A stretch of 64,000 bases of DNA from Desulfosporosinus sp. FKB (GTDB lineage Bacteria > Bacillota > Desulfitobacteriia > Desulfitobacteriales > Desulfitobacteriaceae), in assembly GCF_002196705.1 (NCBI RefSeq), contig NZ_NADJ01000033.1, positions 186,001 through 250,000 of the forward strand, given 5' to 3'. The translations under genes and the position numbers were made by a program. Positions within the stretch are counted from its first letter, which is position 1. Each line of letters starts with the position of its first letter. The notes under the pieces are model-generated. The model had not been told where the DNA came from and did no database searches. It saw only the letters and a list, made by a program, of their open reading frames with translations. This document shows, one piece after another, positions 1 through 64,000 of the stretch.

Positions 1-48
1 TAGTATTTATAACAGACATTATCAATCCTACCAATCTATAAAGAATTA

Positions 49-267
49 TTGTATAGAGTTCTTGGAAAGAATGAAAGACAAGACTTTTATAACAATGATC
101 AGGGTAAGAAAGTTACCTTTCTCCAGATGACCGGAGAATCATTTATAATGTTGAAGGTGGGGGAACTTAACGTACTTCCATTATTGTGTCTTCCCAGAAA
201 AAAAGTGAGATTCAATTCTGCTAAAGATCTATTAGGTTACTTCATATGGGGATTATTTAAGCTATAA
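49..267 (+). CDS. Possible small hypothetical protein
   Basis: An open frame of 72 codons starting at TTG and ending just before a good terminator. I do not recognise the product. It is basic, has no clear membrane segment and ends in a short hydrophobic patch. No convincing ribosome binding site precedes the TTG, and the window edge cuts the upstream context, so it may be the tail of a decayed gene. The terminator placed immediately after it is the main reason to list it. Confidence 0.25.
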   Translation: MYRVLGKNERQDFYNNDQGKKVTFLQMTGESFIMLKVGELNVLPLLCLPRKKVRFNSAKDLLGYFIWGLFKL

Positions 268-281
268 AAAATCACTCCGTT

Positions 282-326
282 AAAAAGGCTGAAGCCCTTG
301 GTATAAAAGGGTCTTCAGCCTTTTTT
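282..326 (+). terminator. Rho-independent terminator
   Basis: The stem AAAAAGGCTGAAGCCC pairs with its near-complement ending AGCCTTTTTT, with one bulged base and a short A/T loop, followed by a T run. It lies after the small frame at 49-267. The A run on the left arm could also let it work on the minus strand, but the minus-strand malic enzyme gene transcribes through this position only after its own stop at 409. Confidence 0.8.
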
Positions 327-408
327 CTTCCTAGTCCGGATTGTTTCTTTAACTCAATTCACTTTAATAAATCCTTCTAGTTTAACAGTGAAAAATATTG
401 TTAAATCA

Positions 409-1641
409 TTAACAATGTTTAGCAAGTAAGTCGCGTAAACTTTGGGCTACTAATTCAGGATCTACTTTCTTATTAGCAACGCCGCTCTCAATAGCTGCTT
501 TTGCGACAGCAGCCGCAACTGTAGGGGAAACTCTATTATCAAAAGCTTTGGGGATTATATAGTCAGCGCTAAGTTCCGAGGGACTGACCAGAGAAGCAAT
601 TGCTTCCGCCGCCGCTATTTTCATTGCTCCATTAATCTCTCTTGCTTCACAGTCAAAAGCACCACGGAAAATGCCTGGAAAAGCTAGAATGTTGTTGATT
701 TGATTTGGAAAGTCTGAACGGCCTGTGCCAACCACCGCTGCGCCAGCTTTGATTGCTTCTTCCGGCCAAATTTCAGGGATAGGATTTGCCTGAGCAAAAA
801 TGATGGGCTCTTTTGCCATTGATTTAATCATCTCAGGAGTCACGGTATTTCCCACAGAGATTCCGATAAAAACATCAGCCCCTTTCAGAGCATCTGCGAG
901 ACTTCCTTTGATCATGGCGCGATTTGTTTTCCTAGCGATTTCTTCTTTGTATTTATTCATTCCAACAGGACGTCCTTCATAAATTGCTCCTTTGGAATCG
1001 CACATGATCACGTTTTGCAGGCCACAATCCATTAATAGTTTGACTATAGCAATACCGGCAGCACCTGCACCGCTTGTAACTATAGTAACGTTTTTTAGAT
1101 CTTTGCTGACTATCTTCAAGGCGTTTATTATAGCAGCCAAAGTTACAATTGCTGTGCCGTGTTGATCATCATGGAAAACAGGACCTGCATATATTTGCTT
1201 TAGTTTTTCTTCAATTTCAAAACACTCAGGGGCTTTGATATCTTCTAGGTTGATACCGCCAAAGGTAGGCTCCAGTAATTTAACGAATTCTACTATTTTA
1301 TCCGTATCTTTTGTATTAATACAGATTGGAAATGAATCTACACCTGCAAAATGTTTAAATAGCAGGGATTTCCCTTCCATCACAGGCATAGCAGCCCGTG
1401 GACCTATGTCACCTAGTCCAAGAACAGCCGTTCCATTGGACACCACAGCCACGCAGTTGGCTCTGTTAGTATATACATTCACCAAGTCCGGCTTACTTGC
1501 AATTTCCAGACAAGGCTCAGCAACTCCTGGAGAATAAGCAAGACTTAAATCGTTTTGATCACGACAGGGAACCTTAATAGACAGTTCTATTTTTCCATGA
1601 TTACTAGTGTGAAGATTTAAAGCATCATCCCTCAACGACAT
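409..1641 (-). CDS. NAD(P)-dependent malic enzyme (copy 1)
   Basis: Oxidative decarboxylation of malate to pyruvate in the cytosol. The protein shows the family's N-terminal catalytic part (SLAYSPGVAEPC, then EDIKAPECFEIEE and HDDQHGTAIV) and a C-terminal Rossmann NAD(P) domain (TSGAGAAGIAIVKLL). The frame stays open upstream to 1701, but I chose the ATG at 1641. It gives MSLRDDALNLH, which aligns with the start of the second malic enzyme at 25067 (MRTLREEALELH). Length about 410 residues is normal for the short bacterial form. It is 124 bp downstream of the CitE-like gene on the same strand, probably one operon. The cofactor (NAD or NADP) cannot be told by eye. Confidence 0.93.
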   Translation of the reverse strand: MSLRDDALNLHTSNHGKIELSIKVPCRDQNDLSLAYSPGVAEPCLEIASKPDLVNVYTNRANCVAVVSNGTAVLGLGDIGPRAAMPVMEGKSLLFKHFAGVDSFPICINTKDTDKIVEFVKLLEPTFGGINLEDIKAPECFEIEEKLKQIYAGPVFHDDQHGTAIVTLAAIINALKIVSKDLKNVTIVTSGAGAAGIAIVKLLMDCGLQNVIMCDSKGAIYEGRPVGMNKYKEEIARKTNRAMIKGSLADALKGADVFIGISVGNTVTPEMIKSMAKEPIIFAQANPIPEIWPEEAIKAGAAVVGTGRSDFPNQINNILAFPGIFRGAFDCEAREINGAMKIAAAEAIASLVSPSELSADYIIPKAFDNRVSPTVAAAVAKAAIESGVANKKVDPELVAQSLRDLLAKHC

Positions 1642-1765
1642 TATCAACACCATCTTTCCGTATGTTGTAGGCTGTAAAATATCGAAAATCAGACGAGTCA
1701 TATATTCAGGGGAAGATCTAAATTTTATGGAAATTTATCAACTGCATAATGATGTATCTACTATT

Positions 1766-2650
1766 TTAGGACCTTAATTTTTCATTGATCTCTGCTTGGG
1801 CTTTAAGAATATCCACCGCATTAAGATAAACTGGCGTGTCAACCATCTTGTTATTGTATGAAACAGCCGCTTTACCCTTAGCAATAGCCTCTTCTTCAAA
1901 GACTTTAACGATATTTTTAGCCCATTCGACATCTAATGGATCAGGTGAGTATAGACGGTTAGAAGGTTTGACTAAATTGGGATGAACAATCATACGGCCT
2001 TTGTACCCCATCTGACGCCCTTCAGCAACATTACGTTCGTATGCAGGAATGTCCAAATAGGAAAGAAATGGTGCGTCAATAGCTAGTATGCGAGCTGCTT
2101 TGGCTGCTATAGCCAGATATCCCCGGGCAAATTGCTGCTCAACAGCTTCTGAAGTCAGCTTTACTTCCATATCCCGAGTATAATCAACCGCTCCGAAAAT
2201 AGCAGCGACTACACGAGGACTGGCAGCACAAGATTCATATGCCTTTACGATACCTAGAGCAGTTTCAATCAGCAGGCAAATTTTTACACTCCCAATTTCA
2301 AGGCCGCGATCGCGTTCCAGTTCTTCTAATCTCCAGTCAAGACGCTGTACATCAGAAGCACAACCAACTTTTGTAAGGTTAATACCATTGAGTCCTTTAC
2401 AAACAACAGCCTCTAAATCATCGTTGGTCATATTGGTTTCCCAGCTATTGACACGGACCCAAGCTTCTGAACTGCTTGAACTAAGAATTCCTATATTTTC
2501 ACGAACCATTTGGCGCGCCTTTGCTTTCTCTGCAGGTGGAACTAAATCTTCTAAATCTAAAACGATAACATCTGCATGAAAGGTTAAAGCTTCATCCAAA
2601 GCATTCTTATCGTTACCAGGAACATATAACATTGATCTCATAACTGTCAT
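1766..2650 (-). CDS. CitE-like HpcH/HpaI family CoA-ester lyase
   Basis: A TIM-barrel protein of 294 residues in the citrate lyase beta/malyl-CoA lyase family. It starts MTVMRSMLYVPGN, carries the family motif VIVLDLEDLVPPAEK (metal-binding acidic residues), the arginine in WVRVNS, CLLIETALGI with a metal-ligand Glu, and a C-terminal GRMIVHPNLV. There are no citF (alpha) or citD (ACP) genes beside it, so it is unlikely to be part of classical citrate lyase. Stand-alone members act on citramalyl-, malyl- or related CoA esters. The neighbouring malic enzyme suggests a role in C4/C5 acid metabolism, which is inference. Confidence 0.88.
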   Translation of the reverse strand: MTVMRSMLYVPGNDKNALDEALTFHADVIVLDLEDLVPPAEKAKARQMVRENIGILSSSSSEAWVRVNSWETNMTNDDLEAVVCKGLNGINLTKVGCASDVQRLDWRLEELERDRGLEIGSVKICLLIETALGIVKAYESCAASPRVVAAIFGAVDYTRDMEVKLTSEAVEQQFARGYLAIAAKAARILAIDAPFLSYLDIPAYERNVAEGRQMGYKGRMIVHPNLVKPSNRLYSPDPLDVEWAKNIVKVFEEEAIAKGKAAVSYNNKMVDTPVYLNAVDILKAQAEINEKLRS

Positions 2651-2679
2651 ACCGTATTCCCCCTCATATAATAGAATCT

Positions 2680-2693
2680 CACAAGCGCTTGTG
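2680..2693. promoter_or_regulatory. 14-bp perfect palindrome, possible operator
   Basis: CACAAGCGCTTGTG lies 30 bp upstream of the CitE-like start codon on the minus strand. The AAGCGCTT core resembles LacI/CcpA-type operator cores. The position would suit a repressor site over the promoter of the CitE-like/malic enzyme operon. The binding protein is unknown. Confidence 0.4.
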
Positions 2694-3196
2694 CTGCCTT
2701 CATTGTAGATTCCTTTTATAAATAAGTAAAATATCTATTAAGAATACAGTGTATTTGGACAGTAAATAGATGTTTGATTTGTTTAAATAATAAACAGGAC
2801 CATGTTGGTGCTTGGAAATTATATTTTTACTTCTATTCATAAAATGAATACGCCTTATTCAATATAAATATTTTACTGTAACTTAAAAGATGCTTATTAT
2901 CTTAAATAGAAGCGTGCAGAAAATAAATAATTTAAGGAGGATAAATAATTGTAATAAAATAATTGAAATAAATTAATTGAAATCGATTTGGTTTAATTAG
3001 AATAAAGATAATGCTAACTTCATGGCTTGCAGGGAATACAGTTCAAGTTTTTCCAGCTTTTGAAGGTATTCTTTACCAACAATTCAGTGATGTTAAAGCC
3101 CTATTAAGCATAAAGGGATTAAAGTTGGGTTCGCTTTGGTAGAGGCCTCAGCAGAAGAAACATAGATCTTAAAGAATCTCGTGGAGGTTGTTTTTC
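2694..3196. other. Intergenic region between divergent genes
   Basis: A/T-rich, about 500 bp. A strong GGAGG at 2936-2940 is followed only by short open frames. A 43-codon frame (3011-3142) has no good ribosome binding site. In another frame the end of this stretch reads GIKVGFALVEASAEE and then stops, which looks like a gene remnant. I see a weak likeness to adenosine-specific kinase (DUF355) but would not assign it. Promoters for both flanking operons should lie here. Confidence 0.4.
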
Positions 3197-4108
3197 ATGA
3201 ATGAATCGATCCGAAAGTATATGAAAGTAGGATTAGTCCATTTTATGGCATACCCGTATACGGAAAATGGAAATGGACCGATTTTAGAGACGTTGAAAAA
3301 ACTTGCCCTGGATGACTACTTTGAAGTAGTTGAGATAACGTGGATAAAAGATTTGGAAATCAGAAAAAAGGCTAAAAAAATTATTGAAACATCGCATATG
3401 GAGCTCACCTATGCGGGTATGCCGAGATTGCTCACCACCAAGCAGAATATTAATAGTCTCTATGAAGAAGAACGCCTATTGGCAGTATCTAACTTGAAAG
3501 AGGGAATTGACGAAGCTTATGAGATGGGAGCTCTTGATTTTGCTTTTCTAAGTGGTAAATATTCTATAGAGAAAAAAGAAGAAGCCTATCGTACGTTAGT
3601 TAATTCGACCAAAGAATTGTGTACTTATGCAAAATCTAAAGGGAACATGAAAGTCGCTCTAGAGGTTTTTGACTATGACGTTGACAAATGTTCAATTATC
3701 GGTCCAGTCGAGTTAACCAAAAGATATGTAGAGGAAATTTGTAAAGAATACGATAATTTTGGTTTAATGGTTGATTTGAGCCATTTACCTCAACTTCGAG
3801 AAACTGTGGGAGAATCTCTTATTCCTGTCAAGGACTATATAATCCATGCTCACATAGGCAATACCGTTATTAAAGATAAGTTATGTCCAGCCTATGGTGA
3901 CACACATCCGAGGTTTGGTTTTCCTGACAGTGAAAATGACGTTGAAGAAATTGCAGCCTATCTCAAAGTACTCTTATCGATAGGCTATTTGAACAAAAAA
4001 AATCGCCCTGTCGTAAGCCTTGAAGTCAAGCCGTATGGGGAGGAAGATCCGGACTTGATCATTGCAAATGCTAAAAGAGCACTGAATCTTGCTTGGGATC
4101 AAGTGTGA
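3197..4108 (+). CDS. Sugar phosphate isomerase/epimerase-like TIM-barrel protein
   Basis: About 303 residues with the AP-endonuclease-2/xylose-isomerase-like barrel pattern: MKVGLVHFMAYPY near the start, LDFAFLSGKYS, VALEVFDYD with a metal-ligand Glu, GLMVDLSHLPQL, IIHAHIGN (His ligands) and VSLEVKPYGEE at the C-terminus. These are the metal-binding positions of the PF01261 fold. I chose the ATG at 3197 because GGAGG sits 9 nt upstream; the frame is open 9 bp further back. The substrate is unknown. The divergent CitE-like/malic enzyme operon and the following LysR gene suggest a small catabolic locus. Confidence 0.8.
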   Translation: MNESIRKYMKVGLVHFMAYPYTENGNGPILETLKKLALDDYFEVVEITWIKDLEIRKKAKKIIETSHMELTYAGMPRLLTTKQNINSLYEEERLLAVSNLKEGIDEAYEMGALDFAFLSGKYSIEKKEEAYRTLVNSTKELCTYAKSKGNMKVALEVFDYDVDKCSIIGPVELTKRYVEEICKEYDNFGLMVDLSHLPQLRETVGESLIPVKDYIIHAHIGNTVIKDKLCPAYGDTHPRFGFPDSENDVEEIAAYLKVLLSIGYLNKKNRPVVSLEVKPYGEEDPDLIIANAKRALNLAWDQV

Positions 4109-4350
4109 AATTTAAAGTACTTCTTAATGCTAGTTATTTGATATTCAAATTCGATATCTAAATACTAATTTGAACAAAGATGATAGAGGGGGGAGATAAA
4201 TTTTCTTTATGCAGAATACAGACAATGAAGATTTTTTTACTAAAACCATGCACATAGAAGGTAAACTATTCATGGAAAATTCATATGACTCAAAGTTGAT
4301 CAGAATAGGTTAAGCAAATCGTGAGTTGTCGCTGAAAGGTGGCGCAAAAA

Positions 4351-5247
4351 GTGGAAATAAGACATTTAGAGTATTTTCTTGAAGTTTCACGCCACAAAAG
4401 TTTCAGTAAAGTTGCTGAAATTACTCATACTTCTCAACCTACTATAAGCAGGGCAATAAAAGACTTAGAGACCGAATTGGGGAAAACTTTATTTTATCGT
4501 AACTCTAAATATGTTAGATTGACTGATGCTGGGGAAATTGTTCTCGAACAGGCTCAACAAATAATAGATTCTTTTAAGAATATTAATGTCCAATTAGAGG
4601 GTCTTACTAAAACTCATACAGGGAAAATTCTTATTGGATTACCACCAATAACTGCAGTTACCTCATTTTCTTACTTGCTCGGCGCTTTTAAAAGTAAATA
4701 TCCTAAAATTCAAATTCAATTATTTGAATATGGTCCCAAAAAGATTGAAGCCTCTCTTCAAAATGGCTTACTGGACATTGGGATATTTACTCCAGATAAT
4801 GATGATCAGTACGAGTGGGTTTGGTTCGAACAAGATCCGCTTAACGTTATTATGCATCCTACACATAGGCTAGCTCAACAGAGGAGTATCGATTACTTGG
4901 ATTTTTATGGCGAAAATCTAATTTTATACAATAGCGAATATAAACTCCATGACTCTATTATAGATGGATGCAAACAGGTTGGAATTAACCCGGAAATTGC
5001 TTTTGAAACTTCACAGCGAGAGTTAATGACCCAAATGGTTGCAGCTAATCTTGGCTTAGCACTATTACCCAACAAGATATGTAAGGATCTTGATCCCGAA
5101 ATCATAGCTAGCCGTCCATTTTCTAATTCCCAATTACGCTTAGAATTAGCATTGGTATGGAAAAAGGATCGGTATCTTCCACAAGCAGCTCACGAATTTC
5201 TGGAATTTTCAAAGAAAGAATTTTCAGAGGCAAGGGGTAGCTCCTGA
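4351..5247 (+). CDS. LysR-family transcriptional regulator
   Basis: N-terminal winged helix-turn-helix (MEIRHLEYFLEVSRHKSF, then the recognition segment TSQPTISRAIKDLE) and a C-terminal effector-binding domain, about 298 residues, as usual for the family. GTG at 4351 is preferred over GTG at 4339, because AAAGGTGG then sits 8 nt upstream and the protein begins exactly at the canonical LysR start. It follows the TIM-barrel gene by 240 bp and probably controls this locus, sensing a small organic acid; effector unknown. Confidence 0.9.
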   Translation: MEIRHLEYFLEVSRHKSFSKVAEITHTSQPTISRAIKDLETELGKTLFYRNSKYVRLTDAGEIVLEQAQQIIDSFKNINVQLEGLTKTHTGKILIGLPPITAVTSFSYLLGAFKSKYPKIQIQLFEYGPKKIEASLQNGLLDIGIFTPDNDDQYEWVWFEQDPLNVIMHPTHRLAQQRSIDYLDFYGENLILYNSEYKLHDSIIDGCKQVGINPEIAFETSQRELMTQMVAANLGLALLPNKICKDLDPEIIASRPFSNSQLRLELALVWKKDRYLPQAAHEFLEFSKKEFSEARGSS

Positions 5248-5562
5248 GGTGACGCTTTGTCGATGTAAATCATATTTCGTTCGTTAATTTATTATGGAAT
5301 AAACTCGAATTCTTCGAGTTTCAACGAAGTTTTAATCGAGCCTTTTCTTCTTAATAATCCAGATAACCATTTAAGTTGCACTCCAACAGAATGAACAACA
5401 ACTTATTTCGGCAGGCAAGCAAATTTCTGCCCAAGAGGGGTGCTTTGCTTGGCATTATAGTATCAATCCCTTCCTGCAGGATAATATTGAAAAGAGTAGA
5501 TGTAGCGGCTTTTGTCAAATTAATAGGCCTGAAATTTTAAGCTTAATAATATAGCCACATCA

Positions 5563-5615
5563 CATAATGTAAAAACCATGGATAACAAATTATGATCCAT
5601 GGTTTTTACATTATG
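5563..5615. repeat. 21-bp perfect inverted repeat
   Basis: Arms 5563-5583 and 5595-5615 match perfectly (core AAAAACCATGGAT / ATCCATGGTTTTT) around an 11-nt loop. As RNA this is a very stable hairpin. It lacks a clean terminal T run, so it may be a transcription boundary, an operator or a small mobile-element scar rather than a standard terminator. Confidence 0.75.
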
Positions 5616-5697
5616 ATGAGGGGATTTCTTTGGCAAAATTCAAAGTTTTGGACTTGGAAACTAAGACGAATAGGACAACTGATTGAGGGCAAACTTT

Positions 5698-5745
5698 AAT
5701 AATCTTATCTTATCTTTAATCTAAAAAAGATAAGATAAGATTATT
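5698..5745. repeat. 19-bp perfect inverted repeat upstream of dsrM
   Basis: AATAATCTTATCTTATCTT (5698-5716) and its exact complement (5727-5745) flank a 10-nt A/T loop. It lies 78 bp before dsrM. The right arm is followed by TGTTTT. It could terminate upstream transcription or serve as a repressor site; each arm also contains a tandem CTTAT repeat. Confidence 0.75.
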
Positions 5746-5822
5746 TGTTTTAAAAAAAGAAGGTAGGTAAGTCCTGAGTATTGGGCTAATCGAGTTTGTA
5801 AAACAAGTGAGGCGTTAATAAA

Positions 5823-6629
5823 ATGAAATTTTTGTCTTCATTATTGGTTGTTTTGGCTTTGACTCTTATTGCTTGGTTTGGGGTAGGAGTTCTTAAGCTT
5901 TATGCTGTATTTGGAATCGGTATACCCTACTTAGCTTTAATCATTTTCGCGATCGGCTTTATAAATCGCCTATTAAAATTAGAACAAAATAATCCCGAAA
6001 ATTCGCCGGGGACTAAAAAGTTGACGGCAAGAAGACTATTAGAATTACTGTTCTTCCGCTCATTCTTCGGAAACGTAAAAATGAAAAAGCAAGAATCGAA
6101 AGAAGAGTCAGGGTCTTCAAACTGGTTTTGGGCAGGTGTCTACATCTTTTTTGGGTCTCTGCTTATTATTTTAATACGGCATTTGCGGTTGTTTCTAAAT
6201 CCTGTACCCTCGTTTATTCAAGGCTTGGAGACTATAGATAGTTTCCTTACAATTGGTTTTCCTCACAATGTAATTTATATTACTGACATCGTGTTTATGG
6301 TGACTTTAACGGTTATCATATTACGCAGTATTTATACTTCATTTACGAAGAATGCCTCTGTGTCTTTCAGCTATGTCCCTTTATTTCTGCTTCTCGGGAG
6401 TGTTTTGTCGGGAATTATTATGGTCTATTTTTGGCGAGTGGACATAGTGAGTGTGAAGGAATTAGGCATTGGCCTAGTTACTTTCAGACCTTTTATCCCA
6501 ACGAACGTAGGCAGTATTTTATTTATTCATATATTCCTTGTCAGCAGCCTTTTGGTTTATCTGGCCATGTCATCGAGAAAACCGATGTATCAATGGAGTG
6601 CATCCGAAAATGAAGCGAATATCGGCTAA
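5823..6629 (+). CDS. dsrM: DsrM-like membrane cytochrome b (menaquinol-oxidising subunit)
   Basis: A 268-residue integral membrane protein matching DsrM of the DsrMKJOP complex, which links the menaquinone pool to sulfite reduction. Seen: an N-terminal membrane pair, ELLFFRSFFGN, IIILIRHLRLFLNPVPSF-like segment with conserved His/Arg, LLLGSVLSGIIMVYFWRVD, and GLVTFRPFIPTNVGSILFIHIF. Five or six membrane spans are apparent. The spans with conserved histidines should bind heme b. It is followed 60 bp later by dsrJ. No dsrK (heterodisulfide-reductase-like iron-sulfur subunit), dsrO or dsrP is present here, which is unusual. The C-terminus is shorter than in typical DsrM. Confidence 0.82.
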   Translation: MKFLSSLLVVLALTLIAWFGVGVLKLYAVFGIGIPYLALIIFAIGFINRLLKLEQNNPENSPGTKKLTARRLLELLFFRSFFGNVKMKKQESKEESGSSNWFWAGVYIFFGSLLIILIRHLRLFLNPVPSFIQGLETIDSFLTIGFPHNVIYITDIVFMVTLTVIILRSIYTSFTKNASVSFSYVPLFLLLGSVLSGIIMVYFWRVDIVSVKELGIGLVTFRPFIPTNVGSILFIHIFLVSSLLVYLAMSSRKPMYQWSASENEANIG

Positions 6630-6689
6630 GACCTCCGGAAAGATAGAGTGTAAGATTAAAGGTCGAGTTCTTGAAAGGGAGTACTGAGT

Positions 6690-7070
6690 ATGATTTATAG
6701 TAAAAAAATCTACCTAGGAATATTGATATTTATAATCTTGCTCATTTCGCCATTTCTTGCTAGTTTAGGGAAGGCAAATGTTCCACCTGTTCCATCGCTA
6801 GATACACCGGTTATTAACGCAATGACGGTCAAGCAGTGCGTTGAGCCAACAGAGTATATGAAAGACTATCATATGCAATTATTGTATAAGTGGCGAGACG
6901 AGTATGTGCGAGAGGGTAACACTATATATGTTAACAGTCGTGGTCAGAAATACACGATTAGTTTTGAAAAAACCTGTCTGAAGTGTCATTCTAACGAAGA
7001 GCAGTTTTGTCAGAGATGTCATACATATGCTGGAGTGAAGCTTTACTGCTGGGAATGCCATCAGAAATGA
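6690..7070 (+). CDS. dsrJ: DsrJ-like triheme cytochrome c
   Basis: A 126-residue protein with an N-terminal signal anchor (residues about 7-27) and three c-type heme motifs near the C-terminus: CLKCH, CQRCH and CWECH. It also keeps the DsrJ-specific CVEPTEYMKDYHM segment, whose Cys is proposed as an unusual heme ligand in the family. It would sit on the outer face of the membrane. GGGAGTACTGAGT gives a suitable ribosome binding site before ATG 6690. It is probably co-transcribed with dsrM. Confidence 0.85.
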   Translation: MIYSKKIYLGILIFIILLISPFLASLGKANVPPVPSLDTPVINAMTVKQCVEPTEYMKDYHMQLLYKWRDEYVREGNTIYVNSRGQKYTISFEKTCLKCHSNEEQFCQRCHTYAGVKLYCWECHQK

Positions 7071-7320
7071 TCCGGACGATGGAAGGTCTATTCATGACGT
7101 TATTGCCGTTTCCGATAAAGCCTTACAAAGGCTAAACTGAGCGGTAAGAATTGCACAATAGCCAGTTAATGGTATGATGAATACTTTTCACCAATGGGCC
7201 CGTTATTCACGAGAAATTCATAACTTTTTCATGAGATAGTCGTATCCAAAAGCTAAACTAGAAACATAGAAAAGAAAAACAGTTGAAACAAACGAAGATT
7301 TACTATAGGGGGATTAAACC

Positions 7321-7764
7321 ATGAAAAAATTAACTAAGAAAATTACAGCTATCGTAGGAACCGCAACATTGGCTGTAGGACTTATGGCATTACCTGCTTT
7401 GGCGGGGACGGCTCAGGGACAGGACAATGGATGGTTTGGCCAAATGCAAAATTTTATGCAGCAAACCTTTACCCCAGCTCAGCATCAGGCCTTAATGAAC
7501 TCATCAGGAATGCAAAATCTCCATAATTCAGCTGCAATGCAAAAAGCCATGGAAACAGGAGATGTTAGTACAATGCAAGGTCTGATGAATTCAGACCCAG
7601 CTGTTAAGGCTCAAATAGGGCAAGATAATCTTAACAAAATGAATCAATTTATGAGCCAAGCTCAAGGAAATAGGATGAGCGGAAGTGGTGCTGCTAGTTC
7701 GGGTAAGACAATGATGAACGGAATTGGAGGATCCAATACCGGAAGTACTATGATGAATTTCTAA
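7321..7764 (+). CDS. Exported methionine/glutamine-rich protein, unknown function
   Basis: A 147-residue protein with a clear signal peptide (MKKLTKKITAIVG, hydrophobic core, ALPALA cleavage region near residue 28). The mature part has no cysteine. It is rich in Met (17 in all), Gln, Asn and Ser, and ends in two TMMN motifs. GGGG at 7311-7314 precedes ATG 7321 (TAGGGGGATTAAACC). Met-rich exported proteins can bind copper or silver, but nothing here proves that. I do not recognise the family. Confidence 0.75.
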   Translation: MKKLTKKITAIVGTATLAVGLMALPALAGTAQGQDNGWFGQMQNFMQQTFTPAQHQALMNSSGMQNLHNSAAMQKAMETGDVSTMQGLMNSDPAVKAQIGQDNLNKMNQFMSQAQGNRMSGSGAASSGKTMMNGIGGSNTGSTMMNF

Positions 7765-8199
7765 TTAAAGCGATGACAGTTTGACGACAGTTAAATTTAA
7801 GTAAATAACCTTAGTCTGAATCATCTAAATAATATTGTTACGTTTGAAAAGAGTGCGAGGACATGGTTGGCAGTCAAAATGCTGATCTTCCATATAGAAG
7901 AAGATGCATCAGCTGGTCCTGTAAAATTATCAACACTTTTATTAGGCGATTTTAAACAGTTATAAAATAGATTCCAATAAATTTACTGTTAAATAGTTCC
8001 ACTGCAATAAACAGGAGGCCGCTCGGCCTCCTGTTTATTGCTTTTACGGAATTTTTACTTTGAATTTACGAACTAATTATTAACCCTAAATAGAAACTTT
8101 ATGGATTTAAGAGGTATGATTATGCCGATTTAATAAAAGGTCTTGTACAACATGCAAAGACACTAGTTGCGGTCAAGTTTACTTGAGAGGAGATGCGAA
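7765..8199. other. Intergenic region with terminator
   Basis: About 435 bp with no gene that I can support. It contains the strong terminator at 8005-8048 and, beyond it, the promoter region of the small gene at 8200. Confidence 0.4.
8005..8048 (+). terminator. Strong hairpin terminator
   Basis: A perfect 16-bp stem (CAATAAACAGGAGGCC and its complement) closes on the tetraloop GCTC and is followed by CTTTTACGG. The palindrome is symmetrical, so it could work in both directions. Confidence 0.75.
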
Positions 8200-8439
8200 A
8201 TGTTAGATGATTTAGCTTTATGCATTGTTTTAGGATTATTGGCGGCATTTTCGTTTATCATTTTCGAAAGAGCTAGGTTAATGACCGGAAGGAAAATGCT
8301 CACAGAAAAACTGATAGATTTTCTGGAAAAAGTATATCAACGTACAGACCCCCAAAATAAAATTAAAAAGGATGTACAAATTTATCAATTGACTGAAAGA
8401 GCTTTTGTAACAAAGGTTTATTTTGATGACAAAAAGTAA
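8200..8439 (+). CDS. Small membrane-anchored protein upstream of kdpF
   Basis: ATG 8200 follows GAGAGGAG by about 8 nt. The 79-residue product has one N-terminal hydrophobic helix (LALCIVLGLLAAFSFIIF) and then a charged cytoplasmic part of about 50 residues ending KVYFDDKK. It precedes kdpF by 117 bp in the same orientation, so it may be a Kdp accessory peptide, but I know no family for it. Confidence 0.6.
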   Translation: MLDDLALCIVLGLLAAFSFIIFERARLMTGRKMLTEKLIDFLEKVYQRTDPQNKIKKDVQIYQLTERAFVTKVYFDDKK

Positions 8440-8556
8440 TTAACAGAATTACTAGCAAAATTTTTACGTTTTTTTTACGCTGAAGAAGCGATTATTTACA
8501 CCTTTTTTATAGCAAAATAACTTATCATATGGTTTATCAGAAAAGGAGGGCTACGG
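8440..8556 (+). promoter_or_regulatory. Probable kdp promoter region
   Basis: A very A/T-rich stretch with repeated T-tract elements (ATTTTTACG, then TTTTTTTTACG, then ATTTACACCTTTTTTATAG). T-rich TTTACA/TTTATA motifs are typical of KdpE binding sites in other bacteria. Assignment to KdpE is inference. Confidence 0.4.
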
Positions 8557-8643
8557 ATGTTAGACCTAATATTGGGTGGGATAGTTACGATAGGCCTTTT
8601 GGGTTATTTGAGCTACGCACTAATTAATGCCGAAAAAATCTAG
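8557..8643 (+). CDS. kdpF: KdpF, small subunit of the potassium-transporting ATPase
   Basis: A 28-codon gene beginning ATG TTA GAC and ending TAG. The product is essentially a single membrane helix (MLDLILGGIVTIGLLGYLSY, then ALINAEKI). KdpF stabilises the KdpABC complex. A strong AAAAGGAGGG lies 6-7 nt before the ATG, and kdpA starts 63 bp downstream. Size, hydrophobicity and position all fit the family. Confidence 0.9.
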   Translation: MLDLILGGIVTIGLLGYLSYALINAEKI

Positions 8644-8706
8644 ATTTTATGCGAAGTTTAAACCCAATGGAAGTACTTCATTACTAATAAAATGGAGGAT
8701 CACTTG

Positions 8707-10404
8707 ATGAGCACGATGGATATTGTACAAATATTACTTTATGTTGTCATTCTGACATTTTTGGCGGTTCCCTTGGGGAGATATATGGCCAGAGTATTTA
8801 GTGGAGAGAAAACTTGGACTGACCCACTATTTCGGCCACTTGAAAGACTAATATATCGTTTAACAGGTACCGATGAACAGACTGAAACGGGGTGGAAACA
8901 ATATGCCGGGGCACTCCTTATCTTTAACTTTTGCGGATTTATAGTCCTATTTTTTCTTCAACTATTACAAAAGTATCTGCCTCTCAATCCTCAAGGCTTT
9001 GGTGCAGTTTCCCCGGACCTGGCTTTTAACACGGCAGCTAGTTTTGTAACAAATACAAACTGGCAAGCCTACGCCGGCGAATCAACCATGAGTTATTTAG
9101 TGCAAATGGCCGGGTTAACCGTACAAAATTTTGTTTCTGCCGCAACAGGAATAGTTGTCGTCGTTGCTCTTACAAGAGGGTTAGCCCGAAAAAGTGCTTC
9201 AACCATCGGCAACTTCTGGGTAGACCTAACTCGCAGTATCTTATGGGTCTTACTTCCCTTGTCAATCATTGGGGCACTTGTTTTAACTCAACAAGGTGTC
9301 ATACAAAATTTCAGCACCTATTTACACCTTACAACCCTTGATGGCGGAAAACAAACACTGGCCATGGGCCCGGTTGCTTCTCAAGAGGCCATTAAAATGT
9401 TTGGAACAAATGGCGGAGGCTTTTTCAATGCTAACTCGACTCATCCTTTCGAGAACCCTACTCCAATAACCAACTTTTTAGAAATGCTCTTTATTTTGCT
9501 TATTCCAGCTGCTTTACCCTTTACCTTCGGGCGGATGGTAGGTAATCCCAAGCAAGGAAGGGTCATCTTTGTCACAATGCTTATATTATTCCTCATTTTT
9601 GTGGGGGCTGCCTATTCCAGTGAAATCTATGGCAACCCCAATGTGACAGCCCTAGGAATCAGCGGTCCATCAGCAATGGAAGGAAAAGAAGTACGTTTCG
9701 GCATTGCGAATTCAGCGCTCTTTGCCACAATTACAACGGCGGCTTCTTGCGGAGCAGTTAACGCGATGCATGATAGTTTAACGCCACTGGGCGGTATGAT
9801 ACCAATGTTACAAATGATGTTGGGGGAGGTTGTTTTTGGCGGAGTCGGTGCAGGACTCTACGGCATGCTTATTTTTGTCATTCTGACAGTCTTTATTGTG
9901 GGCTTAATGGTTGGCCGTACCCCGGAGTATTTGGGCAAAAAAATTGAATCTTGGGAAATAAAAATGGCAACCATTGCGATCTTAGTACCGGCTGTAACGA
10001 TTCTGATTGGAAGTGCTCTGGCGAGCGTTACCAAAGCCGGGACCTCGTCAATTTTAAATTCCGGTCCTCATGGCTTAAGTGAAATTCTTTATGCGTTTAC
10101 ATCTGCTGGTGCGAATAACGGGAGTGCTTTTGCAGGCTTAAATGCGAATACACCATTTTATAACATTGCCCTGGGGATAGCTATTCTTCTCGGACGTTTT
10201 GGGATCATACTTCCGGTACTGGCCATCGCAGGCGGTATGGTCAAAAAGAAGGCTGTTCCTGAAGGACCCGGTACGTTCCAGACAACAGGAATTCTTTTTG
10301 GAGCGTTACTTGCCGGGATCGTCATTATTGTCAGTGCCTTAACCTTCTTCCCGGCACTTGCTTTAGGTCCTATTGTTGAGCATTTAATTATGATCGGAAA
10401 ATAA
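8707..10404 (+). CDS. kdpA: KdpA, potassium-binding subunit of Kdp ATPase
   Basis: About 565 residues with many membrane segments. It is the channel-like subunit of the high-affinity K+ pump and carries selectivity-filter-like segments such as TNTNWQAY, FGTNGGGFFNANSTHP and SAGANNGSAF. I chose ATG 8707 because GGAGG is 8 nt upstream; an earlier ATG at 8692 lies just before that GGAGG. kdpB follows after 27 bp. Confidence 0.97.
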   Translation: MSTMDIVQILLYVVILTFLAVPLGRYMARVFSGEKTWTDPLFRPLERLIYRLTGTDEQTETGWKQYAGALLIFNFCGFIVLFFLQLLQKYLPLNPQGFGAVSPDLAFNTAASFVTNTNWQAYAGESTMSYLVQMAGLTVQNFVSAATGIVVVVALTRGLARKSASTIGNFWVDLTRSILWVLLPLSIIGALVLTQQGVIQNFSTYLHLTTLDGGKQTLAMGPVASQEAIKMFGTNGGGFFNANSTHPFENPTPITNFLEMLFILLIPAALPFTFGRMVGNPKQGRVIFVTMLILFLIFVGAAYSSEIYGNPNVTALGISGPSAMEGKEVRFGIANSALFATITTAASCGAVNAMHDSLTPLGGMIPMLQMMLGEVVFGGVGAGLYGMLIFVILTVFIVGLMVGRTPEYLGKKIESWEIKMATIAILVPAVTILIGSALASVTKAGTSSILNSGPHGLSEILYAFTSAGANNGSAFAGLNANTPFYNIALGIAILLGRFGIILPVLAIAGGMVKKKAVPEGPGTFQTTGILFGALLAGIVIIVSALTFFPALALGPIVEHLIMIGK

Positions 10405-10431
10405 TCTTTATTGTAACTTGGAGGCAATAAC

Positions 10432-12489
10432 ATGCAAGAAAATGTGAGCCATGAAGGAAAGAAAAATCCTTCCGGAAGTATTAACTCAGCAATGATTGTG
10501 GAAGCCATAAAAGATGCTTTTAAAAAATTAAACCCATCAATCATGTGGCGTAATCCAGTGATGTTTGTGGTAGAGATCGTGGCTGTCTTAAGTACCTATT
10601 TCGTATTAAGAGATTTGTTAACGCATGCGAAGACGTTAGGGTTTAATACTCAAATTGCTATTTGGTTATGGATTACAGTTATTTTTGCAAACTTTTCTGA
10701 GGCCATCGCTGAGGGGCGAGGAAAAGCACAAGCCTCAGCTTTGCGGAAAACGAGGAGTGAGACCTTAGCTAAAAAGCTCGATGGAGAAAAGATAGTCAAT
10801 GTCCCTGCCCCGGATTTACGCAAAGATGACGTTGTGTTAGTGGAAGCCGGGGATGTTATCCCCGGTGACGGTGAAGTCATTGAAGGTATTGCGTCCGTTG
10901 ATGAAAGCGCCGTTACAGGAGAATCGGCCCCTGTTATTCGTGAATCTGGTGGTGATCGAAGTTCTGTAACCGGCGGGACGAAAGTTTTATCGGACTGGAT
11001 CAAAGTAAAAATTACAGCAAACCCTGGAGAAACGTTCCTCGACCGGATGATTCATTTGGTTGAAGGTGCCAAACGGCAAAAAACTCCGAATGAAATTGCC
11101 TTAACGATTTTACTTTTAGGTTTGACAATCATCTTCTTGCTTGCGGTTGCGACCCTTGAACCTTATGCTATTTATTCGGGCACCATCGTAGCAGTCCCCG
11201 TGCTTGCTGCTCTGTTGGTTTGCCTTATTCCCACCACCATTGGAGGACTGCTCAGTGCTATTGGGATTGCCGGTATGGACCGTTTGTTAAAACGCAATGT
11301 CTTGGCAATGTCTGGCCGGGCAGTGGAAGCTGCCGGAGATGTCAATGTTTTGTTGCTCGATAAGACGGGCACAATTACCTTGGGCAACAGAATGGCAACA
11401 GAATTTATTCCCGCGCCGGGTGTACCGGCTGAAAAATTGGCCGATGCAGCCCAAATCTCTTCTCTTGCTGATGAAACCCCTGAAGGACGCAGTATCGTAA
11501 TCTTAGCTAAAGAAAAATATAATCTAAGAGAACGCGATATCAACAATTTAGGAGCCACCTTTATACCGTTTAGTGCTCAAACAAGAATGAGCGGTGTCAA
11601 CTTGGAAGGGCGAGAAATCCGCAAAGGGGCAACGGATGCCATTGAAAAATATGTCCGAGAACAAGGCGGGATTATGCACCCTGATGTGATTACTGCTGTT
11701 GAGGATATTGCCAAAAAAGGGGGCACACCTTTAGTTGTCGCAGAAGGAGCTCAAGCCTTGGGGGTTATTCATCTTAAAGACGTTGTCAAAGGCGGCATTA
11801 GAGAACGTTTTGCTCAACTCCGTAAAATGGGTATTAAAACGGTTATGATTACGGGCGACAATCCATTAACAGCGGCTGCCATCGCAGCAGAGGCAGGGGT
11901 TGATGATTTCTTAGCCGAGGCTACCCCGGAAGCAAAGCTGAAACTCATCAGAGATTACCAAAATAAGGGACATCTTGTGGCCATGACAGGGGATGGAACA
12001 AATGATGCTCCGGCACTTGCTCAAGCAGACGTAGGCGTTGCTATGAACAGTGGTACTCAGGCTGCCAAGGAAGCAGGGAATATGGTTGACTTGGACAGCA
12101 ACCCTACAAAACTCATTGAAGTTGTGGAGATTGGCAAACAGCTATTAATGACCAGAGGCTCTCTAACAACGTTCAGTATCGCCAATGATGTGGCCAAATA
12201 CTTTGCCATTATACCCGCCTTATTCTTTGCAACTTACCCGCAATTGAAGATATTAAACATTATGCACCTGGCTACACCCCAAAGTGCTATCCTATCAGCG
12301 GTAATCTTTAACGCCTTAATTATCGTAGCTTTAGTTCCTCTTGCTTTACGTGGGGTTAAGTACGAACCGCTGGGAGCAAACATTATCTTAAGAAAAAATC
12401 TTTTGTTCTATGGACTAGGCGGATTAATAGTACCATTTATCGGAATCAAAATTATAGATTTGATTATTTCTGCTTTAGGCTGGGCGTGA
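10432..12489 (+). CDS. kdpB: KdpB, catalytic P-type ATPase subunit
   Basis: A 685-residue P-type ATPase that powers K+ uptake. The phosphorylated aspartate is in DKTGTIT at about residue 310. Also visible are [12 protein letters not shown] (actuator domain), [14 protein letters not shown] and [18 protein letters not shown] (hinge). TTGGAGGC precedes ATG 10432. kdpC starts 15 bp after the stop. Confidence 0.98.
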
Positions 12490-12504
12490 GGAGGGAGTCT
12501 TAAG

Positions 12505-13083
12505 ATGCTAAAGCAATTTACAAAAGGTTTTGCCATGCTGCTTGTTATGATCGTTCTCACAGGGATTGCTTATCCCTTAGTTGTAACAGGTCTTGCTCAG
12601 TTGTTCTTTCCCCATCAAGCGAATGGTTCTCTTGCTTACAAAAATGGTCAAGTGGTTGGGTCCCAATTAATTGGACAGAATTTTACTGATCTCAAGTATT
12701 TCCAGCCCAGGCCTTCAGCCGCTGGTAAAGACGGTTATGATGCAACAGCATCCGGCGGGTCTAATTTGGGTCCAACGAACAAGGATTTTTTAAACAGTGT
12801 CGCTGAACGTGCCAATACTATTCGTCAACAAAATGGATTAAGCTCAAATCAAGCCGTTCCATCTGATCTTGTAACTGCATCAGCCAGTGGCTTAGACCCC
12901 GATATAACTCCAGAGGGAGCTATGATTCAAGTTTCCAGAATAGCAAAATTACGAAATCTGCCCGCTGAAACTGTTGAAAATCTGGTGCGGCATGACACCA
13001 CTCCGCGTCAATTGGGGATATTCGGAGAGCCTAGGGTTAACGTTTTACGGCTAAACCTTGATCTCGATACCTTGACAAAATAA
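12505..13083 (+). CDS. kdpC: KdpC, accessory subunit of Kdp ATPase
   Basis: 192 residues with one N-terminal membrane helix (AMLLVMIVLTGIAYPLVVTG) and an extracellular domain carrying the family motifs SQLIGQNF, FQPRPSAAG, SGGSNLGPTN and ASGLDPDI. KdpC couples KdpA to KdpB. GAGGAGGGAGT lies before ATG 12505. Last gene of the structural operon. Confidence 0.97.
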   Translation: MLKQFTKGFAMLLVMIVLTGIAYPLVVTGLAQLFFPHQANGSLAYKNGQVVGSQLIGQNFTDLKYFQPRPSAAGKDGYDATASGGSNLGPTNKDFLNSVAERANTIRQQNGLSSNQAVPSDLVTASASGLDPDITPEGAMIQVSRIAKLRNLPAETVENLVRHDTTPRQLGIFGEPRVNVLRLNLDLDTLTK

Positions 13084-13092
13084 ATTAACAGT

Positions 13093-13125
13093 CAAGCAGT
13101 TAACTATTTAACTGCTTGGCTTTTA
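13093..13125 (+). terminator. Hairpin terminator after kdpC
   Basis: CAAGCAGTTAA and its complement pair around CTAT, followed by GCTTTTAC. It begins 9 bp after the kdpC stop and should separate kdpFABC from kdpDE at least partly. Confidence 0.7.
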
Positions 13126-13129
13126 CTTT

Positions 13130-13184
13130 GCACTTATACTTGGAAAGTATAAACTTGAGTTGTAAACTTTCCAAGTATAAGTGC
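13130..13184. repeat. 18-bp perfect inverted repeat between kdpC and kdpD
   Basis: GCACTTATACTTGGAAAG (13130-13147) is repeated as its exact complement at 13167-13184 with a 19-nt spacer. It lies directly after the kdpC terminator. A short GC-rich patch with a GCGGCCGC site follows, unlike the surrounding A/T-rich DNA, and hints at an insertion scar. A regulatory role is possible. Confidence 0.65.
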
Positions 13185-13304
13185 AACCGGGCGGCCGCAG
13201 GCCACGACGATAAGCGGGCGAGCTTGTCGCCATACTGTAACTCATTACGCATACTCCTGCAGTGTGGATTGGCCAAGTTTTCTTTATTTTAAAGGGAGGA
13301 TAAA

Positions 13305-16007
13305 ATGAACGAGAAACGACGAGTTAACCCCGATGAACTTTTAGCTGATATTCAAGACCAGTCTAAGGGAAAACTAACGGTTTTCCTGGGTGCCGCAGCA
13401 GGTGTCGGTAAAACTTATGCTATGTTAGAAGTTGCCAGGGAAAGACTCTCCGAAGGAATTAAACTCGTGGCAGGATGGGTTGAACCGCATGCTCGGCCTG
13501 AAACGATAGCTTTAATGGAAGGGATTCCTAAAGTTACGCCCAAAGACATTGAGTATCACGACAAGGTCTTGAAGGAAATGGACCTTGATGAACTACTCTC
13601 AATCCATCCTGATATTGTCTTAGTGGATGAATTAGCTCATACTAATGTGCCTGGATCACGTCATCTAAAACGTTACCAAGATGTTGAAGAACTCTTGGCA
13701 GTGGGCATTAACGTTTATACGACGATTAATATTCAGCATGTTGAAAGCTTTAATGATATCGTTGCTAAAATTACAGGAGTAACAGTACGCGAAACAGTTC
13801 CGGACTCGATTTTAGAAAATGCCAGAATACAATTGATCGACATTCCGACAGAGGCGTTAATTCAGCGTCTGGAAGAAGGAAAGATTTATGTTCCCAATCA
13901 AGCGAAACATGCTTTAGACAAGTTTTTTAGGCCGGGTAATATTAATGCTTTACGGGAACTATCCATGCGATTTGCAGCTCAGAGGGTCGATCGGCAGTTG
14001 GAATCTTACATGCGGGTTCACGGCATAGAGGGTCCATGGCCTGCCAGTGAACGGGTCATGGTTTGCATCAGTGCCAGTCCTTTTGGGGAACGGCTGATTA
14101 GAATGGGTAAACGAATTGCCGAAGGCATGAAAGCTGACCTTCTTGTTGTTTACATTGATACACCTTCCAATTTTCTGAACGAAAAGCAAAAGGACCAATT
14201 AGCTAAAAGCTTGCACTTAGCACAAGAATTGAATGCCGAAATCATATCATTAAGCGGTAATGATGTCGTCGAAGAGCTGCTTGAAGTTGCTCAGAAACGT
14301 AATGTAACTCAGATTATTATTGGTAAACCCGGGAATCTTAAATTTAGTGAACGCTTTATGGGCTCGATCGTTGAAAAGGTTCTTAGGCAAAGCCAAAATA
14401 TTAGTGTCCATGTTATACCGGGAGATGGTTTAAAGGCTAGACAAGATCATGAAGTAAGAAAGATAAGTGTAAAAAAAGCCACTAATCTTATTCCGTATGT
14501 GACAACGTTTGTTGCACTGGCAGTTATTACAGTCATAGCGTGGTTAGGAAGTTCTGATTTGGGTCTGGTTAATACCGCTATGCTTTATTTGCTACCCGTC
14601 CTTCTAAGTGCTGGGCGTTACGGAAAAAAGATCGGTGTTTTCACAGCGATTGTATCGGTTATTACCTATGACTTTTTTACAATTCCCCCTGTTTTAACGT
14701 TTACTGTAGCGGATTTGAGGTATCTTATTAGTTTTGGCATTATGATTCTTATAGGCTATTATCTGGGTAATCTGTCAACTCGGTTAAGAATACAAATTAT
14801 GAATTCTCGGCAGCGTGAGTCTCAAACTGCTGCGCTTTATTCTTTAAGCCGTGAAATTGCAGCTGTTTCCGAATTAGACATTGTATTAGAAAGTGTTGTG
14901 AAAAAAGTATCGGACATCATTCAAGGCGAGGTCGTTATCTTAGTTCCGGAAACAAATGGACAGTTAGCTTTACGAGCTAGCTCAAACTTGAAAAGCACAT
15001 TTGACGAAAATGAAAGAGCTGTTGCCGCATGGGTTTTTCAAAATAATCAAATGGCGGGAAAGGGTACGGATACGCTTGGCGGTGCCAAAGGATTTTACCT
15101 GCCCTTAATATCAGAACAAGGGATTTGCGGAGTTCTTGGGGTACAACTTAAGAACTCAGAAAGGTATCTATTATCCGAAAAAAGGAGCTTGCTTGATGCC
15201 TTTGCAAGTTTGACTGCCTTAGCCATCGCTCGAATATCACTGGTCGAAAGAGCAAGAGAGGCTCAGCTATTAAGTGAGTCCGAAAAACTTCGGACAGCAT
15301 TACTCAACTCAATTTCCCATGATTTACGAACTCCGCTTGCCTCAATGATCGGGGCTGTAACAAGCCTTTTAGAGAATGATAAACTCTTCGATACAGCTTC
15401 CAGGCAAGCTCTTCTTCAAACGATCAAAATTGGCGCCATGCGAATGAATAAATTAGTGAACAATTTGCTCGATATGGCCCGACTAGAAAGCGATATGCTT
15501 AAGTTAAACAAGGAGTGGTGTTCGATCAATGAAATTATTAAAGAAGCCATTAAAAGTTTTGATGAAAGTGTTCTGAGCAAGCGAGAAATCGTTTACGAAA
15601 TTTCCAATAAAGATTTATTGATTAACGTTGACTTTGTCTTAATTAAGCAAGTTCTTACCAATCTCTTGGATAATGCCATGAAATATTCTAAACCAAATAG
15701 TCAAATTTATATAATGATTAGAAATAACGAACACCAAGTAGAGGTTTCCGTTCGCGATTGGGGGTTACCGATTCCTCCGGAAGATTTAGAGCATATTTTT
15801 GATAAGTTTTACCGAGTTCGTTCTCCTCGCCAGATTAGTGGCACGGGGTTAGGTTTAGCTATTTCAAAGGGAATCGTTGAACTTCACGGTGGAAGAATAC
15901 AAGCCGAAAATAGTTCAAACAATGGAGGAGTTACTATTTCGTTTTCGATTCCATTGACCGAAATTCCCTCACATATTCCAGAAGAAATAGGAGATTACCA
16001 TGAATGA
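13305..16007 (+). CDS. kdpD: KdpD, potassium/turgor sensor histidine kinase
   Basis: A full-length 900-residue KdpD. Order: N-terminal KdpD domain with Walker A GAAAGVGKT (residues 29-37) and VDELAHTN; a universal-stress-protein-like domain (about 250-370); four membrane helices (about 395-495); a GAF-like domain; HisKA with SHDLRTPL (phospho-His near residue 672); HATPase with DNAMKYS and GTGLGLAIS. It phosphorylates KdpE. AAAGGGAGGA precedes ATG 13305. The stop overlaps kdpE by 8 bp. Confidence 0.97.
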   Translation: MNEKRRVNPDELLADIQDQSKGKLTVFLGAAAGVGKTYAMLEVARERLSEGIKLVAGWVEPHARPETIALMEGIPKVTPKDIEYHDKVLKEMDLDELLSIHPDIVLVDELAHTNVPGSRHLKRYQDVEELLAVGINVYTTINIQHVESFNDIVAKITGVTVRETVPDSILENARIQLIDIPTEALIQRLEEGKIYVPNQAKHALDKFFRPGNINALRELSMRFAAQRVDRQLESYMRVHGIEGPWPASERVMVCISASPFGERLIRMGKRIAEGMKADLLVVYIDTPSNFLNEKQKDQLAKSLHLAQELNAEIISLSGNDVVEELLEVAQKRNVTQIIIGKPGNLKFSERFMGSIVEKVLRQSQNISVHVIPGDGLKARQDHEVRKISVKKATNLIPYVTTFVALAVITVIAWLGSSDLGLVNTAMLYLLPVLLSAGRYGKKIGVFTAIVSVITYDFFTIPPVLTFTVADLRYLISFGIMILIGYYLGNLSTRLRIQIMNSRQRESQTAALYSLSREIAAVSELDIVLESVVKKVSDIIQGEVVILVPETNGQLALRASSNLKSTFDENERAVAAWVFQNNQMAGKGTDTLGGAKGFYLPLISEQGICGVLGVQLKNSERYLLSEKRSLLDAFASLTALAIARISLVERAREAQLLSESEKLRTALLNSISHDLRTPLASMIGAVTSLLENDKLFDTASRQALLQTIKIGAMRMNKLVNNLLDMARLESDMLKLNKEWCSINEIIKEAIKSFDESVLSKREIVYEISNKDLLINVDFVLIKQVLTNLLDNAMKYSKPNSQIYIMIRNNEHQVEVSVRDWGLPIPPEDLEHIFDKFYRVRSPRQISGTGLGLAISKGIVELHGGRIQAENSSNNGGVTISFSIPLTEIPSHIPEEIGDYHE

Positions 16008-16683
16008 GAAAGAAAAACGGATACTTGTAATTGATGATGAGCCTCAGATTCTCAGACTTCTAAAGGTTTCGCTATCCGTACATGGCTATGAGGTATATGA
16101 AGCTAATACTGCTGACGAAGGATTAAGAAAAATAAATGAAACTAAACCCGATCTAATTGTTTTAGATTTAGGACTTCCTGATTTAGATGGTATTGATGTT
16201 CTCACAAAGGTAAGAGAATCCTCGAAAGTACCGGTCGTTGTTCTGACTGCTCGTGAACATGAAAATGACAAAGTCCTAGCGTTTGATTTAGGAGCAGACG
16301 ATTACGTAACCAAGCCTTTTGGTATGGGAGAACTTCTTGCTAGAATTCGGAATGCTCTGAGGCATAGCTATGATACTAGTGACGAAGAAATTTTGAAATT
16401 TGGAAATATAACCATTGATCTAGAGAACCGAGAAGTAAGAACTAATAGTAATCTGATCAAGTTGACACCGACTGAGTATCAATTACTGACCTTGTTAGCC
16501 CAAAATAAAGGGAAAATACTAACGCATCATCAGCTTCTCAGTACGATTTGGGGGCCGCATACAGATTCAAATAGTCACTATTTAAGGATATATATAGGAC
16601 AGTTAAGGAAAAAATTGGAGCATGATCCTTCTGAACCGATTCACATTATTAATGAACCCGGAGTCGGGTATAAATTAGTCTAA
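16000..16683 (+). CDS. kdpE: KdpE, response regulator of the kdp operon
   Basis: An OmpR-type regulator of 227 residues. Receiver domain with IDDEP, the phospho-acceptor Asp56 in VLDLGLPD and the Lys in DDYVTKPFG; then a winged-helix DNA-binding domain (LTPTEYQLLTLLAQN to GVGYKLV). It overlaps kdpD, so the two are co-translated. The predicted target is the promoter before kdpF. Confidence 0.97.
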   Translation: MNEKEKRILVIDDEPQILRLLKVSLSVHGYEVYEANTADEGLRKINETKPDLIVLDLGLPDLDGIDVLTKVRESSKVPVVVLTAREHENDKVLAFDLGADDYVTKPFGMGELLARIRNALRHSYDTSDEEILKFGNITIDLENREVRTNSNLIKLTPTEYQLLTLLAQNKGKILTHHQLLSTIWGPHTDSNSHYLRIYIGQLRKKLEHDPSEPIHIINEPGVGYKLV

Positions 16684-16706
16684 GATGATGTGGTTTGAAG
16701 TAAGAG

Positions 16707-17333
16707 TTAATGCTTTTTCCATGACCTCTCATTGTAAAAAAAATTTGCCAATAAATAGATGATGATTACAAGTGGAAATGAGTAGGAATGTCTCCAATGT
16801 TTTAGATGGTAATAGCCAAGCCATGAGGCGATTGGCTGAACGATAAACGCCCCGCTCAGTCCTAATCCAATTGATTTAACGATTTGGTTCATAGTTGGTT
16901 TGAACTGAATTGTTGCCATAGCGGATACAGGCATCACACATAAATCCCAAACCAGATACGGTGGAATAAGAGGAATCTCTTTGATTGGGTAGGACCAAAG
17001 ACCAAGTGCTAAACCAACTGCATCCATAAAATAGGTGGCAACCATAACAAAAAAGCCCGCTAATAGCAGGTGGTGGGTTTTATCTTTTGGCCGCATATAT
17101 ATCCATGAAAGCCATGAAACAACCCCTATCGCTAAAAGCAGCCACCACTTCCAAGTAAATAGAGTCGTTATTATCCATATGTGATAAACCTGAACATTAG
17201 CTAAATGAACTTTTTCAAGGACTTTTTCTAATTCAGGGATAATATAAATAACTATTTTTCGATCAGCGAAAACATTACATTGATGGATAAGGTCGTTTGT
17301 TTTGTCTAATTCGGGAAAGATATAAAAACGCAT
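16707..17333 (-). CDS. Small multi-pass membrane protein, CBO0543-like
   Basis: 208 residues. An N-terminal cytoplasmic part of about 50 residues is followed by about five membrane helices. Conserved segments shared with the next gene are FTWKWWL, GLWSYP, DLCVMPV, QPIA and KHWRHSYSFP. AAGGAGT precedes ATG 17333. I assign it to the CBO0543 type of Firmicutes membrane proteins from memory of the WWL/GLWSYP pattern; function unknown. It converges with kdpE with only 23 bp between the stops. Confidence 0.7.
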   Translation of the reverse strand: MRFYIFPELDKTNDLIHQCNVFADRKIVIYIIPELEKVLEKVHLANVQVYHIWIITTLFTWKWWLLLAIGVVSWLSWIYMRPKDKTHHLLLAGFFVMVATYFMDAVGLALGLWSYPIKEIPLIPPYLVWDLCVMPVSAMATIQFKPTMNQIVKSIGLGLSGAFIVQPIASWLGYYHLKHWRHSYSFPLVIIIYLLANFFYNERSWKKH

Positions 17334-17380
17334 GATAGGCTTGACTCCTTACGCGTAAAAGAATAATGGAGACGAGATCA

Positions 17381-17917
17381 TCATTTACAATTATTCCTTT
17401 GTTCAAGTTTCATTTTTTCGTATAAATAATTTGCACATAAATAAATAACAACTACAAAAGGGATAGAGTAGTAATGATACCAATACTTAGGGTTGTACAA
17501 GCCGGCAATAACAGCAAACGGTTGAATACATAAAGAGGCCACAAGTGATAGTATGATAGATTTTGTTATAGGTTTTATGTTAGGCATTATCTGCAGCATA
17601 AACATATTTCCAACAGGGATTGCGCTCAGATCAAATTCAGGAAAGGACGGAGTAAGTGGCACAGTTTTGGTTGGATAAGACCAAAGCCCCATGGCCGTAC
17701 CTATTGTGTCAAGCCAACACACCAGGATCATGATAAAAAAGCCGGCGTACAACAAAGGTGTGCTGTTTTTTTTATCCCGCCAGACTACCCATGCCCACCA
17801 GGGGAGTACACATATGCAAACGGCCAACCACCATCTCCAAGTAAAAACAATTTGGCCTAACCATATTTTTTGAAGTTCAATATTGGCTTGATGCAATAAT
17901 TCATTTGCCTGATCCAT
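17381..17917 (-). CDS. Small multi-pass membrane protein, CBO0543-like (paralogue)
   Basis: 178 residues with about five helices. It shares FTWRWWL, GLWSYP, DLSAIPV, IQPFA and YWYHYYSIP with the 208-residue neighbour, so the two arose by duplication. Transcribed the same way, 47 bp upstream of that neighbour. Function unknown. Confidence 0.7.
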   Translation of the reverse strand: MDQANELLHQANIELQKIWLGQIVFTWRWWLAVCICVLPWWAWVVWRDKKNSTPLLYAGFFIMILVCWLDTIGTAMGLWSYPTKTVPLTPSFPEFDLSAIPVGNMFMLQIMPNIKPITKSIILSLVASLCIQPFAVIAGLYNPKYWYHYYSIPFVVVIYLCANYLYEKMKLEQRNNCK

Positions 17918-17945
17918 AGTAAAAAGATAGTACCCCCTAAACCGG

Positions 17946-18440
17946 CTAATTCATGCTGTTTATTGGTAAATGTGTTAATACCATCGTAATAATTATTCCT
18001 ATGGCGGTTAAAGGCCATGTAATTTTGGGCTTTCTATGGTGCAGAATTAGCGTAGTAAAAAGTCCAGCATCAAATCCAAGGGACCACCATATGTTCCAGC
18101 CATTAAAATATATAAAAATATTCGCTGCAAAAGCAGTATATTCAAAAATTGCGTACACAACTGTCCACGCTAAAATATAAAGAATTATTTTAGTTATTTT
18201 TTGAGGGAAATATGGTAAATATATCAAAGCTATACAAGGGAAGGTAAAAATAGCTACAAAAATATCGTTGAAAGTATGGTTGGGCAATAAACCCGTATAT
18301 TTCCATAATGGATAATTGGCATATAACATGTTATACAGGAAATCAAGAGAAATGAAATATAAAATTGTCGGGTAATACCTTTCCCAATTTCTAGCACTTA
18401 TAGTATGTAGTATACCCAGACCCTTTAAAGATATGGGCAT
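17946..18440 (-). CDS. Small multi-pass membrane protein, divergent relative
   Basis: 164 residues, mostly hydrophobic, four or five helices, with LWKYTGLLP, FTFPCIALIYLPYFP and GWNIWWSLGFDAGL. The GWNI motif recurs in the next gene at 18471. Its start is only 30 bp from the divergent gene at 18471, so the two promoters must overlap coding sequence. Function unknown. Confidence 0.65.
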   Translation of the reverse strand: MPISLKGLGILHTISARNWERYYPTILYFISLDFLYNMLYANYPLWKYTGLLPNHTFNDIFVAIFTFPCIALIYLPYFPQKITKIILYILAWTVVYAIFEYTAFAANIFIYFNGWNIWWSLGFDAGLFTTLILHHRKPKITWPLTAIGIIITMVLTHLPINSMN

Positions 18441-18470
18441 ATTTCCATATCAATAGGTAATACTGAAATT

Positions 18471-18938
18471 ATGAATATGACAAGTGTAATGTATCTGATG
18501 ATTAGCTTATTGATTCCTTTAGTATTTCTTATAATCTTAATGAAGTTGGAAACCAAACTTGTTTTACTGATGGCTCCTTACGCTTGTATAGGGGCTTATG
18601 TCATCAACGCAATTGGATTTGGCGGAAGATTTTGGTACCTTAAACCGTTACTAGGTAATAATAGTTTAACGCCATTACCAGTAAATTTAATCTTCTATCC
18701 AACTCTAGGATGTTATTTCCTATATTTTTCGGATAATTTAAAAATAAGTAAATATTTACTGCTGCTTATTTTTGTGGTGATGACTTCATTTTTTGAGTAC
18801 CTTCTAATTTTGACAAAATGGTTATCCTATAGCCATGGTTGGAATATTTTCTATACATCTATTACATATCTGATCTCATATGGGAGTGGTTATTTATCCT
18901 ATTGCTGGCTAAAACGTTTCTACAATCATAAGAATTAG
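18471..18938 (+). CDS. Small multi-pass membrane protein, divergent relative
   Basis: 155 residues with four or five helices; contains FWYLKPLLG, NLIFYPTLGCYFLYF and HGWNIFYTSITYL, resembling the partner on the opposite strand. It completes a four-gene group of similar membrane proteins. Function unknown. Confidence 0.65.
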   Translation: MNMTSVMYLMISLLIPLVFLIILMKLETKLVLLMAPYACIGAYVINAIGFGGRFWYLKPLLGNNSLTPLPVNLIFYPTLGCYFLYFSDNLKISKYLLLLIFVVMTSFFEYLLILTKWLSYSHGWNIFYTSITYLISYGSGYLSYCWLKRFYNHKN

Positions 18939-18954
18939 TCAAGTCCCCCCCATC

Positions 18955-18990
18955 GAGCCCTGATGTTCAGCTTGAGCTGAACGAGTTCAC
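18955..18990 (+). repeat. Dispersed palindromic repeat, copy 1 (TnpB right-end-like)
   Basis: GAGCCCTGATGTTCAG, then loop TTGA-type hairpin GTTCAGC/GCTGAAC, then GAGTTCAC. This is the most divergent of four copies; the others are at 30651, 51977 and 56183. It lies directly upstream of the FMN protein gene, so the 20 bases after the repeat hold that gene's ribosome binding site. Confidence 0.75.
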
Positions 18991-19010
18991 TTTCTTAGGA
19001 GGTACAAACA

Positions 19011-20471
19011 ATGAAAGCTAATAAACTTAAGGTTTTGGGTTCCTTGTCGGCGTTAATAGCGACCGGGTATGCAATAGAACATCGAAACGAAGCAATCAGA
19101 AAAACAAGGAATCGGAGAATAATGTTAGCTACATTACCACTGGCGGCTTTATCTGTTAAGCCTCTTTTACGTAAGAGGATTCAGAAAAAGGTTGCGGATG
19201 CGGTTACCACAATAACAACAGATGAATATAACCAAAATATTATGGAATTGTGGACAGCTATAAAACGTGCAGATATCCATAACATCATGGAAATCAACCT
19301 TAGAGCGACTCAAGGGACAGCTATTACAAGACCGATAGGAACGCCTAAAAAGTTTGATGGTTATGACAATATAATGTTCATACCACCACAGCTTACCGAT
19401 CTTTCTAAGCCCGGTAATACCAAAATTGATATGGAAGTTGTGATTGGTAAGAAGGCCAGTAAACCATTAATACTGCCCATTCCATTGATTATTTCTGGAA
19501 TGGCCTATGGTATAGCTTTGAGTGAAAAAGCTAAAAGGGCCCTAGCCAGAGGGGCAAAAACGGCTGGTACTGCAATCTGTTCCGGTGAAGGTCCGTACTT
19601 AGAGGAAGAGCGGCGGGAAGCAGGGAGATATATCCTGCAAATTTCTAATTGGCCATGGGGATTACGCAAAGATGAGGAAATTTTAGCTGCGGACATGTTA
19701 GAAATCCAAGTTGGACAAGGGGCACAAATGGGATCCTATTATGTTGCTCCGGAGGAAATCAAAGGAAAGGCTCGGAGACTCATGGGGTTATCTCGGAATG
19801 AAGGTATAAGTCGAATGCCTGCACCTCCTGGTATACTGAGTAACCATGATTGGCCACCTTTTTTCAGGAAGATTCGCCAAAGAGCTCATGGTATTCCCAT
19901 TGGAATTAAAATGATGGCTACTGAAAAAATTGAAGAAGAGTTGGCCAAGGCTTTGGAATACGGGGTTGATGTTATTGCAATAGACGGTGCGCAGGGCGGC
20001 GCATTAAACTCAAATCCGACGATGCAGGATGACTTTGGAATTCCAAGTCTGCATGCTTTAGTTCGGGCAGTTAAATTTTTGAATGATCAAAGAGTAAGAG
20101 ACCAAGTCAGCCTGATTGTATCTGGCGGATATTTCAATCCTGGAAGTTGTCTTAAAGCCATCGCACTGGGCGCTGATGCTATTTATCTTGGAACCCTTCC
20201 TTTATATGCAATGGTTAATAAACAACATCAGAAAGTTTTACCCTGGGAACCCCCTACAACTCTTGTGAGCTATGCATCTAAATATAACCATAAGTTGGAT
20301 AAAGGGGTAAGTGCCGAGAGAGTTGCTAATGTTTTGCGTTCAATGGTTGTAGAAATGGAACAAGTTTTACGCAGCTTGGGTAAAACGTCTCTTCATGAGC
20401 TTAGCCCTAAAGATTTAGTCGCCCTTGATGATTTTTCCAGTCAATTAACAGGAATCAAGAAAGCATACTAG
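19011..20471 (+). CDS. FMN-binding glutamate-synthase-like protein
   Basis: 486 residues. The C-terminal two-thirds matches the FMN domain of glutamate synthase large subunit (PLIISGMAYGIALSEKAK, CSGEGPYLEEERREAG, EIQVGQGAQMGSYY, GIPIGIKMMAT, VIAIDGAQGGA, SLIVSGGYFNPG, GADAIYLGT). The amidotransferase and most iron-sulfur parts of true GltB are absent. An N-terminal segment of about 70 residues with a weak hydrophobic stretch may anchor it to the membrane. AGGAGG lies 8 nt before ATG 19011. A GltB2-type oxidoreductase of uncertain substrate. Confidence 0.88.
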   Translation: MKANKLKVLGSLSALIATGYAIEHRNEAIRKTRNRRIMLATLPLAALSVKPLLRKRIQKKVADAVTTITTDEYNQNIMELWTAIKRADIHNIMEINLRATQGTAITRPIGTPKKFDGYDNIMFIPPQLTDLSKPGNTKIDMEVVIGKKASKPLILPIPLIISGMAYGIALSEKAKRALARGAKTAGTAICSGEGPYLEEERREAGRYILQISNWPWGLRKDEEILAADMLEIQVGQGAQMGSYYVAPEEIKGKARRLMGLSRNEGISRMPAPPGILSNHDWPPFFRKIRQRAHGIPIGIKMMATEKIEEELAKALEYGVDVIAIDGAQGGALNSNPTMQDDFGIPSLHALVRAVKFLNDQRVRDQVSLIVSGGYFNPGSCLKAIALGADAIYLGTLPLYAMVNKQHQKVLPWEPPTTLVSYASKYNHKLDKGVSAERVANVLRSMVVEMEQVLRSLGKTSLHELSPKDLVALDDFSSQLTGIKKAY

Positions 20472-20829
20472 TTTATATTTAACAATATTGCTTGGTTTAA
20501 AAATTGATATTATGATGGTACGTTAATAATTGCAAGCTGTGTCCATGCATAGCTTGTTTTTTTATAATTAACTTGCTATCGCCCCAATATTGGGCTATCA
20601 TGTCCCGAAGTGAATAAAATTATTGTAATGCAACAACTTAGAAAATTGGAGCAAGCAGGGGCTTGAGCATAAATAAAGCATTAAACCTTAATGAGAACTT
20701 TTGTAAAGTGAGGCTCGGCAAGTTGGAGATTAATGAAGAAAGCTTAAAGAAGAAATAGAAAGTTTCTATAATTATATTATGCTATAATTATATATAAAGG
20801 TAATGTTTGATCATTAGGAGTGAATATGT
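20472..20829. other. Intergenic region with terminator
   Basis: About 360 bp. It holds the terminator at about 20533-20563 and then A/T-rich DNA with repeated ATAATTATA blocks (20771-20800) just before cadC, which probably contain its promoter and possibly a CadC site. No gene seen. Confidence 0.45.
20533..20563 (+). terminator. Rho-independent terminator
   Basis: CAAGCTGTG pairs with CATAGCTTG (one G-U pair) around TCCATG, followed by TTTTTTT. Terminates the FMN protein gene. Confidence 0.8.
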
Positions 20830-21243
20830 TTGAATTCGGACAACAAAAATTTCGATCCTAAGACTATTGCCAAAGAAAACGATAGTCCCATTTGTGATAC
20901 TGTATGCATTCATCCAGAGGTAATTAATAATTTTGACAATAAACTTATCCTTCATGAACAGGCTGAAGATTTAGCCGAGTTGTTTAAATCTTTGGCTGAC
21001 CCGACGCGAGTGAGAATAATCGACGCTCTTGCCAAAGCTGAATTATGTGTCTGCGATTTAGCAGAACTATTAAACCTAAGCCAATCGGCAACCTCTCATC
21101 AATTACGTGTACTGCGTGGCAATAAGCTGGTAAAATATCGTCGTGAGGGAAAAATGGTTTATTATGCTTTGGACGACGAACACGTTTTAGGTTTATATAG
21201 CCAAGGGCTTGAACATATTAATGAGCATACGATTACAAAGTAA
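20830..21243 (+). CDS. cadC: CadC-type ArsR/SmtB metal-responsive repressor
   Basis: 137 residues with the ArsR winged helix (LFKSLADPTRVRIIDALAK, then LSQSATSHQLRVLRGNKLV). The N-terminal CDTVC and the ELCVCDLA in the helix match the cysteines of the Cd/Pb/Zn site of CadC. The start is TTG 20830 with AGGAG about 9 nt upstream; an ATG just before it is out of frame. It precedes cadA and should repress it through the operator at 21365-21386. Confidence 0.92.
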   Translation: MNSDNKNFDPKTIAKENDSPICDTVCIHPEVINNFDNKLILHEQAEDLAELFKSLADPTRVRIIDALAKAELCVCDLAELLNLSQSATSHQLRVLRGNKLVKYRREGKMVYYALDDEHVLGLYSQGLEHINEHTITK

Positions 21244-21334
21244 GAAATACGCAGGAAATCATAGTTAACGATTATCTGTTAAAAGCTATCAGGATAAAAT
21301 GCATGAAAAAGGAATATTTCAAAAAATCTAACCT

Positions 21335-21386
21335 TTGCAAAACATAAGGATATTTGCTACTATACATATGAACAAATATTCATATG
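21335..21386 (+). promoter_or_regulatory. cadA promoter with CadC/SmtB-type operator
   Basis: -35 TTGCAA (21335-21340) and -10 TACTAT (21358-21363) are spaced by 17 bp. The perfect inverted repeat CATATGAA-CAAATA-TTCATATG (21365-21386) covers the expected start of transcription. This is the size and A/T-rich layout of ArsR/CadC operators. The arrangement implies repression of cadA until metal is bound. Confidence 0.82.
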
Positions 21387-21430
21387 ATAATATGTTTGGA
21401 TATAAATTGAGTAAAGAGAGGAGAAAAAAG

Positions 21431-23689
21431 GTGGCGACAGATAAAATTGCGCAAAAATGCTGCCCCGGGCATAATCATGACCAGGAGAAGAATGCTGATC
21501 ATAAACAAACCTATAACCATAACAGGCAAGAACGGGTGAACTATCGAATAGAGGGCGAGTTTTGCCCAAACTGTGCCGCCAAGATGGAAAGGGCATTGAG
21601 CTCAACGGAGGGAATTGGGGAGACAACAATCAACTTTGCATTAAAGACCGTGCTTTTGCCACCTTCAATGAAAGATCAAGCCCAAAAAATTATGGCGGGG
21701 ATTGAACCAGGTGTAAAGCTGGCAGCAATCCAAGAAGAAAGGGCTCTTGAAGAAACTAAAAATGATACCGAAGAACATTTGGATCGCAAGCATCTGCTGA
21801 CAATCCTAGTTGCGGCAGTGCTTTTAGCGATTGGTTTGGTGTTTGGTTCATATTGGCGTAACAGTAGGCTGGAAGTCCTGGACTATGTGATATACTTGGC
21901 TGCCTATTTACTTGTTGGTTTTAAGGTGTTGAAGAAAGCAATGCGTAATATTTTTCGGGGAGCGATCTTTGATGAAAATTTCTTGATGGCACTAGCTACG
22001 GTTGGGGCTATAGCCATTCATCAACTTTCGGAAGCTGTTGGTGTTATGCTGTTTTATTCTGTCGGTGAACTTATAGAGGGCCGGGCGGCTGATCGCTCCC
22101 GCCGTTCCATTAAGTCTTTGCTTAATATTCGTCCGGACTATGCTAATTTGATCAATCAACTTGACGTCACCAAAGTTGATCCTGAAGATGTTTTAGTAGG
22201 GCAACAAATTTTAGTCCGTCCTGGGGAGAAAGTTCCGCTCGATGGTGAGATTTTACATGGGAGTTCATTTGTTGATACTTCGGCATTAACAGGGGAGTCT
22301 GTTCCGCGTAAGGTGAACGTTGGGGATACAATTCTGGCCGGAATGATAAATAATTCCGGTGCCTTAACGGTTAAAGTTGTTCGCCAATTTGCTGATTCCT
22401 CCGTACAAAAAATATTAGATTTAGTAGAGAACGCTAGTTCACGCAAAGCAAATACAGAGAAGTTTGTTACGACGTTCGCCAGGTATTATACCCCCGGTGT
22501 TGTGATAGTCGCATTAGGGATAGCTTTAATTCCGCCGCTTTTTATGGGTGGAGTTTTCAGCGATTGGTTATATCGGGCTATGACAATTTTAGTTATCTCT
22601 TGTCCTTGCGCTCTTGTCATTTCTGTCCCCCTGGGTTATTTTGGAGGGATTGGGGGTGCTTCCAGGCATGGAATTTTAGTGAAAGGAGCAAATTATCTCG
22701 AAGCTTTAACCAATGTACGGACTGTTTTGTTTGACAAAACAGGAACTTTAACAGAAGGGGTCTTCCAAGTTGTTAAAATTGCCCCGGCTCAAGATTTCAC
22801 GGCAAGTACCCTGCTCGAGTTGGCAGCTAAAGCGGAAGCCCATTCGAGTCATCCTATAGCAAAGTCTATTAGAGAAAAATATGGGAAGGTTCCTAGGGCT
22901 GAAGAAATTGATCAATACCAAGAAATAAGCGGTCAAGGGATTCGGGCAACGATTAATGGCCAATACATCATAGCGGGAAAAGAAGGACTTATCAAGCTAG
23001 CGGGAGTTAAAGTTCCTTCCATTAAAGAAGCGGGAACCTTGGTCCACCTCGCTATCGATGGAGCATACGCAGGTTATATTTTGATAGCTGATCGGGTTAA
23101 AGTCGGGTCGCGTGAAACTATTACCCGTCTAAATAATGCCGGAATAAAAACTGTCATGTTAACTGGTGATCAGGAAAAAGTGGCTCAGGTGATAGCAGAA
23201 GATTTGCAAATTAGCGAGTACCATTCTAATTTACTTCCGGAGAATAAAGTAGCCTGGTTAGAAAACTATATAAAACAGCCCGATAAAGGCAAAGTTGTTT
23301 TTGTCGGTGATGGGATTAATGATGCTCCCGTCTTAACACGTGCCGATATTGGTGTTGCAATGGGTGGTTTGGGATCAGACGCAGCGATTGAAGCTGCTGA
23401 CGTGGTTCTAATGGAAGACCAACCTGCTAAACTTATTGATGCCATTGATATTGCACGATATACTAAGAAAATCATTTGGCAAAACATTGCTTTCGCATTA
23501 ATTATTAAGTTGGGTTTTATCATACTTGGAATGTTTGGCATAGCTAATATGTGGGAGGCTGTTTTTGCCGATGTGGGAGTTGCTGTACTCGCTATTCTCA
23601 ATGCCACACGCGTTATTAGGTACTCAATTTCCAGTAAAATGACGAAAAATAGTATGTATTTAGCAAAGGAACAAGTAATAATACCTTAG
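21431..23689 (+). CDS. cadA: Cadmium/zinc/lead-exporting P1B-type ATPase
   Basis: About 752 residues. A Cys/His-rich N-terminus (QKCCPGHNH and more His) is followed by a metal-binding domain with CPNC (residues 45-48), then eight membrane helices with the ion-site motif CPC (391-393), TGES actuator, DKTGT with phospho-Asp435, SSHPIA (HP motif) and GDGINDAP. Motifs match the Zn/Cd/Pb subgroup. GTG 21431 is chosen because AGAGGAG lies 8-9 nt upstream; the frame is open back to 21335, but that stretch is promoter and operator. Confidence 0.95.
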   Translation: MATDKIAQKCCPGHNHDQEKNADHKQTYNHNRQERVNYRIEGEFCPNCAAKMERALSSTEGIGETTINFALKTVLLPPSMKDQAQKIMAGIEPGVKLAAIQEERALEETKNDTEEHLDRKHLLTILVAAVLLAIGLVFGSYWRNSRLEVLDYVIYLAAYLLVGFKVLKKAMRNIFRGAIFDENFLMALATVGAIAIHQLSEAVGVMLFYSVGELIEGRAADRSRRSIKSLLNIRPDYANLINQLDVTKVDPEDVLVGQQILVRPGEKVPLDGEILHGSSFVDTSALTGESVPRKVNVGDTILAGMINNSGALTVKVVRQFADSSVQKILDLVENASSRKANTEKFVTTFARYYTPGVVIVALGIALIPPLFMGGVFSDWLYRAMTILVISCPCALVISVPLGYFGGIGGASRHGILVKGANYLEALTNVRTVLFDKTGTLTEGVFQVVKIAPAQDFTASTLLELAAKAEAHSSHPIAKSIREKYGKVPRAEEIDQYQEISGQGIRATINGQYIIAGKEGLIKLAGVKVPSIKEAGTLVHLAIDGAYAGYILIADRVKVGSRETITRLNNAGIKTVMLTGDQEKVAQVIAEDLQISEYHSNLLPENKVAWLENYIKQPDKGKVVFVGDGINDAPVLTRADIGVAMGGLGSDAAIEAADVVLMEDQPAKLIDAIDIARYTKKIIWQNIAFALIIKLGFIILGMFGIANMWEAVFADVGVAVLAILNATRVIRYSISSKMTKNSMYLAKEQVIIP

Positions 23690-23744
23690 GACTATAAAAT
23701 CGAGGTTGCTTTAGTTCTTCGGAAGATTTGCTGCGTTAATTGGC

Positions 23745-23792
23745 AAAGGCGTTGACTAAGCTTAAAAAGCTTATTGTCAACGCCTCTTTTGT
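23745..23792 (+). terminator. Terminator between convergent cadA and malic enzyme genes
   Basis: AGGCGTTGAC pairs with GTCAACGCCT, with an inner AAGCTT/AAGCTT pairing, followed by CTTTTG. Placed 56 bp after cadA and 46 bp after the stop of the opposing gene, it may serve both. Confidence 0.8.
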
Positions 23793-23837
23793 TAGGAGTA
23801 TAGGGGATTTTGCCTCGTTTTGAATACTTTTTTGTGA

Positions 23838-25067
23838 TTATTCCGGTCGGATTGTCCATACTCTCCTGGAGATTTCTTCGGGATCAACGGTTATCCGGGC
23901 CACGCCGCTGTCCATAGCGGCTTTGGCGACTGCTGCGGCAACGGCCGGAGCAACACGGGGATCGAAGGCCTTCGGAATGACGTAATCAGGGTTAAGTTCT
24001 TCGTCACTAACCAAGCTGGCAATGGCATAGGCTGCAGCGATCTTCATGGTTTCATTAATCTGCGTGGCGTGAACATCCAGAGCACCTCTAAAGATCCCGG
24101 GAAAGGCGGATACATTGTTAACTTGGTTTGGATAATCGGAACGTCCCGTTCCTACCACTTTAGCTCCGGCTTCTTTGGCCAGATCAGGCATGATTTCCGG
24201 AATCGGGTTTGCCATGGCAAAGATGATGGGGTCAGCTGCCATGGATTTAATCATCTCAGGTGTTACGGTATTGGCAGCTGAAACACCGATGAAGACATCA
24301 GCATCTACCAAGGCGTCGGCGAGTGTTCCGGCCAGTTTCTGAAGATTGGTTACTTCAGCAATGGTGTCTTTGGATTTATTCATTCCAACAGGGCGGCCTT
24401 GATAGATGGTTCCTTTGGTATCACACATAATCACATCTTTAACACCCATACTCATAAGCAATTTAATAATAGCTACGCCCGCAGCACCGGCCCCGTTGGT
24501 TACCACGCGAATATTATCCAATCGTTTGCCAACGGCCTTAAGTGCATTAATCATACCTGCCATAACAACGATGGCCGTGCCGTGCTGATCATCATGGAAA
24601 ACGGGAATATTCATTTCCCTTTTGAGACGTTCTTCAATCTCAAAGCAGGCCGGTGCACTGATGTCTTCCAAGTTAATCCCGCCAAAGGTTGGTTCCAATA
24701 GTTTTACCGTCTCAACCACTTGATCAATATCTTCCGTGTTTAAGCAGATGGGGAAGGCATCGACACCAGCAAAGGTTTTAAAGAGCACGGATTTTCCTTC
24801 CATGACCGGCAGGGAAGCGGGTGCCCCGATATTCCCTAAGCCGAGAACCGCTGTTCCATTAGAGACAACAGCTACATAATTGCCTTTGTTTGTGTAAATA
24901 TAGGCTAAGTCTTTATCTTTCTGAATATCTAAACAAGGTTCGGCAACTCCCGGTGAGTAGGCAAGGGATAAATCACGGCTGTTGCGTACCGGAACCTTAC
25001 TGTGCACCTCTAATTTCCCTACATTGCTGCGATGCAGCTCTAAAGCTTCTTCTCGTAATGTTCTCAT
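23838..25067 (-). CDS. NAD(P)-dependent malic enzyme (copy 2)
   Basis: 409 residues, same layout as copy 1 at 409-1641: SLAYSPGVAEPC, LEDISAPACFEIEERL, HDDQHGTAIVV and Rossmann TNGAGAAGVAIIKLL. GGAGGAGGAG precedes ATG 25067. It is the last gene of the sdhCAB unit (60 bp after sdhB). Converting malate to pyruvate here fits growth on or production of C4 acids. Richer codon use in G/C than copy 1 suggests a different age or expression level. Confidence 0.95.
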   Translation of the reverse strand: MRTLREEALELHRSNVGKLEVHSKVPVRNSRDLSLAYSPGVAEPCLDIQKDKDLAYIYTNKGNYVAVVSNGTAVLGLGNIGAPASLPVMEGKSVLFKTFAGVDAFPICLNTEDIDQVVETVKLLEPTFGGINLEDISAPACFEIEERLKREMNIPVFHDDQHGTAIVVMAGMINALKAVGKRLDNIRVVTNGAGAAGVAIIKLLMSMGVKDVIMCDTKGTIYQGRPVGMNKSKDTIAEVTNLQKLAGTLADALVDADVFIGVSAANTVTPEMIKSMAADPIIFAMANPIPEIMPDLAKEAGAKVVGTGRSDYPNQVNNVSAFPGIFRGALDVHATQINETMKIAAAYAIASLVSDEELNPDYVIPKAFDPRVAPAVAAAVAKAAMDSGVARITVDPEEISRRVWTIRPE

Positions 25068-25126
25068 TCAGCAAATCTCCTCCTCCTGAAAATTTTACTT
25101 ATAGTGTGGGGAAATATGATGTTCTA

Positions 25127-25879
25127 CTATTTTCGAAGCCAGCGGTCAAGAGCAAATTTGTTAATTTCGCGGTTTAAGTCCGCCAGGCTTGTGGTGAGAG
25201 GTATTTCCTTCGGACAAGCACGGACACAGTTCTGGGCATTGCCGCAATCGGCAATGCCGCCTTCATCGAGCAGCGGAGCTAACCGTTCGTGTTTATTCAT
25301 TTCACCGGTTGGGTGAGCGTTAAAGAGGCGGACCTGGGATATTGCCGACGGTCCGATGAATTTTGAGCGGGAATTAACTTGCGGGCAAGCTTCCATACAG
25401 CATCCGCAGGTCATACACTTAGACAATTCGTATGCCCACTGGCGTTTGGCTTCAGCCAAACGCGGGCCCGAACCCAAATTGTAAGTTCCATCAATGGGAA
25501 TCCAGGCATGGACTTTTTTGAGATTGTCGAACATGATTTGCCGATCGACCATTAGGTCCCGTACCAGCGGGAATTTCGTCAGAGGTTCAAGGACAATCGG
25601 CTGCTCCAGGTGGTCGATCAGGGCAGAGCAGGCTTGTTTCGCTTTCCCGTTAATAATCATCGTACAAGCCCCGCAAACTTCTTCTAAGCAGTTACATTCC
25701 CAAACAACGGGCGTTGTCTTTTTCCCTGAAGAGGTGACAGGATTCTTCTGTATCTCCATTAAACAGGAAATAACATTTAATTTTTCCCGGTAAGGAACAT
25801 CAAATTCTTCCCAACGGCTTGGCTTATCCGGACCGTCTTGACGACGAATTTTAAAGTGAATTACTTTTTGCTGAGCCAT
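25127..25879 (-). CDS. sdhB: Succinate dehydrogenase/fumarate reductase iron-sulfur subunit
   Basis: 250 residues. [2Fe-2S] ligands in CNCLEEVCGAC plus C84; [4Fe-4S] and [3Fe-4S] ligands in CMTCGCCMEACPQ and CGNAQNCVRACPKE. It passes electrons between the flavoprotein and the membrane quinone site. I chose ATG 25879, about 11 nt after GGAGG; the upstream TTG lies inside that site. Sits between sdhA and the malic enzyme gene. Confidence 0.96.
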   Translation of the reverse strand: MAQQKVIHFKIRRQDGPDKPSRWEEFDVPYREKLNVISCLMEIQKNPVTSSGKKTTPVVWECNCLEEVCGACTMIINGKAKQACSALIDHLEQPIVLEPLTKFPLVRDLMVDRQIMFDNLKKVHAWIPIDGTYNLGSGPRLAEAKRQWAYELSKCMTCGCCMEACPQVNSRSKFIGPSAISQVRLFNAHPTGEMNKHERLAPLLDEGGIADCGNAQNCVRACPKEIPLTTSLADLNREINKFALDRWLRK

Positions 25880-25902
25880 TCTATGTTTCGCCTCCAATTC
25901 TC

Positions 25903-27627
25903 TTAATAATGACGCGGACGCGGTGGAATCAGAGATACATCGACATCGTCATAACTGATTTCCGGGCCGCTGGGTGTCCAACGGGCGATGGTTGTCTTCA
26001 AAAAGTTAACATCGTCGCGCTCAGGAAATTCCGGTTTATAATGTGCTCCCCGGCTTTCGTTGCGCTTTAGGGCTCCTAAAGTAATAACCCTTGCCAGTTC
26101 CAACATATTCCACAGCTGCCGAATAAACGTTCCTTCCTGAGTTCCCCATTGAACAGTATCGCTTCTGCCAATGTTATGCCAGCGTTTCATGAGGTCCTGA
26201 AGTACAAGGTCGGTTTCTGCCAACTTATCGTTATAGCGAATAACGGTGACATTTAATGTCATAATTTCGCCTAATTCTTTGTGGAGTAGGTAGGGGTTTT
26301 CCGGACCTTTCATCGTCATGACTTTAGTCCATTTTTCATCTTCGAGTTTCTTCTCTTTAAGAAAAGCCGGCTCACTGCCGCTGGGGGTTTTAATCTTGTT
26401 TTTCGTAATATACTCCATTACTTTTGGCCCGGCGACCATCCCGCCATAGATTGCGGAAAGCAGAGAGTTGGCCCCTAAGCGGTTTGCACCATGATATTGG
26501 TACTCGCACTCTCCCGCGGCAAAAAGTCCGGGAATGTTGGTCATCTGGTTGTAATCAACCCAAAGCCCGCCCATAGAATAGTGAACAGCAGGGAAAATTC
26601 TCATAGGTACTTTCTTGGGATCGTCACCAACAAACTTTTCGTAAATTTCCAGGATGCCGCCCAATTTAACTTGTAAGACATTGGGATCAATATGCGACAG
26701 ATCAAGGTAGACCATGTTTTCCCCGTTTACCCCAAGACCTTTGTTGAAGACAACTTCGTAGATAGCCCGGGTTGCGATATCACGGGGGACTAGGTTGCCA
26801 TAGTCCGGATACATTTCCTCGAGGAAATACCAGGGTTGCCCGTCTTTGTAGGTCCAGATTCGGCCGCCTTCTCCGCGTGCTGATTCCGACATCAGCCTGA
26901 GTTTGTCATCGCCCGGAATAGCGGTAGGGTGAATCTGAATGAATTCTCCATTGGCATAGTTTACGCCTTGTTGATACAGCGCCGCTGCAGCGCTTCCTGT
27001 GCAAATGGAAGAGTTTGTGCTCTTGCCAAAGACTGCGCCCGGTCCGCCGGCGGCGATAATTACCGCATCGCCGGCGAAGGACTCGATACTCATATCCCGC
27101 AAGTTCTGGGCAACAATCCCTTTGCATATGCCTTCATCAATTACGGCCGAGAGCAGTTCCCACTGTTCATATTTCTGAATCATGCCTTCAACTTCATAAC
27201 GCCGAACCTGCTCATCAAGTGCATAGAGCAGCTGCTGACCGGTGGTAGCCCCTGCAAAGGCGGTTCTATGAAACTTTGTTCCGCCGAAGCGGCGGAAATC
27301 CAGTAATCCTTCTGAAGTACGGCTAAACATTACGCCCATGCGATCCATCATGTGTATAATTGCCGGTGCCTCATCACACATTGCTTTGACCGGCGGCTGA
27401 TTTGCCAGAAAATCTCCGCCGTAAACCGTATCATCAAAGTGCAGCCATGTAGAGTCTCCTTCTCCTTTGGTATTAACAGCTCCGTTAATACCTCCCTGAG
27501 CACATACTGAGTGTGAACGTTTAACCGGTACTAAAGAAAATAAGTCGACGTGCGTACCGGCTTCGGCCATCTTGATCGTTGCCATTAACCCGGCGAGGCC
27601 GCCTCCCACTACGATGACTTTACTCAT
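25903..27627 (-). CDS. sdhA: Succinate dehydrogenase/fumarate reductase flavoprotein
   Basis: About 574 residues. FAD-binding GGGLAGLMATIKMAE at the N-terminus, RSHSVCAQGGING with the histidine that carries covalent FAD, HPTAIPGDDKL, and active-site segments MSESARGEGG and GLFAAGECEYQYHGANRLG. ATG 27627 follows AGGAGGGTCAGG. It interconverts succinate and fumarate on the cytoplasmic face. The direction cannot be read from sequence. Confidence 0.97.
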   Translation of the reverse strand: MSKVIVVGGGLAGLMATIKMAEAGTHVDLFSLVPVKRSHSVCAQGGINGAVNTKGEGDSTWLHFDDTVYGGDFLANQPPVKAMCDEAPAIIHMMDRMGVMFSRTSEGLLDFRRFGGTKFHRTAFAGATTGQQLLYALDEQVRRYEVEGMIQKYEQWELLSAVIDEGICKGIVAQNLRDMSIESFAGDAVIIAAGGPGAVFGKSTNSSICTGSAAAALYQQGVNYANGEFIQIHPTAIPGDDKLRLMSESARGEGGRIWTYKDGQPWYFLEEMYPDYGNLVPRDIATRAIYEVVFNKGLGVNGENMVYLDLSHIDPNVLQVKLGGILEIYEKFVGDDPKKVPMRIFPAVHYSMGGLWVDYNQMTNIPGLFAAGECEYQYHGANRLGANSLLSAIYGGMVAGPKVMEYITKNKIKTPSGSEPAFLKEKKLEDEKWTKVMTMKGPENPYLLHKELGEIMTLNVTVIRYNDKLAETDLVLQDLMKRWHNIGRSDTVQWGTQEGTFIRQLWNMLELARVITLGALKRNESRGAHYKPEFPERDDVNFLKTTIARWTPSGPEISYDDVDVSLIPPRPRHY

Positions 27628-27718
27628 TCCTGACCCTCCTAATTTTAGTAGTTTACTGGACATCTTCTGTGTGCTTCCTCTGAGGTCTATAGTGATTTTT
27701 TAAGGTGGAATGTATAAA

Positions 27719-28321
27719 TTAGAGGAATGCTGTTAGGTCGGTTAAACCAACCGCTGACAGCAGTACGAAAACGATCCCTAAAGCATAAGACAACACTTTT
27801 TGGGAATGAGGTCCAATGGCAATTCCCCATGTGATGGCAAAGGCCCATAAGCCGTTAACGAAATGAAAGATCGCCAATAGAACGCCTAGAGCGTAGAAGA
27901 TCAGTCCATATGGATTACTGACGAAATGTTGGAGCGCTGCGAAACTAGCTTCGCCAAAACGCAGCAGGTAAACGTGAGTAATAATAAAGATGATTGTGTA
28001 GATACCAGAAATTCGTTGGATGATATAGAACCAGTTTCTTGCATACTTATAATCTAAAACATTGCTTTGACTGGTATAAACCACCCAGGCTCCATAAATG
28101 GCGTGAACAAGAATGGGAATAAAGATAACTATAAGTTCAACGACAATAATCCCGGGGAAGTTTCGCATGGTACCGATAACTTTGTCATACATTTCCGGCC
28201 CCCCGCGGGCCGATAGATTCAGAATCATGTGAAACGTTAAAAACAGACCGATGGGTACTAGACCTAATAAAGAATGGACTCTGCGAATCAAGAAATGATA
28301 TGGCTTTTGTGTTATACTCAT
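27719..28321 (-). CDS. sdhC: Succinate dehydrogenase/fumarate reductase cytochrome b558 subunit
   Basis: About 200 residues with five membrane helices, of the single-subunit diheme type of Firmicutes. Likely heme ligands are histidines in RRVHSLLGLVP, FLTFHMILN, PILVHAIYG, ITHVYLL and FHFVNGLWA. It anchors SdhAB and exchanges electrons with menaquinone. ATG 28321 lies about 11 nt after GAGGAGAGG. First gene of the operon, behind a sigma-54 promoter. Confidence 0.94.
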   Translation of the reverse strand: MSITQKPYHFLIRRVHSLLGLVPIGLFLTFHMILNLSARGGPEMYDKVIGTMRNFPGIIVVELIVIFIPILVHAIYGAWVVYTSQSNVLDYKYARNWFYIIQRISGIYTIIFIITHVYLLRFGEASFAALQHFVSNPYGLIFYALGVLLAIFHFVNGLWAFAITWGIAIGPHSQKVLSYALGIVFVLLSAVGLTDLTAFL

Positions 28322-28384
28322 AAATCCCGGATCCTCTCCTCTCAATCGCTTAATAGCAAAACGCTGTTGATGCGCAAGAGTAAT

Positions 28385-28400
28385 TGCAAGGGATATGCCA
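28385..28400 (-). promoter_or_regulatory. Sigma-54 promoter of sdhCAB
   Basis: Read on the minus strand: TGGCAT-ATCCC-TTGCA, matching the -24/-12 consensus TGGCAC-N5-TTGCW with one change. It lies about 63 bp upstream of ATG 28321. A sigma-54 activator gene is next door. Confidence 0.82.
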
Positions 28401-28551
28401 AACTAAGATGAATTAACTTTATTTTCAGAAAATAGTTCAAAAACCATTGTTAAGTCTTATCTGCACTATGTTCAGCCATCCAACAATAAATTTAGAATTA
28501 TATATTGGTCAGAGAAACGTTGTTTACAAACCCTTTGTAAACCAAAAAAAA

Positions 28552-28596
28552 TTCTAGTTTTTAGAATTTGGTGATGATAAATTCTAAAAACTAGAA
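28552..28596. promoter_or_regulatory. Probable enhancer site of the sigma-54 activator
   Basis: TTCTAGTTTTTAGAATTT (28552-28569) and its exact complement (28579-28596) with a 9-nt spacer. It is 150-210 bp upstream of the sigma-54 promoter, the normal distance for an activator site. Related TTTTTAGAA and TAGAATATTCTA elements occur upstream of the fumarase promoter (about 30493-30515, 30750-30760 and 30829-30842). Confidence 0.7.
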
Positions 28597-28711
28597 ACAC
28601 AACTGAAATTCAATTAGACGAGCGAAATTAGACCTACGAATATAAGTAACAAACTAAAAAATAAACTTAAAACACATGAAAAGGTTTAATAACATACTTG
28701 CAGAATATTGC

Positions 28712-30418
28712 TTATTTTAAGTCAGACATTGTTTTTAATTTATTATAAAGAGTTGCCAGAGAAATCTTTAAAGCCTTCGCTGCTTGTTTTTTTCCCTCGG
28801 CGGAGTCGCCGTAATGGTTTAAGGCCAAACGGATCATTTGTTTTTCCATTTGCTCAATGGGCATGATAGTTTCGCAAACAGGTTCCTGGGCAGCCGGCGA
28901 CTCGGAATTTAGGAGATTAAGGATTGATTTGTGGCTGATTAATTCTTCCTCGGCGGTTACCATTGCTCTTTCCATGACATTTTGAAGTTCCCGTATGTTG
29001 CCTGGCCAGTTGTAATTGAGCAAAAGTTCTTCGGCATGGCCGGTTAAACCGACAACGCGTTTGCCAAATTTACGGTTAAATTTTACGACGAGGGAATGAA
29101 CATAGGCAGGAATGTCTTCTTTGTGATTGCGCAGCGGCGGCAAGCGCAGTTCCAGAACGTTGAGCCGGTAATAAAGATCCTCACGAAAATCGCCTCGTTT
29201 GGCCATCGCCAGCAAATTTCGATTGGTAGCTGCAATAACGCGGACATCCACTTTAATCGTTTGGGTTCCCCCAACCCGTTCGAACTCCATATCCTGTAAA
29301 ACGCGCAGAAGTTTGGCTTGTAAATAGGGATTCATATCACCGATCTCGTCCAAAAAAATGGTTCCTCCGTGGGCTAACTCCATTTTTCCGAGCTTTGTTT
29401 TTAAGGCTCCAGTAAAGGCGCCTTTTTCATGTCCAAAAAATTCACTTTCGAGCAGAGTTTCAGGGATTGCCGCGCAGTTCACCTTAATAAAAGGCTTGTC
29501 AAAACGTAAACTTGCGCTCTGGATGGCATGAGCAAATAGTTCTTTTCCAGTACCGGATTCTCCGGTGATGAGTATTGTCGAATTGCTTTTCGCTGCTTTT
29601 CGGGCCAAATTTAAGGCGCTTTCAAATTCAGGGTGACTGCCGATTAAATCATCGAAGGTATAGGAGCTGGTAGAGATTTGATTAATGCGGCTTCGCAGAT
29701 CATCAATCACCTGATTGGAAGCTTTAAGTTGTTCCATCAGCTTATAAATGTCTGTCAGCGGTTGGAAGACCACGACGGCTCCTTCCATTTTGCCGTCAAC
29801 TATAATCGGTGATGCATTGGAGATAACTTCAACATTGGAGCCTCCCACTTGTGCTCTGTGGGCGAATACGGATTCATGCGTCCGCAAAGAGCGTGCCAGG
29901 GCACCGTTGGGAGAGACCTCAAAAATATTGCAGCCAATTCTTTCACTCGCCGGAATTAAAGTCACCCGACTAAAGGAGGGGTTGACATATTTAATCTTTC
30001 CGTCAATTCCTGCGACTTCAATGGCTTCCTGGACGGAGTTCAAAATCGTATCCAGTTCTCCTTTTAACCGTTTGATTTCCGCGAGCTTTTCTGTTTCTTC
30101 GATGATATACATCATAAGATTTGCGCCTTGTGCTTCAACTAAAGCGCTGGACTTGGCCTTCTGACGTTCTAAATGTTCTTGTACCTCCGGACTGCCGGTT
30201 GCTTCAATAATGACGTCGAGATTGGGGACCTTCAGAAAAGCCTCCAGGGTCATGCAGGTTGCCACACCTTCCAACCTGGCCATTTCCATTCCGGCATTCT
30301 TATCTATACGATCACAAACGACAATGATCTCAATATTGTCAATCTTGCGCAGGGTCTTATAAACCGTTGTTCCACCTTGTCCCATACCCACAATACCAAC
30401 TCTTACCTTATGAGCCAT
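28712..30418 (-). CDS. Rossmann-PAS-sigma54 activator (enhancer-binding protein)
   Basis: About 568 residues. The N-terminal 100 residues form a Rossmann domain (VRVGIVGMGQGGTTVYK, then IIVVCDR and DVIIEATGSPEVQ), like NAD(P)-binding dehydrogenases. Then a PAS domain (LDTILNSVQEAIEVAGIDG), the sigma-54 AAA+ domain with GESGTGKE, the sigma-54 contact loop GAFTGA, FLDEIGD and WPGNIREL, and a Fis-type helix-turn-helix (AAKALKISLATLYNKLK). ATG 30418 follows GGAG by 8 nt. It probably activates sdhCAB and the fumarase operon, both of which have sigma-54 promoters beside it. The Rossmann domain could sense a pyridine nucleotide; that is inference. Confidence 0.9.
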   Translation of the reverse strand: MAHKVRVGIVGMGQGGTTVYKTLRKIDNIEIIVVCDRIDKNAGMEMARLEGVATCMTLEAFLKVPNLDVIIEATGSPEVQEHLERQKAKSSALVEAQGANLMMYIIEETEKLAEIKRLKGELDTILNSVQEAIEVAGIDGKIKYVNPSFSRVTLIPASERIGCNIFEVSPNGALARSLRTHESVFAHRAQVGGSNVEVISNASPIIVDGKMEGAVVVFQPLTDIYKLMEQLKASNQVIDDLRSRINQISTSSYTFDDLIGSHPEFESALNLARKAAKSNSTILITGESGTGKELFAHAIQSASLRFDKPFIKVNCAAIPETLLESEFFGHEKGAFTGALKTKLGKMELAHGGTIFLDEIGDMNPYLQAKLLRVLQDMEFERVGGTQTIKVDVRVIAATNRNLLAMAKRGDFREDLYYRLNVLELRLPPLRNHKEDIPAYVHSLVVKFNRKFGKRVVGLTGHAEELLLNYNWPGNIRELQNVMERAMVTAEEELISHKSILNLLNSESPAAQEPVCETIMPIEQMEKQMIRLALNHYGDSAEGKKQAAKALKISLATLYNKLKTMSDLK

Positions 30419-30521
30419 CGCCGACACTCCATTCTGGAATTTAGATATTAGAATATTCGCTTTTTTCTTTTAATTCCCTGTTAAGTTATTTAATTTTTAG
30501 AAATTCATCCAGTTTCTAAGA

Positions 30522-30650
30522 CCCCCACTTCTTAAAAGTGGGGGTGGGTCCTTCGTTAACTTCAGGTGGGGTAGAGTCCTCTTTCGCCGCTAAGTATTTC
30601 TATTGGGAAAGGCGGCTCGGCAATAATGTCCACTGGACATTATTGTATCT
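30522..30650 (+). repeat. Palindromic element, IS200/IS605-like remnant
   Basis: Contains CCCCCACTTCTTAAAAGTGGGGG (hairpin), CTTCAGGTGGGGTAGAGTCC (minus-strand version of a block also at 51238, 54057 and 56114), an imperfect hairpin CTTTCGCCGC/GGCGGC, and the 11-bp hairpin CAATAATGTCC-ACT-GGACATTATTG (30621-30645). It is continuous with the 37-nt repeat at 30651. No transposase frame is present. Confidence 0.65.
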
Positions 30651-30687
30651 GAAGCCCCGATGTTCAGCTTTAGCTGAACGAGTTCAC
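30651..30687 (+). repeat. Dispersed palindromic repeat, copy 2 (TnpB right-end-like)
   Basis: GAAGCCCCGATGTTCAG, hairpin GTTCAGC-TTTA-GCTGAAC, then GAGTTCAC. Identical over 37 bases to the copies at 51977 and 56183. The hairpin plus TTCAC tail resembles the right end and omega-RNA 3' scaffold of IS200/IS605 TnpB elements. Confidence 0.8.
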
Positions 30688-30845
30688 TGTTAATGAAGAA
30701 AGCTTTCCCTCTGAGTTACTTTATTTCTAATATCTTAATCTAATTTTTAGAATCTGGAATTCAGTTCTCTCTGATTTCGAGGAGAGAAGTCTTTAGAAAA
30801 GCATGGCATTAGGCCTTTTCATACATAATAGAATATTCTAATAAT

Positions 30846-30861
30846 TGGCACAATTATTGCT
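30846..30861 (+). promoter_or_regulatory. Sigma-54 promoter of the fumarase operon
   Basis: TGGCAC-AATTA-TTGCT is a perfect match to the -24/-12 consensus. Preceded by the palindrome TAGAATATTCTA. Transcription should start near 30873, so the coding region must begin later than the first open codon at 30845. Confidence 0.92.
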
Positions 30862-30988
30862 AAATGATTATGCCAAGAGAAACTATTTAAGGCCGCTGCA
30901 TCAGTTTTATGGTTTGAGCGATGTGGTGATCAGAAAGGAGTCTGCAGCAAACGAAATTGAGGGAATACGTAATATGGGGGGGAAGAGA

Positions 30989-31849
30989 GTGAAGGAAATT
31001 CAAGTGGCAGAAATCATTTTAGCAATTGAAAAACTTTGTATAGAGTCAAACTATAACCTCGGTGTCGATATCATGCGGGGATTTAAAAAGGCAATGCGGG
31101 ATGAGCGCTCACCTTTAGGTGCTGCAATCTTGGAACGTCTGATTGAAAACGCCAAAGTTGCTGAAGAGGAAAGTGTTCCAATGTGCCAAGATACTGGAAT
31201 GGCGGTAATTTTTGTTGAAGTCGGGCAAGATTTGCACATCGTCGGCGGTCTCCTAACAGAGGCTATTGATGAAGGAGTGCGCCGCGGTTATGAAAAAGGA
31301 TATTTACGCAAATCCGTCGTGAAAGATCCTTTTGACCGGATCAATACAGGAGATAATACACCGGCAATTATTCACTATGATATCGTTCCGGGCGATTCTA
31401 TGCGCCTGATAGTGGCTCCGAAAGGGTTCGGCAGTGAAAATATGGGCGGCATAAAAATGTGTAAGCCTTCTGAGGGCTTAGAAGGTGCCATGCGGTTTGT
31501 CGTAGACACAGTCGATCGAGCGGGTGGAAATCCTTGTCCCCCAATTATTGTCGGAGTTGGGGTAGGGGGAACCATGGAAAAAGCAACTTTCCTTGCTAAA
31601 AAGAGCTTGCTGCGGGAAGTAGGCAGACATAATCCGGAAGAGCGTCTGGCGAGAATTGAGGAGGAGTTACTAAATCGAATTAATCGGCTGGGCATTGGTC
31701 CCCAAGGGTTTGGTGGAGTGACCACAGCCCTTGCTGTCAACTTAGAGGTCTATCCCACTCATATCGCCGGGATGCCGGTCGCGGTCAACATTGGCTGCCA
31801 TGCAACTCGCCACAAAGAAATTGTTTTACAAGGGAGGATAGGCAGATGA
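30989..31849 (+). CDS. Class I fumarase, alpha (N-terminal) subunit
   Basis: Reversible hydration of fumarate to malate by a [4Fe-4S] enzyme. Seen: VPMCQDTGMAVIFVEVG with a cluster Cys, MRLIVAPKGFGSENMG, PCPPIIVGVGVGGTMEKA, GPQGFGGVTTALAV and IGCHATRH. I start at GTG 30989, giving MKEIQVAEIILAIEKLC, which fits the family start; ATG 30974 with GAGGGA upstream is possible. The frame further upstream is the sigma-54 promoter itself. Its stop overlaps the beta gene by 4 bp. Confidence 0.93.
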   Translation: MKEIQVAEIILAIEKLCIESNYNLGVDIMRGFKKAMRDERSPLGAAILERLIENAKVAEEESVPMCQDTGMAVIFVEVGQDLHIVGGLLTEAIDEGVRRGYEKGYLRKSVVKDPFDRINTGDNTPAIIHYDIVPGDSMRLIVAPKGFGSENMGGIKMCKPSEGLEGAMRFVVDTVDRAGGNPCPPIIVGVGVGGTMEKATFLAKKSLLREVGRHNPEERLARIEEELLNRINRLGIGPQGFGGVTTALAVNLEVYPTHIAGMPVAVNIGCHATRHKEIVLQGRIGR

Positions 31850-32403
31850 GCGAAGCTCTGCGGATTGAAACTCCTCTCACCCAGGAGAAAATCAAAGGCT
31901 TGATGGCAGGGGATAATGTCTTAATCAGCGGTGTAATCTATACCGGGCGAGATGCGGCCCATAAAAAAATGGTCGAGGCTTTGGAGCAAGGTGCTGACCT
32001 TCCTTTTCCCTTGAACGATCAGATTATCTACTTCGTAGGACCGACACCGGCTAGAGAAGGACAAGTGATTGGCTCGGCCGGTCCGACGACAAGCGGACGG
32101 ATGGATGCCTATTCTCCCAAGTTAATTGCTGAAGGGTTAACAGGAATGATTGGCAAAGGGCTGCGCTCTCAAGAGGTCATTAATGCCATGAAAGAACATG
32201 GTGCCGTGTACTTCGGTGCAATAGGGGGAGCGGGTGCCATTATCTCGAAATGCATCATTTCAGCTGAAGTCATTGCCTATCCTGAACTGGGAACAGAGGC
32301 GATACGACGCCTAACCGTCAAGGATTTTCCTGCAATTGTGGTCATCGACCATTGTGGCAACAATCTCTACGAAATAGGGAAAGAACAATATCGAAAACCG
32401 TGA
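31846..32403 (+). CDS. Class I fumarase, beta (C-terminal) subunit
   Basis: 185 residues with GDNVLISGVIYTGRDAAHKKM, YFVGPTPAREGQVIGSAGPTTSGRMD, MIGKGL, and GAVYFGAIGGAGA. It completes the two-subunit fumarase, translationally coupled to the alpha gene through ATGA. Function pairs with sdhCAB and the malic enzyme in a fumarate-malate-pyruvate route. Confidence 0.95.
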   Translation: MSEALRIETPLTQEKIKGLMAGDNVLISGVIYTGRDAAHKKMVEALEQGADLPFPLNDQIIYFVGPTPAREGQVIGSAGPTTSGRMDAYSPKLIAEGLTGMIGKGLRSQEVINAMKEHGAVYFGAIGGAGAIISKCIISAEVIAYPELGTEAIRRLTVKDFPAIVVIDHCGNNLYEIGKEQYRKP

Positions 32404-32449
32404 CTTCCTCATCTATTAAACCACTCGTAGAAAGGAGTTTAGCAGAACC

Positions 32450-33772
32450 ATGAAGAAAAACAATTATCGTCATTTCATTATGGGTATGATCGTCTTCATG
32501 ACCGTGGTAAACTATATCGACCGAGGAGCAATATCCTACGCTCAAAAGGACATTATTTCTGCATTCGGTTTAAATGCCAAATCTTGGGGAGAAGTTCTTG
32601 GGTATTTTGGCTACGGTTATATGTTCGGAGCTCTATTTGGCGGTGCCCTATCCGATAAAAAAGGGCCGAAGTTTGTTTGGCTGCTGGCCGGCAGTTTTTG
32701 GTCCATCTTTGAAATTTGTACTGCCTTCGCTGGAAATATTGGCTTAGCGGTCCTAGGTGGATCGGCTCTGGCTGGATTTGGAATTTTCCGTGTCTTATTT
32801 GGTCTGTCGGAAGGTCCCCTTTTCTCAACGATGAACAAAACGATGGCTAACTGGGCCGCACCTCATGAAAAAGGGTTTGCCACTTCCTTAGGATTACTCG
32901 GTGTGCCGGTTGGCGCCGCTCTCACAGCTCCTGCAGCAGTTGCCCTGTTATCAGTATTTAACTGGCAAGTTACCTTTGTACTTCTAGGATGTTTGGGTTT
33001 GATTTGGGTAACTGTATGGTCAAGGGTCTTTACAAACTTGCCGGAAAACCACCCAAAGGTTACAGAAGATGAATTAGAAATTATTCGTTCCAAGAAATCA
33101 TTACTTGCTAACGAAACTGGGTTTAATCAAGACTCAAATGTCAAATGGTATCATTTCTTCAGTAACCCGACATTGATCTTCAACGCAGTTGGCTATTTCG
33201 CATTTCAATACGTTAACTTCTTAATTCTTACTTGGACTCCTAAATATTTACAAGATGTGTTTCATTACAATTTAAGTTCTCTGTGGTATTTAGGTATGAT
33301 TCCATGGTTAGGGGCTATTCCAACCGTTATTTTAGGCGGAAAAATTTCCGATTACTTACGCAGAAAAACCGGCAGTTTAAGAATAGCCCGTTCCGGTTTA
33401 GCTGTGGTTTCTCTGTTGTTCACCGCAATTTGTTTTTTGCTGATTCCTTACGTTCATACGGCCTCAGCCGTTCTTACCTTAATGGCTGTGGGGAATGCCT
33501 TTAACTTCTTGCCCAATTCCGTTTATTGGACTGTTATCTTGGATACCGAACCAAACAGAGCCGGTATCTTCGGCGGAGTGACTCACTTCTTTACAAATAT
33601 TGCAACAGTGCTTGCTCCAACCTTGACAGGTGCTTTGGTCTTAAGCTACGGTTATCCCTCAATGTTTAAAGCAGCTATGGTTGCAGCACTTGTTGGAATG
33701 ATCGCCATGGTTTTCGTGAAACCGGGAAAAAAAGCGGCAATCGGCAAAGGATTTGGTCAAGCTGCTAAATAA
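32450..33772 (+). CDS. MFS transporter, anion:cation symporter type
   Basis: 440 residues with about 12 membrane helices. N-terminal TVVNYIDRGAISYAQKDI, the loop GGALSDKKGPK between helices 2 and 3, and GLSEGPLFSTMNKTMANW match the ACS (glucarate/galactonate/organic anion) family. GAAAGGAG precedes ATG 32450. Position behind fumarase suggests uptake of an organic acid such as a C4 dicarboxylate; substrate not provable here. Confidence 0.88.
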   Translation: MKKNNYRHFIMGMIVFMTVVNYIDRGAISYAQKDIISAFGLNAKSWGEVLGYFGYGYMFGALFGGALSDKKGPKFVWLLAGSFWSIFEICTAFAGNIGLAVLGGSALAGFGIFRVLFGLSEGPLFSTMNKTMANWAAPHEKGFATSLGLLGVPVGAALTAPAAVALLSVFNWQVTFVLLGCLGLIWVTVWSRVFTNLPENHPKVTEDELEIIRSKKSLLANETGFNQDSNVKWYHFFSNPTLIFNAVGYFAFQYVNFLILTWTPKYLQDVFHYNLSSLWYLGMIPWLGAIPTVILGGKISDYLRRKTGSLRIARSGLAVVSLLFTAICFLLIPYVHTASAVLTLMAVGNAFNFLPNSVYWTVILDTEPNRAGIFGGVTHFFTNIATVLAPTLTGALVLSYGYPSMFKAAMVAALVGMIAMVFVKPGKKAAIGKGFGQAAK

Positions 33773-33788
33773 TAATTAAAACGATAAC

Positions 33789-33826
33789 AAGAACCCTCGT
33801 GCAGACGGGGGTTCTTAGTTTTTTGA
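33789..33826 (+). terminator. Rho-independent terminator of the fumarase-MFS operon
   Basis: AAGAACCCTCGT-GCAG-ACGGGGGTTCTT with one G-U pair, followed by AGTTTTTTG. Confidence 0.9.
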
Positions 33827-33908
33827 AGATTTATTTTATTGGGCAAACACCGAACAAGTTTTTAATGGAATATTTTGAGATGTGATCATTATAGGGAGGG
33901 AATTTAAA

Positions 33909-34052
33909 ATGTATCATTATGTACGCAGAGGCGAAACGCTTCATATAATTGCCAAGAACTATGGGACACACGTTCATCGTCTGATAGTATTAAATCCACA
34001 AATTTGTAATCCTAACCGAATTTACCCAGGCGAAAGAATTAGAGTTCGCTAA
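33909..34052 (+). CDS. LysM-domain miniprotein
   Basis: A 47-codon gene whose product is a single LysM domain: YHYVRRGETLHIIAKNYG, then LIVLNPQICNP and IYPGERIRVR. LysM binds peptidoglycan or chitin-like glycans. There is no signal peptide. GGAGGG lies about 9 nt before ATG 33909, and a strong terminator follows within 6 bp, so it is a complete one-gene unit. Stand-alone LysM peptides occur in spore-forming Firmicutes, some on spore coats. Confidence 0.85.
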   Translation: MYHYVRRGETLHIIAKNYGTHVHRLIVLNPQICNPNRIYPGERIRVR

Positions 34053-34057
34053 TCGAC

Positions 34058-34087
34058 AAAAAGGAGGGCTTCTGCCCTCCTTTTTCC
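34058..34087 (+). terminator. Rho-independent terminator
   Basis: AAAAAGGAGGGC-TTCT-GCCCTCCTTTTT, perfect 12-bp stem with T run. Confidence 0.92.
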
Positions 34088-34665
34088 GTGTGGCAGAAGT
34101 AGGTGAACCTTCGGTTCCTTGTGGTCTTCTAAAGATCATGTTGTTCAGAGAAGATGTTTTATAGGTTTTTTAATTTAAACAATTAGTTTCGACAGTAGCT
34201 TATTTTTTGTCAAAAAATAAATAAATAAATTTAACTTTATGAATGATTTTTTTGCAAAATTTAAATTGTCTGCCTTAAAATTTGTAGGTAATATAGACAA
34301 AATAGTTTTCCCTTTAGATACATCCCTTTCAATTCCTTCATAAGGCTAAGAATGGTTTTACAAAATTACTTTCGTCGTGTTTCAAAAGTATTTGGTTTTT
34401 ATTCCGATTACAAATGATTAATCACCAGGTTATACAGAAGTGAATTCAAAATAACAATATAGATATTTTTAATTCCCGTTCATCCAGCTTTTGAATTCTA
34501 AAGAATAATCTGGGTTAATTAGGTGCAATTTAACTATGCTGGGCTTTCAAGGGCATTTAGATGATTATCGAAGTCATTAGTGATTGTATGTCGAGTTAAA
34601 AAGCAAACGTATTAAGCCACTGCTTTATTTTATAGGGAAGAACTTTAAAAAGGGTTGGTGAAGAA
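34088..34665. other. Gene-free A/T-rich region
   Basis: About 580 bp with many stop codons in all frames and poly-A/poly-T runs. Only a small hairpin (GGTGAACCTTCGGTTCC, about 34103-34120) stands out. The cytochrome c promoter should lie at the right end. Possibly decayed coding DNA. Confidence 0.4.
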
Positions 34666-35046
34666 ATGCTTCAAACAAAAGTCTGGAGAAACTTAATTAT
34701 TTCTATCGCGGTAACAATTATTGCTGTGGCAGTATTAACACGGTCAATACAGCCCGCCCAAACTCCCCCGTCTAACCAATCGAGTCAAACCCCTTCTTCA
34801 AACACGTCTTCCAGCACTACTCAAGTAAGCGGTGTGAATTTATATAACACTTATTGTTCGGCCTGTCATGGTTCTAACGGTTCAGGGGCGAGCGGTCCGG
34901 CCCTTAACTCGGGAAGTTGGTCTGATTCATCCAAGGTTCAGACTATAGTTAAATCGGGTAAAGGAGGTATGCCAGGTTTTCAAGGGCAATTAAGTGATCC
35001 TCAAATAAAAGCCATTGGTGATTATGTAGCTGCACTTAAACAATAA
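34666..35046 (+). CDS. Membrane-anchored monoheme cytochrome c
   Basis: 126 residues. N-terminal signal anchor (about 10-25), a Ser/Thr/Pro/Gln-rich linker (about 30-55), then a class I cytochrome c domain with heme motif CSACHG and axial Met in GGMPGF, ending ISDYVAALK-like. Resembles small c551/c553-type carriers of Gram-positive bacteria. It works outside the membrane. GGTTGGTG precedes ATG 34666. It may donate electrons to or take them from the dsr or other respiratory chains. Confidence 0.9.
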   Translation: MLQTKVWRNLIISIAVTIIAVAVLTRSIQPAQTPPSNQSSQTPSSNTSSSTTQVSGVNLYNTYCSACHGSNGSGASGPALNSGSWSDSSKVQTIVKSGKGGMPGFQGQLSDPQIKAIGDYVAALKQ

Positions 35047-35106
35047 AAATGTGAGGTGTAGTTGAACATAGCTAGAATGTAGAAAAGTTGAAGGGAAGAA
35101 TGAGTT

Positions 35107-35985
35107 TTGAAATCAAATATTGCATCAGTTTTCTCTTATAAATGGATTACTAAAGAGCCAATTAAGCTTTCGATTGAAAAAACTCGTTTAATTTTACTTT
35201 TTATTGTACTGAATTATTTAATTGTATTTTTAGATGTGACGATCGCCCATGCAGGGGATGCTTTTTCGCCGGTTTACGAATGGATTCCAGTTGTATTTTG
35301 TCCGCTCGCAGCTATTGCAGCTCTTCTTCTCTTATTTAAACCAAAGCCAGGCATTATAAATACTCTGCATATGGGGCTTAATTTGCTTGGTATTTGTATC
35401 TGAGTACTAGGGTTCATCTTTCATCTAACGGGTGTAATAGGCGGTAATTCCTTTAGCCTCACCAAACTGGTAGGTGGTAATCCTGTTTTCGCTCCTTTGG
35501 CATTCATAGCTCTCGGAATTATCGGTGCTATTACCGGGATGGATGATCGCCCACGATCAAAAAGATATGGACTGACTCAAAAAACACGTTGGCTGCTTAT
35601 GGCCACAGCCTTCTGGTTTTTCGCTACGGCCCTAGTTGCCTTTTTCGATCATGCCAGTACTCGCTTTGGCAATTTCTACACATGGTTTCCTGTTTATATA
35701 GGATTTTTTGCCGCAAGTGTTGTTTTCCTTCAGGCGTACTCTTCCCTAGATAAAATGACTTCTCGGCTATTTGCTATGACCATGGTACTGAGTATGTTAA
35801 TTGGTTTATTGGGTTTCATTCTTCACCTTTCGGCGGATGTATCAGGAGGATTTAGTTGGAGAAGAGTATTTTATGGTGCCCCTGGGTTAGCGCCACTCCT
35901 TTTTTGTGATCTGGCAATGTGGGGAGGTCTTGTCTACTTAGACCCTATTGTTTCGCCTGACGAGGAGGGCTGCGGAGCTGGCTGA
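35107..35985 (+). pseudogene. Multi-pass membrane protein interrupted by in-frame TGA
   Basis: One continuous frame encoding about 292 residues with about eight membrane helices, interrupted only by TGA at 35401-35403. The protein has two similar halves: the segment around the stop (LLGICI-stop-VLGFIFHLTG) matches LIGLLGFILHLSAD in the second half. In that alignment the stop sits at a glycine, so GGA to TGA is the simplest change. The family is unknown to me. It follows the cytochrome c gene by 60 bp. It could be a recent nonsense mutation, a sequencing error or a read-through site. Confidence 0.65.
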
Positions 35986-36031
35986 AGATTTTGCACATTG
36001 TAACTCAACCAAAAATGAATTATAATGAAGA

Positions 36032-36080
36032 AACACCTTTACCTGTTTCTATATCAAACAGGTAAAGGTGTTCCTTCTTT
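36032..36080 (+). terminator. Hairpin terminator
   Basis: AACACCTTTACCTGTTT and its exact complement around a 7-nt loop, followed by CCTTCTTTTT. It directly precedes the next gene, so it could also act as a leader attenuator. Confidence 0.8.
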
Positions 36081-36092
36081 TTGGGAGGAACT

Positions 36093-36567
36093 ATGAAAAA
36101 AGCTAGGTTGTATACAGAATTTGCATATCTTTTTGGCATTGCCGCTTTGGCGCTGGGAACGGCGTTTATGGAAAAAGTGAACTTGGGTATTTCCATGGTT
36201 GTTGCTCCAGCATACCTGATATATCTTAAATTATCTAGGATTTGGACCTTTATGACGTTCGGAATGGCGGAGTATATATTGCAGTTGTGTCTTCTCGTTA
36301 TCATGGCTTTCTTTATGAGAAAGTTTAAAGTATCCTATTTGTTTTCCTTTGTTACAGCAGTTATTTACGGTTTTACCCTAGACAGTTGTATGAAACTGAT
36401 TGCAAATATCGACGCTTCATCGTTTGCCGGACATATTGCATTTTATATCATTGGGCTAATCCTATGTGCGTGCTCTACTCAACGGAAAAATTATTGGTGT
36501 TTTTAGCAATTTGATGGAGAGATATCTTAGTTTTATAGACGGTCTTCCATTAAGGAAATTTTTTTAG
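36093..36567 (+). pseudogene. YitT/YczE-type membrane protein gene with frameshift
   Basis: ATG 36093 follows GGGAGGAAC. The first 120 codons encode a hydrophobic protein (LGIAALALGTAFMEKVNLG, TFGMAEYILQLCLLVI, FVTAVIYGFTLD). The frame then runs out of family likeness near 36466, while the +1 frame continues VRALLNGKIIGVFSNLMERYL to a stop at 36567. Joined, the two parts look like the DUF6198/YczE family. So the gene seems frameshifted near 36460-36470. Confidence 0.6.
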
Positions 36568-36709
36568 TTTCGCTTAAAATTTCGGAGAGGCAGATTATTA
36601 CGAACAAACTCAACAGGTGCTATACTGCTAATCATTGATCAGTAAATTGTCATCACACAGTAATATATGGTAATATAATTTGACGAAAACTAAATACTGA
36701 GGTGGCAAA

Positions 36710-37621
36710 ATGAATAACGTGAGTGGTAATGGGCACGGTGCTGGAATTGCTGCAATTATTATTTCAGCATTAGGCTTTGCTTTCTATCCGATTTTTGGGA
36801 AATTTGTTTTTGCGGGCGGAGCAAGTTTGGCAACGGTTTTGTTTGTTCGTTTTTTTATTGGGGCGATAGCTTTTTGGAGTTTAGTTTTCATGAGAAAAAG
36901 CATGAAGCATTTCGCTAAACGGGATTTTGTCAGACTTTGGTTACTTGGCGGTGTCATTTATGCAGGGCAAGCTGGGTTATATATTTCAGCGGTAAAATTC
37001 ATACCGAGTTCCATGGCTTCTCTTATTTTTTATGTATATCCTGTTTTAGTTACAGTTTTAGCTTTAGCAACTAAACAGGAAAGACTATCCATTAGCAAAG
37101 TCAGCGGTTTGCTTTTTTCCATTTTGGGCTTAATCCTCGTTTTAGGAGTAAGCTTTGAAGGGTTGAATTTACTCGGAATCTTCTGTGCTTTGGGCGCGGC
37201 GGCAATTTATTCGGTCTATATTCTAACAAGTAATCGCATAATAAATTCGGTTAGCCCGCTGCTCAGTTCTGCGGTCATTTCAAGTGCAGCGTGTGTAACC
37301 TATGGGATAACGGGTCTGATTCAGGGATTCACATGGAATATCGCTGCTATAACCTGGATGGAGATTTTGGGGATCGCAATTTTGTCTACCATTATAGCAA
37401 TCTTAACATTTTTTTGGGGACTTCGGAAAGTTGGACCGACAACAGCCTCAATTGTCAGTACCTTAGAGCCAGTGTTAACTGTGGGTTTAGCTTATATTTT
37501 CCTAGGTGAATATTTGAATTCTACCCAAAATATTGGTGCTGCTTGTGTCTTATCAGGAGCTGTTTTAGCTGCTTGGCCTCGCAAAAAAACAACTATATCT
37601 ACAAAAGAAGCGAAATTGTAA
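36710..37621 (+). CDS. EamA-family (DMT superfamily) transporter
   Basis: 303 residues with ten predicted helices in two EamA repeats (FYPIFGKFVFAGG to LVLGVSFEG, and GIFCALGAAAIYSVYIL to SGAVLAAWP). Each repeat ends with the typical EP/LEP region (STLEPVLTVGLAYIFLGE). Exports metabolites in general; substrate unknown. GAGGTGG lies before ATG 36710. Confidence 0.92.
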   Translation: MNNVSGNGHGAGIAAIIISALGFAFYPIFGKFVFAGGASLATVLFVRFFIGAIAFWSLVFMRKSMKHFAKRDFVRLWLLGGVIYAGQAGLYISAVKFIPSSMASLIFYVYPVLVTVLALATKQERLSISKVSGLLFSILGLILVLGVSFEGLNLLGIFCALGAAAIYSVYILTSNRIINSVSPLLSSAVISSAACVTYGITGLIQGFTWNIAAITWMEILGIAILSTIIAILTFFWGLRKVGPTTASIVSTLEPVLTVGLAYIFLGEYLNSTQNIGAACVLSGAVLAAWPRKKTTISTKEAKL

Positions 37622-37733
37622 ATTCTCCCATACTTAAACATGGGAGGGGCCTGCACAATGTTGCAGCATGATAGCTTTAACTTGATTAATTTGTGGTATA
37701 CTATGGAATGTTATAAACTTAATGGAGGTTATT

Positions 37734-37991
37734 ATGAATAACGGACAGGAACAATTTTTGAGTTTTATTTTAGAAAGAGTTCAAACTGAGAAGGTAGAAG
37801 AAGCAAAAGTTTTACTTGCTGAAAACTTTAAGAGACTGGCGGAAGGTAATTTAACACAGGATGATATTATGCAGTTTATTCCTAAAATGATTGCTTTGCT
37901 AAAACCGGAAAAGCTGGAGGAAGTACAAACAGTTGCAATGCAGTTTGCTGAAAATTTTAAGGATTCATTGCCTAACAACAAACTCGGATAG
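37734..37991 (+). CDS. Small helical protein, unknown
   Basis: 85 residues, entirely predicted helical and charged (FILERVQTEKVEEAKVLLAE, then MQFIPKMIALLKPEKLEEV). AATGGAGG lies about 5-9 nt before ATG 37734, and a strong terminator follows 30 bp after the stop. So this is a real single-gene unit. I do not recognise the family. Confidence 0.7.
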   Translation: MNNGQEQFLSFILERVQTEKVEEAKVLLAENFKRLAEGNLTQDDIMQFIPKMIALLKPEKLEEVQTVAMQFAENFKDSLPNNKLG

Positions 37992-38020
37992 TACATAAGA
38001 AAGAGCAGCGTCTAATATCT

Positions 38021-38069
38021 TACAAAAAACTAAGGGGTATCGCCTTGCGATACCTCTTAGTTTTTTGTA
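38021..38069 (+). terminator. Rho-independent terminator
   Basis: TACAAAAAACTAAGGGGTATCG pairs with CGATACCTCTTAGTTTTTTGTA around CCTTG (one mismatch). Symmetrical A and T runs make it bidirectional. Confidence 0.9.
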
Positions 38070-38250
38070 AACTCTTTCGCCAGATATGTAACGAAACAAC
38101 CGGTCGGCTGATTGGTGACAATGTATTTCAGGTTAATTTCAGTTTAGTAGACTATAGTGAAGATGTCGACTAATTTGTGAAGATATGTAAGTTGTAACAC
38201 TTAATTGAAAGGTGTATTTTCCATACCTTGATTTTGAGTTATGATGATTA

Positions 38251-38346
38251 TACGTTAAGAACCATGAAGGTACCATTGAGATTCAAAGTGAGCGGGGAAA
38301 AGGTACCTGTGTAACTATTTGGTTGCCTTGCGCTCAGCATTTGTAA
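38251..38346 (+). pseudogene. Histidine kinase C-terminal remnant
   Basis: In one frame the DNA reads YVKNHEGTIEIQSERGKGT, then CVTIWLPCAQHL and a stop. This is the G2-box end of a histidine kinase ATPase domain. A stop lies just upstream, and the rest of the kinase is missing. Confidence 0.65.
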
Positions 38347-38669
38347 TCATGGTGTACTTGATCACAAGTCCATCATCCAGCCTAAAGGAACATAATGTTC
38401 ACTTAAACAAAAACTTAGCTTCTTTTAACAGTCGCTTCATATTCAGGAGTTATACTATTAATAAACAAAGAGATTGTTCACTAATCAGGCAGTATGCCAA
38501 TGTATTGGAGGAAGACTTAAAAACTATGACAGCGCAGGAAATTAAAACACTTGAAACTATTCTAGCTGAGATTGGTCTTGAGCATTTACAACCTAAAAGT
38601 AATGAACGTAAAGAAAGTATGCAAAAAGTAAAAAAGTATAAGATTAAAAAGCAAATACTAAATAATTAA
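38319..38669 (+). CDS. Doubtful small basic protein
   Basis: 116 codons overlapping the kinase remnant in another frame. The C-terminal half is helical and lysine-rich (ETILAEIGLEHLQPK, QKVKKYKIKKQILNN). No good ribosome binding site. Its last codons form the left arm of a long inverted repeat. Only the part from about 38470 onward looks protein-like. Confidence 0.3.
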   Translation: MVALRSAFVIMVYLITSPSSSLKEHNVHLNKNLASFNSRFIFRSYTINKQRDCSLIRQYANVLEEDLKTMTAQEIKTLETILAEIGLEHLQPKSNERKESMQKVKKYKIKKQILNN

Positions 38670-38691
38670 GTATTTGCTTTTTAATCTTATA
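38637..38691. terminator. 23-bp inverted repeat, probable terminator
   Basis: A 23-base left arm (38637-38659) and its exact complement (38669-38691) flank a 9-nt A/T loop. The right arm contains CTTTTTAATC but no clean T tail. Confidence 0.65.
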
Positions 38692-39002
38692 TACGCTTTC
38701 CTCCGGTTAAGAAGCCTATAGGTTTGCTATGATTTTAGATGAGCTTTTGGCAAAGAGAACGCATTCTGTGACAGTAAAGTTTTAGCTGCCGATATATCAG
38801 ATAAAGTATTAAATATCGCCAGAAAAGGAATATATACTTGAGAAGGAATAGCTAGATTTGCTGCCAGCAAATTGGCGAATGAGCTATTATTCTGACGGGT
38901 ATGGGTTACGAAAAATAGCGAACCGTTGTAAACTATATAAGGAGCAGATTGGATTGGCCAAATAATCTAGAAAATGTGCGATAAATTAGGAGGAGTATTA
39001 AA
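38692..39002. other. Intergenic region, no gene recognised
   Basis: About 310 bp. Short open pieces such as NIARKGIYT and EGIARFAASKLANEL look like decayed coding DNA, but I cannot name the source. The ribosome binding site of the next gene (TAGGAGGAG) is at its right end. Confidence 0.35.
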
Positions 39003-39752
39003 TTGATTATCATGAAAACCCCGCAGCAAATTGAGCTGATGGCTCAGGCGGGTAAAATATTGACTGCCTGCCACAGGGAACTCCGGGAGATTATTCATCC
39101 GGGTGTAACCACTATGGAAATCGATCACTTCGCAGATCACTTTATTAATTCTCACGGGGCGAAGGCTGAGCAAAAAGGGTATAAAGGATATCCTTTCGCG
39201 ACTTGTGCTTCAGTCAACGATGAAATTTGCCACGGATTTCCAACTCAAACTCCTCTCCAGGATGGCGATATTGTCACCATTGATATGGTTGTTAATCTCA
39301 ATGGATGGTTAGCTGATTCCGCTTGGTCTTATCCGGTGGGGCAAATTTCTGAAGAAGCTGACAAGCTTCTTAAAGCGACGAAAGAGTGCCTTTACATCGG
39401 TATAGAGAAAGCAATTATTGGGAATCGGCTTGGCGATATTTCACATGCTGTTCAAACTCATGCCGAGTCCCATGGCTTTTCTGTTGTACGTGATTTTACA
39501 GGACATGGTATAGGCCAGAAAATGCATGAAGACCCGCAAGTTCTCCATTACGGCAACCCTAACAGGGGGGTTAAGCTTTCAGAAGGGATGGTTTTCACCA
39601 TCGAACCAATGATCAATATTGGCGCTTACAACCTGACAATCGACGAGAATGGATGGACAGCAAGGACAGCTGACGGCAGTTTATCGGCTCAGTATGAGCA
39701 TACAATTGCTATTACTAAAAATGGTCCTTTGGTTTTAACTGAACAGAATTAA
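39003..39752 (+). CDS. map: Methionine aminopeptidase, type I
   Basis: 249 residues. Removes the initiator Met in the cytosol. Metal ligands are visible in IDMVVNLNGWLADSAWS (two Asp), GHGIGQKMHEDP (His), FTIEPM (Glu) and QYEHTI (Glu). TTG 39003 is preferred because TAGGAGGAG sits 8 nt upstream; ATG 39012 is the alternative. It stands alone, not in the ribosomal protein cluster where the housekeeping copy usually lies, so it is probably a second copy. Confidence 0.94.
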   Translation: MIIMKTPQQIELMAQAGKILTACHRELREIIHPGVTTMEIDHFADHFINSHGAKAEQKGYKGYPFATCASVNDEICHGFPTQTPLQDGDIVTIDMVVNLNGWLADSAWSYPVGQISEEADKLLKATKECLYIGIEKAIIGNRLGDISHAVQTHAESHGFSVVRDFTGHGIGQKMHEDPQVLHYGNPNRGVKLSEGMVFTIEPMINIGAYNLTIDENGWTARTADGSLSAQYEHTIAITKNGPLVLTEQN

Positions 39753-39799
39753 AACTGTTGTCTAATTGTCTATCATAACTGTTTTACGACAGATGTGGG

Positions 39800-40096
39800 T
39801 TGAATCTTCTAAAGGCAAATCTTGAGGATATGTTGCCTACAGGGTGCCTAATTGACCTTAAGGAAACTTATTGGTCAATTAGGTTTTCCAAGGTTTTAAG
39901 TTGCTTAGCAGTAGTCATACTTCTTTGTTTGCTGCCGCTAAGTGTCAAATACTTAACAGGTATTTCTGATGCTGATATAGCAGAAGATAGAGTAGTTGTT
40001 GATCTTTTGAGAGCAAGTAGGGATGGAACAGAAATTTATTTTGAAAGAAGAGTGAGCAAAAATGACTATCTACGTCGCACTATTGCGCGGTATTAA
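39800..40096 (+). CDS. Doubtful small membrane protein
   Basis: Up to 98 codons with one strong hydrophobic helix (FSKVLSCLAVVILLCLLPLSV). The end overlaps the next gene by 35 bp. Start and family are unclear; it may be the remnant of a larger gene. Confidence 0.3.
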   Translation: MNLLKANLEDMLPTGCLIDLKETYWSIRFSKVLSCLAVVILLCLLPLSVKYLTGISDADIAEDRVVVDLLRASRDGTEIYFERRVSKNDYLRRTIARY

Positions 40097-40622
40097 CGTA
40101 GGTGGGAAAAATAGAATAAAGATGGCCGATTTGAAACTTGCTTTTGAGAATATTGGCCTTAAAAAGGTACAGACTTATATTCAAAGTGGGAATGTCTTAT
40201 TTGAGTCTAATCAAGGAGAAGAACAGTTACGTCAGCTAATTGAAAACAAACTTGAAGATGCATTTGGTTTTTCTATTCCGGTTATTTTAAGAACGTCAAT
40301 AGAATTAGAAGAGATTATCAATAACTGTCCCTTCTCGGAGGAAGAAGTGAGGGAAGCTCAGTCTGCATCAAAGGCTGAGAGCCTTTATGTCGGGTTGCTA
40401 GTTCAACCTCCTTCGGAAGAAGGAATTCTGCAATTGAATGATTATAAAAGCCAAACCGATCAATTTAAGATTATTGGTCGAGATGTATATCTTCTATTTC
40501 ATAATAGTATCCGTAACTCTAAGCTTGCTAATAATCTGTATAAACTTAATGTCTTGACTACTACGCGGAACTGGAAGACGATAACTAAACTCGCCCAATT
40601 GGCAAAGTTAATAGAGCGTTAA
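40062..40622 (+). CDS. DUF1697 family protein
   Basis: 186 residues beginning TIYVALLRGINVGGKNRIKM, followed by TYIQSGNVLFES, which is the family signature, and ending TTRNWKTITKLAQL. Function unknown in the literature I know. AAGAGTGAG gives a weak ribosome binding site. Confidence 0.9.
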   Translation: MTIYVALLRGINVGGKNRIKMADLKLAFENIGLKKVQTYIQSGNVLFESNQGEEQLRQLIENKLEDAFGFSIPVILRTSIELEEIINNCPFSEEEVREAQSASKAESLYVGLLVQPPSEEGILQLNDYKSQTDQFKIIGRDVYLLFHNSIRNSKLANNLYKLNVLTTTRNWKTITKLAQLAKLIER

Positions 40623-40692
40623 GGTATTATGCCAATTAAAATTTTCCGCCGGAAGCATTGGGATGAATGATTTAAGTATTTATTCTAGTTTC

Positions 40693-40721
40693 TTGACATT
40701 AGTTTGATATCAAACTATAAT
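40693..40721 (+). promoter_or_regulatory. Consensus promoter with MarR operator in the spacer
   Basis: TTGACA (40693-40698), 17-bp spacer, TATAAT (40716-40721): a perfect sigma-A promoter. The perfect palindrome AGTTTGATATCAAACT (40701-40716) fills the spacer. The same 16-mer recurs at 41165. Binding of the MarR protein here would block its own transcription. Confidence 0.92.
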
Positions 40722-40727
40722 ATGCGT

Positions 40728-41150
40728 ATGAATACAAACGATGTTGTATCTTTAATCTCAAAAATCAGGGAAAAGGCAAATAGGTTTATCGTATTAGCAA
40801 TGACAAAATATGGGATTGAGGGTATCGTAACTTCTCATGGTGATATCATTAACGCCCTTTTTAATAACCCTAGATTAACTATGGCAGAGATCGCGGGGAA
40901 GATTGGCAGGGATAAGTCCACAGTTACGACACTTGTTGATAAGCTAGTCAGATTTGGCTATGTGGCAAAAGAAAGAGACACTGAAGATACAAGGGTTGTT
41001 TATGTGACTTTGACACCAAAAGGGAGCGAATTAAAACCCATATTTAATACAATATCAAGGGAGGTTTTAAACGCCTTATATTTTGACATCTCAGAAAACG
41101 AAAAGGAGGAGCTGATAAGAATTTTAAATAAGATTTATAAGAACTTATAA
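40728..41150 (+). CDS. MarR-family transcriptional regulator
   Basis: About 140 residues with the winged helix (LTMAEIAGKIGRDKSTVTT, then LVDKLVRFGYVAKERDTEDT). The -10 box ends at 40721, so transcription should start at about 40728, exactly at the ATG giving MNTNDVVSLI; ATG 40722 is within the promoter zone. No ribosome binding site is present. This points to a leaderless mRNA. It probably represses itself and the hydrolase operon at 41196 through identical operators. Confidence 0.9.
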   Translation: MNTNDVVSLISKIREKANRFIVLAMTKYGIEGIVTSHGDIINALFNNPRLTMAEIAGKIGRDKSTVTTLVDKLVRFGYVAKERDTEDTRVVYVTLTPKGSELKPIFNTISREVLNALYFDISENEKEELIRILNKIYKNL

Positions 41151-41164
41151 TTTTTTAAAAAAAT

Positions 41165-41180
41165 AGTTTGATATCAAACT
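41165..41180 (+). promoter_or_regulatory. Second MarR operator
   Basis: AGTTTGATATCAAACT, identical to the site at 40701, placed between the marR stop and the ribosome binding site of the hydrolase gene. Confidence 0.88.
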
Positions 41181-41195
41181 AAATTGGAGTGATGA

Positions 41196-42017
41196 ATGAT
41201 GATAGATTTTACGAAAGCATTACCTAATCATAGCGAAAAATATGTTGGGGAAAACGACTTATTCTTAGAGATTTATGAAGATGAAGCAGATTCATTAACA
41301 ACAAAAAGACCCCCTCTGCTTTTTGTTCACGGTGCATATACTGGAAGCTGGATGTGGAGCAAATATATTCCTCACTTTGTTAGAGAAGGGTGGAAATGTT
41401 ATGCGATGAACATGAGAAGTCACTATAAGAGCAGGGTGCTGGATATGACTAAGGTAACCTACAAGGATTATATGGATGATATTAAAGAGATAACAACCCA
41501 GTGTGCTGAACCTCCAATAATCATAGGATTCAGCATGGGGGGAATCCTTTGTCAAAAGTTAGCCGAAACAGTAACATTTGCCGGTTTAGTGCTAATAGAT
41601 ACAAGTATAAGTAAAGAAGTCTATGAAATAGCCCCCTACACAGAATCGTTTAGTAGTATATCGGAAATTGTTGAACCTGCCCCAGCCCGTGAAGAGTATT
41701 TTAGTATTGATGAATCAGCAGATGACATTGCCTTTCAAAAAAAATATCTGACAATGGAATCCTCAAAGGCGAGAAATGCTATATTTCCTTTCACTGCGAA
41801 TGGAGGAATTTCGATAAACGGCGGTTTGATTTCTTGCCCCAGCTTGGTGATTAAAGCAGTGAATAGTGATGCTGATGATAAAAGAGGCAGGGCGACTGCT
41901 GAGCAGATCAAGGCTGAGTATATAGGCCTTTGTAATAAAACTCACACAGGTTTATTGATCGGCCAAAGATATATGGAGACAGTCGATAGGATTATAGAAT
42001 GGTTAAAAAGGTTTTAA
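41196..42017 (+). CDS. Alpha/beta hydrolase
   Basis: 273 residues. Oxyanion region LLFVHGAYTGSWMW, nucleophile elbow GFSMGG (Ser), and a C-terminal catalytic His probably in NKTHTG. TTGGAGTG precedes the ATG. Placed behind the MarR operator, so expression is likely induced by a small ligand of MarR. Substrate unknown. Confidence 0.88.
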   Translation: MMIDFTKALPNHSEKYVGENDLFLEIYEDEADSLTTKRPPLLFVHGAYTGSWMWSKYIPHFVREGWKCYAMNMRSHYKSRVLDMTKVTYKDYMDDIKEITTQCAEPPIIIGFSMGGILCQKLAETVTFAGLVLIDTSISKEVYEIAPYTESFSSISEIVEPAPAREEYFSIDESADDIAFQKKYLTMESSKARNAIFPFTANGGISINGGLISCPSLVIKAVNSDADDKRGRATAEQIKAEYIGLCNKTHTGLLIGQRYMETVDRIIEWLKRF

Positions 42018-42033
42018 GAAGGATGGTCAAAAA

Positions 42034-42435
42034 ATGTTCACCGAACGACAAACAATTCAATACAACGGTATTAACATTCCCAGTATCATAAATATCCCAT
42101 CCAATCCCTATGGCGCAGCAGTAATTGTTCACGGTTATGGCGGATGTAAGGAAGAACAATTAGGACTTGCCTGGCGAGCCGCAGAACTGGGGTTAGCGAC
42201 TTGTGCTATAGATCTGCATGGACATGGAGAGAATATGCTCAATTTAGAGCAGGGAATTTTTTCGGATGTAGAAGCAGCAGTCGATTATTGCCGTCGCTTT
42301 GCATGTCAAAAACTTTCTCATGCAGACACGAGACTTAATTTTATTGAAGGAGTACTACATAGCGATATATTTTTTCTTGAGGCTACACTCTTGATTGTAA
42401 TTAATCAATTGAAAGAGTGGTTTTGCTTACAATAA
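42034..42435 (+). pseudogene. Truncated alpha/beta hydrolase
   Basis: The first 90 residues match an alpha/beta hydrolase (AAVIVHGYGGCKEEQLGLAW, AIDLHGHGEN). The nucleophile elbow region is missing, and the frame jumps to a C-terminal piece (FFLEATLLIVINQLKEWF). An in-frame internal deletion has removed the core, so it cannot be an active hydrolase. Confidence 0.7.
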
Positions 42436-42513
42436 CGTTCTGGCGTATTTAAAAAGTCGGTTTAGTATAAATTGGGATTTCCATTAGCAATTGTCGAAAG
42501 AAGGAGAAAGTGT

Positions 42514-43377
42514 ATGGAATGTAAGCTGGATAAAATAACAGTTAATTATAAAATTTGCGGTGAGGGTCGTCCATTGCTTATGATTCATGGATATTATCCA
42601 GATCATCGATTAATGGAAGGGTGTATGGAACCTATATTTGCGCAACGGAGTGGGTGGCAAAGAATTTATATAGATTTGCCTGGAATGGGAGAAACAAAGG
42701 GCGAAAGCTGGATTAACAACTCCGACGATATGCTTAAAGTAGTAGCGGGTTTTGTAGAAAAAGTAATCCCTAAGCGGCACTTTTCCGTCGCAGGTGAATC
42801 TTACGGCGGATATTTAGCCCAAGGATTAACAGCGATCAAAGGTGAGCAAATTGATGGGATGGTTTTAATCTGTCCGGTAGTTGTTGCTGACAACTCAAAA
42901 AGGAATTTACCAAAACATCATATTTTGGTAAATGACCCAGAATTAATGGCTTCCTTGACTAAGGAAGCTGCGGATGAATTTGGATCGATGGCTGTTGTTC
43001 AAAACCAATGGAATTGGGTGCGCTATAGAGATGAAATTATGCCGGGACTTATGACTGCAGATAAGATGTTTTTGCAGAGGATTCAAAATCATGGCTATGA
43101 GTTTTCCATGAATATCCTGAAGCAGATGAAACCTTTCTACAAACCTGTCTTAATTTTAACCGGACGTCAGGATTCAAGTGTTGGCTATCGTGATGCCTGG
43201 AACATTGTTGAAAATTATCCAAGAGGAACATATACAGTATTAGATATGGCAGGACATAACTTGCAAATTGAGCAGGAGACTCTATTTAATGCTTTAGTCA
43301 GCGATTGGTTAAATAGGATAGAGATGGAGGACGATAAGCCCTTGACGAGGAGAAAAGATCTTCATATAAAAAAATAA
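42514..43377 (+). CDS. Alpha/beta hydrolase
   Basis: 287 residues. PLLMIHGYYPDHRLM (oxyanion), IYIDLPGMGETKG, nucleophile elbow GESYGG, acid in LTGRQDSSVGY and catalytic His in DMAGHNLQIEQ. ATG 42514 follows GAAGGAG. Third hydrolase-type gene in a row; the group may be one operon under the MarR protein. Confidence 0.88.
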   Translation: MECKLDKITVNYKICGEGRPLLMIHGYYPDHRLMEGCMEPIFAQRSGWQRIYIDLPGMGETKGESWINNSDDMLKVVAGFVEKVIPKRHFSVAGESYGGYLAQGLTAIKGEQIDGMVLICPVVVADNSKRNLPKHHILVNDPELMASLTKEAADEFGSMAVVQNQWNWVRYRDEIMPGLMTADKMFLQRIQNHGYEFSMNILKQMKPFYKPVLILTGRQDSSVGYRDAWNIVENYPRGTYTVLDMAGHNLQIEQETLFNALVSDWLNRIEMEDDKPLTRRKDLHIKK

Positions 43378-43416
43378 TGGGGGCCCTATCTGGGCTTCCA
43401 TTTTTTTTGAGTTAAC

Positions 43417-44027
43417 TCAACTATTATCAGAGAAATATTTTCTTACAGTTCGTGATACTTTACTTTGGCTAATTTTTAAGGCATTTGCAACTTTATAAGA
43501 ACTTTTAAGTTCGCAATAGAGTTTAATTATTAAATCCTTTTCGGTTTCTTTCAGAGGGTAATTGCGAGGAAACTGCTCTTGTTTCGGGTTTTCATTAATT
43601 ATGTCTTTGTTGTGAGTATGAGTATTGATCTCAGGTGATTTACTGCATAAAAGTTTAGGAGGCAAATGTTCAGGAAGTATTATTTGATCAGAAATAGTAA
43701 TAACTAAACGTTCAACTAAGTGTTCCATTTCTCTTATAAGTGTTCCATTTCTCTTATGTTTCCCGGCCATGAGTAATTCTGAAGACATTCTAAGCTTTTT
43801 TGATCAAATTGATGCACGACGCCATACTTCGTATTAAATTTGTTTAAGAAAAAATATAACAGAGAGATAATGTCCTCGGTTCTTTCCCGTAAGCAAGGGA
43901 TTTCGATTTCGACAACATTTAATCTGTAATAAAGGTCGCTTCGGAACTTTCCTTTTTCGATGAGCTCCGGCAAGTTACAGTTTGTAGCTGCGAGAATTTT
44001 AATATCAACGGTTTTGTGTTCTTTCTC
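43417..44027 (-). pseudogene. Sigma-54 activator gene, broken by a 20-bp tandem duplication and 5' deletion
   Basis: The minus strand encodes the end of an AAA+ sigma-54 activator (VDIKILAATNCNLPELI, FRSDLYYRLNVVEIEIP, NYSWPGNIREMEHL) and, in a different frame, REMEHLVERLVITISDQIILP to a Fis/TyrR-type helix-turn-helix (ANALKISQSKVSRTVRKYF). The break is an exact tandem duplication of 20 bp (43718-43737 and 43738-43757). Removing one copy restores the frame. The N-terminal half, including Walker A, is gone, replaced by BCCT sequence near 44020. Confidence 0.85.
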
Positions 44028-44964
44028 TTTTTATTATGTATCTATTTTGCTTTCGGGCCATACGGTAAAAAACGGTTAGGAGAAGAAAAACCTGAGTTCA
44101 GCACGATGTCCTGGTTAGGAATGATATTTACTTCTTTTACTATATCCAGACTCCGCCTTTCGGAATTGCAGCAAACAGCAAGGAGTCTTATCAATGGGCA
44201 GCAACTTATCCTCTATTTCACTGGGGATTTACAGCTTGAGCTATGAATACAATTTTTGGTTTGGTCTTTGCGTATCTGTTCTTTGTCAAGAAAAAAGATA
44301 TTGTCAGGCCTAGTACTGCCTGTGAGACATTATTTGGAGAGCGTTTAATTAACGGTTGGTTAGGTAAATTAATTGACGTTTTATTTATTGTCGGCTTTGT
44401 CTGTGGAGTAACTACCTGTATAGGGGTTAATTTTCCAACGATTATAGGACTTGTGACAAAACTATTTGGTTTTAAACAAAGTCTCGGTTTGAGTGCGGTA
44501 GTCATTATGTCCTGGCCTATTTTATGGCACTTTTATTGTATACAGGCCTGAAAAAAGGTGTGAAATTTCTCAGCGATTTCCGGGTATATTTTGGTTTTGG
44601 TATTCTTGCAGTGATCTTACTATTTGGGCCGACATCATATAACCTCAACTCGTTTACCGATAGTTTTGGACTATTAATGCAAAATTTTGTACACATGAGT
44701 TTGTACACTGACCCATATTATAAATCGGGTATGCCTCAAGGGTGGGCGATTTTTTATTGGGCTTGGTATTTTGTTCTGCAAAAGGGAATTGTTCCTATTG
44801 CTGATATTTTAGCGAAAAGCGGCCAGGGCGATGCGATAGTTGCCATATGGTCCCAGCTTTCCTTTGCCGGCATAATGCTTGTAATTCTTTTAGTTTACGG
44901 TTATATAGTTATGCAGACGCTTCTTAATGGAGCTACTGTTAAACATAGCGATTACAATTTGTAG
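44020..44964 (+). pseudogene. BCCT (betaine/choline/carnitine) transporter remnant
   Basis: Pieces of a BCCT transporter in order: YFAFGPYGKKRLGEEKPEFS; then after a deletion TPPFGIAANSKESYQWAAT and FHWGFTA; TGA at 44237 where the family has Trp; then VRPSTACETLFGERLINGW; a frameshift near 44525; then TGLKKGVKFLSDFRVYFGFG and GWAIFYWAWYF; and a further internal deletion before the end. At least four lesions. Such transporters accompany betaine methyltransferase genes. Confidence 0.85.
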
Positions 44965-45066
44965 TTCAATAAGATGATGTTTGGCACCAAATTTGCAAAG
45001 TAATTAATGAAAGATTTAACATTAGATTCTGTTTTTCTGAACAAAGAAATGAGGAGGAACGATTAA

Positions 45067-45339
45067 ATGAGTGACTTTGCTCAATTAGCTCAAACAGTAT
45101 TTAAGGGAAATGCTGATGCAGTGAAAGAAATGCCCCATAATTTGGTTGATCAAGGTGTTAACCCAATGGATATTATTTCGCAAGGCCTTTTGGCTGGGAT
45201 GGATATCGTGTCTCCGAAATTTAAAGCGGGCGAGATGTTTGTACCGGAAAGTTTGGCTATGGTTATTGAAGAGCATAGAACTATTAAAAAAGTTGGCCGA
45301 AGCTTGTCTTATTTGTACGGTCATCGTCTCAATATTTAA
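45067..45339 (+). pseudogene. Corrinoid protein (MttC/MtbC-like), N-terminal fragment
   Basis: 90 codons. MSDFAQLAQTVFKGNADAVK, then IISQGLLAGMDIVSPKFKAGE and MFVPESL match the N-terminal helical domain of methyltransferase corrinoid proteins. Family likeness stops at about residue 66, and the cobalamin-binding DXHXXG domain is absent. AGGAGG precedes ATG 45067. Confidence 0.82.
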
Positions 45340-45425
45340 TAATTCAACTTCAATAATACTGAAGTCAACCCTGATTAACGAGTGACCATGGTATTGACCA
45401 TTTTAGCTTTAAAGAAGGAGATAAG

Positions 45426-46229
45426 ATGACTCGTCTTACAGAGAACGATCTTGCTGGTATTGATCAAAGCTTGCAAGAGCATGATTTGGAGCTTCTTCAG
45501 ATCACAGGGTTAACGCTGCGCAGAATTGCCTGTCAGGCTGCTGGGGCGTCTGAAGATCAATTTGATTTGCTCCGAATGAAGACAGCAGTAATTCCTATTA
45601 CTGCCGGCGAAGGGATTATTTCAAATTTTGCAAACTCAGTCCGAAGTATTATTAGTTACCTGGGGTATCCTGCTTATGTTACTGCTCATCGTGATATTTC
45701 TGGAATCCATGAAGCCATAACCGGAGGAGCAGAACTCTTGTTTATGGCCGATGACCAGCGCTTTATCGCCTTTAACGTTGTAACAAAGAGTGTTGTCGAT
45801 AATGGGGCGGCAACGGCACGCGGCTATGTGACAGCTTTAAACAACATGTGCGGAGGTTTGTGCGGGCAAAACGTTTTGGTCATTGGAGCAGGGGAAGTTG
45901 GCAGCGTGGCCATCTCAACCCTCAAAGAGATTGGTGCTAAGGCTGCGGTGCATGACATTGATCCCTTGAAGGTCAGAAATTTAGAAAAAACAGATGTTCA
46001 AGTCTTAACGGACCTCAGAAACGAATTACCTAAGTTTAAATATATTGTAGACGCATCACCTCAAGCAGCTTTTTTAGACCTGGCTGACCTGCATCCTGAG
46101 GTAATGATTGCCGCCCCAGGTATTCCGCTGGGTTTAACGACCAATACCTATGCGGCTTTGCAAGGACGGGTGGTTCATGATCCTTTGGAAATTGGTGTTG
46201 CAGTGATGTTAGCCATGGCAATTATCTAG
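45426..46229 (+). CDS. pylD: PylD, pyrrolysine biosynthesis dehydrogenase
   Basis: 267 residues. PylD oxidises the terminal amine of L-lysine-N-epsilon-3R-methyl-D-ornithine, and cyclisation gives pyrrolysine. Seen: N-terminal helical LTENDLAGIDQSLQEHDLELL, VIPITAGEGIISNFANSV, then a Rossmann domain (VLVIGAGEVGSVAISTLKEIG) and IAAPGIPLGLT. Length is normal for the family and no lesion is visible. AAGGAG precedes ATG 45426. It heads pylD-pylC-pylSn. Confidence 0.92.
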   Translation: MTRLTENDLAGIDQSLQEHDLELLQITGLTLRRIACQAAGASEDQFDLLRMKTAVIPITAGEGIISNFANSVRSIISYLGYPAYVTAHRDISGIHEAITGGAELLFMADDQRFIAFNVVTKSVVDNGAATARGYVTALNNMCGGLCGQNVLVIGAGEVGSVAISTLKEIGAKAAVHDIDPLKVRNLEKTDVQVLTDLRNELPKFKYIVDASPQAAFLDLADLHPEVMIAAPGIPLGLTTNTYAALQGRVVHDPLEIGVAVMLAMAII

Positions 46230-46337
46230 ATTTTTGTTTTTACACGGGGGGTGGTAAGGATCGCATAGATTCCGGAAGACTATTTTAACTGGCTTAATTA
46301 TCCAAAAAGTGCCATGTGCAAGCAGCAGGTGAGATGA

Positions 46338-47480
46338 ATGAAAATCGTTGTTGTTGGAGGAAAACTTCAGGGTTTAGAGGCTGCCTACTTAGCGAACCAG
46401 GCAGGCTGGGAGGTTGCCTTAGTTGACAAGGATTGTTTTGTACCGGCCCAGGGATTCTGTCATGAATTTCATTGCCTGGATGTTATACGTGACGTTGACA
46501 AACTAAAACATATTGTCCACAGTGCCGATTTTATAATTCCCGCACTTGAAAATTGGTCAGCTCTTCATTCCTTACAGGGAATCTCTCTTGCTGCGGATGT
46601 TCCTTTGGCTTTTGATTGTCAGGCCTATGAAATTAGTTCATCAAAAATCAGTTCGGATAAACTATTTCGTGAAAATAACATTCCTGCGCCGGCCTACTGG
46701 CCGGAAGCCAAACTGCCTCTCATTGTGAAGCCGTCAGGAAAAAGCGGCAGCGAGGGCGTAAAAAAGATATCCTCCAGTATGGAGCTGGCAGCTTTTTGTC
46801 AAGCAACCGATCTGATAGAGAATTGGGTAGTTCAAGAGCATCTGTCCGGTCCCTCTTACTCCCTGGAAGTTATGGGCTTTAAAGGTAGCGTAATAAGTTA
46901 TCAAGTGACGACGTTGGAAATGGATGCTTTGTTTGACTGTAAACGTGTTTTGGCTCCTGCGGACTTACTTCCTGATCTACAAGAAGAATTAAAGATTATG
47001 GCTTCAAAGGTTGCGGGTTTAGTTAACCTGACGGGTGTCATGGACATCGAAGTCATCAATGACAACGGGATACTTAAGGTTCTGGAAATTGATGCGCGCT
47101 TGCCAAGTCAAACCCCAATTACTGTTTGGCATTCTACCGGTGTTAATATGTTGGAAGATTTACATACGGTATTTGTGAAGGGCCAGCTGCCTGTTGCAAG
47201 GAGTAGTAGCGTTCCCAAACAGGTGATTTTCGAGCATATCAGAGTCGGAGCGGAAAAACTTGAAGTCCTCGGTGAACACATTATGGCAGTAACAGAACCT
47301 TTGCAGCTAATTTCGGATTTTTGGGGAGCTGATCAGGCCATAACGAATTATCATTACGGACGTTCCCAATGGGTCGCAACGTTAATTTTTAAGGGGGAAA
47401 ATTGGGCGGAAGTCTCAGGCAAGCGGCTGGAAACGATGAATTGTCTTTGCCGCTATTTTCAAATATCAGAATATCGTTGA
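46338..47480 (+). CDS. pylC: PylC, pyrrolysine biosynthesis ATP-grasp ligase
   Basis: 380 residues. PylC joins 3R-methyl-D-ornithine to the epsilon amine of lysine using ATP. N-terminal KIVVVGGKLQGLEAAYLA, then ATP-grasp parts LIVKPSGKSGSEGVKKI, WVVQEHLSGPSYSLEVMG and VMDIEVINDNGILKVLEIDARLPSQTP. Intact frame of normal length. Begins 108 bp after pylD; the gap holds no clear gene. Confidence 0.93.
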   Translation: MKIVVVGGKLQGLEAAYLANQAGWEVALVDKDCFVPAQGFCHEFHCLDVIRDVDKLKHIVHSADFIIPALENWSALHSLQGISLAADVPLAFDCQAYEISSSKISSDKLFRENNIPAPAYWPEAKLPLIVKPSGKSGSEGVKKISSSMELAAFCQATDLIENWVVQEHLSGPSYSLEVMGFKGSVISYQVTTLEMDALFDCKRVLAPADLLPDLQEELKIMASKVAGLVNLTGVMDIEVINDNGILKVLEIDARLPSQTPITVWHSTGVNMLEDLHTVFVKGQLPVARSSSVPKQVIFEHIRVGAEKLEVLGEHIMAVTEPLQLISDFWGADQAITNYHYGRSQWVATLIFKGENWAEVSGKRLETMNCLCRYFQISEYR

Positions 47481-47498
47481 TTCCATACCTTTGGAGGG

Positions 47499-47870
47499 AT
47501 GATGATGGCTGATCACGTATCAGGCAAACGATTTTATCGTAAGAGAGTTGATTTTTTCAGACTTCTCAATAAATTAAAGCTTTGGCCGTCCCAGGCGGGG
47601 ATTTTACATGGGGTCAAAGCTATTGTGGAAAAGGGCGGTTATGCTGAAGTGACAACCCACTGTAATCACGTTATGATAGTGCGCAATTCCAAACGCAGTC
47701 GAGCTGCACGCTGGCTGCGCAACAAATGGTATTTCGCTGTTTGTTCAGATTGTAAAATCCCAGAATGGAAACTGCGAAAATATTCCCAGAGTTTTTTCAC
47801 CCAACATTATGGTTCAAATCTTTTAAAAAGTACTGAAAACGAAAGTTCATTTGAAAGGGGGGGCTTATAA
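47499..47870 (+). CDS. pylSn: PylSn, N-terminal tRNA-Pyl-binding protein of split pyrrolysyl-tRNA synthetase
   Basis: 123 residues. In Bacteria, PylS is split; PylSn binds tRNA-Pyl and PylSc is the catalytic part. Seen: RVDFFRLLNKLKLWPSQAG, ATTHCNHVMIVRNSKRSRAARWLRN-type basic stretch and CSDCKIPEWKLRKYS. TTTGGAGGG precedes the ATGs at 47499-47510. pylSc, pylB and pylT are not in this window. Confidence 0.9.
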   Translation: MMMADHVSGKRFYRKRVDFFRLLNKLKLWPSQAGILHGVKAIVEKGGYAEVTTHCNHVMIVRNSKRSRAARWLRNKWYFAVCSDCKIPEWKLRKYSQSFFTQHYGSNLLKSTENESSFERGGL

Positions 47871-47913
47871 CCGATTTTCGGTCATATTTAAGTGTCCTAA
47901 ATAAAATTTTGGA

Positions 47914-48085
47914 GGTGAAGAGATTGAGAACTATGGTTCAAGCGGGTCCTCCAAAATCGACGGATTTGGACTTAATGGTTTCTCTGAGGAAGAATTATAT
48001 GCCATTCACCGTTCAACTCTGGAGGTTTTAGAACATACGGGCCTTAAAGTTCAGTGTAAAGAGGCCTCGGAGATCTTCGCCGAAG
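47914..48085 (+). pseudogene. Trimethylamine methyltransferase family (MttB), N-terminal fragment
   Basis: Read in one frame: [20 protein letters not shown], then [20 protein letters not shown]. This is the N-terminal signature of the MttB/MtgB family. There is no proper start codon in this frame, and after about 55 residues the sequence changes to eutA. The amber codon position of MttB lies far downstream and is lost, so it cannot be told whether the gene needed pyrrolysine. Confidence 0.8.
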
Positions 48086-48478
48086 GTATGTCTTGGAAAA
48101 GCCTTCTGAAACAGTAAGGGCTACAGCTATTGGTACGGGTACCCAGTCCGTCAATTTAAGCGGAAGCACAATCCATGTAAGGGAGCAGACACTGCCTTTA
48201 AGAAATGTGCTGGTGGTTGCACCCTTCGCTGCTTCTCAGAAATATTGGAGGACATGCGCAGCTATCTTGATGATGGCAGACCGCTTATTTTGACCTTAGC
48301 GGATGATTACGGCAAGGTACTGGGGCAATCGCTTGAAGCCCAATCTCTTGGCACTCTGGAAGTGATTTGTATTGATCAGGTTGAGGTTGGCGAATGTGAT
48401 TATATCGATATTGGCAAACCCTTAATGGGGGGACGTGTTGTACCGGTAATTATGAAGACTTTGGTATTTAATCAGTGA
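48082..48478 (+). pseudogene. EutA-like (ethanolamine ammonia-lyase reactivase) C-terminal fragment
   Basis: [20 protein letters not shown], then NLSGSTIHV and LPLRNVLVV, a frameshift near 48230, then EILEDMRSYLDDGRPLILTL, ADDYGKVLGQSLEAQ, EVICIDQVEVG and DYIDIGKPLMGGRVVPVIMK. This is the end of EutA, which reactivates the B12 enzyme ethanolamine ammonia-lyase. The upstream part is replaced by mttB sequence. No other eut gene is nearby. Confidence 0.78.
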
Positions 48479-48740
48479 TTACCAAACCTTGCGTATTTAG
48501 TCTTTAAATGCACATCTTTATAGACTCGCCGAAAGCAAAGCAACTTTTGGCGTTTTATCAACTAGATGGCCTGAAGATTAGGGGTTGTCGGACTATTAAT
48601 TATGAGTTACAAGTAGTAAAATGATGGTAAATTTCCTTTTGTATCTCGAAATATATTCTCTTGTAGAAAAGGACCAAGCAATATTTAACAGTGGAGCCTT
48701 GCCTTGAAGTATCAGTGCCCTGGAGTTAGGAGATTGAAGG

Positions 48741-49460
48741 ATGTTCTTGAGAAAATTAACGTTCTTAAATGATCGGATATCAGATGAACGGTCCTATCCA
48801 TTTTCCATACCTGCATTTAGAGGATTAGAATCTATTGATTTTAAAAGCAATGTGACGTTTTTTGTTGGTGAGAATGGTACGGGCAAATCAACGTTAATGG
48901 AAGCCATCGCTTATAAATGTGAATTTAACACAGCTGGGGGAGGCAGGAATAACGTTTATGAGATGGCGGCATCGGAAACGGCCTTAGGTGACTTTATCAG
49001 GCTTTCCTGGGCACCTAAAATCGCAAATGGCTTTTTTCTCAGAGCAGAAAGTTTGTATAATTTTGCCTCACATATTGATAGTCTTGGCCCAGAGGCATAT
49101 CAATCCTATGGAGGTAAATCTCTTCATGCCCAATCACATGGGGAGTCATTCCTTTCTGTTTTTGCCAATAGGTTTGGAAAAAGAGGTATATATCTATTGG
49201 ATGAACCTGAGGCAGCTCTTTCCCCGATTCGTCAACTGAGTTTGCTGAGTATCATTAAAGAATTGGAACGAGACGGCCAATCTCAGTTTATCATTGCTAC
49301 CCATTCTCCAATAATCTTAGCTTACCCGGGAGCACGGATTCTCAATTTTGACACCTCACCGATCACCGAGATAGACTATGAAAATACTTCTCATTATCAA
49401 ATTACGAAAGGTTTTATGACTAATCGAGAACTTTATTTGCGGAAACTATTTGAAGAGTAG
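48741..49460 (+). CDS. AAA family ATPase, ABC-ATPase-like
   Basis: 239 residues. Walker A VGENGTGKSTL, signature-like HGESFLSVFANRF, Walker B GIYLLDEPEAALS and the switch His in IIATHSPII. It is a soluble single-domain ATPase of the COG3910 type, with no transporter partner beside it. Function unknown; relatives are found with defence or repair genes. GGAGATTGAAGG precedes ATG 48741. Confidence 0.9.
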   Translation: MFLRKLTFLNDRISDERSYPFSIPAFRGLESIDFKSNVTFFVGENGTGKSTLMEAIAYKCEFNTAGGGRNNVYEMAASETALGDFIRLSWAPKIANGFFLRAESLYNFASHIDSLGPEAYQSYGGKSLHAQSHGESFLSVFANRFGKRGIYLLDEPEAALSPIRQLSLLSIIKELERDGQSQFIIATHSPIILAYPGARILNFDTSPITEIDYENTSHYQITKGFMTNRELYLRKLFEE

Positions 49461-49834
49461 AGTGACCGACCAAATCTGAGGCGGATGAATTCTCACTGGG
49501 GTTTTAGATATCCCAAGAAAAAGCTGCGGAGACAGCTATCGATGAAGTTTAACGTTTTCTGAAGAATAATGACACAATTACTAAGGTACTGTTTGTTTGC
49601 TATAATAGTACAATACATGAGCTTTATTTGAAGCTGCTGAAAGAAAAGGTCTAACTTCCAGATATGCAATTCCTATATTCAGTTCCTCAAAAATCAGCTT
49701 CTAACTTGCCGCGAGAAGGTTTTGTGCTGCTGGACAGTCTGGGAAATCGCCCAATAGCCTCACGGCTAAAGGGGTATAAAAAATGCTTGAGAGACCTAAG
49801 AAGGTAAATTTATTAAACTGGAGAGACGAGAAGA
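49461..49834 (+). pseudogene. Intergenic region with macro-domain remnant
   Basis: Between about 49491 and 49654 the DNA encodes GFRYP, then in another frame QEKAAETAIDEV, a TAA stop, RFLKNNDTITKVLFVCYNST and IHELYLKLLKEKV. This is the C-terminal half of a macro (ADP-ribose-binding) domain with one frameshift and one nonsense codon. The remaining 180 bp up to the peptidase gene contains a fragment reading GFVLLDSLGNRPIASRLKGY that I cannot assign. Confidence 0.6.
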
Positions 49835-50905
49835 ATGAAGAAGCAACGTATTAATGGTGTTATCGAGAATATGAAAAAAGAGGGGCTTAAGCAGATCGTT
49901 GTGTCGTCGATAGCCTCCCTCTATTACTTAACAGGCTATTGGGTTGAGCCTCATGAACGTATGATTGCCCTATATTTGGATGATTCGGGCAATGCTGTTC
50001 TGTTTGGCAATGAAATTTTTGGGCTGGAAAGCATGCCCGATTTACCTTTGACTTGTCATACTGACAGCGATAATCCTGTTAAAGATCTTGCCAAAACGGT
50101 CAAACCGGGAAAATTGGGAATTGATAAGTTCTGGTACAGCAAGTTCTTAATTGAGTTAATGGAGTTGAGGAAGGATATTATACCTGTTCACGGTTCTGCA
50201 CCTGTGGATCTGGCGAGAATGATGAAAGATGAACCTGAAATTGTGCTCATGCGTAATAATTCCCGCATCAATGATCAAGTTATTGGAACGATTATTTCTC
50301 AGCTCAACGATGGAGTGACAGAGAACTATCTCGCTTCGCAAGTAAACAAGTATTTTTTGCAAAATGGGGCGGATTGTGAAGGGACCCAAATCGTTTGTTT
50401 TGGCGCAAACGGTGCAGACCCTCACCATAATAGTGACAGTACGGTTCTCAAAGCAGGCGACAGTGTGATTTTTGATATATTTACCCCTTTAAACCACTAT
50501 TGGTGTGATATGACAAGAACGGTTTTCTATAAAACAGTTTCCGATCAGCAACGTCAGGTTTATGATCTTGTGAGACTTGCCAATGAAACTGCTATTTCCA
50601 GAATAAAGCCAGGAGTATTGCTCTCAGAAATCGATAAAACAGCGAGAGATATTATTATTAAGGGCGGTTATGGCAAGTACTTTACCCATCGTCTGGGCCA
50701 TGGGATCGGAGTTGAATGTCACGAGCCTCCTGATGTAAGTCTTGCCTCGGAGATTCCCCTTGAGGTTGGGATGATTTTTTCCGTTGAACCGGGAATTTAC
50801 TTGCCTGGGGAGTTTGGCGTTAGAATCGAAGACCTGGTGATGGTTACCGAGGACGGTTGTGAGGTTCTTAACCATTATCCCAAAGAATTGCAAGTAATCG
50901 GTTGA
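49835..50905 (+). CDS. Xaa-Pro aminopeptidase (M24B family)
   Basis: 356 residues. N-terminal creatinase-like domain (IASLYYLTGYWVEPHE) and C-terminal pita-bread metallopeptidase with metal ligands in DIFTPLNHYWCDMTRT (two Asp), HRLGHGIGVECHEPP (His), FSVEPGIYLPG (Glu) and GVRIEDLV (Glu). Cleaves X-Pro dipeptides or oligopeptides in the cytosol. CTGGAGAGACGAGAAG precedes the ATG. Confidence 0.94.
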   Translation: MKKQRINGVIENMKKEGLKQIVVSSIASLYYLTGYWVEPHERMIALYLDDSGNAVLFGNEIFGLESMPDLPLTCHTDSDNPVKDLAKTVKPGKLGIDKFWYSKFLIELMELRKDIIPVHGSAPVDLARMMKDEPEIVLMRNNSRINDQVIGTIISQLNDGVTENYLASQVNKYFLQNGADCEGTQIVCFGANGADPHHNSDSTVLKAGDSVIFDIFTPLNHYWCDMTRTVFYKTVSDQQRQVYDLVRLANETAISRIKPGVLLSEIDKTARDIIIKGGYGKYFTHRLGHGIGVECHEPPDVSLASEIPLEVGMIFSVEPGIYLPGEFGVRIEDLVMVTEDGCEVLNHYPKELQVIG

Positions 50906-50986
50906 TTATTTGTGAAATTCCCAAGATAAATAAAGGAATTTCTTTCCTCCTGCCGAAATAATTATGAGGAAAGGAGGGATTTACTA

Positions 50987-51187
50987 ATGCACTGCGAACT
51001 AGTAAATAAAGATGTCCTTATTGACGTTTGGAAAGAAATCAGAGACGAGAGGGATAAGGATAAAATATTAAAAACAGTTCATAAATGCAGCGAATGTTAT
51101 GTGGAAATTCCTAATACCAATGGCAGAAAGATGTTTAATTATTGTAAACGAATGAGTGATGACAAATGTTTACTAAAACAATTTTAG
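50987..51187 (+). CDS. Small cysteine-containing protein, unknown
   Basis: 66 residues, charged, with CSECYVEIP and NYCKRMSDDKCLL, four cysteines that could hold a metal. A strong AAAGGAGGG lies 9 nt upstream of ATG 50987, and a terminator overlaps the stop. A complete gene; family unknown. Confidence 0.7.
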   Translation: MHCELVNKDVLIDVWKEIRDERDKDKILKTVHKCSECYVEIPNTNGRKMFNYCKRMSDDKCLLKQF

Positions 51188-51212
51188 AGCCTTAAGAGGC
51201 TCTTTTTTCTTC
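51185..51212 (+). terminator. Rho-independent terminator
   Basis: AGAGCC-TTAAG-AGGCTCT followed by TTTTTCTTC, overlapping the stop codon of the preceding gene. Confidence 0.85.
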
Positions 51213-51229
51213 TATAAATGATAAATAAC

Positions 51230-51340
51230 AAATGCAATCGCTCTGAAGGATGGACTCTATCCCCACCAAAGCAAGGTATGGGAACCACTCCAACTTGTAG
51301 AAGTGAAAGCCTTAGGATTAGATAAATTGGGTATTATAAT
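51230..51340 (+). repeat. Palindromic element remnant (same family as 54030)
   Basis: CGCTCTGAAGGATGGACTC, then TATCCCCACCAAAGCAAGGTATG, CCACTCCAACTTGTAGAAGTG (hairpin) and CCTTAGGATTAGATAAA. The order of blocks is the same as at 54090-54180, with about 75 percent identity by eye. Confidence 0.65.
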
Positions 51341-51362
51341 TTGTTGAGATGGAGGTTATGAA

Positions 51363-51584
51363 ATGGCGGATATCAAATTCGAAATCAAAGAGATAATTGG
51401 AGTTCTAGCGGAATCACCGAAAGGCTGGAAAAAAGAACTCAATCTTGTTAGTTGGAACGATAAGACCCCAAAGTATGATCTGCGAGAATGGTCGCCGGAT
51501 CATACTAAGATGGGAAAGGGTGTTACATTGACTAAAGAGGAACTTGAAAAGCTCAAAGAGATTTTGACCGAAATTAATTTCTAA
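51363..51584 (+). CDS. YdbC/PC4-like single-stranded-DNA-binding protein
   Basis: 73 residues: FEIKEIIGVLAESPKGWKKE, LNLVSWNDKTPKYDLREWSP and TLTKEELEKLKEIL. This matches the bacterial YdbC form of the PC4 transcription-coactivator fold, which binds single-stranded DNA as a dimer. ATGGAGG lies 7-8 nt before ATG 51363. Confidence 0.88.
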   Translation: MADIKFEIKEIIGVLAESPKGWKKELNLVSWNDKTPKYDLREWSPDHTKMGKGVTLTKEELEKLKEILTEINF

Positions 51585-51672
51585 ATAACATAAGCTTTGG
51601 TTCACTGTATGACTAATGGCTTATGGGTTGTTTGCTTTTGTTCTGTCATAAACCTGATATCATACGGTCTGG

Positions 51673-51924
51673 ATGTATAGATGGATAATACTGGATGGTG
51701 CTGAACCAATTTTAGCGGATGTTGCGGGAGAACACTCGCTAACGTCTATCAATGCCGGAAATAATTCATCCTTTTACCCTGTAGTAGATATTGCTAAGAA
51801 GGTGGGTCCCTCAGTTGTAACAATCTGTAACACCAGGGTTCTGTCAGCCATAGGTAAAATGCATGATTTGACAATACAATTCTGTAAGCGATACAATTAT
51901 AATAATGGTTCTATGATGATTTGA
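51673..51924 (+). pseudogene. HtrA/DegP-type serine protease N-terminal fragment
   Basis: The middle reads SFYPVVDIAKKVGPSVVTIC, the conserved start of HtrA-like protease domains. No catalytic His, Asp or Ser follows; the frame ends in unrelated sequence. The start is a TTG without a good ribosome binding site. Probably a gene remnant. Confidence 0.5.
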
Positions 51925-51967
51925 TCGGGTGGTAAGCTCGATTAATTTTTTCTTTTAGCCTGCTTTT

Positions 51968-52013
51968 ATCCCCACCGAAGCCCCGATGTTCAGCTTTAGC
52001 TGAACGAGTTCAC
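51968..52013 (+). repeat. Dispersed palindromic repeat, copy 3 (TnpB right-end-like)
   Basis: ATCCCCACC joins directly to the 37-nt unit (51977-52013), identical to copies 2 and 4. The block CCCCACCGAAG is shared with the elements at 54110 and 56114. Confidence 0.8.
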
Positions 52014-52139
52014 TGTTGGTCTGTAATTATAGTTATGACAGTTACGGAAAATGAAATTCAATTCGTAGATGTACCATGGTTACACGTCTTTCTTCCGCAA
52101 AAAGCATAATAAGTTAGAGTACTGAAAGAAGGAATTTAA

Positions 52140-53240
52140 GTGCAATTTCGCTCTGTTCTGTCCGGATTGGACGATATATACAAGAAACTGAATGAGGGAA
52201 AACGTTTGGATCGCGCTGATGGCGTAAGTTTATTGCAAACAAACAACCTCACAGGGTTAGGCTACTTAGCCAATGAGGTACGTCATGCTAAAGTTGGTGA
52301 TCAAGTTTATTTCAATAACAACGCCCATATTAACTATAGCAATGTTTGTAAAGTGCGCTGTGGTTTCTGTGCCTTTGGTAAAGATTTAGATGAACAAGGT
52401 GCTTATACCATGAGCATTGAACAGGTTGTGGAGCGTGCTAAACATTTTGCTGCCTTGGGTGCTAATGAAATTCATATGGTAGGAGGAATTCATCCTGAAC
52501 TGCCTTTCTCTTTCTATGTAGAAATGCTGAAAAAAGTCCAGGAAAGCGTACCTCAAGTCAGCATTAAGGCATTTACTGCCGCCGAATATGATTACTTCGC
52601 TCAATTAGAGGGAGTTCCCGTAGAAACTATTCTTAAAACCTTAGCACAGGTTGGTCTCCGTTTTGTTACCGGCGGGGGAGCTGAAAACTTTAGTCAGCGT
52701 GTGCGTGATATCATCTGCCCGGGTAAATTAAGCGCTGAGCGTTGGTTAGAGATTCATCGGATTGCTCATCAATTAGGGATACCCACAAATGCGAATATGC
52801 TCTTTGGAATAATTGAAACGGATGAAGAGTTAATTGATCACCTTCTGGCTCTACGTGAGCTGCAGGATGAAACCGGCGGCTTTTACGCCTTAATTCCTAC
52901 GGCCTTCCATCCCAAAAATACAAAGTTTGACTATTTGCCCCAGGCCAGTGCTGTGCGGACGTTAAAGGTTATTGCCGCAGCACGCCTAATCCTGGATAAC
53001 TTTAAATACATTAAAGCCTATTGGGTATCTTCCGGCTTACAGCTTGCGCAGATGTGCCTCAATTTTGGCGCCAATGACCTGGACGGAGTAGTCCGGGAGG
53101 AAAAGATTTACCATACTGCCGGTTCCTCAAGTCCGCAAGAACAAACTGAACAAGAACTGATTCGTATGATTAATGAAGTTGGCTTAACAGCCGTTGAACG
53201 AGATACCTTTTATAACGTTCGGAAAGTCTATGAACCCTAA
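52140..53240 (+). CDS. mqnE: Aminofutalosine synthase (radical SAM), menaquinone biosynthesis
   Basis: 366 residues. Radical SAM cluster motif CKVRCGFCAFG, preceded by NNNAHINYSNV as in MqnE. Also EIHMVGGIHPELPF, FTAAEYDYFA, VTGGGAENFSQRVRDI and ALIPTAFHPKNT. MqnE makes 6-amino-6-deoxyfutalosine from 3-[(1-carboxyvinyl)oxy]benzoate and SAM. GTG start 52140 with AAAGAAGGAA upstream. It stands alone, without other mqn genes in view. It supports menaquinone-based respiration. Confidence 0.95.
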   Translation: MQFRSVLSGLDDIYKKLNEGKRLDRADGVSLLQTNNLTGLGYLANEVRHAKVGDQVYFNNNAHINYSNVCKVRCGFCAFGKDLDEQGAYTMSIEQVVERAKHFAALGANEIHMVGGIHPELPFSFYVEMLKKVQESVPQVSIKAFTAAEYDYFAQLEGVPVETILKTLAQVGLRFVTGGGAENFSQRVRDIICPGKLSAERWLEIHRIAHQLGIPTNANMLFGIIETDEELIDHLLALRELQDETGGFYALIPTAFHPKNTKFDYLPQASAVRTLKVIAAARLILDNFKYIKAYWVSSGLQLAQMCLNFGANDLDGVVREEKIYHTAGSSSPQEQTEQELIRMINEVGLTAVERDTFYNVRKVYEP

Positions 53241-53265
53241 AGATCGAAACGAATCTCCTAACGAT

Positions 53266-53303
53266 TGTCCTGAGATGATGATTATCATCTCAGGGACAGA
53301 TTT
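53266..53303 (+). terminator. Hairpin after mqnE
   Basis: TGTCCTGAGATGAT-GATT-ATCATCTCAGGGACA, one mismatch, followed by GATTTTAGG. Probably terminates mqnE. Confidence 0.75.
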
Positions 53304-53322
53304 TAGGCACTCTTGAAGAGAC

Positions 53323-53553
53323 ATGAACTCTGGAAAAATAAGGAATTTAAATAAAGCCAAATTAATGTATAGTTATTTTGGAATTGAGCACTATAGTATC
53401 AAGGGTATACAGTGGTCGAGCCAAGATTCATATAGGTTCTCTACGGATTTATATGGGTCGGCCAAAGATGATTCTCAGGTGATAAAACGCTTGTCTATTG
53501 TCGGCGGGAAGATCTTTTATGGTGGGGAAAGGCTTTATTGCAGTCGATTTTAA
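53323..53553 (+). CDS. Small hypothetical protein
   Basis: 76 residues with aromatic-rich N-terminus (AKLMYSYFGIEHYSIKGIQW) and a beta-rich C-terminus (RLSIVGGKIFYGGERLY). It starts at ATG 53323, 20 bp after the mqnE terminator. AAGAGA is the only ribosome-binding-like sequence. Family unknown. Confidence 0.45.
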   Translation: MNSGKIRNLNKAKLMYSYFGIEHYSIKGIQWSSQDSYRFSTDLYGSAKDDSQVIKRLSIVGGKIFYGGERLYCSRF

Positions 53554-53594
53554 TTGTTTATTATTGATTGTTATAGGGTTCCAACTTATTATAA

Positions 53595-53870
53595 AAGGTC
53601 GAGCTAAGATTATACCGGGTGTTGATTTTTTTCATAGATATACAAGGAAACTTGCGTGGCTATGAATTGATCGGTCATATACAGCCGTGAGGTTGTATAT
53701 GGTTGGGTAGATATCTTGTATAGTCGAACGAACCATTTTTATAGGTTGTGACCTGCTTGATAATGGTCGCAAGATCATTTTCAGGTATTAAGCTATCTAT
53801 AACGGTGCAAGGTAGATCACTGTATGCTCTTTATAAGCCTCTGTCTTCGGACAGGGCTTATATTTTTTTG
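53595..53870 (+). ncRNA. Candidate structured non-coding RNA, unidentified
   Basis: A stretch without a protein gene that ends in a textbook terminator (53833-53869: ATAAGCCTCTGTC-TTCG-GACAGGGCTTAT then seven T). Before it lie three hairpins capped by GNRA loops: CAAG-GAAA-CTTG (53643-53654), CATATACAGCC-GTGA-GGTTGTATATG (53676-53701) and AATGGTC-GCAA-GATCATT (53762-53779, one G-U). Outer pairs such as GATATACAAG with CTTGTATA are possible. It does not fit 6S, RNase P, SRP, tmRNA or the riboswitch classes I can recall. Confidence 0.55.
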
Positions 53871-54029
53871 TCCGCGCTACTTGTGGTGATTGTGATTCAG
53901 GACTAGAAATGATTTATCATGATGATTCAAAAAATTCAATATCTTCATCGCAGGAAGAGAGGGTTCATTTGCCGAATTATATCTTTAAGAACCGTTTGGA
54001 AAAAGTGTGCGAATAGCATCGGGGCCACG

Positions 54030-54178
54030 GTGACGAAAGTGTCCTATGGACACTTTCGCCGAAAGCACCTAGCCCATAACAAATTCTATCGCGCTGAAGG
54101 ATGAACTCTACCCCCACCGAAGCAAGGTATGCGATTTACTCCCACTTATTGAAGTAGGAGTCTTGCGATTGGATAAAA
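54030..54178 (+). repeat. Palindromic IS200/IS605-like element remnant
   Basis: Blocks in order: hairpin CGAAAGTGTCC-TAT-GGACACTTTCG (54034-54058); AGCCCATAACAAATTCTATC and CGCTGAAGGATGAACTC; TACCCCCACCGAAGC; hairpin CTCCCACTTATTGAAGTAGG; then CTTGCGATTGGATAAA. The 54057-54122 part recurs inverted at 56114-56177. No transposase frame. Confidence 0.7.
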
Positions 54179-54228
54179 ATGAATTAAAAACACTTAGTAT
54201 ATTTAGTATATGTTTAAAGGTGGTTGTG

Positions 54229-55407
54229 ATGTCAATGAACCAAAACAGCAAAGGGCCGAACCCCGACGTGATTATAATTGGTGCCGGAATTATCGGCTTA
54301 AGTATTGCTTATCACATTTTAGAGCTTGATCCTCAATGTTCGATTCTTGTTTTAGAAAAAGAGAAATTACTGGGCTTGGGTTCAACCGGTACCTGTACTG
54401 GTGGCATTCGCTATCAATTCACTAGCCCGCTTCTCCGGCAACTGAGTCTCCAAAGCCGGGATTTTTTCCTTAATTTCGAAACGGTATTTGATGTCCCCTG
54501 TTGGTACCGGGAACGAGGATACTTAATGTTGGCTTCTCAGGAATCGAGATGGAACGATCTGAAAGGAACAACAGAACAAGCTAACATTGAGGGGATTCCT
54601 GTTAACCTGCTTTCTCAAGCAGACTTGGAGAAAAATTTCCCTTATTTGCAGCGAGGTCACTATCTGGGGGGAACTCTTGGCAAGTGGGACGCCTATGCAG
54701 ATCCCTATGCTGTCCTGGCCGCTCTTTATGCCTGGGTGCGCCGCAGAGGAGTTGCCGTCAATTTTGAACAGGAAGTTACCAAAATTATGACTCAAGGGGA
54801 TTCTATTCAAGGTGTTGAAACCACAAAAGGCACGATTTGGAGTACCAGGGTTGTGAATGCTTCCGGTCCTTTTGCAGCTGGGCTGGCAGCGACTGCGGGA
54901 ATAAAGATTCCCGTTCAGCCCTTTCGCCGCCAGGTATATGTTTGTACAAACCCTAAGGATGTGCCGGCAGCGGCTCCATTGATCGTTGATTTGGCCACCG
55001 GTTTTTATCTCCATCAGGAAGCCAGCGGGAAGACAATATTACTGGGGGGAACCGATAAAGATACACGGCCTGGTATGAAGGAGACCGTTGACAAATCCTT
55101 GGCGGAAGACTTTTTTTTGGCGGCTATGGAGGCAATTCCTTCTGCCCTGAATATTAAGTGGCTTCGTACTTATACAGGAATCCGCGAACAAACTTGCGAT
55201 TTTCATCCTATTCTCGGCGAAGTTCCCGAACTAAAAGGTTTTTTCGCGGCCAGTGGATTAAGTGGTCATGGGTTTATGCATGCCCCAGCGATTGGGCGTA
55301 TTTTAGCAGATCTTATTCTTAAAGGAAGTTCTTCAGAGGTTAATAGTGAGCTGCTCTTTTCCAAGCGATTTTCCAGAGGCAGCTTGTCGGAAGCTCTTGT
55401 TTTTTAA
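54229..55407 (+). CDS. FAD-dependent oxidoreductase (DAO family)
   Basis: About 392 residues. N-terminal dinucleotide site DVIIIGAGIIGLSIAYH, then VLEKEKLLGLGSTGTCTGGI and C-terminal GIREQTCDFHPILGEVPEL and GLSGHGFMHAPAIGRILAD. Matches the DadA/sarcosine oxidase/glycine oxidase group, which oxidises N-substituted or D-amino acids. ATG 54229 follows AAAGGTGG; the frame runs upstream into the repeat element. Substrate unknown; a sarcosine-like substrate would suit the methylamine island but is inference. Confidence 0.9.
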   Translation: MSMNQNSKGPNPDVIIIGAGIIGLSIAYHILELDPQCSILVLEKEKLLGLGSTGTCTGGIRYQFTSPLLRQLSLQSRDFFLNFETVFDVPCWYRERGYLMLASQESRWNDLKGTTEQANIEGIPVNLLSQADLEKNFPYLQRGHYLGGTLGKWDAYADPYAVLAALYAWVRRRGVAVNFEQEVTKIMTQGDSIQGVETTKGTIWSTRVVNASGPFAAGLAATAGIKIPVQPFRRQVYVCTNPKDVPAAAPLIVDLATGFYLHQEASGKTILLGGTDKDTRPGMKETVDKSLAEDFFLAAMEAIPSALNIKWLRTYTGIREQTCDFHPILGEVPELKGFFAASGLSGHGFMHAPAIGRILADLILKGSSSEVNSELLFSKRFSRGSLSEALVF

Positions 55408-55417
55408 TCGATACTAA

Positions 55418-55864
55418 TTAATTCGGATGATTTTTCATATAGCTCTGGAGCCAAAGACTATGGAATTCTTCATCAAGGCGATATTCCATGAGATTTCGGC
55501 GCAGAATTGAATACTTCTTATCAATACACTCATGAATAAACGCCTGATATGTTTTTATGGCTTTATTTTCCAAAGCTACACCAAGCTTACAGGTACTATG
55601 TGATCCTGTTGATCGAACGACGTCTCCGAGAAAAGTACCTGCGAGGTTAAACGCCGATCCCTTAATCACGGGCAATTCCACATTTGCCTTGTCGAGTTCC
55701 TCGGCAAAAAATGCGACATGACCGCTCTCAATTTGGGCCATCTTTTCAAAGGCATAGCAATAGTATTCATCGGTCGAGGCATTAGTTTGTTCCTGATAAT
55801 AGGCAACTTGAAACGTTTCCAGGGTATAAAATTCTTTAAACCGTGCCAGTAATTTTGGGTCCAT
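55418..55864 (-). CDS. Ferritin-like di-iron protein
   Basis: 148 residues in a four-helix pattern with likely iron ligands in LETFQVAYYQEQ, QIESGHVAFF, ALENKAIKTYQAF and RLDEEFHSLW (two E and ExxH pairs). Similar to COQ7/rubrerythrin-like proteins. AGGAGATATT precedes ATG 55864. It converges with the FAD enzyme gene, stops 10 bp apart. Could handle peroxide or oxygen stress. Confidence 0.8.
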   Translation of the reverse strand: MDPKLLARFKEFYTLETFQVAYYQEQTNASTDEYYCYAFEKMAQIESGHVAFFAEELDKANVELPVIKGSAFNLAGTFLGDVVRSTGSHSTCKLGVALENKAIKTYQAFIHECIDKKYSILRRNLMEYRLDEEFHSLWLQSYMKNHPN

Positions 55865-56003
55865 AATATCTCCTATAATTTCTTTATTTTGCTTCTTGAT
55901 TTACTATCTTTGCCAAAGGCAATTACTAATTGTAATAAGAATTCATCAATTGGCGACTTTTTATGCAAATTTCATGTAAATACAGCGCAACAGCATTAAC
56001 AAA

Positions 56004-56050
56004 ACGATAAAAGAGTATTTGTAAGAGCATTACTGATACTCTTTTATCGT
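56004..56050. repeat. 15-bp inverted repeat
   Basis: ACGATAAAAGAGTAT (56004-56018) and its exact complement (56036-56050) with a 17-nt loop. The region from 55865 to 56113 is otherwise without a supported gene. Confidence 0.6.
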
Positions 56051-56113
56051 TGTAACCCCGGTATTTTAGTATTTTATCCTCAGGAGATTTCAAAAAGCTA
56101 AACAAATTTCTAT

Positions 56114-56177
56114 CTTCGGTGGGGGCAGAGTCCATCCCTTCAGCGCGATAGAATTTGTTATGGGCTAAGTGCTTTCG
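56114..56177 (-). repeat. Palindromic element block, inverted copy
   Basis: On the minus strand this reads CGAAAGCACTTAGCCCATAA, then CAAATTCTATCGCGCTGAAG and GGATGGACTCTGCCCCCACC. It is nearly identical to 54057-54121 in the opposite orientation. Confidence 0.8.
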
Positions 56178-56182
56178 TCACC

Positions 56183-56219
56183 GAAGCCCCGATGTTCAGC
56201 TTTAGCTGAACGAGTTCAC
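56183..56219 (+). repeat. Dispersed palindromic repeat, copy 4 (TnpB right-end-like)
   Basis: The same 37-nt unit as at 30651 and 51977, identical. It directly follows the inverted block at 56114-56177. Confidence 0.8.
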
Positions 56220-56329
56220 TGGATAGAAATTAAGGATTTTTACTTGAGAAGAGGAAAAATTGAGCTTGCCAAAAGAAGGGATTTAAAATAGTGAGCTAGA
56301 ATTCATTAATTAGATACCCCTGCCGCTGA

Positions 56330-56423
56330 TGCGGCATCATCAGAAAGGATGAAAACAGATCCTTCGGGTCAGATGCTGTGGGCTTTGAAGGAAAGATTAT
56401 AGATAGTTAGTTAGGGGGACAAG
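56330..56423 (+). promoter_or_regulatory. Structured leader of the Ter operon, unidentified
   Basis: Hairpin TGCCGC-TGAT-GCGGCA (56350-56365 region), then ATCATCAGAAAGGATGAAAA, CAGATCCTTCGGGTCAGATG and a GTGGGCTTTGAAGG tail lie before the GTG start at 56424. The base-paired, GC-richer sequence stands out from its surroundings and could be a cis-regulatory RNA. It does not match the yybP-ykoY or other motifs I know. Confidence 0.4.
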
Positions 56424-57623
56424 GTGAGACATTTTAATTATTTAGCAGGCGAGAGTCTGGATATGATGTTTTTTAAAGCGCCGGAGCCTTTCGATAAATA
56501 CACCCCGCGTACTGCCCTTGCATTTGCCCTTGGCGGGACCCTTTATATGCCTGGGACTCGCATAACCATCGCTCAGGATATTATTATGCAAAAGTGTCTC
56601 GGTTTGGCTTCAACCGTATTTTGTTTGGAAGATTCCATTGGAGATACGGAAGTACCTCTTGCCGAAGAAAACTTAACTGCTCAAGTGCGGAGACTTGCTT
56701 TAGCGCTTGAAGAAGGGGAGTTATCCAACGAAGATCTTCCTTTGATTTTTATTCGAGTTCGTGATCCTGAGCAAATGCTTAGACTTTTTAATAGGCTGGA
56801 AGGGTTTTCAAAATTGCTAACCGGTTTTGTTTTCCCGAAGTTCTCTTCCGATAGCTTTCGTTACCTCGAAATCCTTCGAGATCTGAACTATCAATCTTCT
56901 GACCGGTTCTATGGGATGCCGATTATCGAAAGCCCTCAAGTAATGTATCGCGAAACTCGGAACCAAGAATTGGCTGAGATAAAACGGCTTCTTGATTTAT
57001 ATCAAGACTATATTTTAAATGTGCGGATAGGGGCAACAGACTTTTCCGGCCTTTTCGGGATTCGACGAGGGCCGGATGTAACCATATATGATATCACAGT
57101 CATTCGCGATTGTATTGCCGATATTCTCAATATTTTCGGCCGTGCAGAGAGCGGTTATGTAGTTTCCGGGCCTGTATGGGAATACTTTGCGGGTGAAGGC
57201 AGAGTTTTAAAACCTCTGCTGCGCAAAAGCCCTTTTGAAGAGTTTCAGAAGACTCATCAAGGAAGACATGGCACGAAGGTTCGCGGTCAGCTCTTAAATA
57301 AGTATGTAGACGGCTTAATGCGTGAGGTTATCTTAGATAAGGAAAACGGAATTATTGGCAAAACAATTATTCACCCCAGCCATCTGATCCCTGTTCAGGC
57401 GTTATATGCAGTAGGCCATGAAGAATATCTGGATGCCATGACTATTTTAGAACGGACCTATGGTCAACAAGGAGTTATCAGGAGTCCTTATACCAATAAA
57501 ATGAATGAACCCAAGCCGCATTATCAGTGGGCACAGAGAATCTTACTTCGAGCAAAAAATTATGGAGTATTTCATGAACAACAAAATTTTGTCGGCTTAC
57601 TTACCCAAGACGTATCAGTATAA
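56424..57623 (+). CDS. Ter-system C-C bond lyase (HpcH/HpaI-like TIM barrel)
   Basis: 399 residues related to CitE/HpcH aldolases, of the type found in Ter stress-response operons (C-C_Bond_Lyase family). Seen: FKAPEPFDKYTPRTALAFAL, STVFCLEDSIGDTE with the acidic metal ligands, LIFIRVRDPEQM, MPIIESPQVMY, LNVRIGATDFSGLFGIRRG and GKTIIHPSHLIPV. It starts at GTG 56424 with AGGGGGAC upstream. First gene of an operon of overlapping frames. It probably cleaves or forms a C-C bond in making a nucleoside-like compound; that role is a published prediction. Confidence 0.88.
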   Translation: MRHFNYLAGESLDMMFFKAPEPFDKYTPRTALAFALGGTLYMPGTRITIAQDIIMQKCLGLASTVFCLEDSIGDTEVPLAEENLTAQVRRLALALEEGELSNEDLPLIFIRVRDPEQMLRLFNRLEGFSKLLTGFVFPKFSSDSFRYLEILRDLNYQSSDRFYGMPIIESPQVMYRETRNQELAEIKRLLDLYQDYILNVRIGATDFSGLFGIRRGPDVTIYDITVIRDCIADILNIFGRAESGYVVSGPVWEYFAGEGRVLKPLLRKSPFEEFQKTHQGRHGTKVRGQLLNKYVDGLMREVILDKENGIIGKTIIHPSHLIPVQALYAVGHEEYLDAMTILERTYGQQGVIRSPYTNKMNEPKPHYQWAQRILLRAKNYGVFHEQQNFVGLLTQDVSV

Positions 57624-59043
57624 GGCGGAAGACCTTAGCTTGGAAATCTGTTTTCAAAGCAACCCTTTTGATTTGGATCCTGAGTCTTTGTTTGCCTTAG
57701 CGTTAAGGAAAAATAGACGGCGAAGGTTTTTGTTTGTCAGTAAGGTTCTCGGCAAACATATTCCTGTTAATCCCTTATTGCCGCTTCTGGCGGGAGCTGC
57801 CTTGGCTGTTCAATACGCTAAGGAACTTTTAGGCATCGAACACCCTTGCTATGCGGCAATAATTCAGGCCCTGAAGACTAAACAACAGATGTCTGAGGTT
57901 TTTGAAACATTGATAAAAAAACCACTTATAGCACCTCCTGAGAAAACCTTGTTTATCGGCTTTGCGGAAACGGCAACAGCTTTGGGACATTCTGTTTTCA
58001 GCCTATTTGACAATGCTTGTTACCTTCATACGACACGGGAAGAAATTCCTTGCCTGAAACCCGAACTCGATTTCCGTGAGGAGCATTCGCATGCTGTTAA
58101 TCACCGCTGTTACGTCATGAACAATGCTGACCTAAAAACTGCGCAAACTATCGTCTTTATTGATGACGAGCTGACGACAGGAAATACTGTTCTCAACATC
58201 ATTCAGGCTATTCATCGTCAATACCCGAAGAAGAATTATGTGATTCTTTCTTTATTGGACTGGAGATCAGCAGAACATCGGGCAAGGTTTAAACAGGTGG
58301 AATCAGAACTAGGTACAGAAATCCAAGCTTTGTCCCTAATGGGAGGAGAATTTAAGTATAGCGATTTGGCAAAAGAACAAAATGCTAATGTTAATCCTTC
58401 TTGGGAACCTCAGATTTTTGGACAGCTGTCACAAGAAGAAGGAAAGCCATTGCCTGAACCTCACTTTATATCAAAATACTTTCCTTTTGATGAGTCGGAG
58501 CTTGTAGCTGTTTACTCACAGGATTCCAGCGGCTGGCTGAATAAAACGCCTTATCTCAGATTGACGGGAAGGTTCGGTCTGTCGTGGAGTAACCATCAGA
58601 AAAGCATCTCCTTGGCGCGAAAAATTGGCGGAAAGCTAAAACTTATGCGCCAGGGATCAAAGACACTTTGTCTGGGAACCGGAGAATTTATGTACTTTCC
58701 TATGTTGATCTCGACTTACATGGGAGAGGGCGTAAGCTTCCATTCTACGACAAGGAGCCCTATTTATACTATAGCCAGAACCGATTACGCAGTTCAAAAC
58801 GGATGCAGCTTCCTGTGCCCTGAAGATCCGGGGATCATCAATTATGTCTATAATCTGCCGGAAAATTATTATGATGACGTCTATTTTTTTATGGAAAGGG
58901 AAGTCAGTCGTAAAAGGTTATACCCTCTCCAGCAAATAATTCAAGCTAAGGGTATTTTTCACGCTGTATTCGTTATTTGTAGTTCTTCGCCAGAAAGGAG
59001 ATTTTTGAGTGACCCTAAGAATCCCACGGCAGCCAATCCCTGA
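57574..59043 (+). CDS. Ter-system phosphoribosyltransferase with TRSP domain
   Basis: 490 residues. N-terminal PRTase-like part with the PRPP loop TIVFIDDELTTGNTVLNII (about residues 195-215), and a C-terminal domain containing FHSTTRSPIYTIA, the TRSP signature that names the domain. ATG 57574 is preceded by TGGAG and overlaps the previous gene by 50 bp; the frame is open further upstream. Predicted to attach a base-like group to PRPP in the Ter biosynthetic module. Confidence 0.88.
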   Translation: MNNKILSAYLPKTYQYKAEDLSLEICFQSNPFDLDPESLFALALRKNRRRRFLFVSKVLGKHIPVNPLLPLLAGAALAVQYAKELLGIEHPCYAAIIQALKTKQQMSEVFETLIKKPLIAPPEKTLFIGFAETATALGHSVFSLFDNACYLHTTREEIPCLKPELDFREEHSHAVNHRCYVMNNADLKTAQTIVFIDDELTTGNTVLNIIQAIHRQYPKKNYVILSLLDWRSAEHRARFKQVESELGTEIQALSLMGGEFKYSDLAKEQNANVNPSWEPQIFGQLSQEEGKPLPEPHFISKYFPFDESELVAVYSQDSSGWLNKTPYLRLTGRFGLSWSNHQKSISLARKIGGKLKLMRQGSKTLCLGTGEFMYFPMLISTYMGEGVSFHSTTRSPIYTIARTDYAVQNGCSFLCPEDPGIINYVYNLPENYYDDVYFFMEREVSRKRLYPLQQIIQAKGIFHAVFVICSSSPERRFLSDPKNPTAANP

Positions 59044-60124
59044 TCCTTTGCCTATGGGAAGTTATAGTCCGCAGGATGTCATTTTCCTCTTAAAAAACCT
59101 CAATGGTCTGATTCGGGAAACAGATTTAAAAACCAGGGAGCGTTTGATTCAATCTGGGGGACATTATTCGGAAATGCTTCCTGTTGAATACCAACCCGGT
59201 GAAGAATATCTCCGGCTTTTCCATCAATCATTGCGCGAGAGTTCCTCTAAAGTTGCTGAAGCTGTGGGGATTGCTTCTGAACAAATTCTGCACAGAAATG
59301 GACCACAAACGGTCCTTGTGTCCTTAGCCCGTGCCGGAACGCCGATTGGGGTGTTAATTAAACGTTATCTCCTTGAAAAACGCAATTTAACCCTTTCGCA
59401 CTACAGTATTTCAATTATCCGCGGGAGGGGTATAGATGAGAATGCTATTCTCTATATACTCCAACAACACCCTAACCATAAACTTCAGTTCATCGACGGT
59501 TGGACCGGAAAAGGGGCCATAACCAAGACCCTTCAGGAAGCATGTCGGGACTTTGAACAAAAGTATGGATACAAACTCGACAGTGATTTAGCCGTTCTCG
59601 CAGACCCGGGACATTGCGTAAAAACTTTCGGGACTCGAGAAGACTTTCTCATTCCAAGTGCCTGCTTGAACGCTACAGTCTCAGGGCTGATCAGCAGAAC
59701 AGTGTTAAGAAAGGATTTAATAGGAGAACGGGATTTCCATGGAGCAAGATATTATCAAGAACTTGAGGCCGAAAATGTTTCGAGTCTTTTTGTAGATACC
59801 GTCTCAGAACAATTTCAACGGCTCGACAGCGAAGCTTTATGGAATCTGCGTCAGGAGAACCCCGAGGTAACCTGGAAAGGTCAGAAGGATTTAGAGTTGA
59901 TTCAAAGAACCTATAGAATCGGAGATATCAATCTTCTTAAACCCGGCCTTGGGGAAACAACGCGGGTGCTTTTACGACGGCTGCCTGAAAGGATCTTGGT
60001 CAACAATCCCGATAATCCAAACTTGAAACATATTCTGCTGTTGGCAAAGGATAGACAAGTTCCGGTTGAAGTATTTTCGGAATTGACCTATGCCTGCTGC
60101 GGTATCATTAAACAATTGCCATGA
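59009..60124 (+). CDS. StiP-type / PRTase-like protein of the Ter system
   Basis: 371 residues. Contains LLKNLNGLIRETDLKTRERL, VLVSLARAGTPIGVLIKRYL, ISIIRGRGIDENAI, QFIDGWTGKGAITKTL (PRPP-loop-like) and ADPGHCVKTFGTREDFLIPS. Annotated in other genomes as cysteine protease StiP or PRTase_1; the PRTase reading fits the visible motifs better. Start GTG 59009 with AAAGGAG upstream, overlapping the previous gene by 35 bp. Confidence 0.88.
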   Translation: MTLRIPRQPIPDPLPMGSYSPQDVIFLLKNLNGLIRETDLKTRERLIQSGGHYSEMLPVEYQPGEEYLRLFHQSLRESSSKVAEAVGIASEQILHRNGPQTVLVSLARAGTPIGVLIKRYLLEKRNLTLSHYSISIIRGRGIDENAILYILQQHPNHKLQFIDGWTGKGAITKTLQEACRDFEQKYGYKLDSDLAVLADPGHCVKTFGTREDFLIPSACLNATVSGLISRTVLRKDLIGERDFHGARYYQELEAENVSSLFVDTVSEQFQRLDSEALWNLRQENPEVTWKGQKDLELIQRTYRIGDINLLKPGLGETTRVLLRRLPERILVNNPDNPNLKHILLLAKDRQVPVEVFSELTYACCGIIKQLP

Positions 60125-60957
60125 CGAAACCTGTTTTATTTGCCAGCGATCTTGACCAAACCTTAATCTATTCTCACCGTTCCATAACCCCTTCTCTCGA
60201 TGTCGATACTTTTTTATCTGTTGAACAATTAGATAATCAAGATATCTCATTTATGTCTCCAAGCGCTCTCAAGCTTTTAAAAGAACTATCCCGGAAGATT
60301 CTCTTCGTACCCGTTACTACCCGGACAAAGCTTCAATATTCTCGGGTGAATTTTCAAGGATATGGAATATATCCCCGGTATGCAGTGACGAGTAATGGCG
60401 GAACCATTATAAAAGAAGGCCGCGAAGATAACGTCTGGAAAAAACGGGTACTAACAGGATGGGGCTATTGTGCTGAGGCCCGGGATTTGCTCAGTAAGTT
60501 TCGGGAAATATCTCATCCTTCATGGGTACTCAAAGACTCAGACAAACTGGCTGATGACCTTTTCTATTATTGTGTTGTTGATCGTACTAAAATCCCTCTT
60601 CCTGAATTAGAGGATTTTGCTCTTTGGGCAGGCAAGATGCATTGGAATCTTTCAATTCAAGGGAGGAAACTTTATCTCATTCCCCACCATGTCAGTAAAA
60701 AGTCTGCCATTCAATACCTTCAGGAAAAAGAAGGCCTAAGTACACTTGTGGCAGCCGGAGATTCCCTCTTAGACCTTGATCTGCTGCAAAAGGCTGATGT
60801 TGCTTTTGCACCGTCCCACGGCGAACTGTATTTGCAATATCAAACTGGAGTGTTTGCTGCAAAAGGAATTGACCCGAAAGGAATCCAATTTACCAGGACA
60901 AGCGGTATAGGTGCTTCGGAAGAAATTTTACAAAACGTCCAGAGAATACTCGTTTAG
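60121..60957 (+). CDS. HAD-superfamily phosphatase of the Ter system
   Basis: 278 residues. Motif I FASDLDQTLIYSHRS (nucleophile Asp), motif II FVPVTTRT, conserved Lys in HHVSKKSAI and motif IV VAAGDSLLDLDLL. Likely removes phosphate from the pathway intermediate. Overlaps the upstream gene by 4 bp (ATGA), so it is translationally coupled. Confidence 0.9.
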   Translation: MTKPVLFASDLDQTLIYSHRSITPSLDVDTFLSVEQLDNQDISFMSPSALKLLKELSRKILFVPVTTRTKLQYSRVNFQGYGIYPRYAVTSNGGTIIKEGREDNVWKKRVLTGWGYCAEARDLLSKFREISHPSWVLKDSDKLADDLFYYCVVDRTKIPLPELEDFALWAGKMHWNLSIQGRKLYLIPHHVSKKSAIQYLQEKEGLSTLVAAGDSLLDLDLLQKADVAFAPSHGELYLQYQTGVFAAKGIDPKGIQFTRTSGIGASEEILQNVQRILV

Positions 60958-61238
60958 TAGGAAGTTGTATATTGTATCCATATAAAGTACAATGAAATGT
61001 GGTAAACATTGTAAGATTAATGGCTTAAAATGTATTCTTGTGTTAAAGTAATGGTTAAAATAACATAATGGAGGAAAAATGTGAAAGTTATGTGAACATC
61101 CCAAAATCTGTGTTTTGCTCTTCTTTCTTGTGATACTATCAATCTAGAAATCTCAGGTAGAGGAAACGCTAATTATTGTATTTAAAAAAGCAGATTCGTA
61201 AACGATAAATAAACTTGTGACAATAGGAGTGGTTCGAA
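60958..61238. other. Intergenic region before terC
   Basis: About 280 bp, A/T-rich, with no terminator-grade hairpin and no gene. A separate promoter for terC-terD may lie here; I could not fix one with confidence. Confidence 0.35.
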
Positions 61239-62012
61239 TTGGATTCGGTTTCAACGTTTTTTCAGGGAATATCGCAAAGTTACGCTCAGTTTTTCTCACT
61301 CCATGCTTTACTGGCGACGATATCCGACCCTGTAAGCCTTGGGATTATCGGTTCCCTAATTATCTTGGAAGGACTTTTATCGGCCGATAATGCTCTCGTT
61401 TTAGCTGTTATCGTGCGGGAATTACCTAAGCGGCAGCAAAAGAAAGCCCTCTTCTATGGCATATGGGGTGCTTACCTCTTTCGCTTTTTAGCCATTGGTT
61501 TTGGAGTCTATCTGGTTCAAATCCGTTGGATTAAGATGATAGGAGCTCTTTACCTGCTCTGGATGTCGGCGAAGTATTTCTTCTTTAACAATGGGGAAGA
61601 AGATGCTCCTGTTGAAGGAAAGTCCAAAAGCTTTTGGGGTACTGTTCTCCAGGTGGAAATGATGGATATTGCTTTTAGTGTCGATAGTGTTTTAGCTGCC
61701 TTCGGAGTAAGCGGAAAAGTTTGGGTACTATTTCTCGGTGCAATTTTCGGGATTCTAATGATGCGGGGAGTTGCTCGAATCTTCCTCATTTTAATTGAGA
61801 AGTTCCCTGAACTTGAAACAACGGCCTATATTTTGATCTTCCTTATCGGTGCTAAAATGATGGCCTCTGTGTTCGGTTATATTGTCTCTGATGCTATATT
61901 TTTTGTGATTTTAGTTGTTGTATTTTTTAGCACATTTATCTTACATTTCCTTAAGTCGCTGGTTGGCAAAAATAATCCTAAAGATGATGATAAGGAAAGT
62001 AAAATATCTTAA
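61239..62012 (+). CDS. TerC-family membrane protein
   Basis: 257 residues with seven to nine membrane helices. Family signature IILEGLLSADNALVLAVIV with the acidic residue inside the membrane, and MMDIAFSVDSVLAAFGVSG as the second acidic site. TerC proteins are linked to tellurite resistance and manganese export. TTG start 61239 with AGGAG 8 nt upstream. Followed by three terD genes. Confidence 0.94.
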   Translation: MDSVSTFFQGISQSYAQFFSLHALLATISDPVSLGIIGSLIILEGLLSADNALVLAVIVRELPKRQQKKALFYGIWGAYLFRFLAIGFGVYLVQIRWIKMIGALYLLWMSAKYFFFNNGEEDAPVEGKSKSFWGTVLQVEMMDIAFSVDSVLAAFGVSGKVWVLFLGAIFGILMMRGVARIFLILIEKFPELETTAYILIFLIGAKMMASVFGYIVSDAIFFVILVVVFFSTFILHFLKSLVGKNNPKDDDKESKIS

Positions 62013-62033
62013 ATTTGGAATGGAGGATGAGTC

Positions 62034-62645
62034 ATGGCTGTTATAAACCTACAAAAAGGGCAAAAAATTGATCTGACAAAAGGAAATCCAGGATTAGCGA
62101 AAATCATGGTTGGTTTAGGATGGGATGAAGTAGCCAAAACAAAATCGGGAGGCTTTTTTGGTAATCTCTTAGGAAGCAAGCCTGCGGAGATTGATTGCGA
62201 CGCATCGGCCCTGATGTTGGACGCCAACGATAAGCTTACGTCTAAAGACCGCTTGATTTATTTTGGGAATCTTCAAAGTGCCGATAAAAGTGTTAAACAT
62301 AGCGGCGATAATCTTACGGGTTCCGGAGAAGGGGATGATGAACAAATCCATGTGGATTTAACCAAAGTGCCTGGCGAAGTTAACAAAATTGTTTTTGTCG
62401 TTAATATCTATGATTGTGTCCGACGGAGACAGGATTTTGGACATATTGCCAATGCCTTCATCCGGGTGGTTAACCCTGGTAACGGCCAAGAACTTTGCCG
62501 TTTTAATTTAACAGAAGACTATTCAGGGAAAACTAGTTTAATCGTAGCTGAGGTTTATCGCCATTCAGGTGAATGGAAATTCGCAGCTATTGGGGAAGCG
62601 ACTAGAGATGCATCGTTAAGCGAAATTATTCGCCGTTATCAATAA
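62034..62645 (+). CDS. TerD-family stress protein (divergent copy)
   Basis: 203 residues. [20 protein letters not shown], calcium-binding acidic loops around CDASALMLDANDK and [19 protein letters not shown]. It has an extra insertion near residues 37-52 (KTKSGGFFGNLLGSK) and lacks the DLDASAFLL form of its sisters, so it is the most divergent of the three. GGAGGATGAG precedes ATG 62034. Confidence 0.93.
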   Translation: MAVINLQKGQKIDLTKGNPGLAKIMVGLGWDEVAKTKSGGFFGNLLGSKPAEIDCDASALMLDANDKLTSKDRLIYFGNLQSADKSVKHSGDNLTGSGEGDDEQIHVDLTKVPGEVNKIVFVVNIYDCVRRRQDFGHIANAFIRVVNPGNGQELCRFNLTEDYSGKTSLIVAEVYRHSGEWKFAAIGEATRDASLSEIIRRYQ

Positions 62646-62669
62646 GTATAGTTGAAAGGGGATATTATT

Positions 62670-63248
62670 ATGGCTATCAGTTTACAAAAGGGTCAGAAAG
62701 TAGATTTAACCAAAGGAAATCCTGGTTTAAAAAAGATTGTGGTCGGTCTTGGCTGGGACGTTAATAAGTATGATGGCGGCAATGATTTCGATCTTGATGC
62801 CTCAGCTTTTCTGTTAAATGCTGAGGGAAAAGTTGCCGAGGATAGAAATTTTATTTTCTTCAATAATACTTCAAACCCTGAAGGCTCTGTGGTACATACG
62901 GGAGATAACCGTTCCGGAGTTGGAGAGGGCGATGATGAGCAAATTAAAGTTGACCTCTCTGCAGTACCAAGCAGTGTGGCTAAAATTTCCTTTGGCATTA
63001 CGATTCATGAAGCCAAGGAACGCCGCCAAAATTTCGGACAAGTTTCCAATTCTTATGTTCGTGTTCTTAACGAGGAGACAGGCGAAGAGATCATCCGCTA
63101 TGATCTTGGTGAAGATTTCTCAGTTGAGACAGCCATTGTAGTAGGAGAACTTTATCGCAGCAATGGAGAGTGGAAATTTAACGCTATCGGCAGCGGATAC
63201 CAAAATGGACTCGCCGGATTATGCAAAGATTTTGGATTGGATGTCTAA
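62670..63248 (+). CDS. TerD-family stress protein
   Basis: 192 residues: [56 protein letters not shown] and [20 protein letters not shown]. These acidic stretches bind calcium in the family. ATG 62670 with AAAGGGG upstream is preferred to an earlier in-frame TTG. Confidence 0.95.
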
Positions 63249-63309
63249 GCCCCTTTAAAGCAACAAGCAGGTGAATTTCAAATTTTGATAAATTAATGAG
63301 GTGTTTAGC

Positions 63310-63888
63310 ATGATTAGTTTGCAAAAAGGACAAAAAATCGATTTAACAAAAGGAAATCCGGGGCTTTCGAAGATTATAGTGGGACTGGGCTGGGATACCA
63401 ATAAATATTCAGGCAGGGCAGATTTTGACCTTGATGCCTCGGCCTTTTTGCTTGACCAAAATGGTCGTGCAGGGGGCATTGAAGACTTCATATTTTACAA
63501 TAATCTCGTAGGCGGAGACGGCTCCGTACAGCACACAGGAGATAACCTTACCGGAGAAGGTGAAGGTGATGATGAACAAATTAAAATTGACTTGGCTAGT
63601 GTACCCAGTCATGTCGAGAAGATCGCCTTTACCGTAACCATTCACGAGGCGATTGCCCGTGGTCAGAATTTCGGACAAGTTTCCAACGCCTATGTTCGTG
63701 TTATTAATGAAGTCAACGACCAGGAAATCATGCGCTATGACTTAGGAGAGGATTTTTCCGTTGAGACTGCTCTAGTGGTCTGTGAACTCTACCGCCATCA
63801 GGGAGAATGGAAATTCAATGCGATTGGGAGCGGCTTTTCCGGAGGACTTGCAGCCTTGTGCGCGAACTATGGCTTGCAAGCAGGCTGA
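63310..63888 (+). CDS. TerD-family stress protein
   Basis: 192 residues, very similar to the preceding copy: [59 protein letters not shown] 63310 with TGAGGTG upstream; GTG 63301 is possible. Last gene of the Ter operon, followed by a terminator. Confidence 0.95.
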
Positions 63889-63923
63889 TGCCATGGTCTG
63901 TTAACTTGGCTTAAATCCATACT

Positions 63924-63968
63924 AAAAGCCGAAGCGAGGTTAGGGAACTTCGCTTCGGCTTTTTCCTT
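63924..63968 (+). terminator. Terminator of the Ter operon
   Basis: AAAAGCCGAAGCGAGGTT pairs with AACTTCGCTTCGGCTTTT (one mismatch), followed by TCCTTTT. Confidence 0.92.
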
Positions 63969-64000
63969 TTCAGGCAAAGTATCGAAAGAGTAAGGAAAGC

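Follow-up and report, generated by a model that had tools for sequence, protein, structure and literature searches.

Two pyl cassettes of different ancestry, decayed in different genes, probably combine into one complete pyrrolysine route in Desulfosporosinus sp. FKB

RESULTS

Three intact pyl genes lie within a degraded methyltransferase island

The window, by which we mean the whole 64,000-nt stretch of DNA analyzed here (positions 186,001–250,000 of contig NZ_NADJ01000033.1 of Desulfosporosinus sp. FKB), contains on its plus strand three neighboring pyrrolysine (pyl) genes, which are pylD (45426–46229, 267 aa), pylC (46338–47480, 380 aa), and pylSn (47499–47870, 123 aa). The original prediction, that these three genes are undamaged, was borne out by the positions of their open reading frames, by the NCBIfam cut-offs that their products passed, and by the preservation of conserved residues. 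The scores were 243 bits for PylD (TIGR03911, cut-off 150), 407 bits for PylC (TIGR03909, cut-off 248), and 117 bits for PylSn (TIGR03912, cut-off 51). Among the alignment columns with a conservation of 95% or more in the remaining rows, PylD missed 0 of 25 and PylC 0 of 51, and PylSn missed one of 24; this single change, T98S, was also present in its nearest relative, at locus L090. The alignments with known structures were near full length, covering residues 2–263 of PylD (PDB 4j43/4q39) and residues 3–371 of PylC (PDB 4ffl). Hence, the stops, frameshifts, and lost conserved residues that mark relics were seen in the surrounding genes and not in pylD, pylC, or pylSn. The window pylD and pylC were 51%–58% identical to those of L090, the nearest relative compared, and at this distance the synonymous sites in the dN/dS comparison were saturated or nearly so.

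The three genes are located in a degraded methyltransferase/pyl island of ∼6.2 kb (42432–48675), which is absent from the sister species G014. The blastn comparison showed that the flanks are continuous there, with window positions 42431 and 48676 corresponding to positions 13688 and 13790 of the G014 locus L140. The G014 matches adjoining the island were 82% (131 bp) and 91% identical on the left side and 93% identical on the right side, and when inspected by eye the homology reached slightly further into the island, to ∼42480 and ∼48590. The relatedness of the two genomes is also seen in a G014 protein that is 98% identical to the window protein encoded at 52140–53240. In a second relative, G008, no alignment to the left of the island was obtained.

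The genes for the regulator, BCCT transporter, corrinoid protein, and MttB around the pyl genes had been described as all broken, and tblastn, family matches, and reading frames agreed with this description. The remnant of a sigma-54-type AAA+/HTH regulator (43417–44024, minus strand) has lost its N-terminal part and contains an in-frame stop near 43735. It is 49% identical in tblastn to an intact activator on another contig, C31, and keeps lid and HTH pieces, of which the lid scores under its Pfam cut-off. The remnant of a BCCT-family transporter (44013–44964, plus strand), which was identified by tblastn against an intact BCCT gene on C31 and by family matches of its pieces, is truncated at both the N and the C terminus, changes frame at ∼44135 and ∼44524, and has an in-frame stop at ∼44237. 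The adjoining N-terminal parts of the regulator and the transporter are both lost. Downstream from pylSn, an N-terminal remnant of an MttB-family gene of ∼50 aa (47923–48087, plus strand; tblastn 55% to residues 7–55 of a C31 MttB) continues into an EutA-family remnant in two frames (48093–48479, plus strand), which matches profile positions 303–350 and 395–475 of 475. When searched apart against Pfam PF06277, the two EutA pieces gave E-values of 4.5e-13 and 5.7e-26. The stretch 47923–48479 thus comprises two broken genes, and the supposed broken corrinoid gene at 45067–45339 is a fusion of two genes, as described below.

A manual count gave ∼11 breaks in the rest of the island, whereas pylD, pylC, and pylSn, 2319 bp in all, had no break, a contrast that is only descriptive because these three genes were picked for being intact. 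The breaks counted were a truncation shared by the regulator and transporter; the stop in the regulator; in the transporter gene, two changes of frame, a stop, a loss of internal sequence, and a truncated 3′ end; the mttC–pylSc, pylT–pylB, and mttB–EutA joins; and the EutA frame change. An open alpha/beta hydrolase gene (42472–43377) is also located inside the stretch absent from G014, and a gene for an AAA_15/AAA_21-type ATPase (48741–49460) lies directly to the right of the island, in DNA shared with G014. Elsewhere in the window, a dispersed repeat of ∼45 bp occurs at 30651–30695, 51970–52015, and 56179–56221; it is also found in two relatives.

Remains of pylSc and probable scraps of pylT and pylB are detected beside the intact genes

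The claim that pylB, pylSc, and pylT are not present here stood for intact copies in the window, but the end of pylSc and probable scraps of pylT and pylB remain. The open reading frame at 45067–45339 (plus strand) begins with ∼60 codons from the start of an mttC-type corrinoid protein gene, joined in frame with the last ∼28 codons of pylSc. The MttC part is 52% identical to a C31 corrinoid protein (E 1.1e-18), and the PylSc part is 70% identical over 30 aa to the C terminus of L090 PylSc (E 1.9e-8). In the gap between pylD and pylC, a probable 5′ part of pylT (46246–46272, plus strand), which stops short of the anticodon, was defined by its best local alignment to the tRNAPyl of locus L092, with a score that was equaled in 2 of 300 shuffles. 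It is followed by what is probably the last ∼20 codons of pylB (46275–46337, plus strand; EDYFNWL... to TGA), directly upstream of pylC. The score of a 7-residue PylB C-terminal motif was reached in 32 of 5000 shuffles; this motif was picked after the failure of a longer, 14-residue motif, for which the gap gave no support, as 1303 of 2000 shuffles scored as high. The longer motif failed because a stop codon, at the presumed deletion junction, falls within its length.

The possibility that this gap is plain intergenic DNA was rejected. The statistical support for the pylT-like and pylB-like scraps, taken by themselves, is modest, and they were accepted mainly because the order pylD, pylT, pylB, pylC matches that at L090. 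This locus, from another genus of the same family, has the intact order pylSc-pylD-pylT-pylB-pylC-pylSn-mttB, and the window cassette reads as the same order from which pylSc and pylT–pylB were apparently removed by deletions.

A sigma-54-type promoter-like site precedes the window genes

A sequence resembling a sigma-54 (−24/−12) promoter, TGGCAC-N5-TTGCA (TGGCACCAAATTTGCA; 44982–44997, plus strand), is located ∼70 bp upstream of the mttC–pylSc fusion, and hence upstream of pylD, pylC, and pylSn. When the 102-bp intergenic stretch containing it was shuffled 20000 times, no such site arose in any shuffle. The whole window contained two exact matches to the pattern, the other at 30846–30861, and five with at most one mismatch, compared to 2.03 expected. 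With the same tolerance, no match was found in L017 or L090, and none of the four matches in L016 was upstream of pyl or mtt genes. A looser scan of C31 gave sites matching 11 of 13 positions ∼60 bp upstream of mttB and ∼100 bp upstream of the BCCT gene, among the eight listed in 20 kb. The C31 genes are flanked by two intact sigma-54 activators. The window promoter has only a broken regulator of its own, and these two activators could act on it.

A second pyl locus contains the genes that the window lacks

The original prediction left two alternatives, namely that the rest of the system and a pyrrolysine-containing enzyme lie elsewhere in the genome, or that the pathway is being lost. The first of these agreed with the genome search, in which another pyl locus was found: contig C31 carries intact copies of pylT, pylB, pylSn, and pylSc and an mttB gene containing TAG. 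The minus-strand genes of this locus are a 492-codon mttB with one TAG, mttC, two TAG-free MttB-family genes, a second corrinoid protein gene, a pterin-binding methyltransferase gene, pylT, pylB, a broken pylC, a shred of pylD, pylSn, and pylSc. PylB (C31 15450–16550) scored 532.8 bits with a cut-off of 348.2, and PylSc scored 401.5 bits with a cut-off of 178.15; each is the only such protein above its cut-off in the genome. A tRNA-Pyl gene with anticodon cta (CUA) was located at C31 16871–16942 by ARAGORN, which scanned the window, positions 1–40000 of C31, and 20 kb of contig C27. Of the parts whose presence in the genome had been in doubt, pylB, pylSc, a CUA tRNA, and an mttB with in-frame TAG were thus found on C31, and the genome-wide absence of pylB, pylSc, or pylT, which together with relaxed selection on pylD and pylC had been named as a sign that the window genes are relics, was not observed. 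The C31 proteins were also well preserved, with conserved columns missed at 0 of 57 in PylSc, one of 81 in PylB, and 0 of 23 in PylSn. The whole-genome search found two pylSn genes, on C31 and in the window, which differ from each other.

The C31 pylC is broken. Residues 1–69 and 115–273 are in different frames and are followed by a stop, with residues 70–114 and those from 274 onward lost. After it, a 40-residue shred of pylD was aligned to the PylD of locus L063 with a score of 126, while the best of 500 shuffles scored 51, so that C31 must once have carried a fuller cassette. In the whole-genome search, the only pylD above the cut-off and the only intact pylC were those of the window, and since their C31 counterparts are broken, the window genes look like the sole source of these two steps. 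Overall, the genome has at least one intact copy of each of pylB, pylC, pylD, pylSc, pylSn, pylT, mttB, and mttC. A single complete cassette, which is usual if not essential, was not found, as C27 has pylD and pylC, and C31 has pylSc and pylB with a broken pylC.

The C31 mttB is constrained beyond its TAG codon

The single TAG of the C31 mttB is at codon 328. In all seven aligned mttB genes, that of C31 included, there is one internal stop, which is a TAG in the same alignment column. The dN/dS of the C31 gene compared to two relatives was 0.05 before the TAG and 0.07–0.10 over the 164 codons after it, values which average the whole divergence, most of it perhaps predating the breakage of the C31 pylC and pylD. 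Such purifying selection past the TAG is as expected if UAG is still decoded.

The two loci have different ancestries

To place the two loci, quick maximum-likelihood trees with SH-aLRT support only were built for PylD (76 rows), PylC (70), PylSn (64), PylSc (62), and PylB (69). The trees cover the fetched loci, with other pyl genes, such as those of G005 and G016 and further copies in G003, G015, and G026, falling outside them; five loci duplicating others and named-record rows shorter than 150 aa (60 aa for PylSn) were left out. The window PylC and PylSn were placed beside L090, with supports of 99 and 95, respectively. The window PylD belonged to an eight-row group (support 98) made up of L090, G035, and MAGs labeled Syntrophomonadaceae, Peptococcaceae, and others, with a support of 89 for its pair with L090. 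Among the loci in these trees, no further Desulfosporosinus locus was located within the window's group. The C31 genes were placed elsewhere. The C31 pylC piece and PylSc were each grouped with G032, Sporomusa acidovorans, and one Desulfosporosinus locus (supports 100 and 98), PylSn was grouped more weakly with the same loci as the other C31 genes (support 90), and PylB was in a six-row set (support 99) whose nearest rows were L063, L060, L059, L069, and L107. The window and C31 genes are thus in different clades, and neither locus is a recent copy of the other.

In the window's clade, the pylD of G035 was matched in two separate pieces with pylT adjoining (L092, 8897–9683); the fetched contig gave no pylB or pylC match, and the G035 draft is 78% complete.

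Division of the pathway is rare in the genus

In a survey of 29 genomes of the genus, four protein genes (pylB, pylC, pylD, and pylSc) were scored and assigned to loci by a 12-kb linkage rule. The genes were found in 21 (pylB), 20 (pylC above cut-off), 19 (pylD), and 20 (pylSc) genomes. At least one of the four was present in 21 genomes, of which 16 had all four in one locus and 18 had pylB, pylC, and pylD in one locus. The three exceptions to the latter were this genome and the drafts G005 (79% complete) and G016 (85%). In G015 and G026, pylB, pylC, and pylD are together and pylSc is in another locus. Genome searches of G014 and G008, the nearest relatives as judged by one protein, gave no match to PylB, PylC, PylD, PylSc, or MttB, which suggests that the trait is dispensable and that its present state may be short-lived.

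The survey also showed other variations of pyl loci. Several pylSc genes can occur in one Desulfosporosinus genome (three in G021, two each in G006, G011, and G026), and the within-genome PylSc pairs L064–L065 (G021), L070–L071 (G006), and L085–L086 (G011) are 49%–53% identical. At loci L060, L062, and L077, pylB and pylD were found but pylC was not matched, L069 has a broken pylD beside open pylC and pylB, and the G027 locus L074 has two tRNA-Pyl genes (12873–12944 and 16044–16115).

DISCUSSION

We propose that two pyl cassettes of different ancestry met in this Desulfosporosinus lineage, and that each of them then decayed. The C31 cassette would have kept pylT, pylB, pylSn, pylSc, and the TAG-containing mttB with mttC, and lost pylC and pylD. 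In the window cassette, pylD, pylC, and pylSn would have survived, and pylSc, pylT, and pylB would have disappeared along with the methyltransferase genes of that cassette. In the resulting route, PylB from C31 would make 3-methylornithine, from which PylC and PylD from the window would complete pyrrolysine. The C31 tRNAPyl would be charged by PylSc together with PylSn, and the UAG at codon 328 of MttB would be read as pyrrolysine, which would permit trimethylamine demethylation. The window genes may be expressed from the surviving sigma-54-type promoter, activated by the sigma-54 activators of C31. Judged by gene content, neither cluster seems able to support an expanded genetic code alone, and we assign a probability of about 0.77 to the view that the two cassettes, decayed in different genes, together give one complete pyrrolysine route.

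It is unlikely, in our judgment, that the trait is instead dying, with both loci being relics at different stages and with pylD, pylC, and pylSn still open only for lack of time. Genes have been lost at both loci, the regulator, transporter, and methyltransferase of the window are gone, and G014 and G008 either lost or never had PylB, PylC, PylD, PylSc, and MttB, all of which would agree with such a course. However, the three genes that survive in the window include both of those that C31 lacks, none of the 76 conserved columns of the window PylD and PylC taken together is altered, and every pyl gene, as well as mttB and mttC, is present in one or more intact copies. The dN/dS of 0.07–0.10 past the mttB TAG, as an average over the whole divergence, also argues against simple decay.

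Much less probable is the explanation that the breaks on C31 are assembly or sequencing errors, so that C31 is in fact complete and the window genes are a spare set. This is a 40-contig draft genome, and short-read assemblies can collapse repeats, but the several separate losses and frame changes in one contig could not be produced by single-base errors. Moreover, the two pylC genes are only 53% identical over 159 residues, too different to collapse, and the assembly contains no other pylD beyond the window's. A repurposing of the window PylC, PylD, and PylSn unrelated to MttB, for example for another lysine-derived product or with PylSn as a tRNA-binding regulator, is hardly credible: the window genes are severed from their own pylB and pylSc, and the extra PylSn would be superfluous if that of C31 works, but all of the conserved positions scored in PylC and PylD are retained, their normal partner PylB is present in the genome, and we know of no other use of these three proteins.

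It seems somewhat more likely than not that complementary decay of the two unrelated cassettes turned a mobile, self-contained expansion of the code into an interlocked one, in which PylB of one lineage would work with PylC and PylD of another. Neither locus could then be lost without ending UAG decoding, and neither would transfer the trait alone. Such interlocked cassettes would represent a stage at which code expansion becomes fixed in a host genome. With this arrangement, it can be tested directly whether PylB, PylC, and PylD work together when drawn from lineages of about 50% sequence identity, as well as how an expansion of the genetic code is kept or lost. It also serves as a warning that UAG may still be decoded in a genome whose pyl operon is broken, and that with either locus annotated alone the species would be called Pyl-negative.

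Pyrrolysine, the rare 22nd amino acid, and one other are the only additions to the standard set of genetically encoded amino acids. The textbook bacterial cassette is that of Desulfitobacterium hafniense, pylT-pylSc-pylB-pylC-pylD-pylSn. The genes described here resemble intact bacterial cassettes, such as L090, L068, and L074, in their gene families, in the split PylS (PylSn and PylSc), in the Pyl-type MttB, and in the corrinoid partners. They differ in that no locus holds all four protein genes, as one locus does in 16 of the 21 pyl-bearing genomes of the genus, and in that the two halves come from two lineages. The genomes G015, G026, G003, and G007 are similar to this one in having several pyl loci with partial losses, but in each of them pylB, pylC, and pylD are still together in at least one locus.

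The pyl genes have been described as forming a mobile cassette that spreads by lateral transfer (PMC3941956); here, such a cassette appears to have been dismantled and rebuilt from two sources. Among the matches listed in the open-licence literature, none dealt with a pyl pathway split over two broken loci that differ in ancestry. A comparison can be made with the two-system genomes in PMC9071458, a survey which covered archaea; these genomes are archaeal, and two archaea are named there as the sole organisms known to have two distinct PylRS enzymes. As in the present case, they have two pyl sets per genome, with genes lost or moved after the inferred duplication to which the two systems are ascribed. 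According to the same paper, however, those archaea have two synthetases per genome, HMET1 has two working synthetase/tRNA pairs, and the origin is duplication, whereas in this genome one synthetase/tRNA pair was found, the two sets have two ancestries, and different steps were lost from each set. Taken singly, the parts are unremarkable members of the pyl families; it is their arrangement that is unusual.
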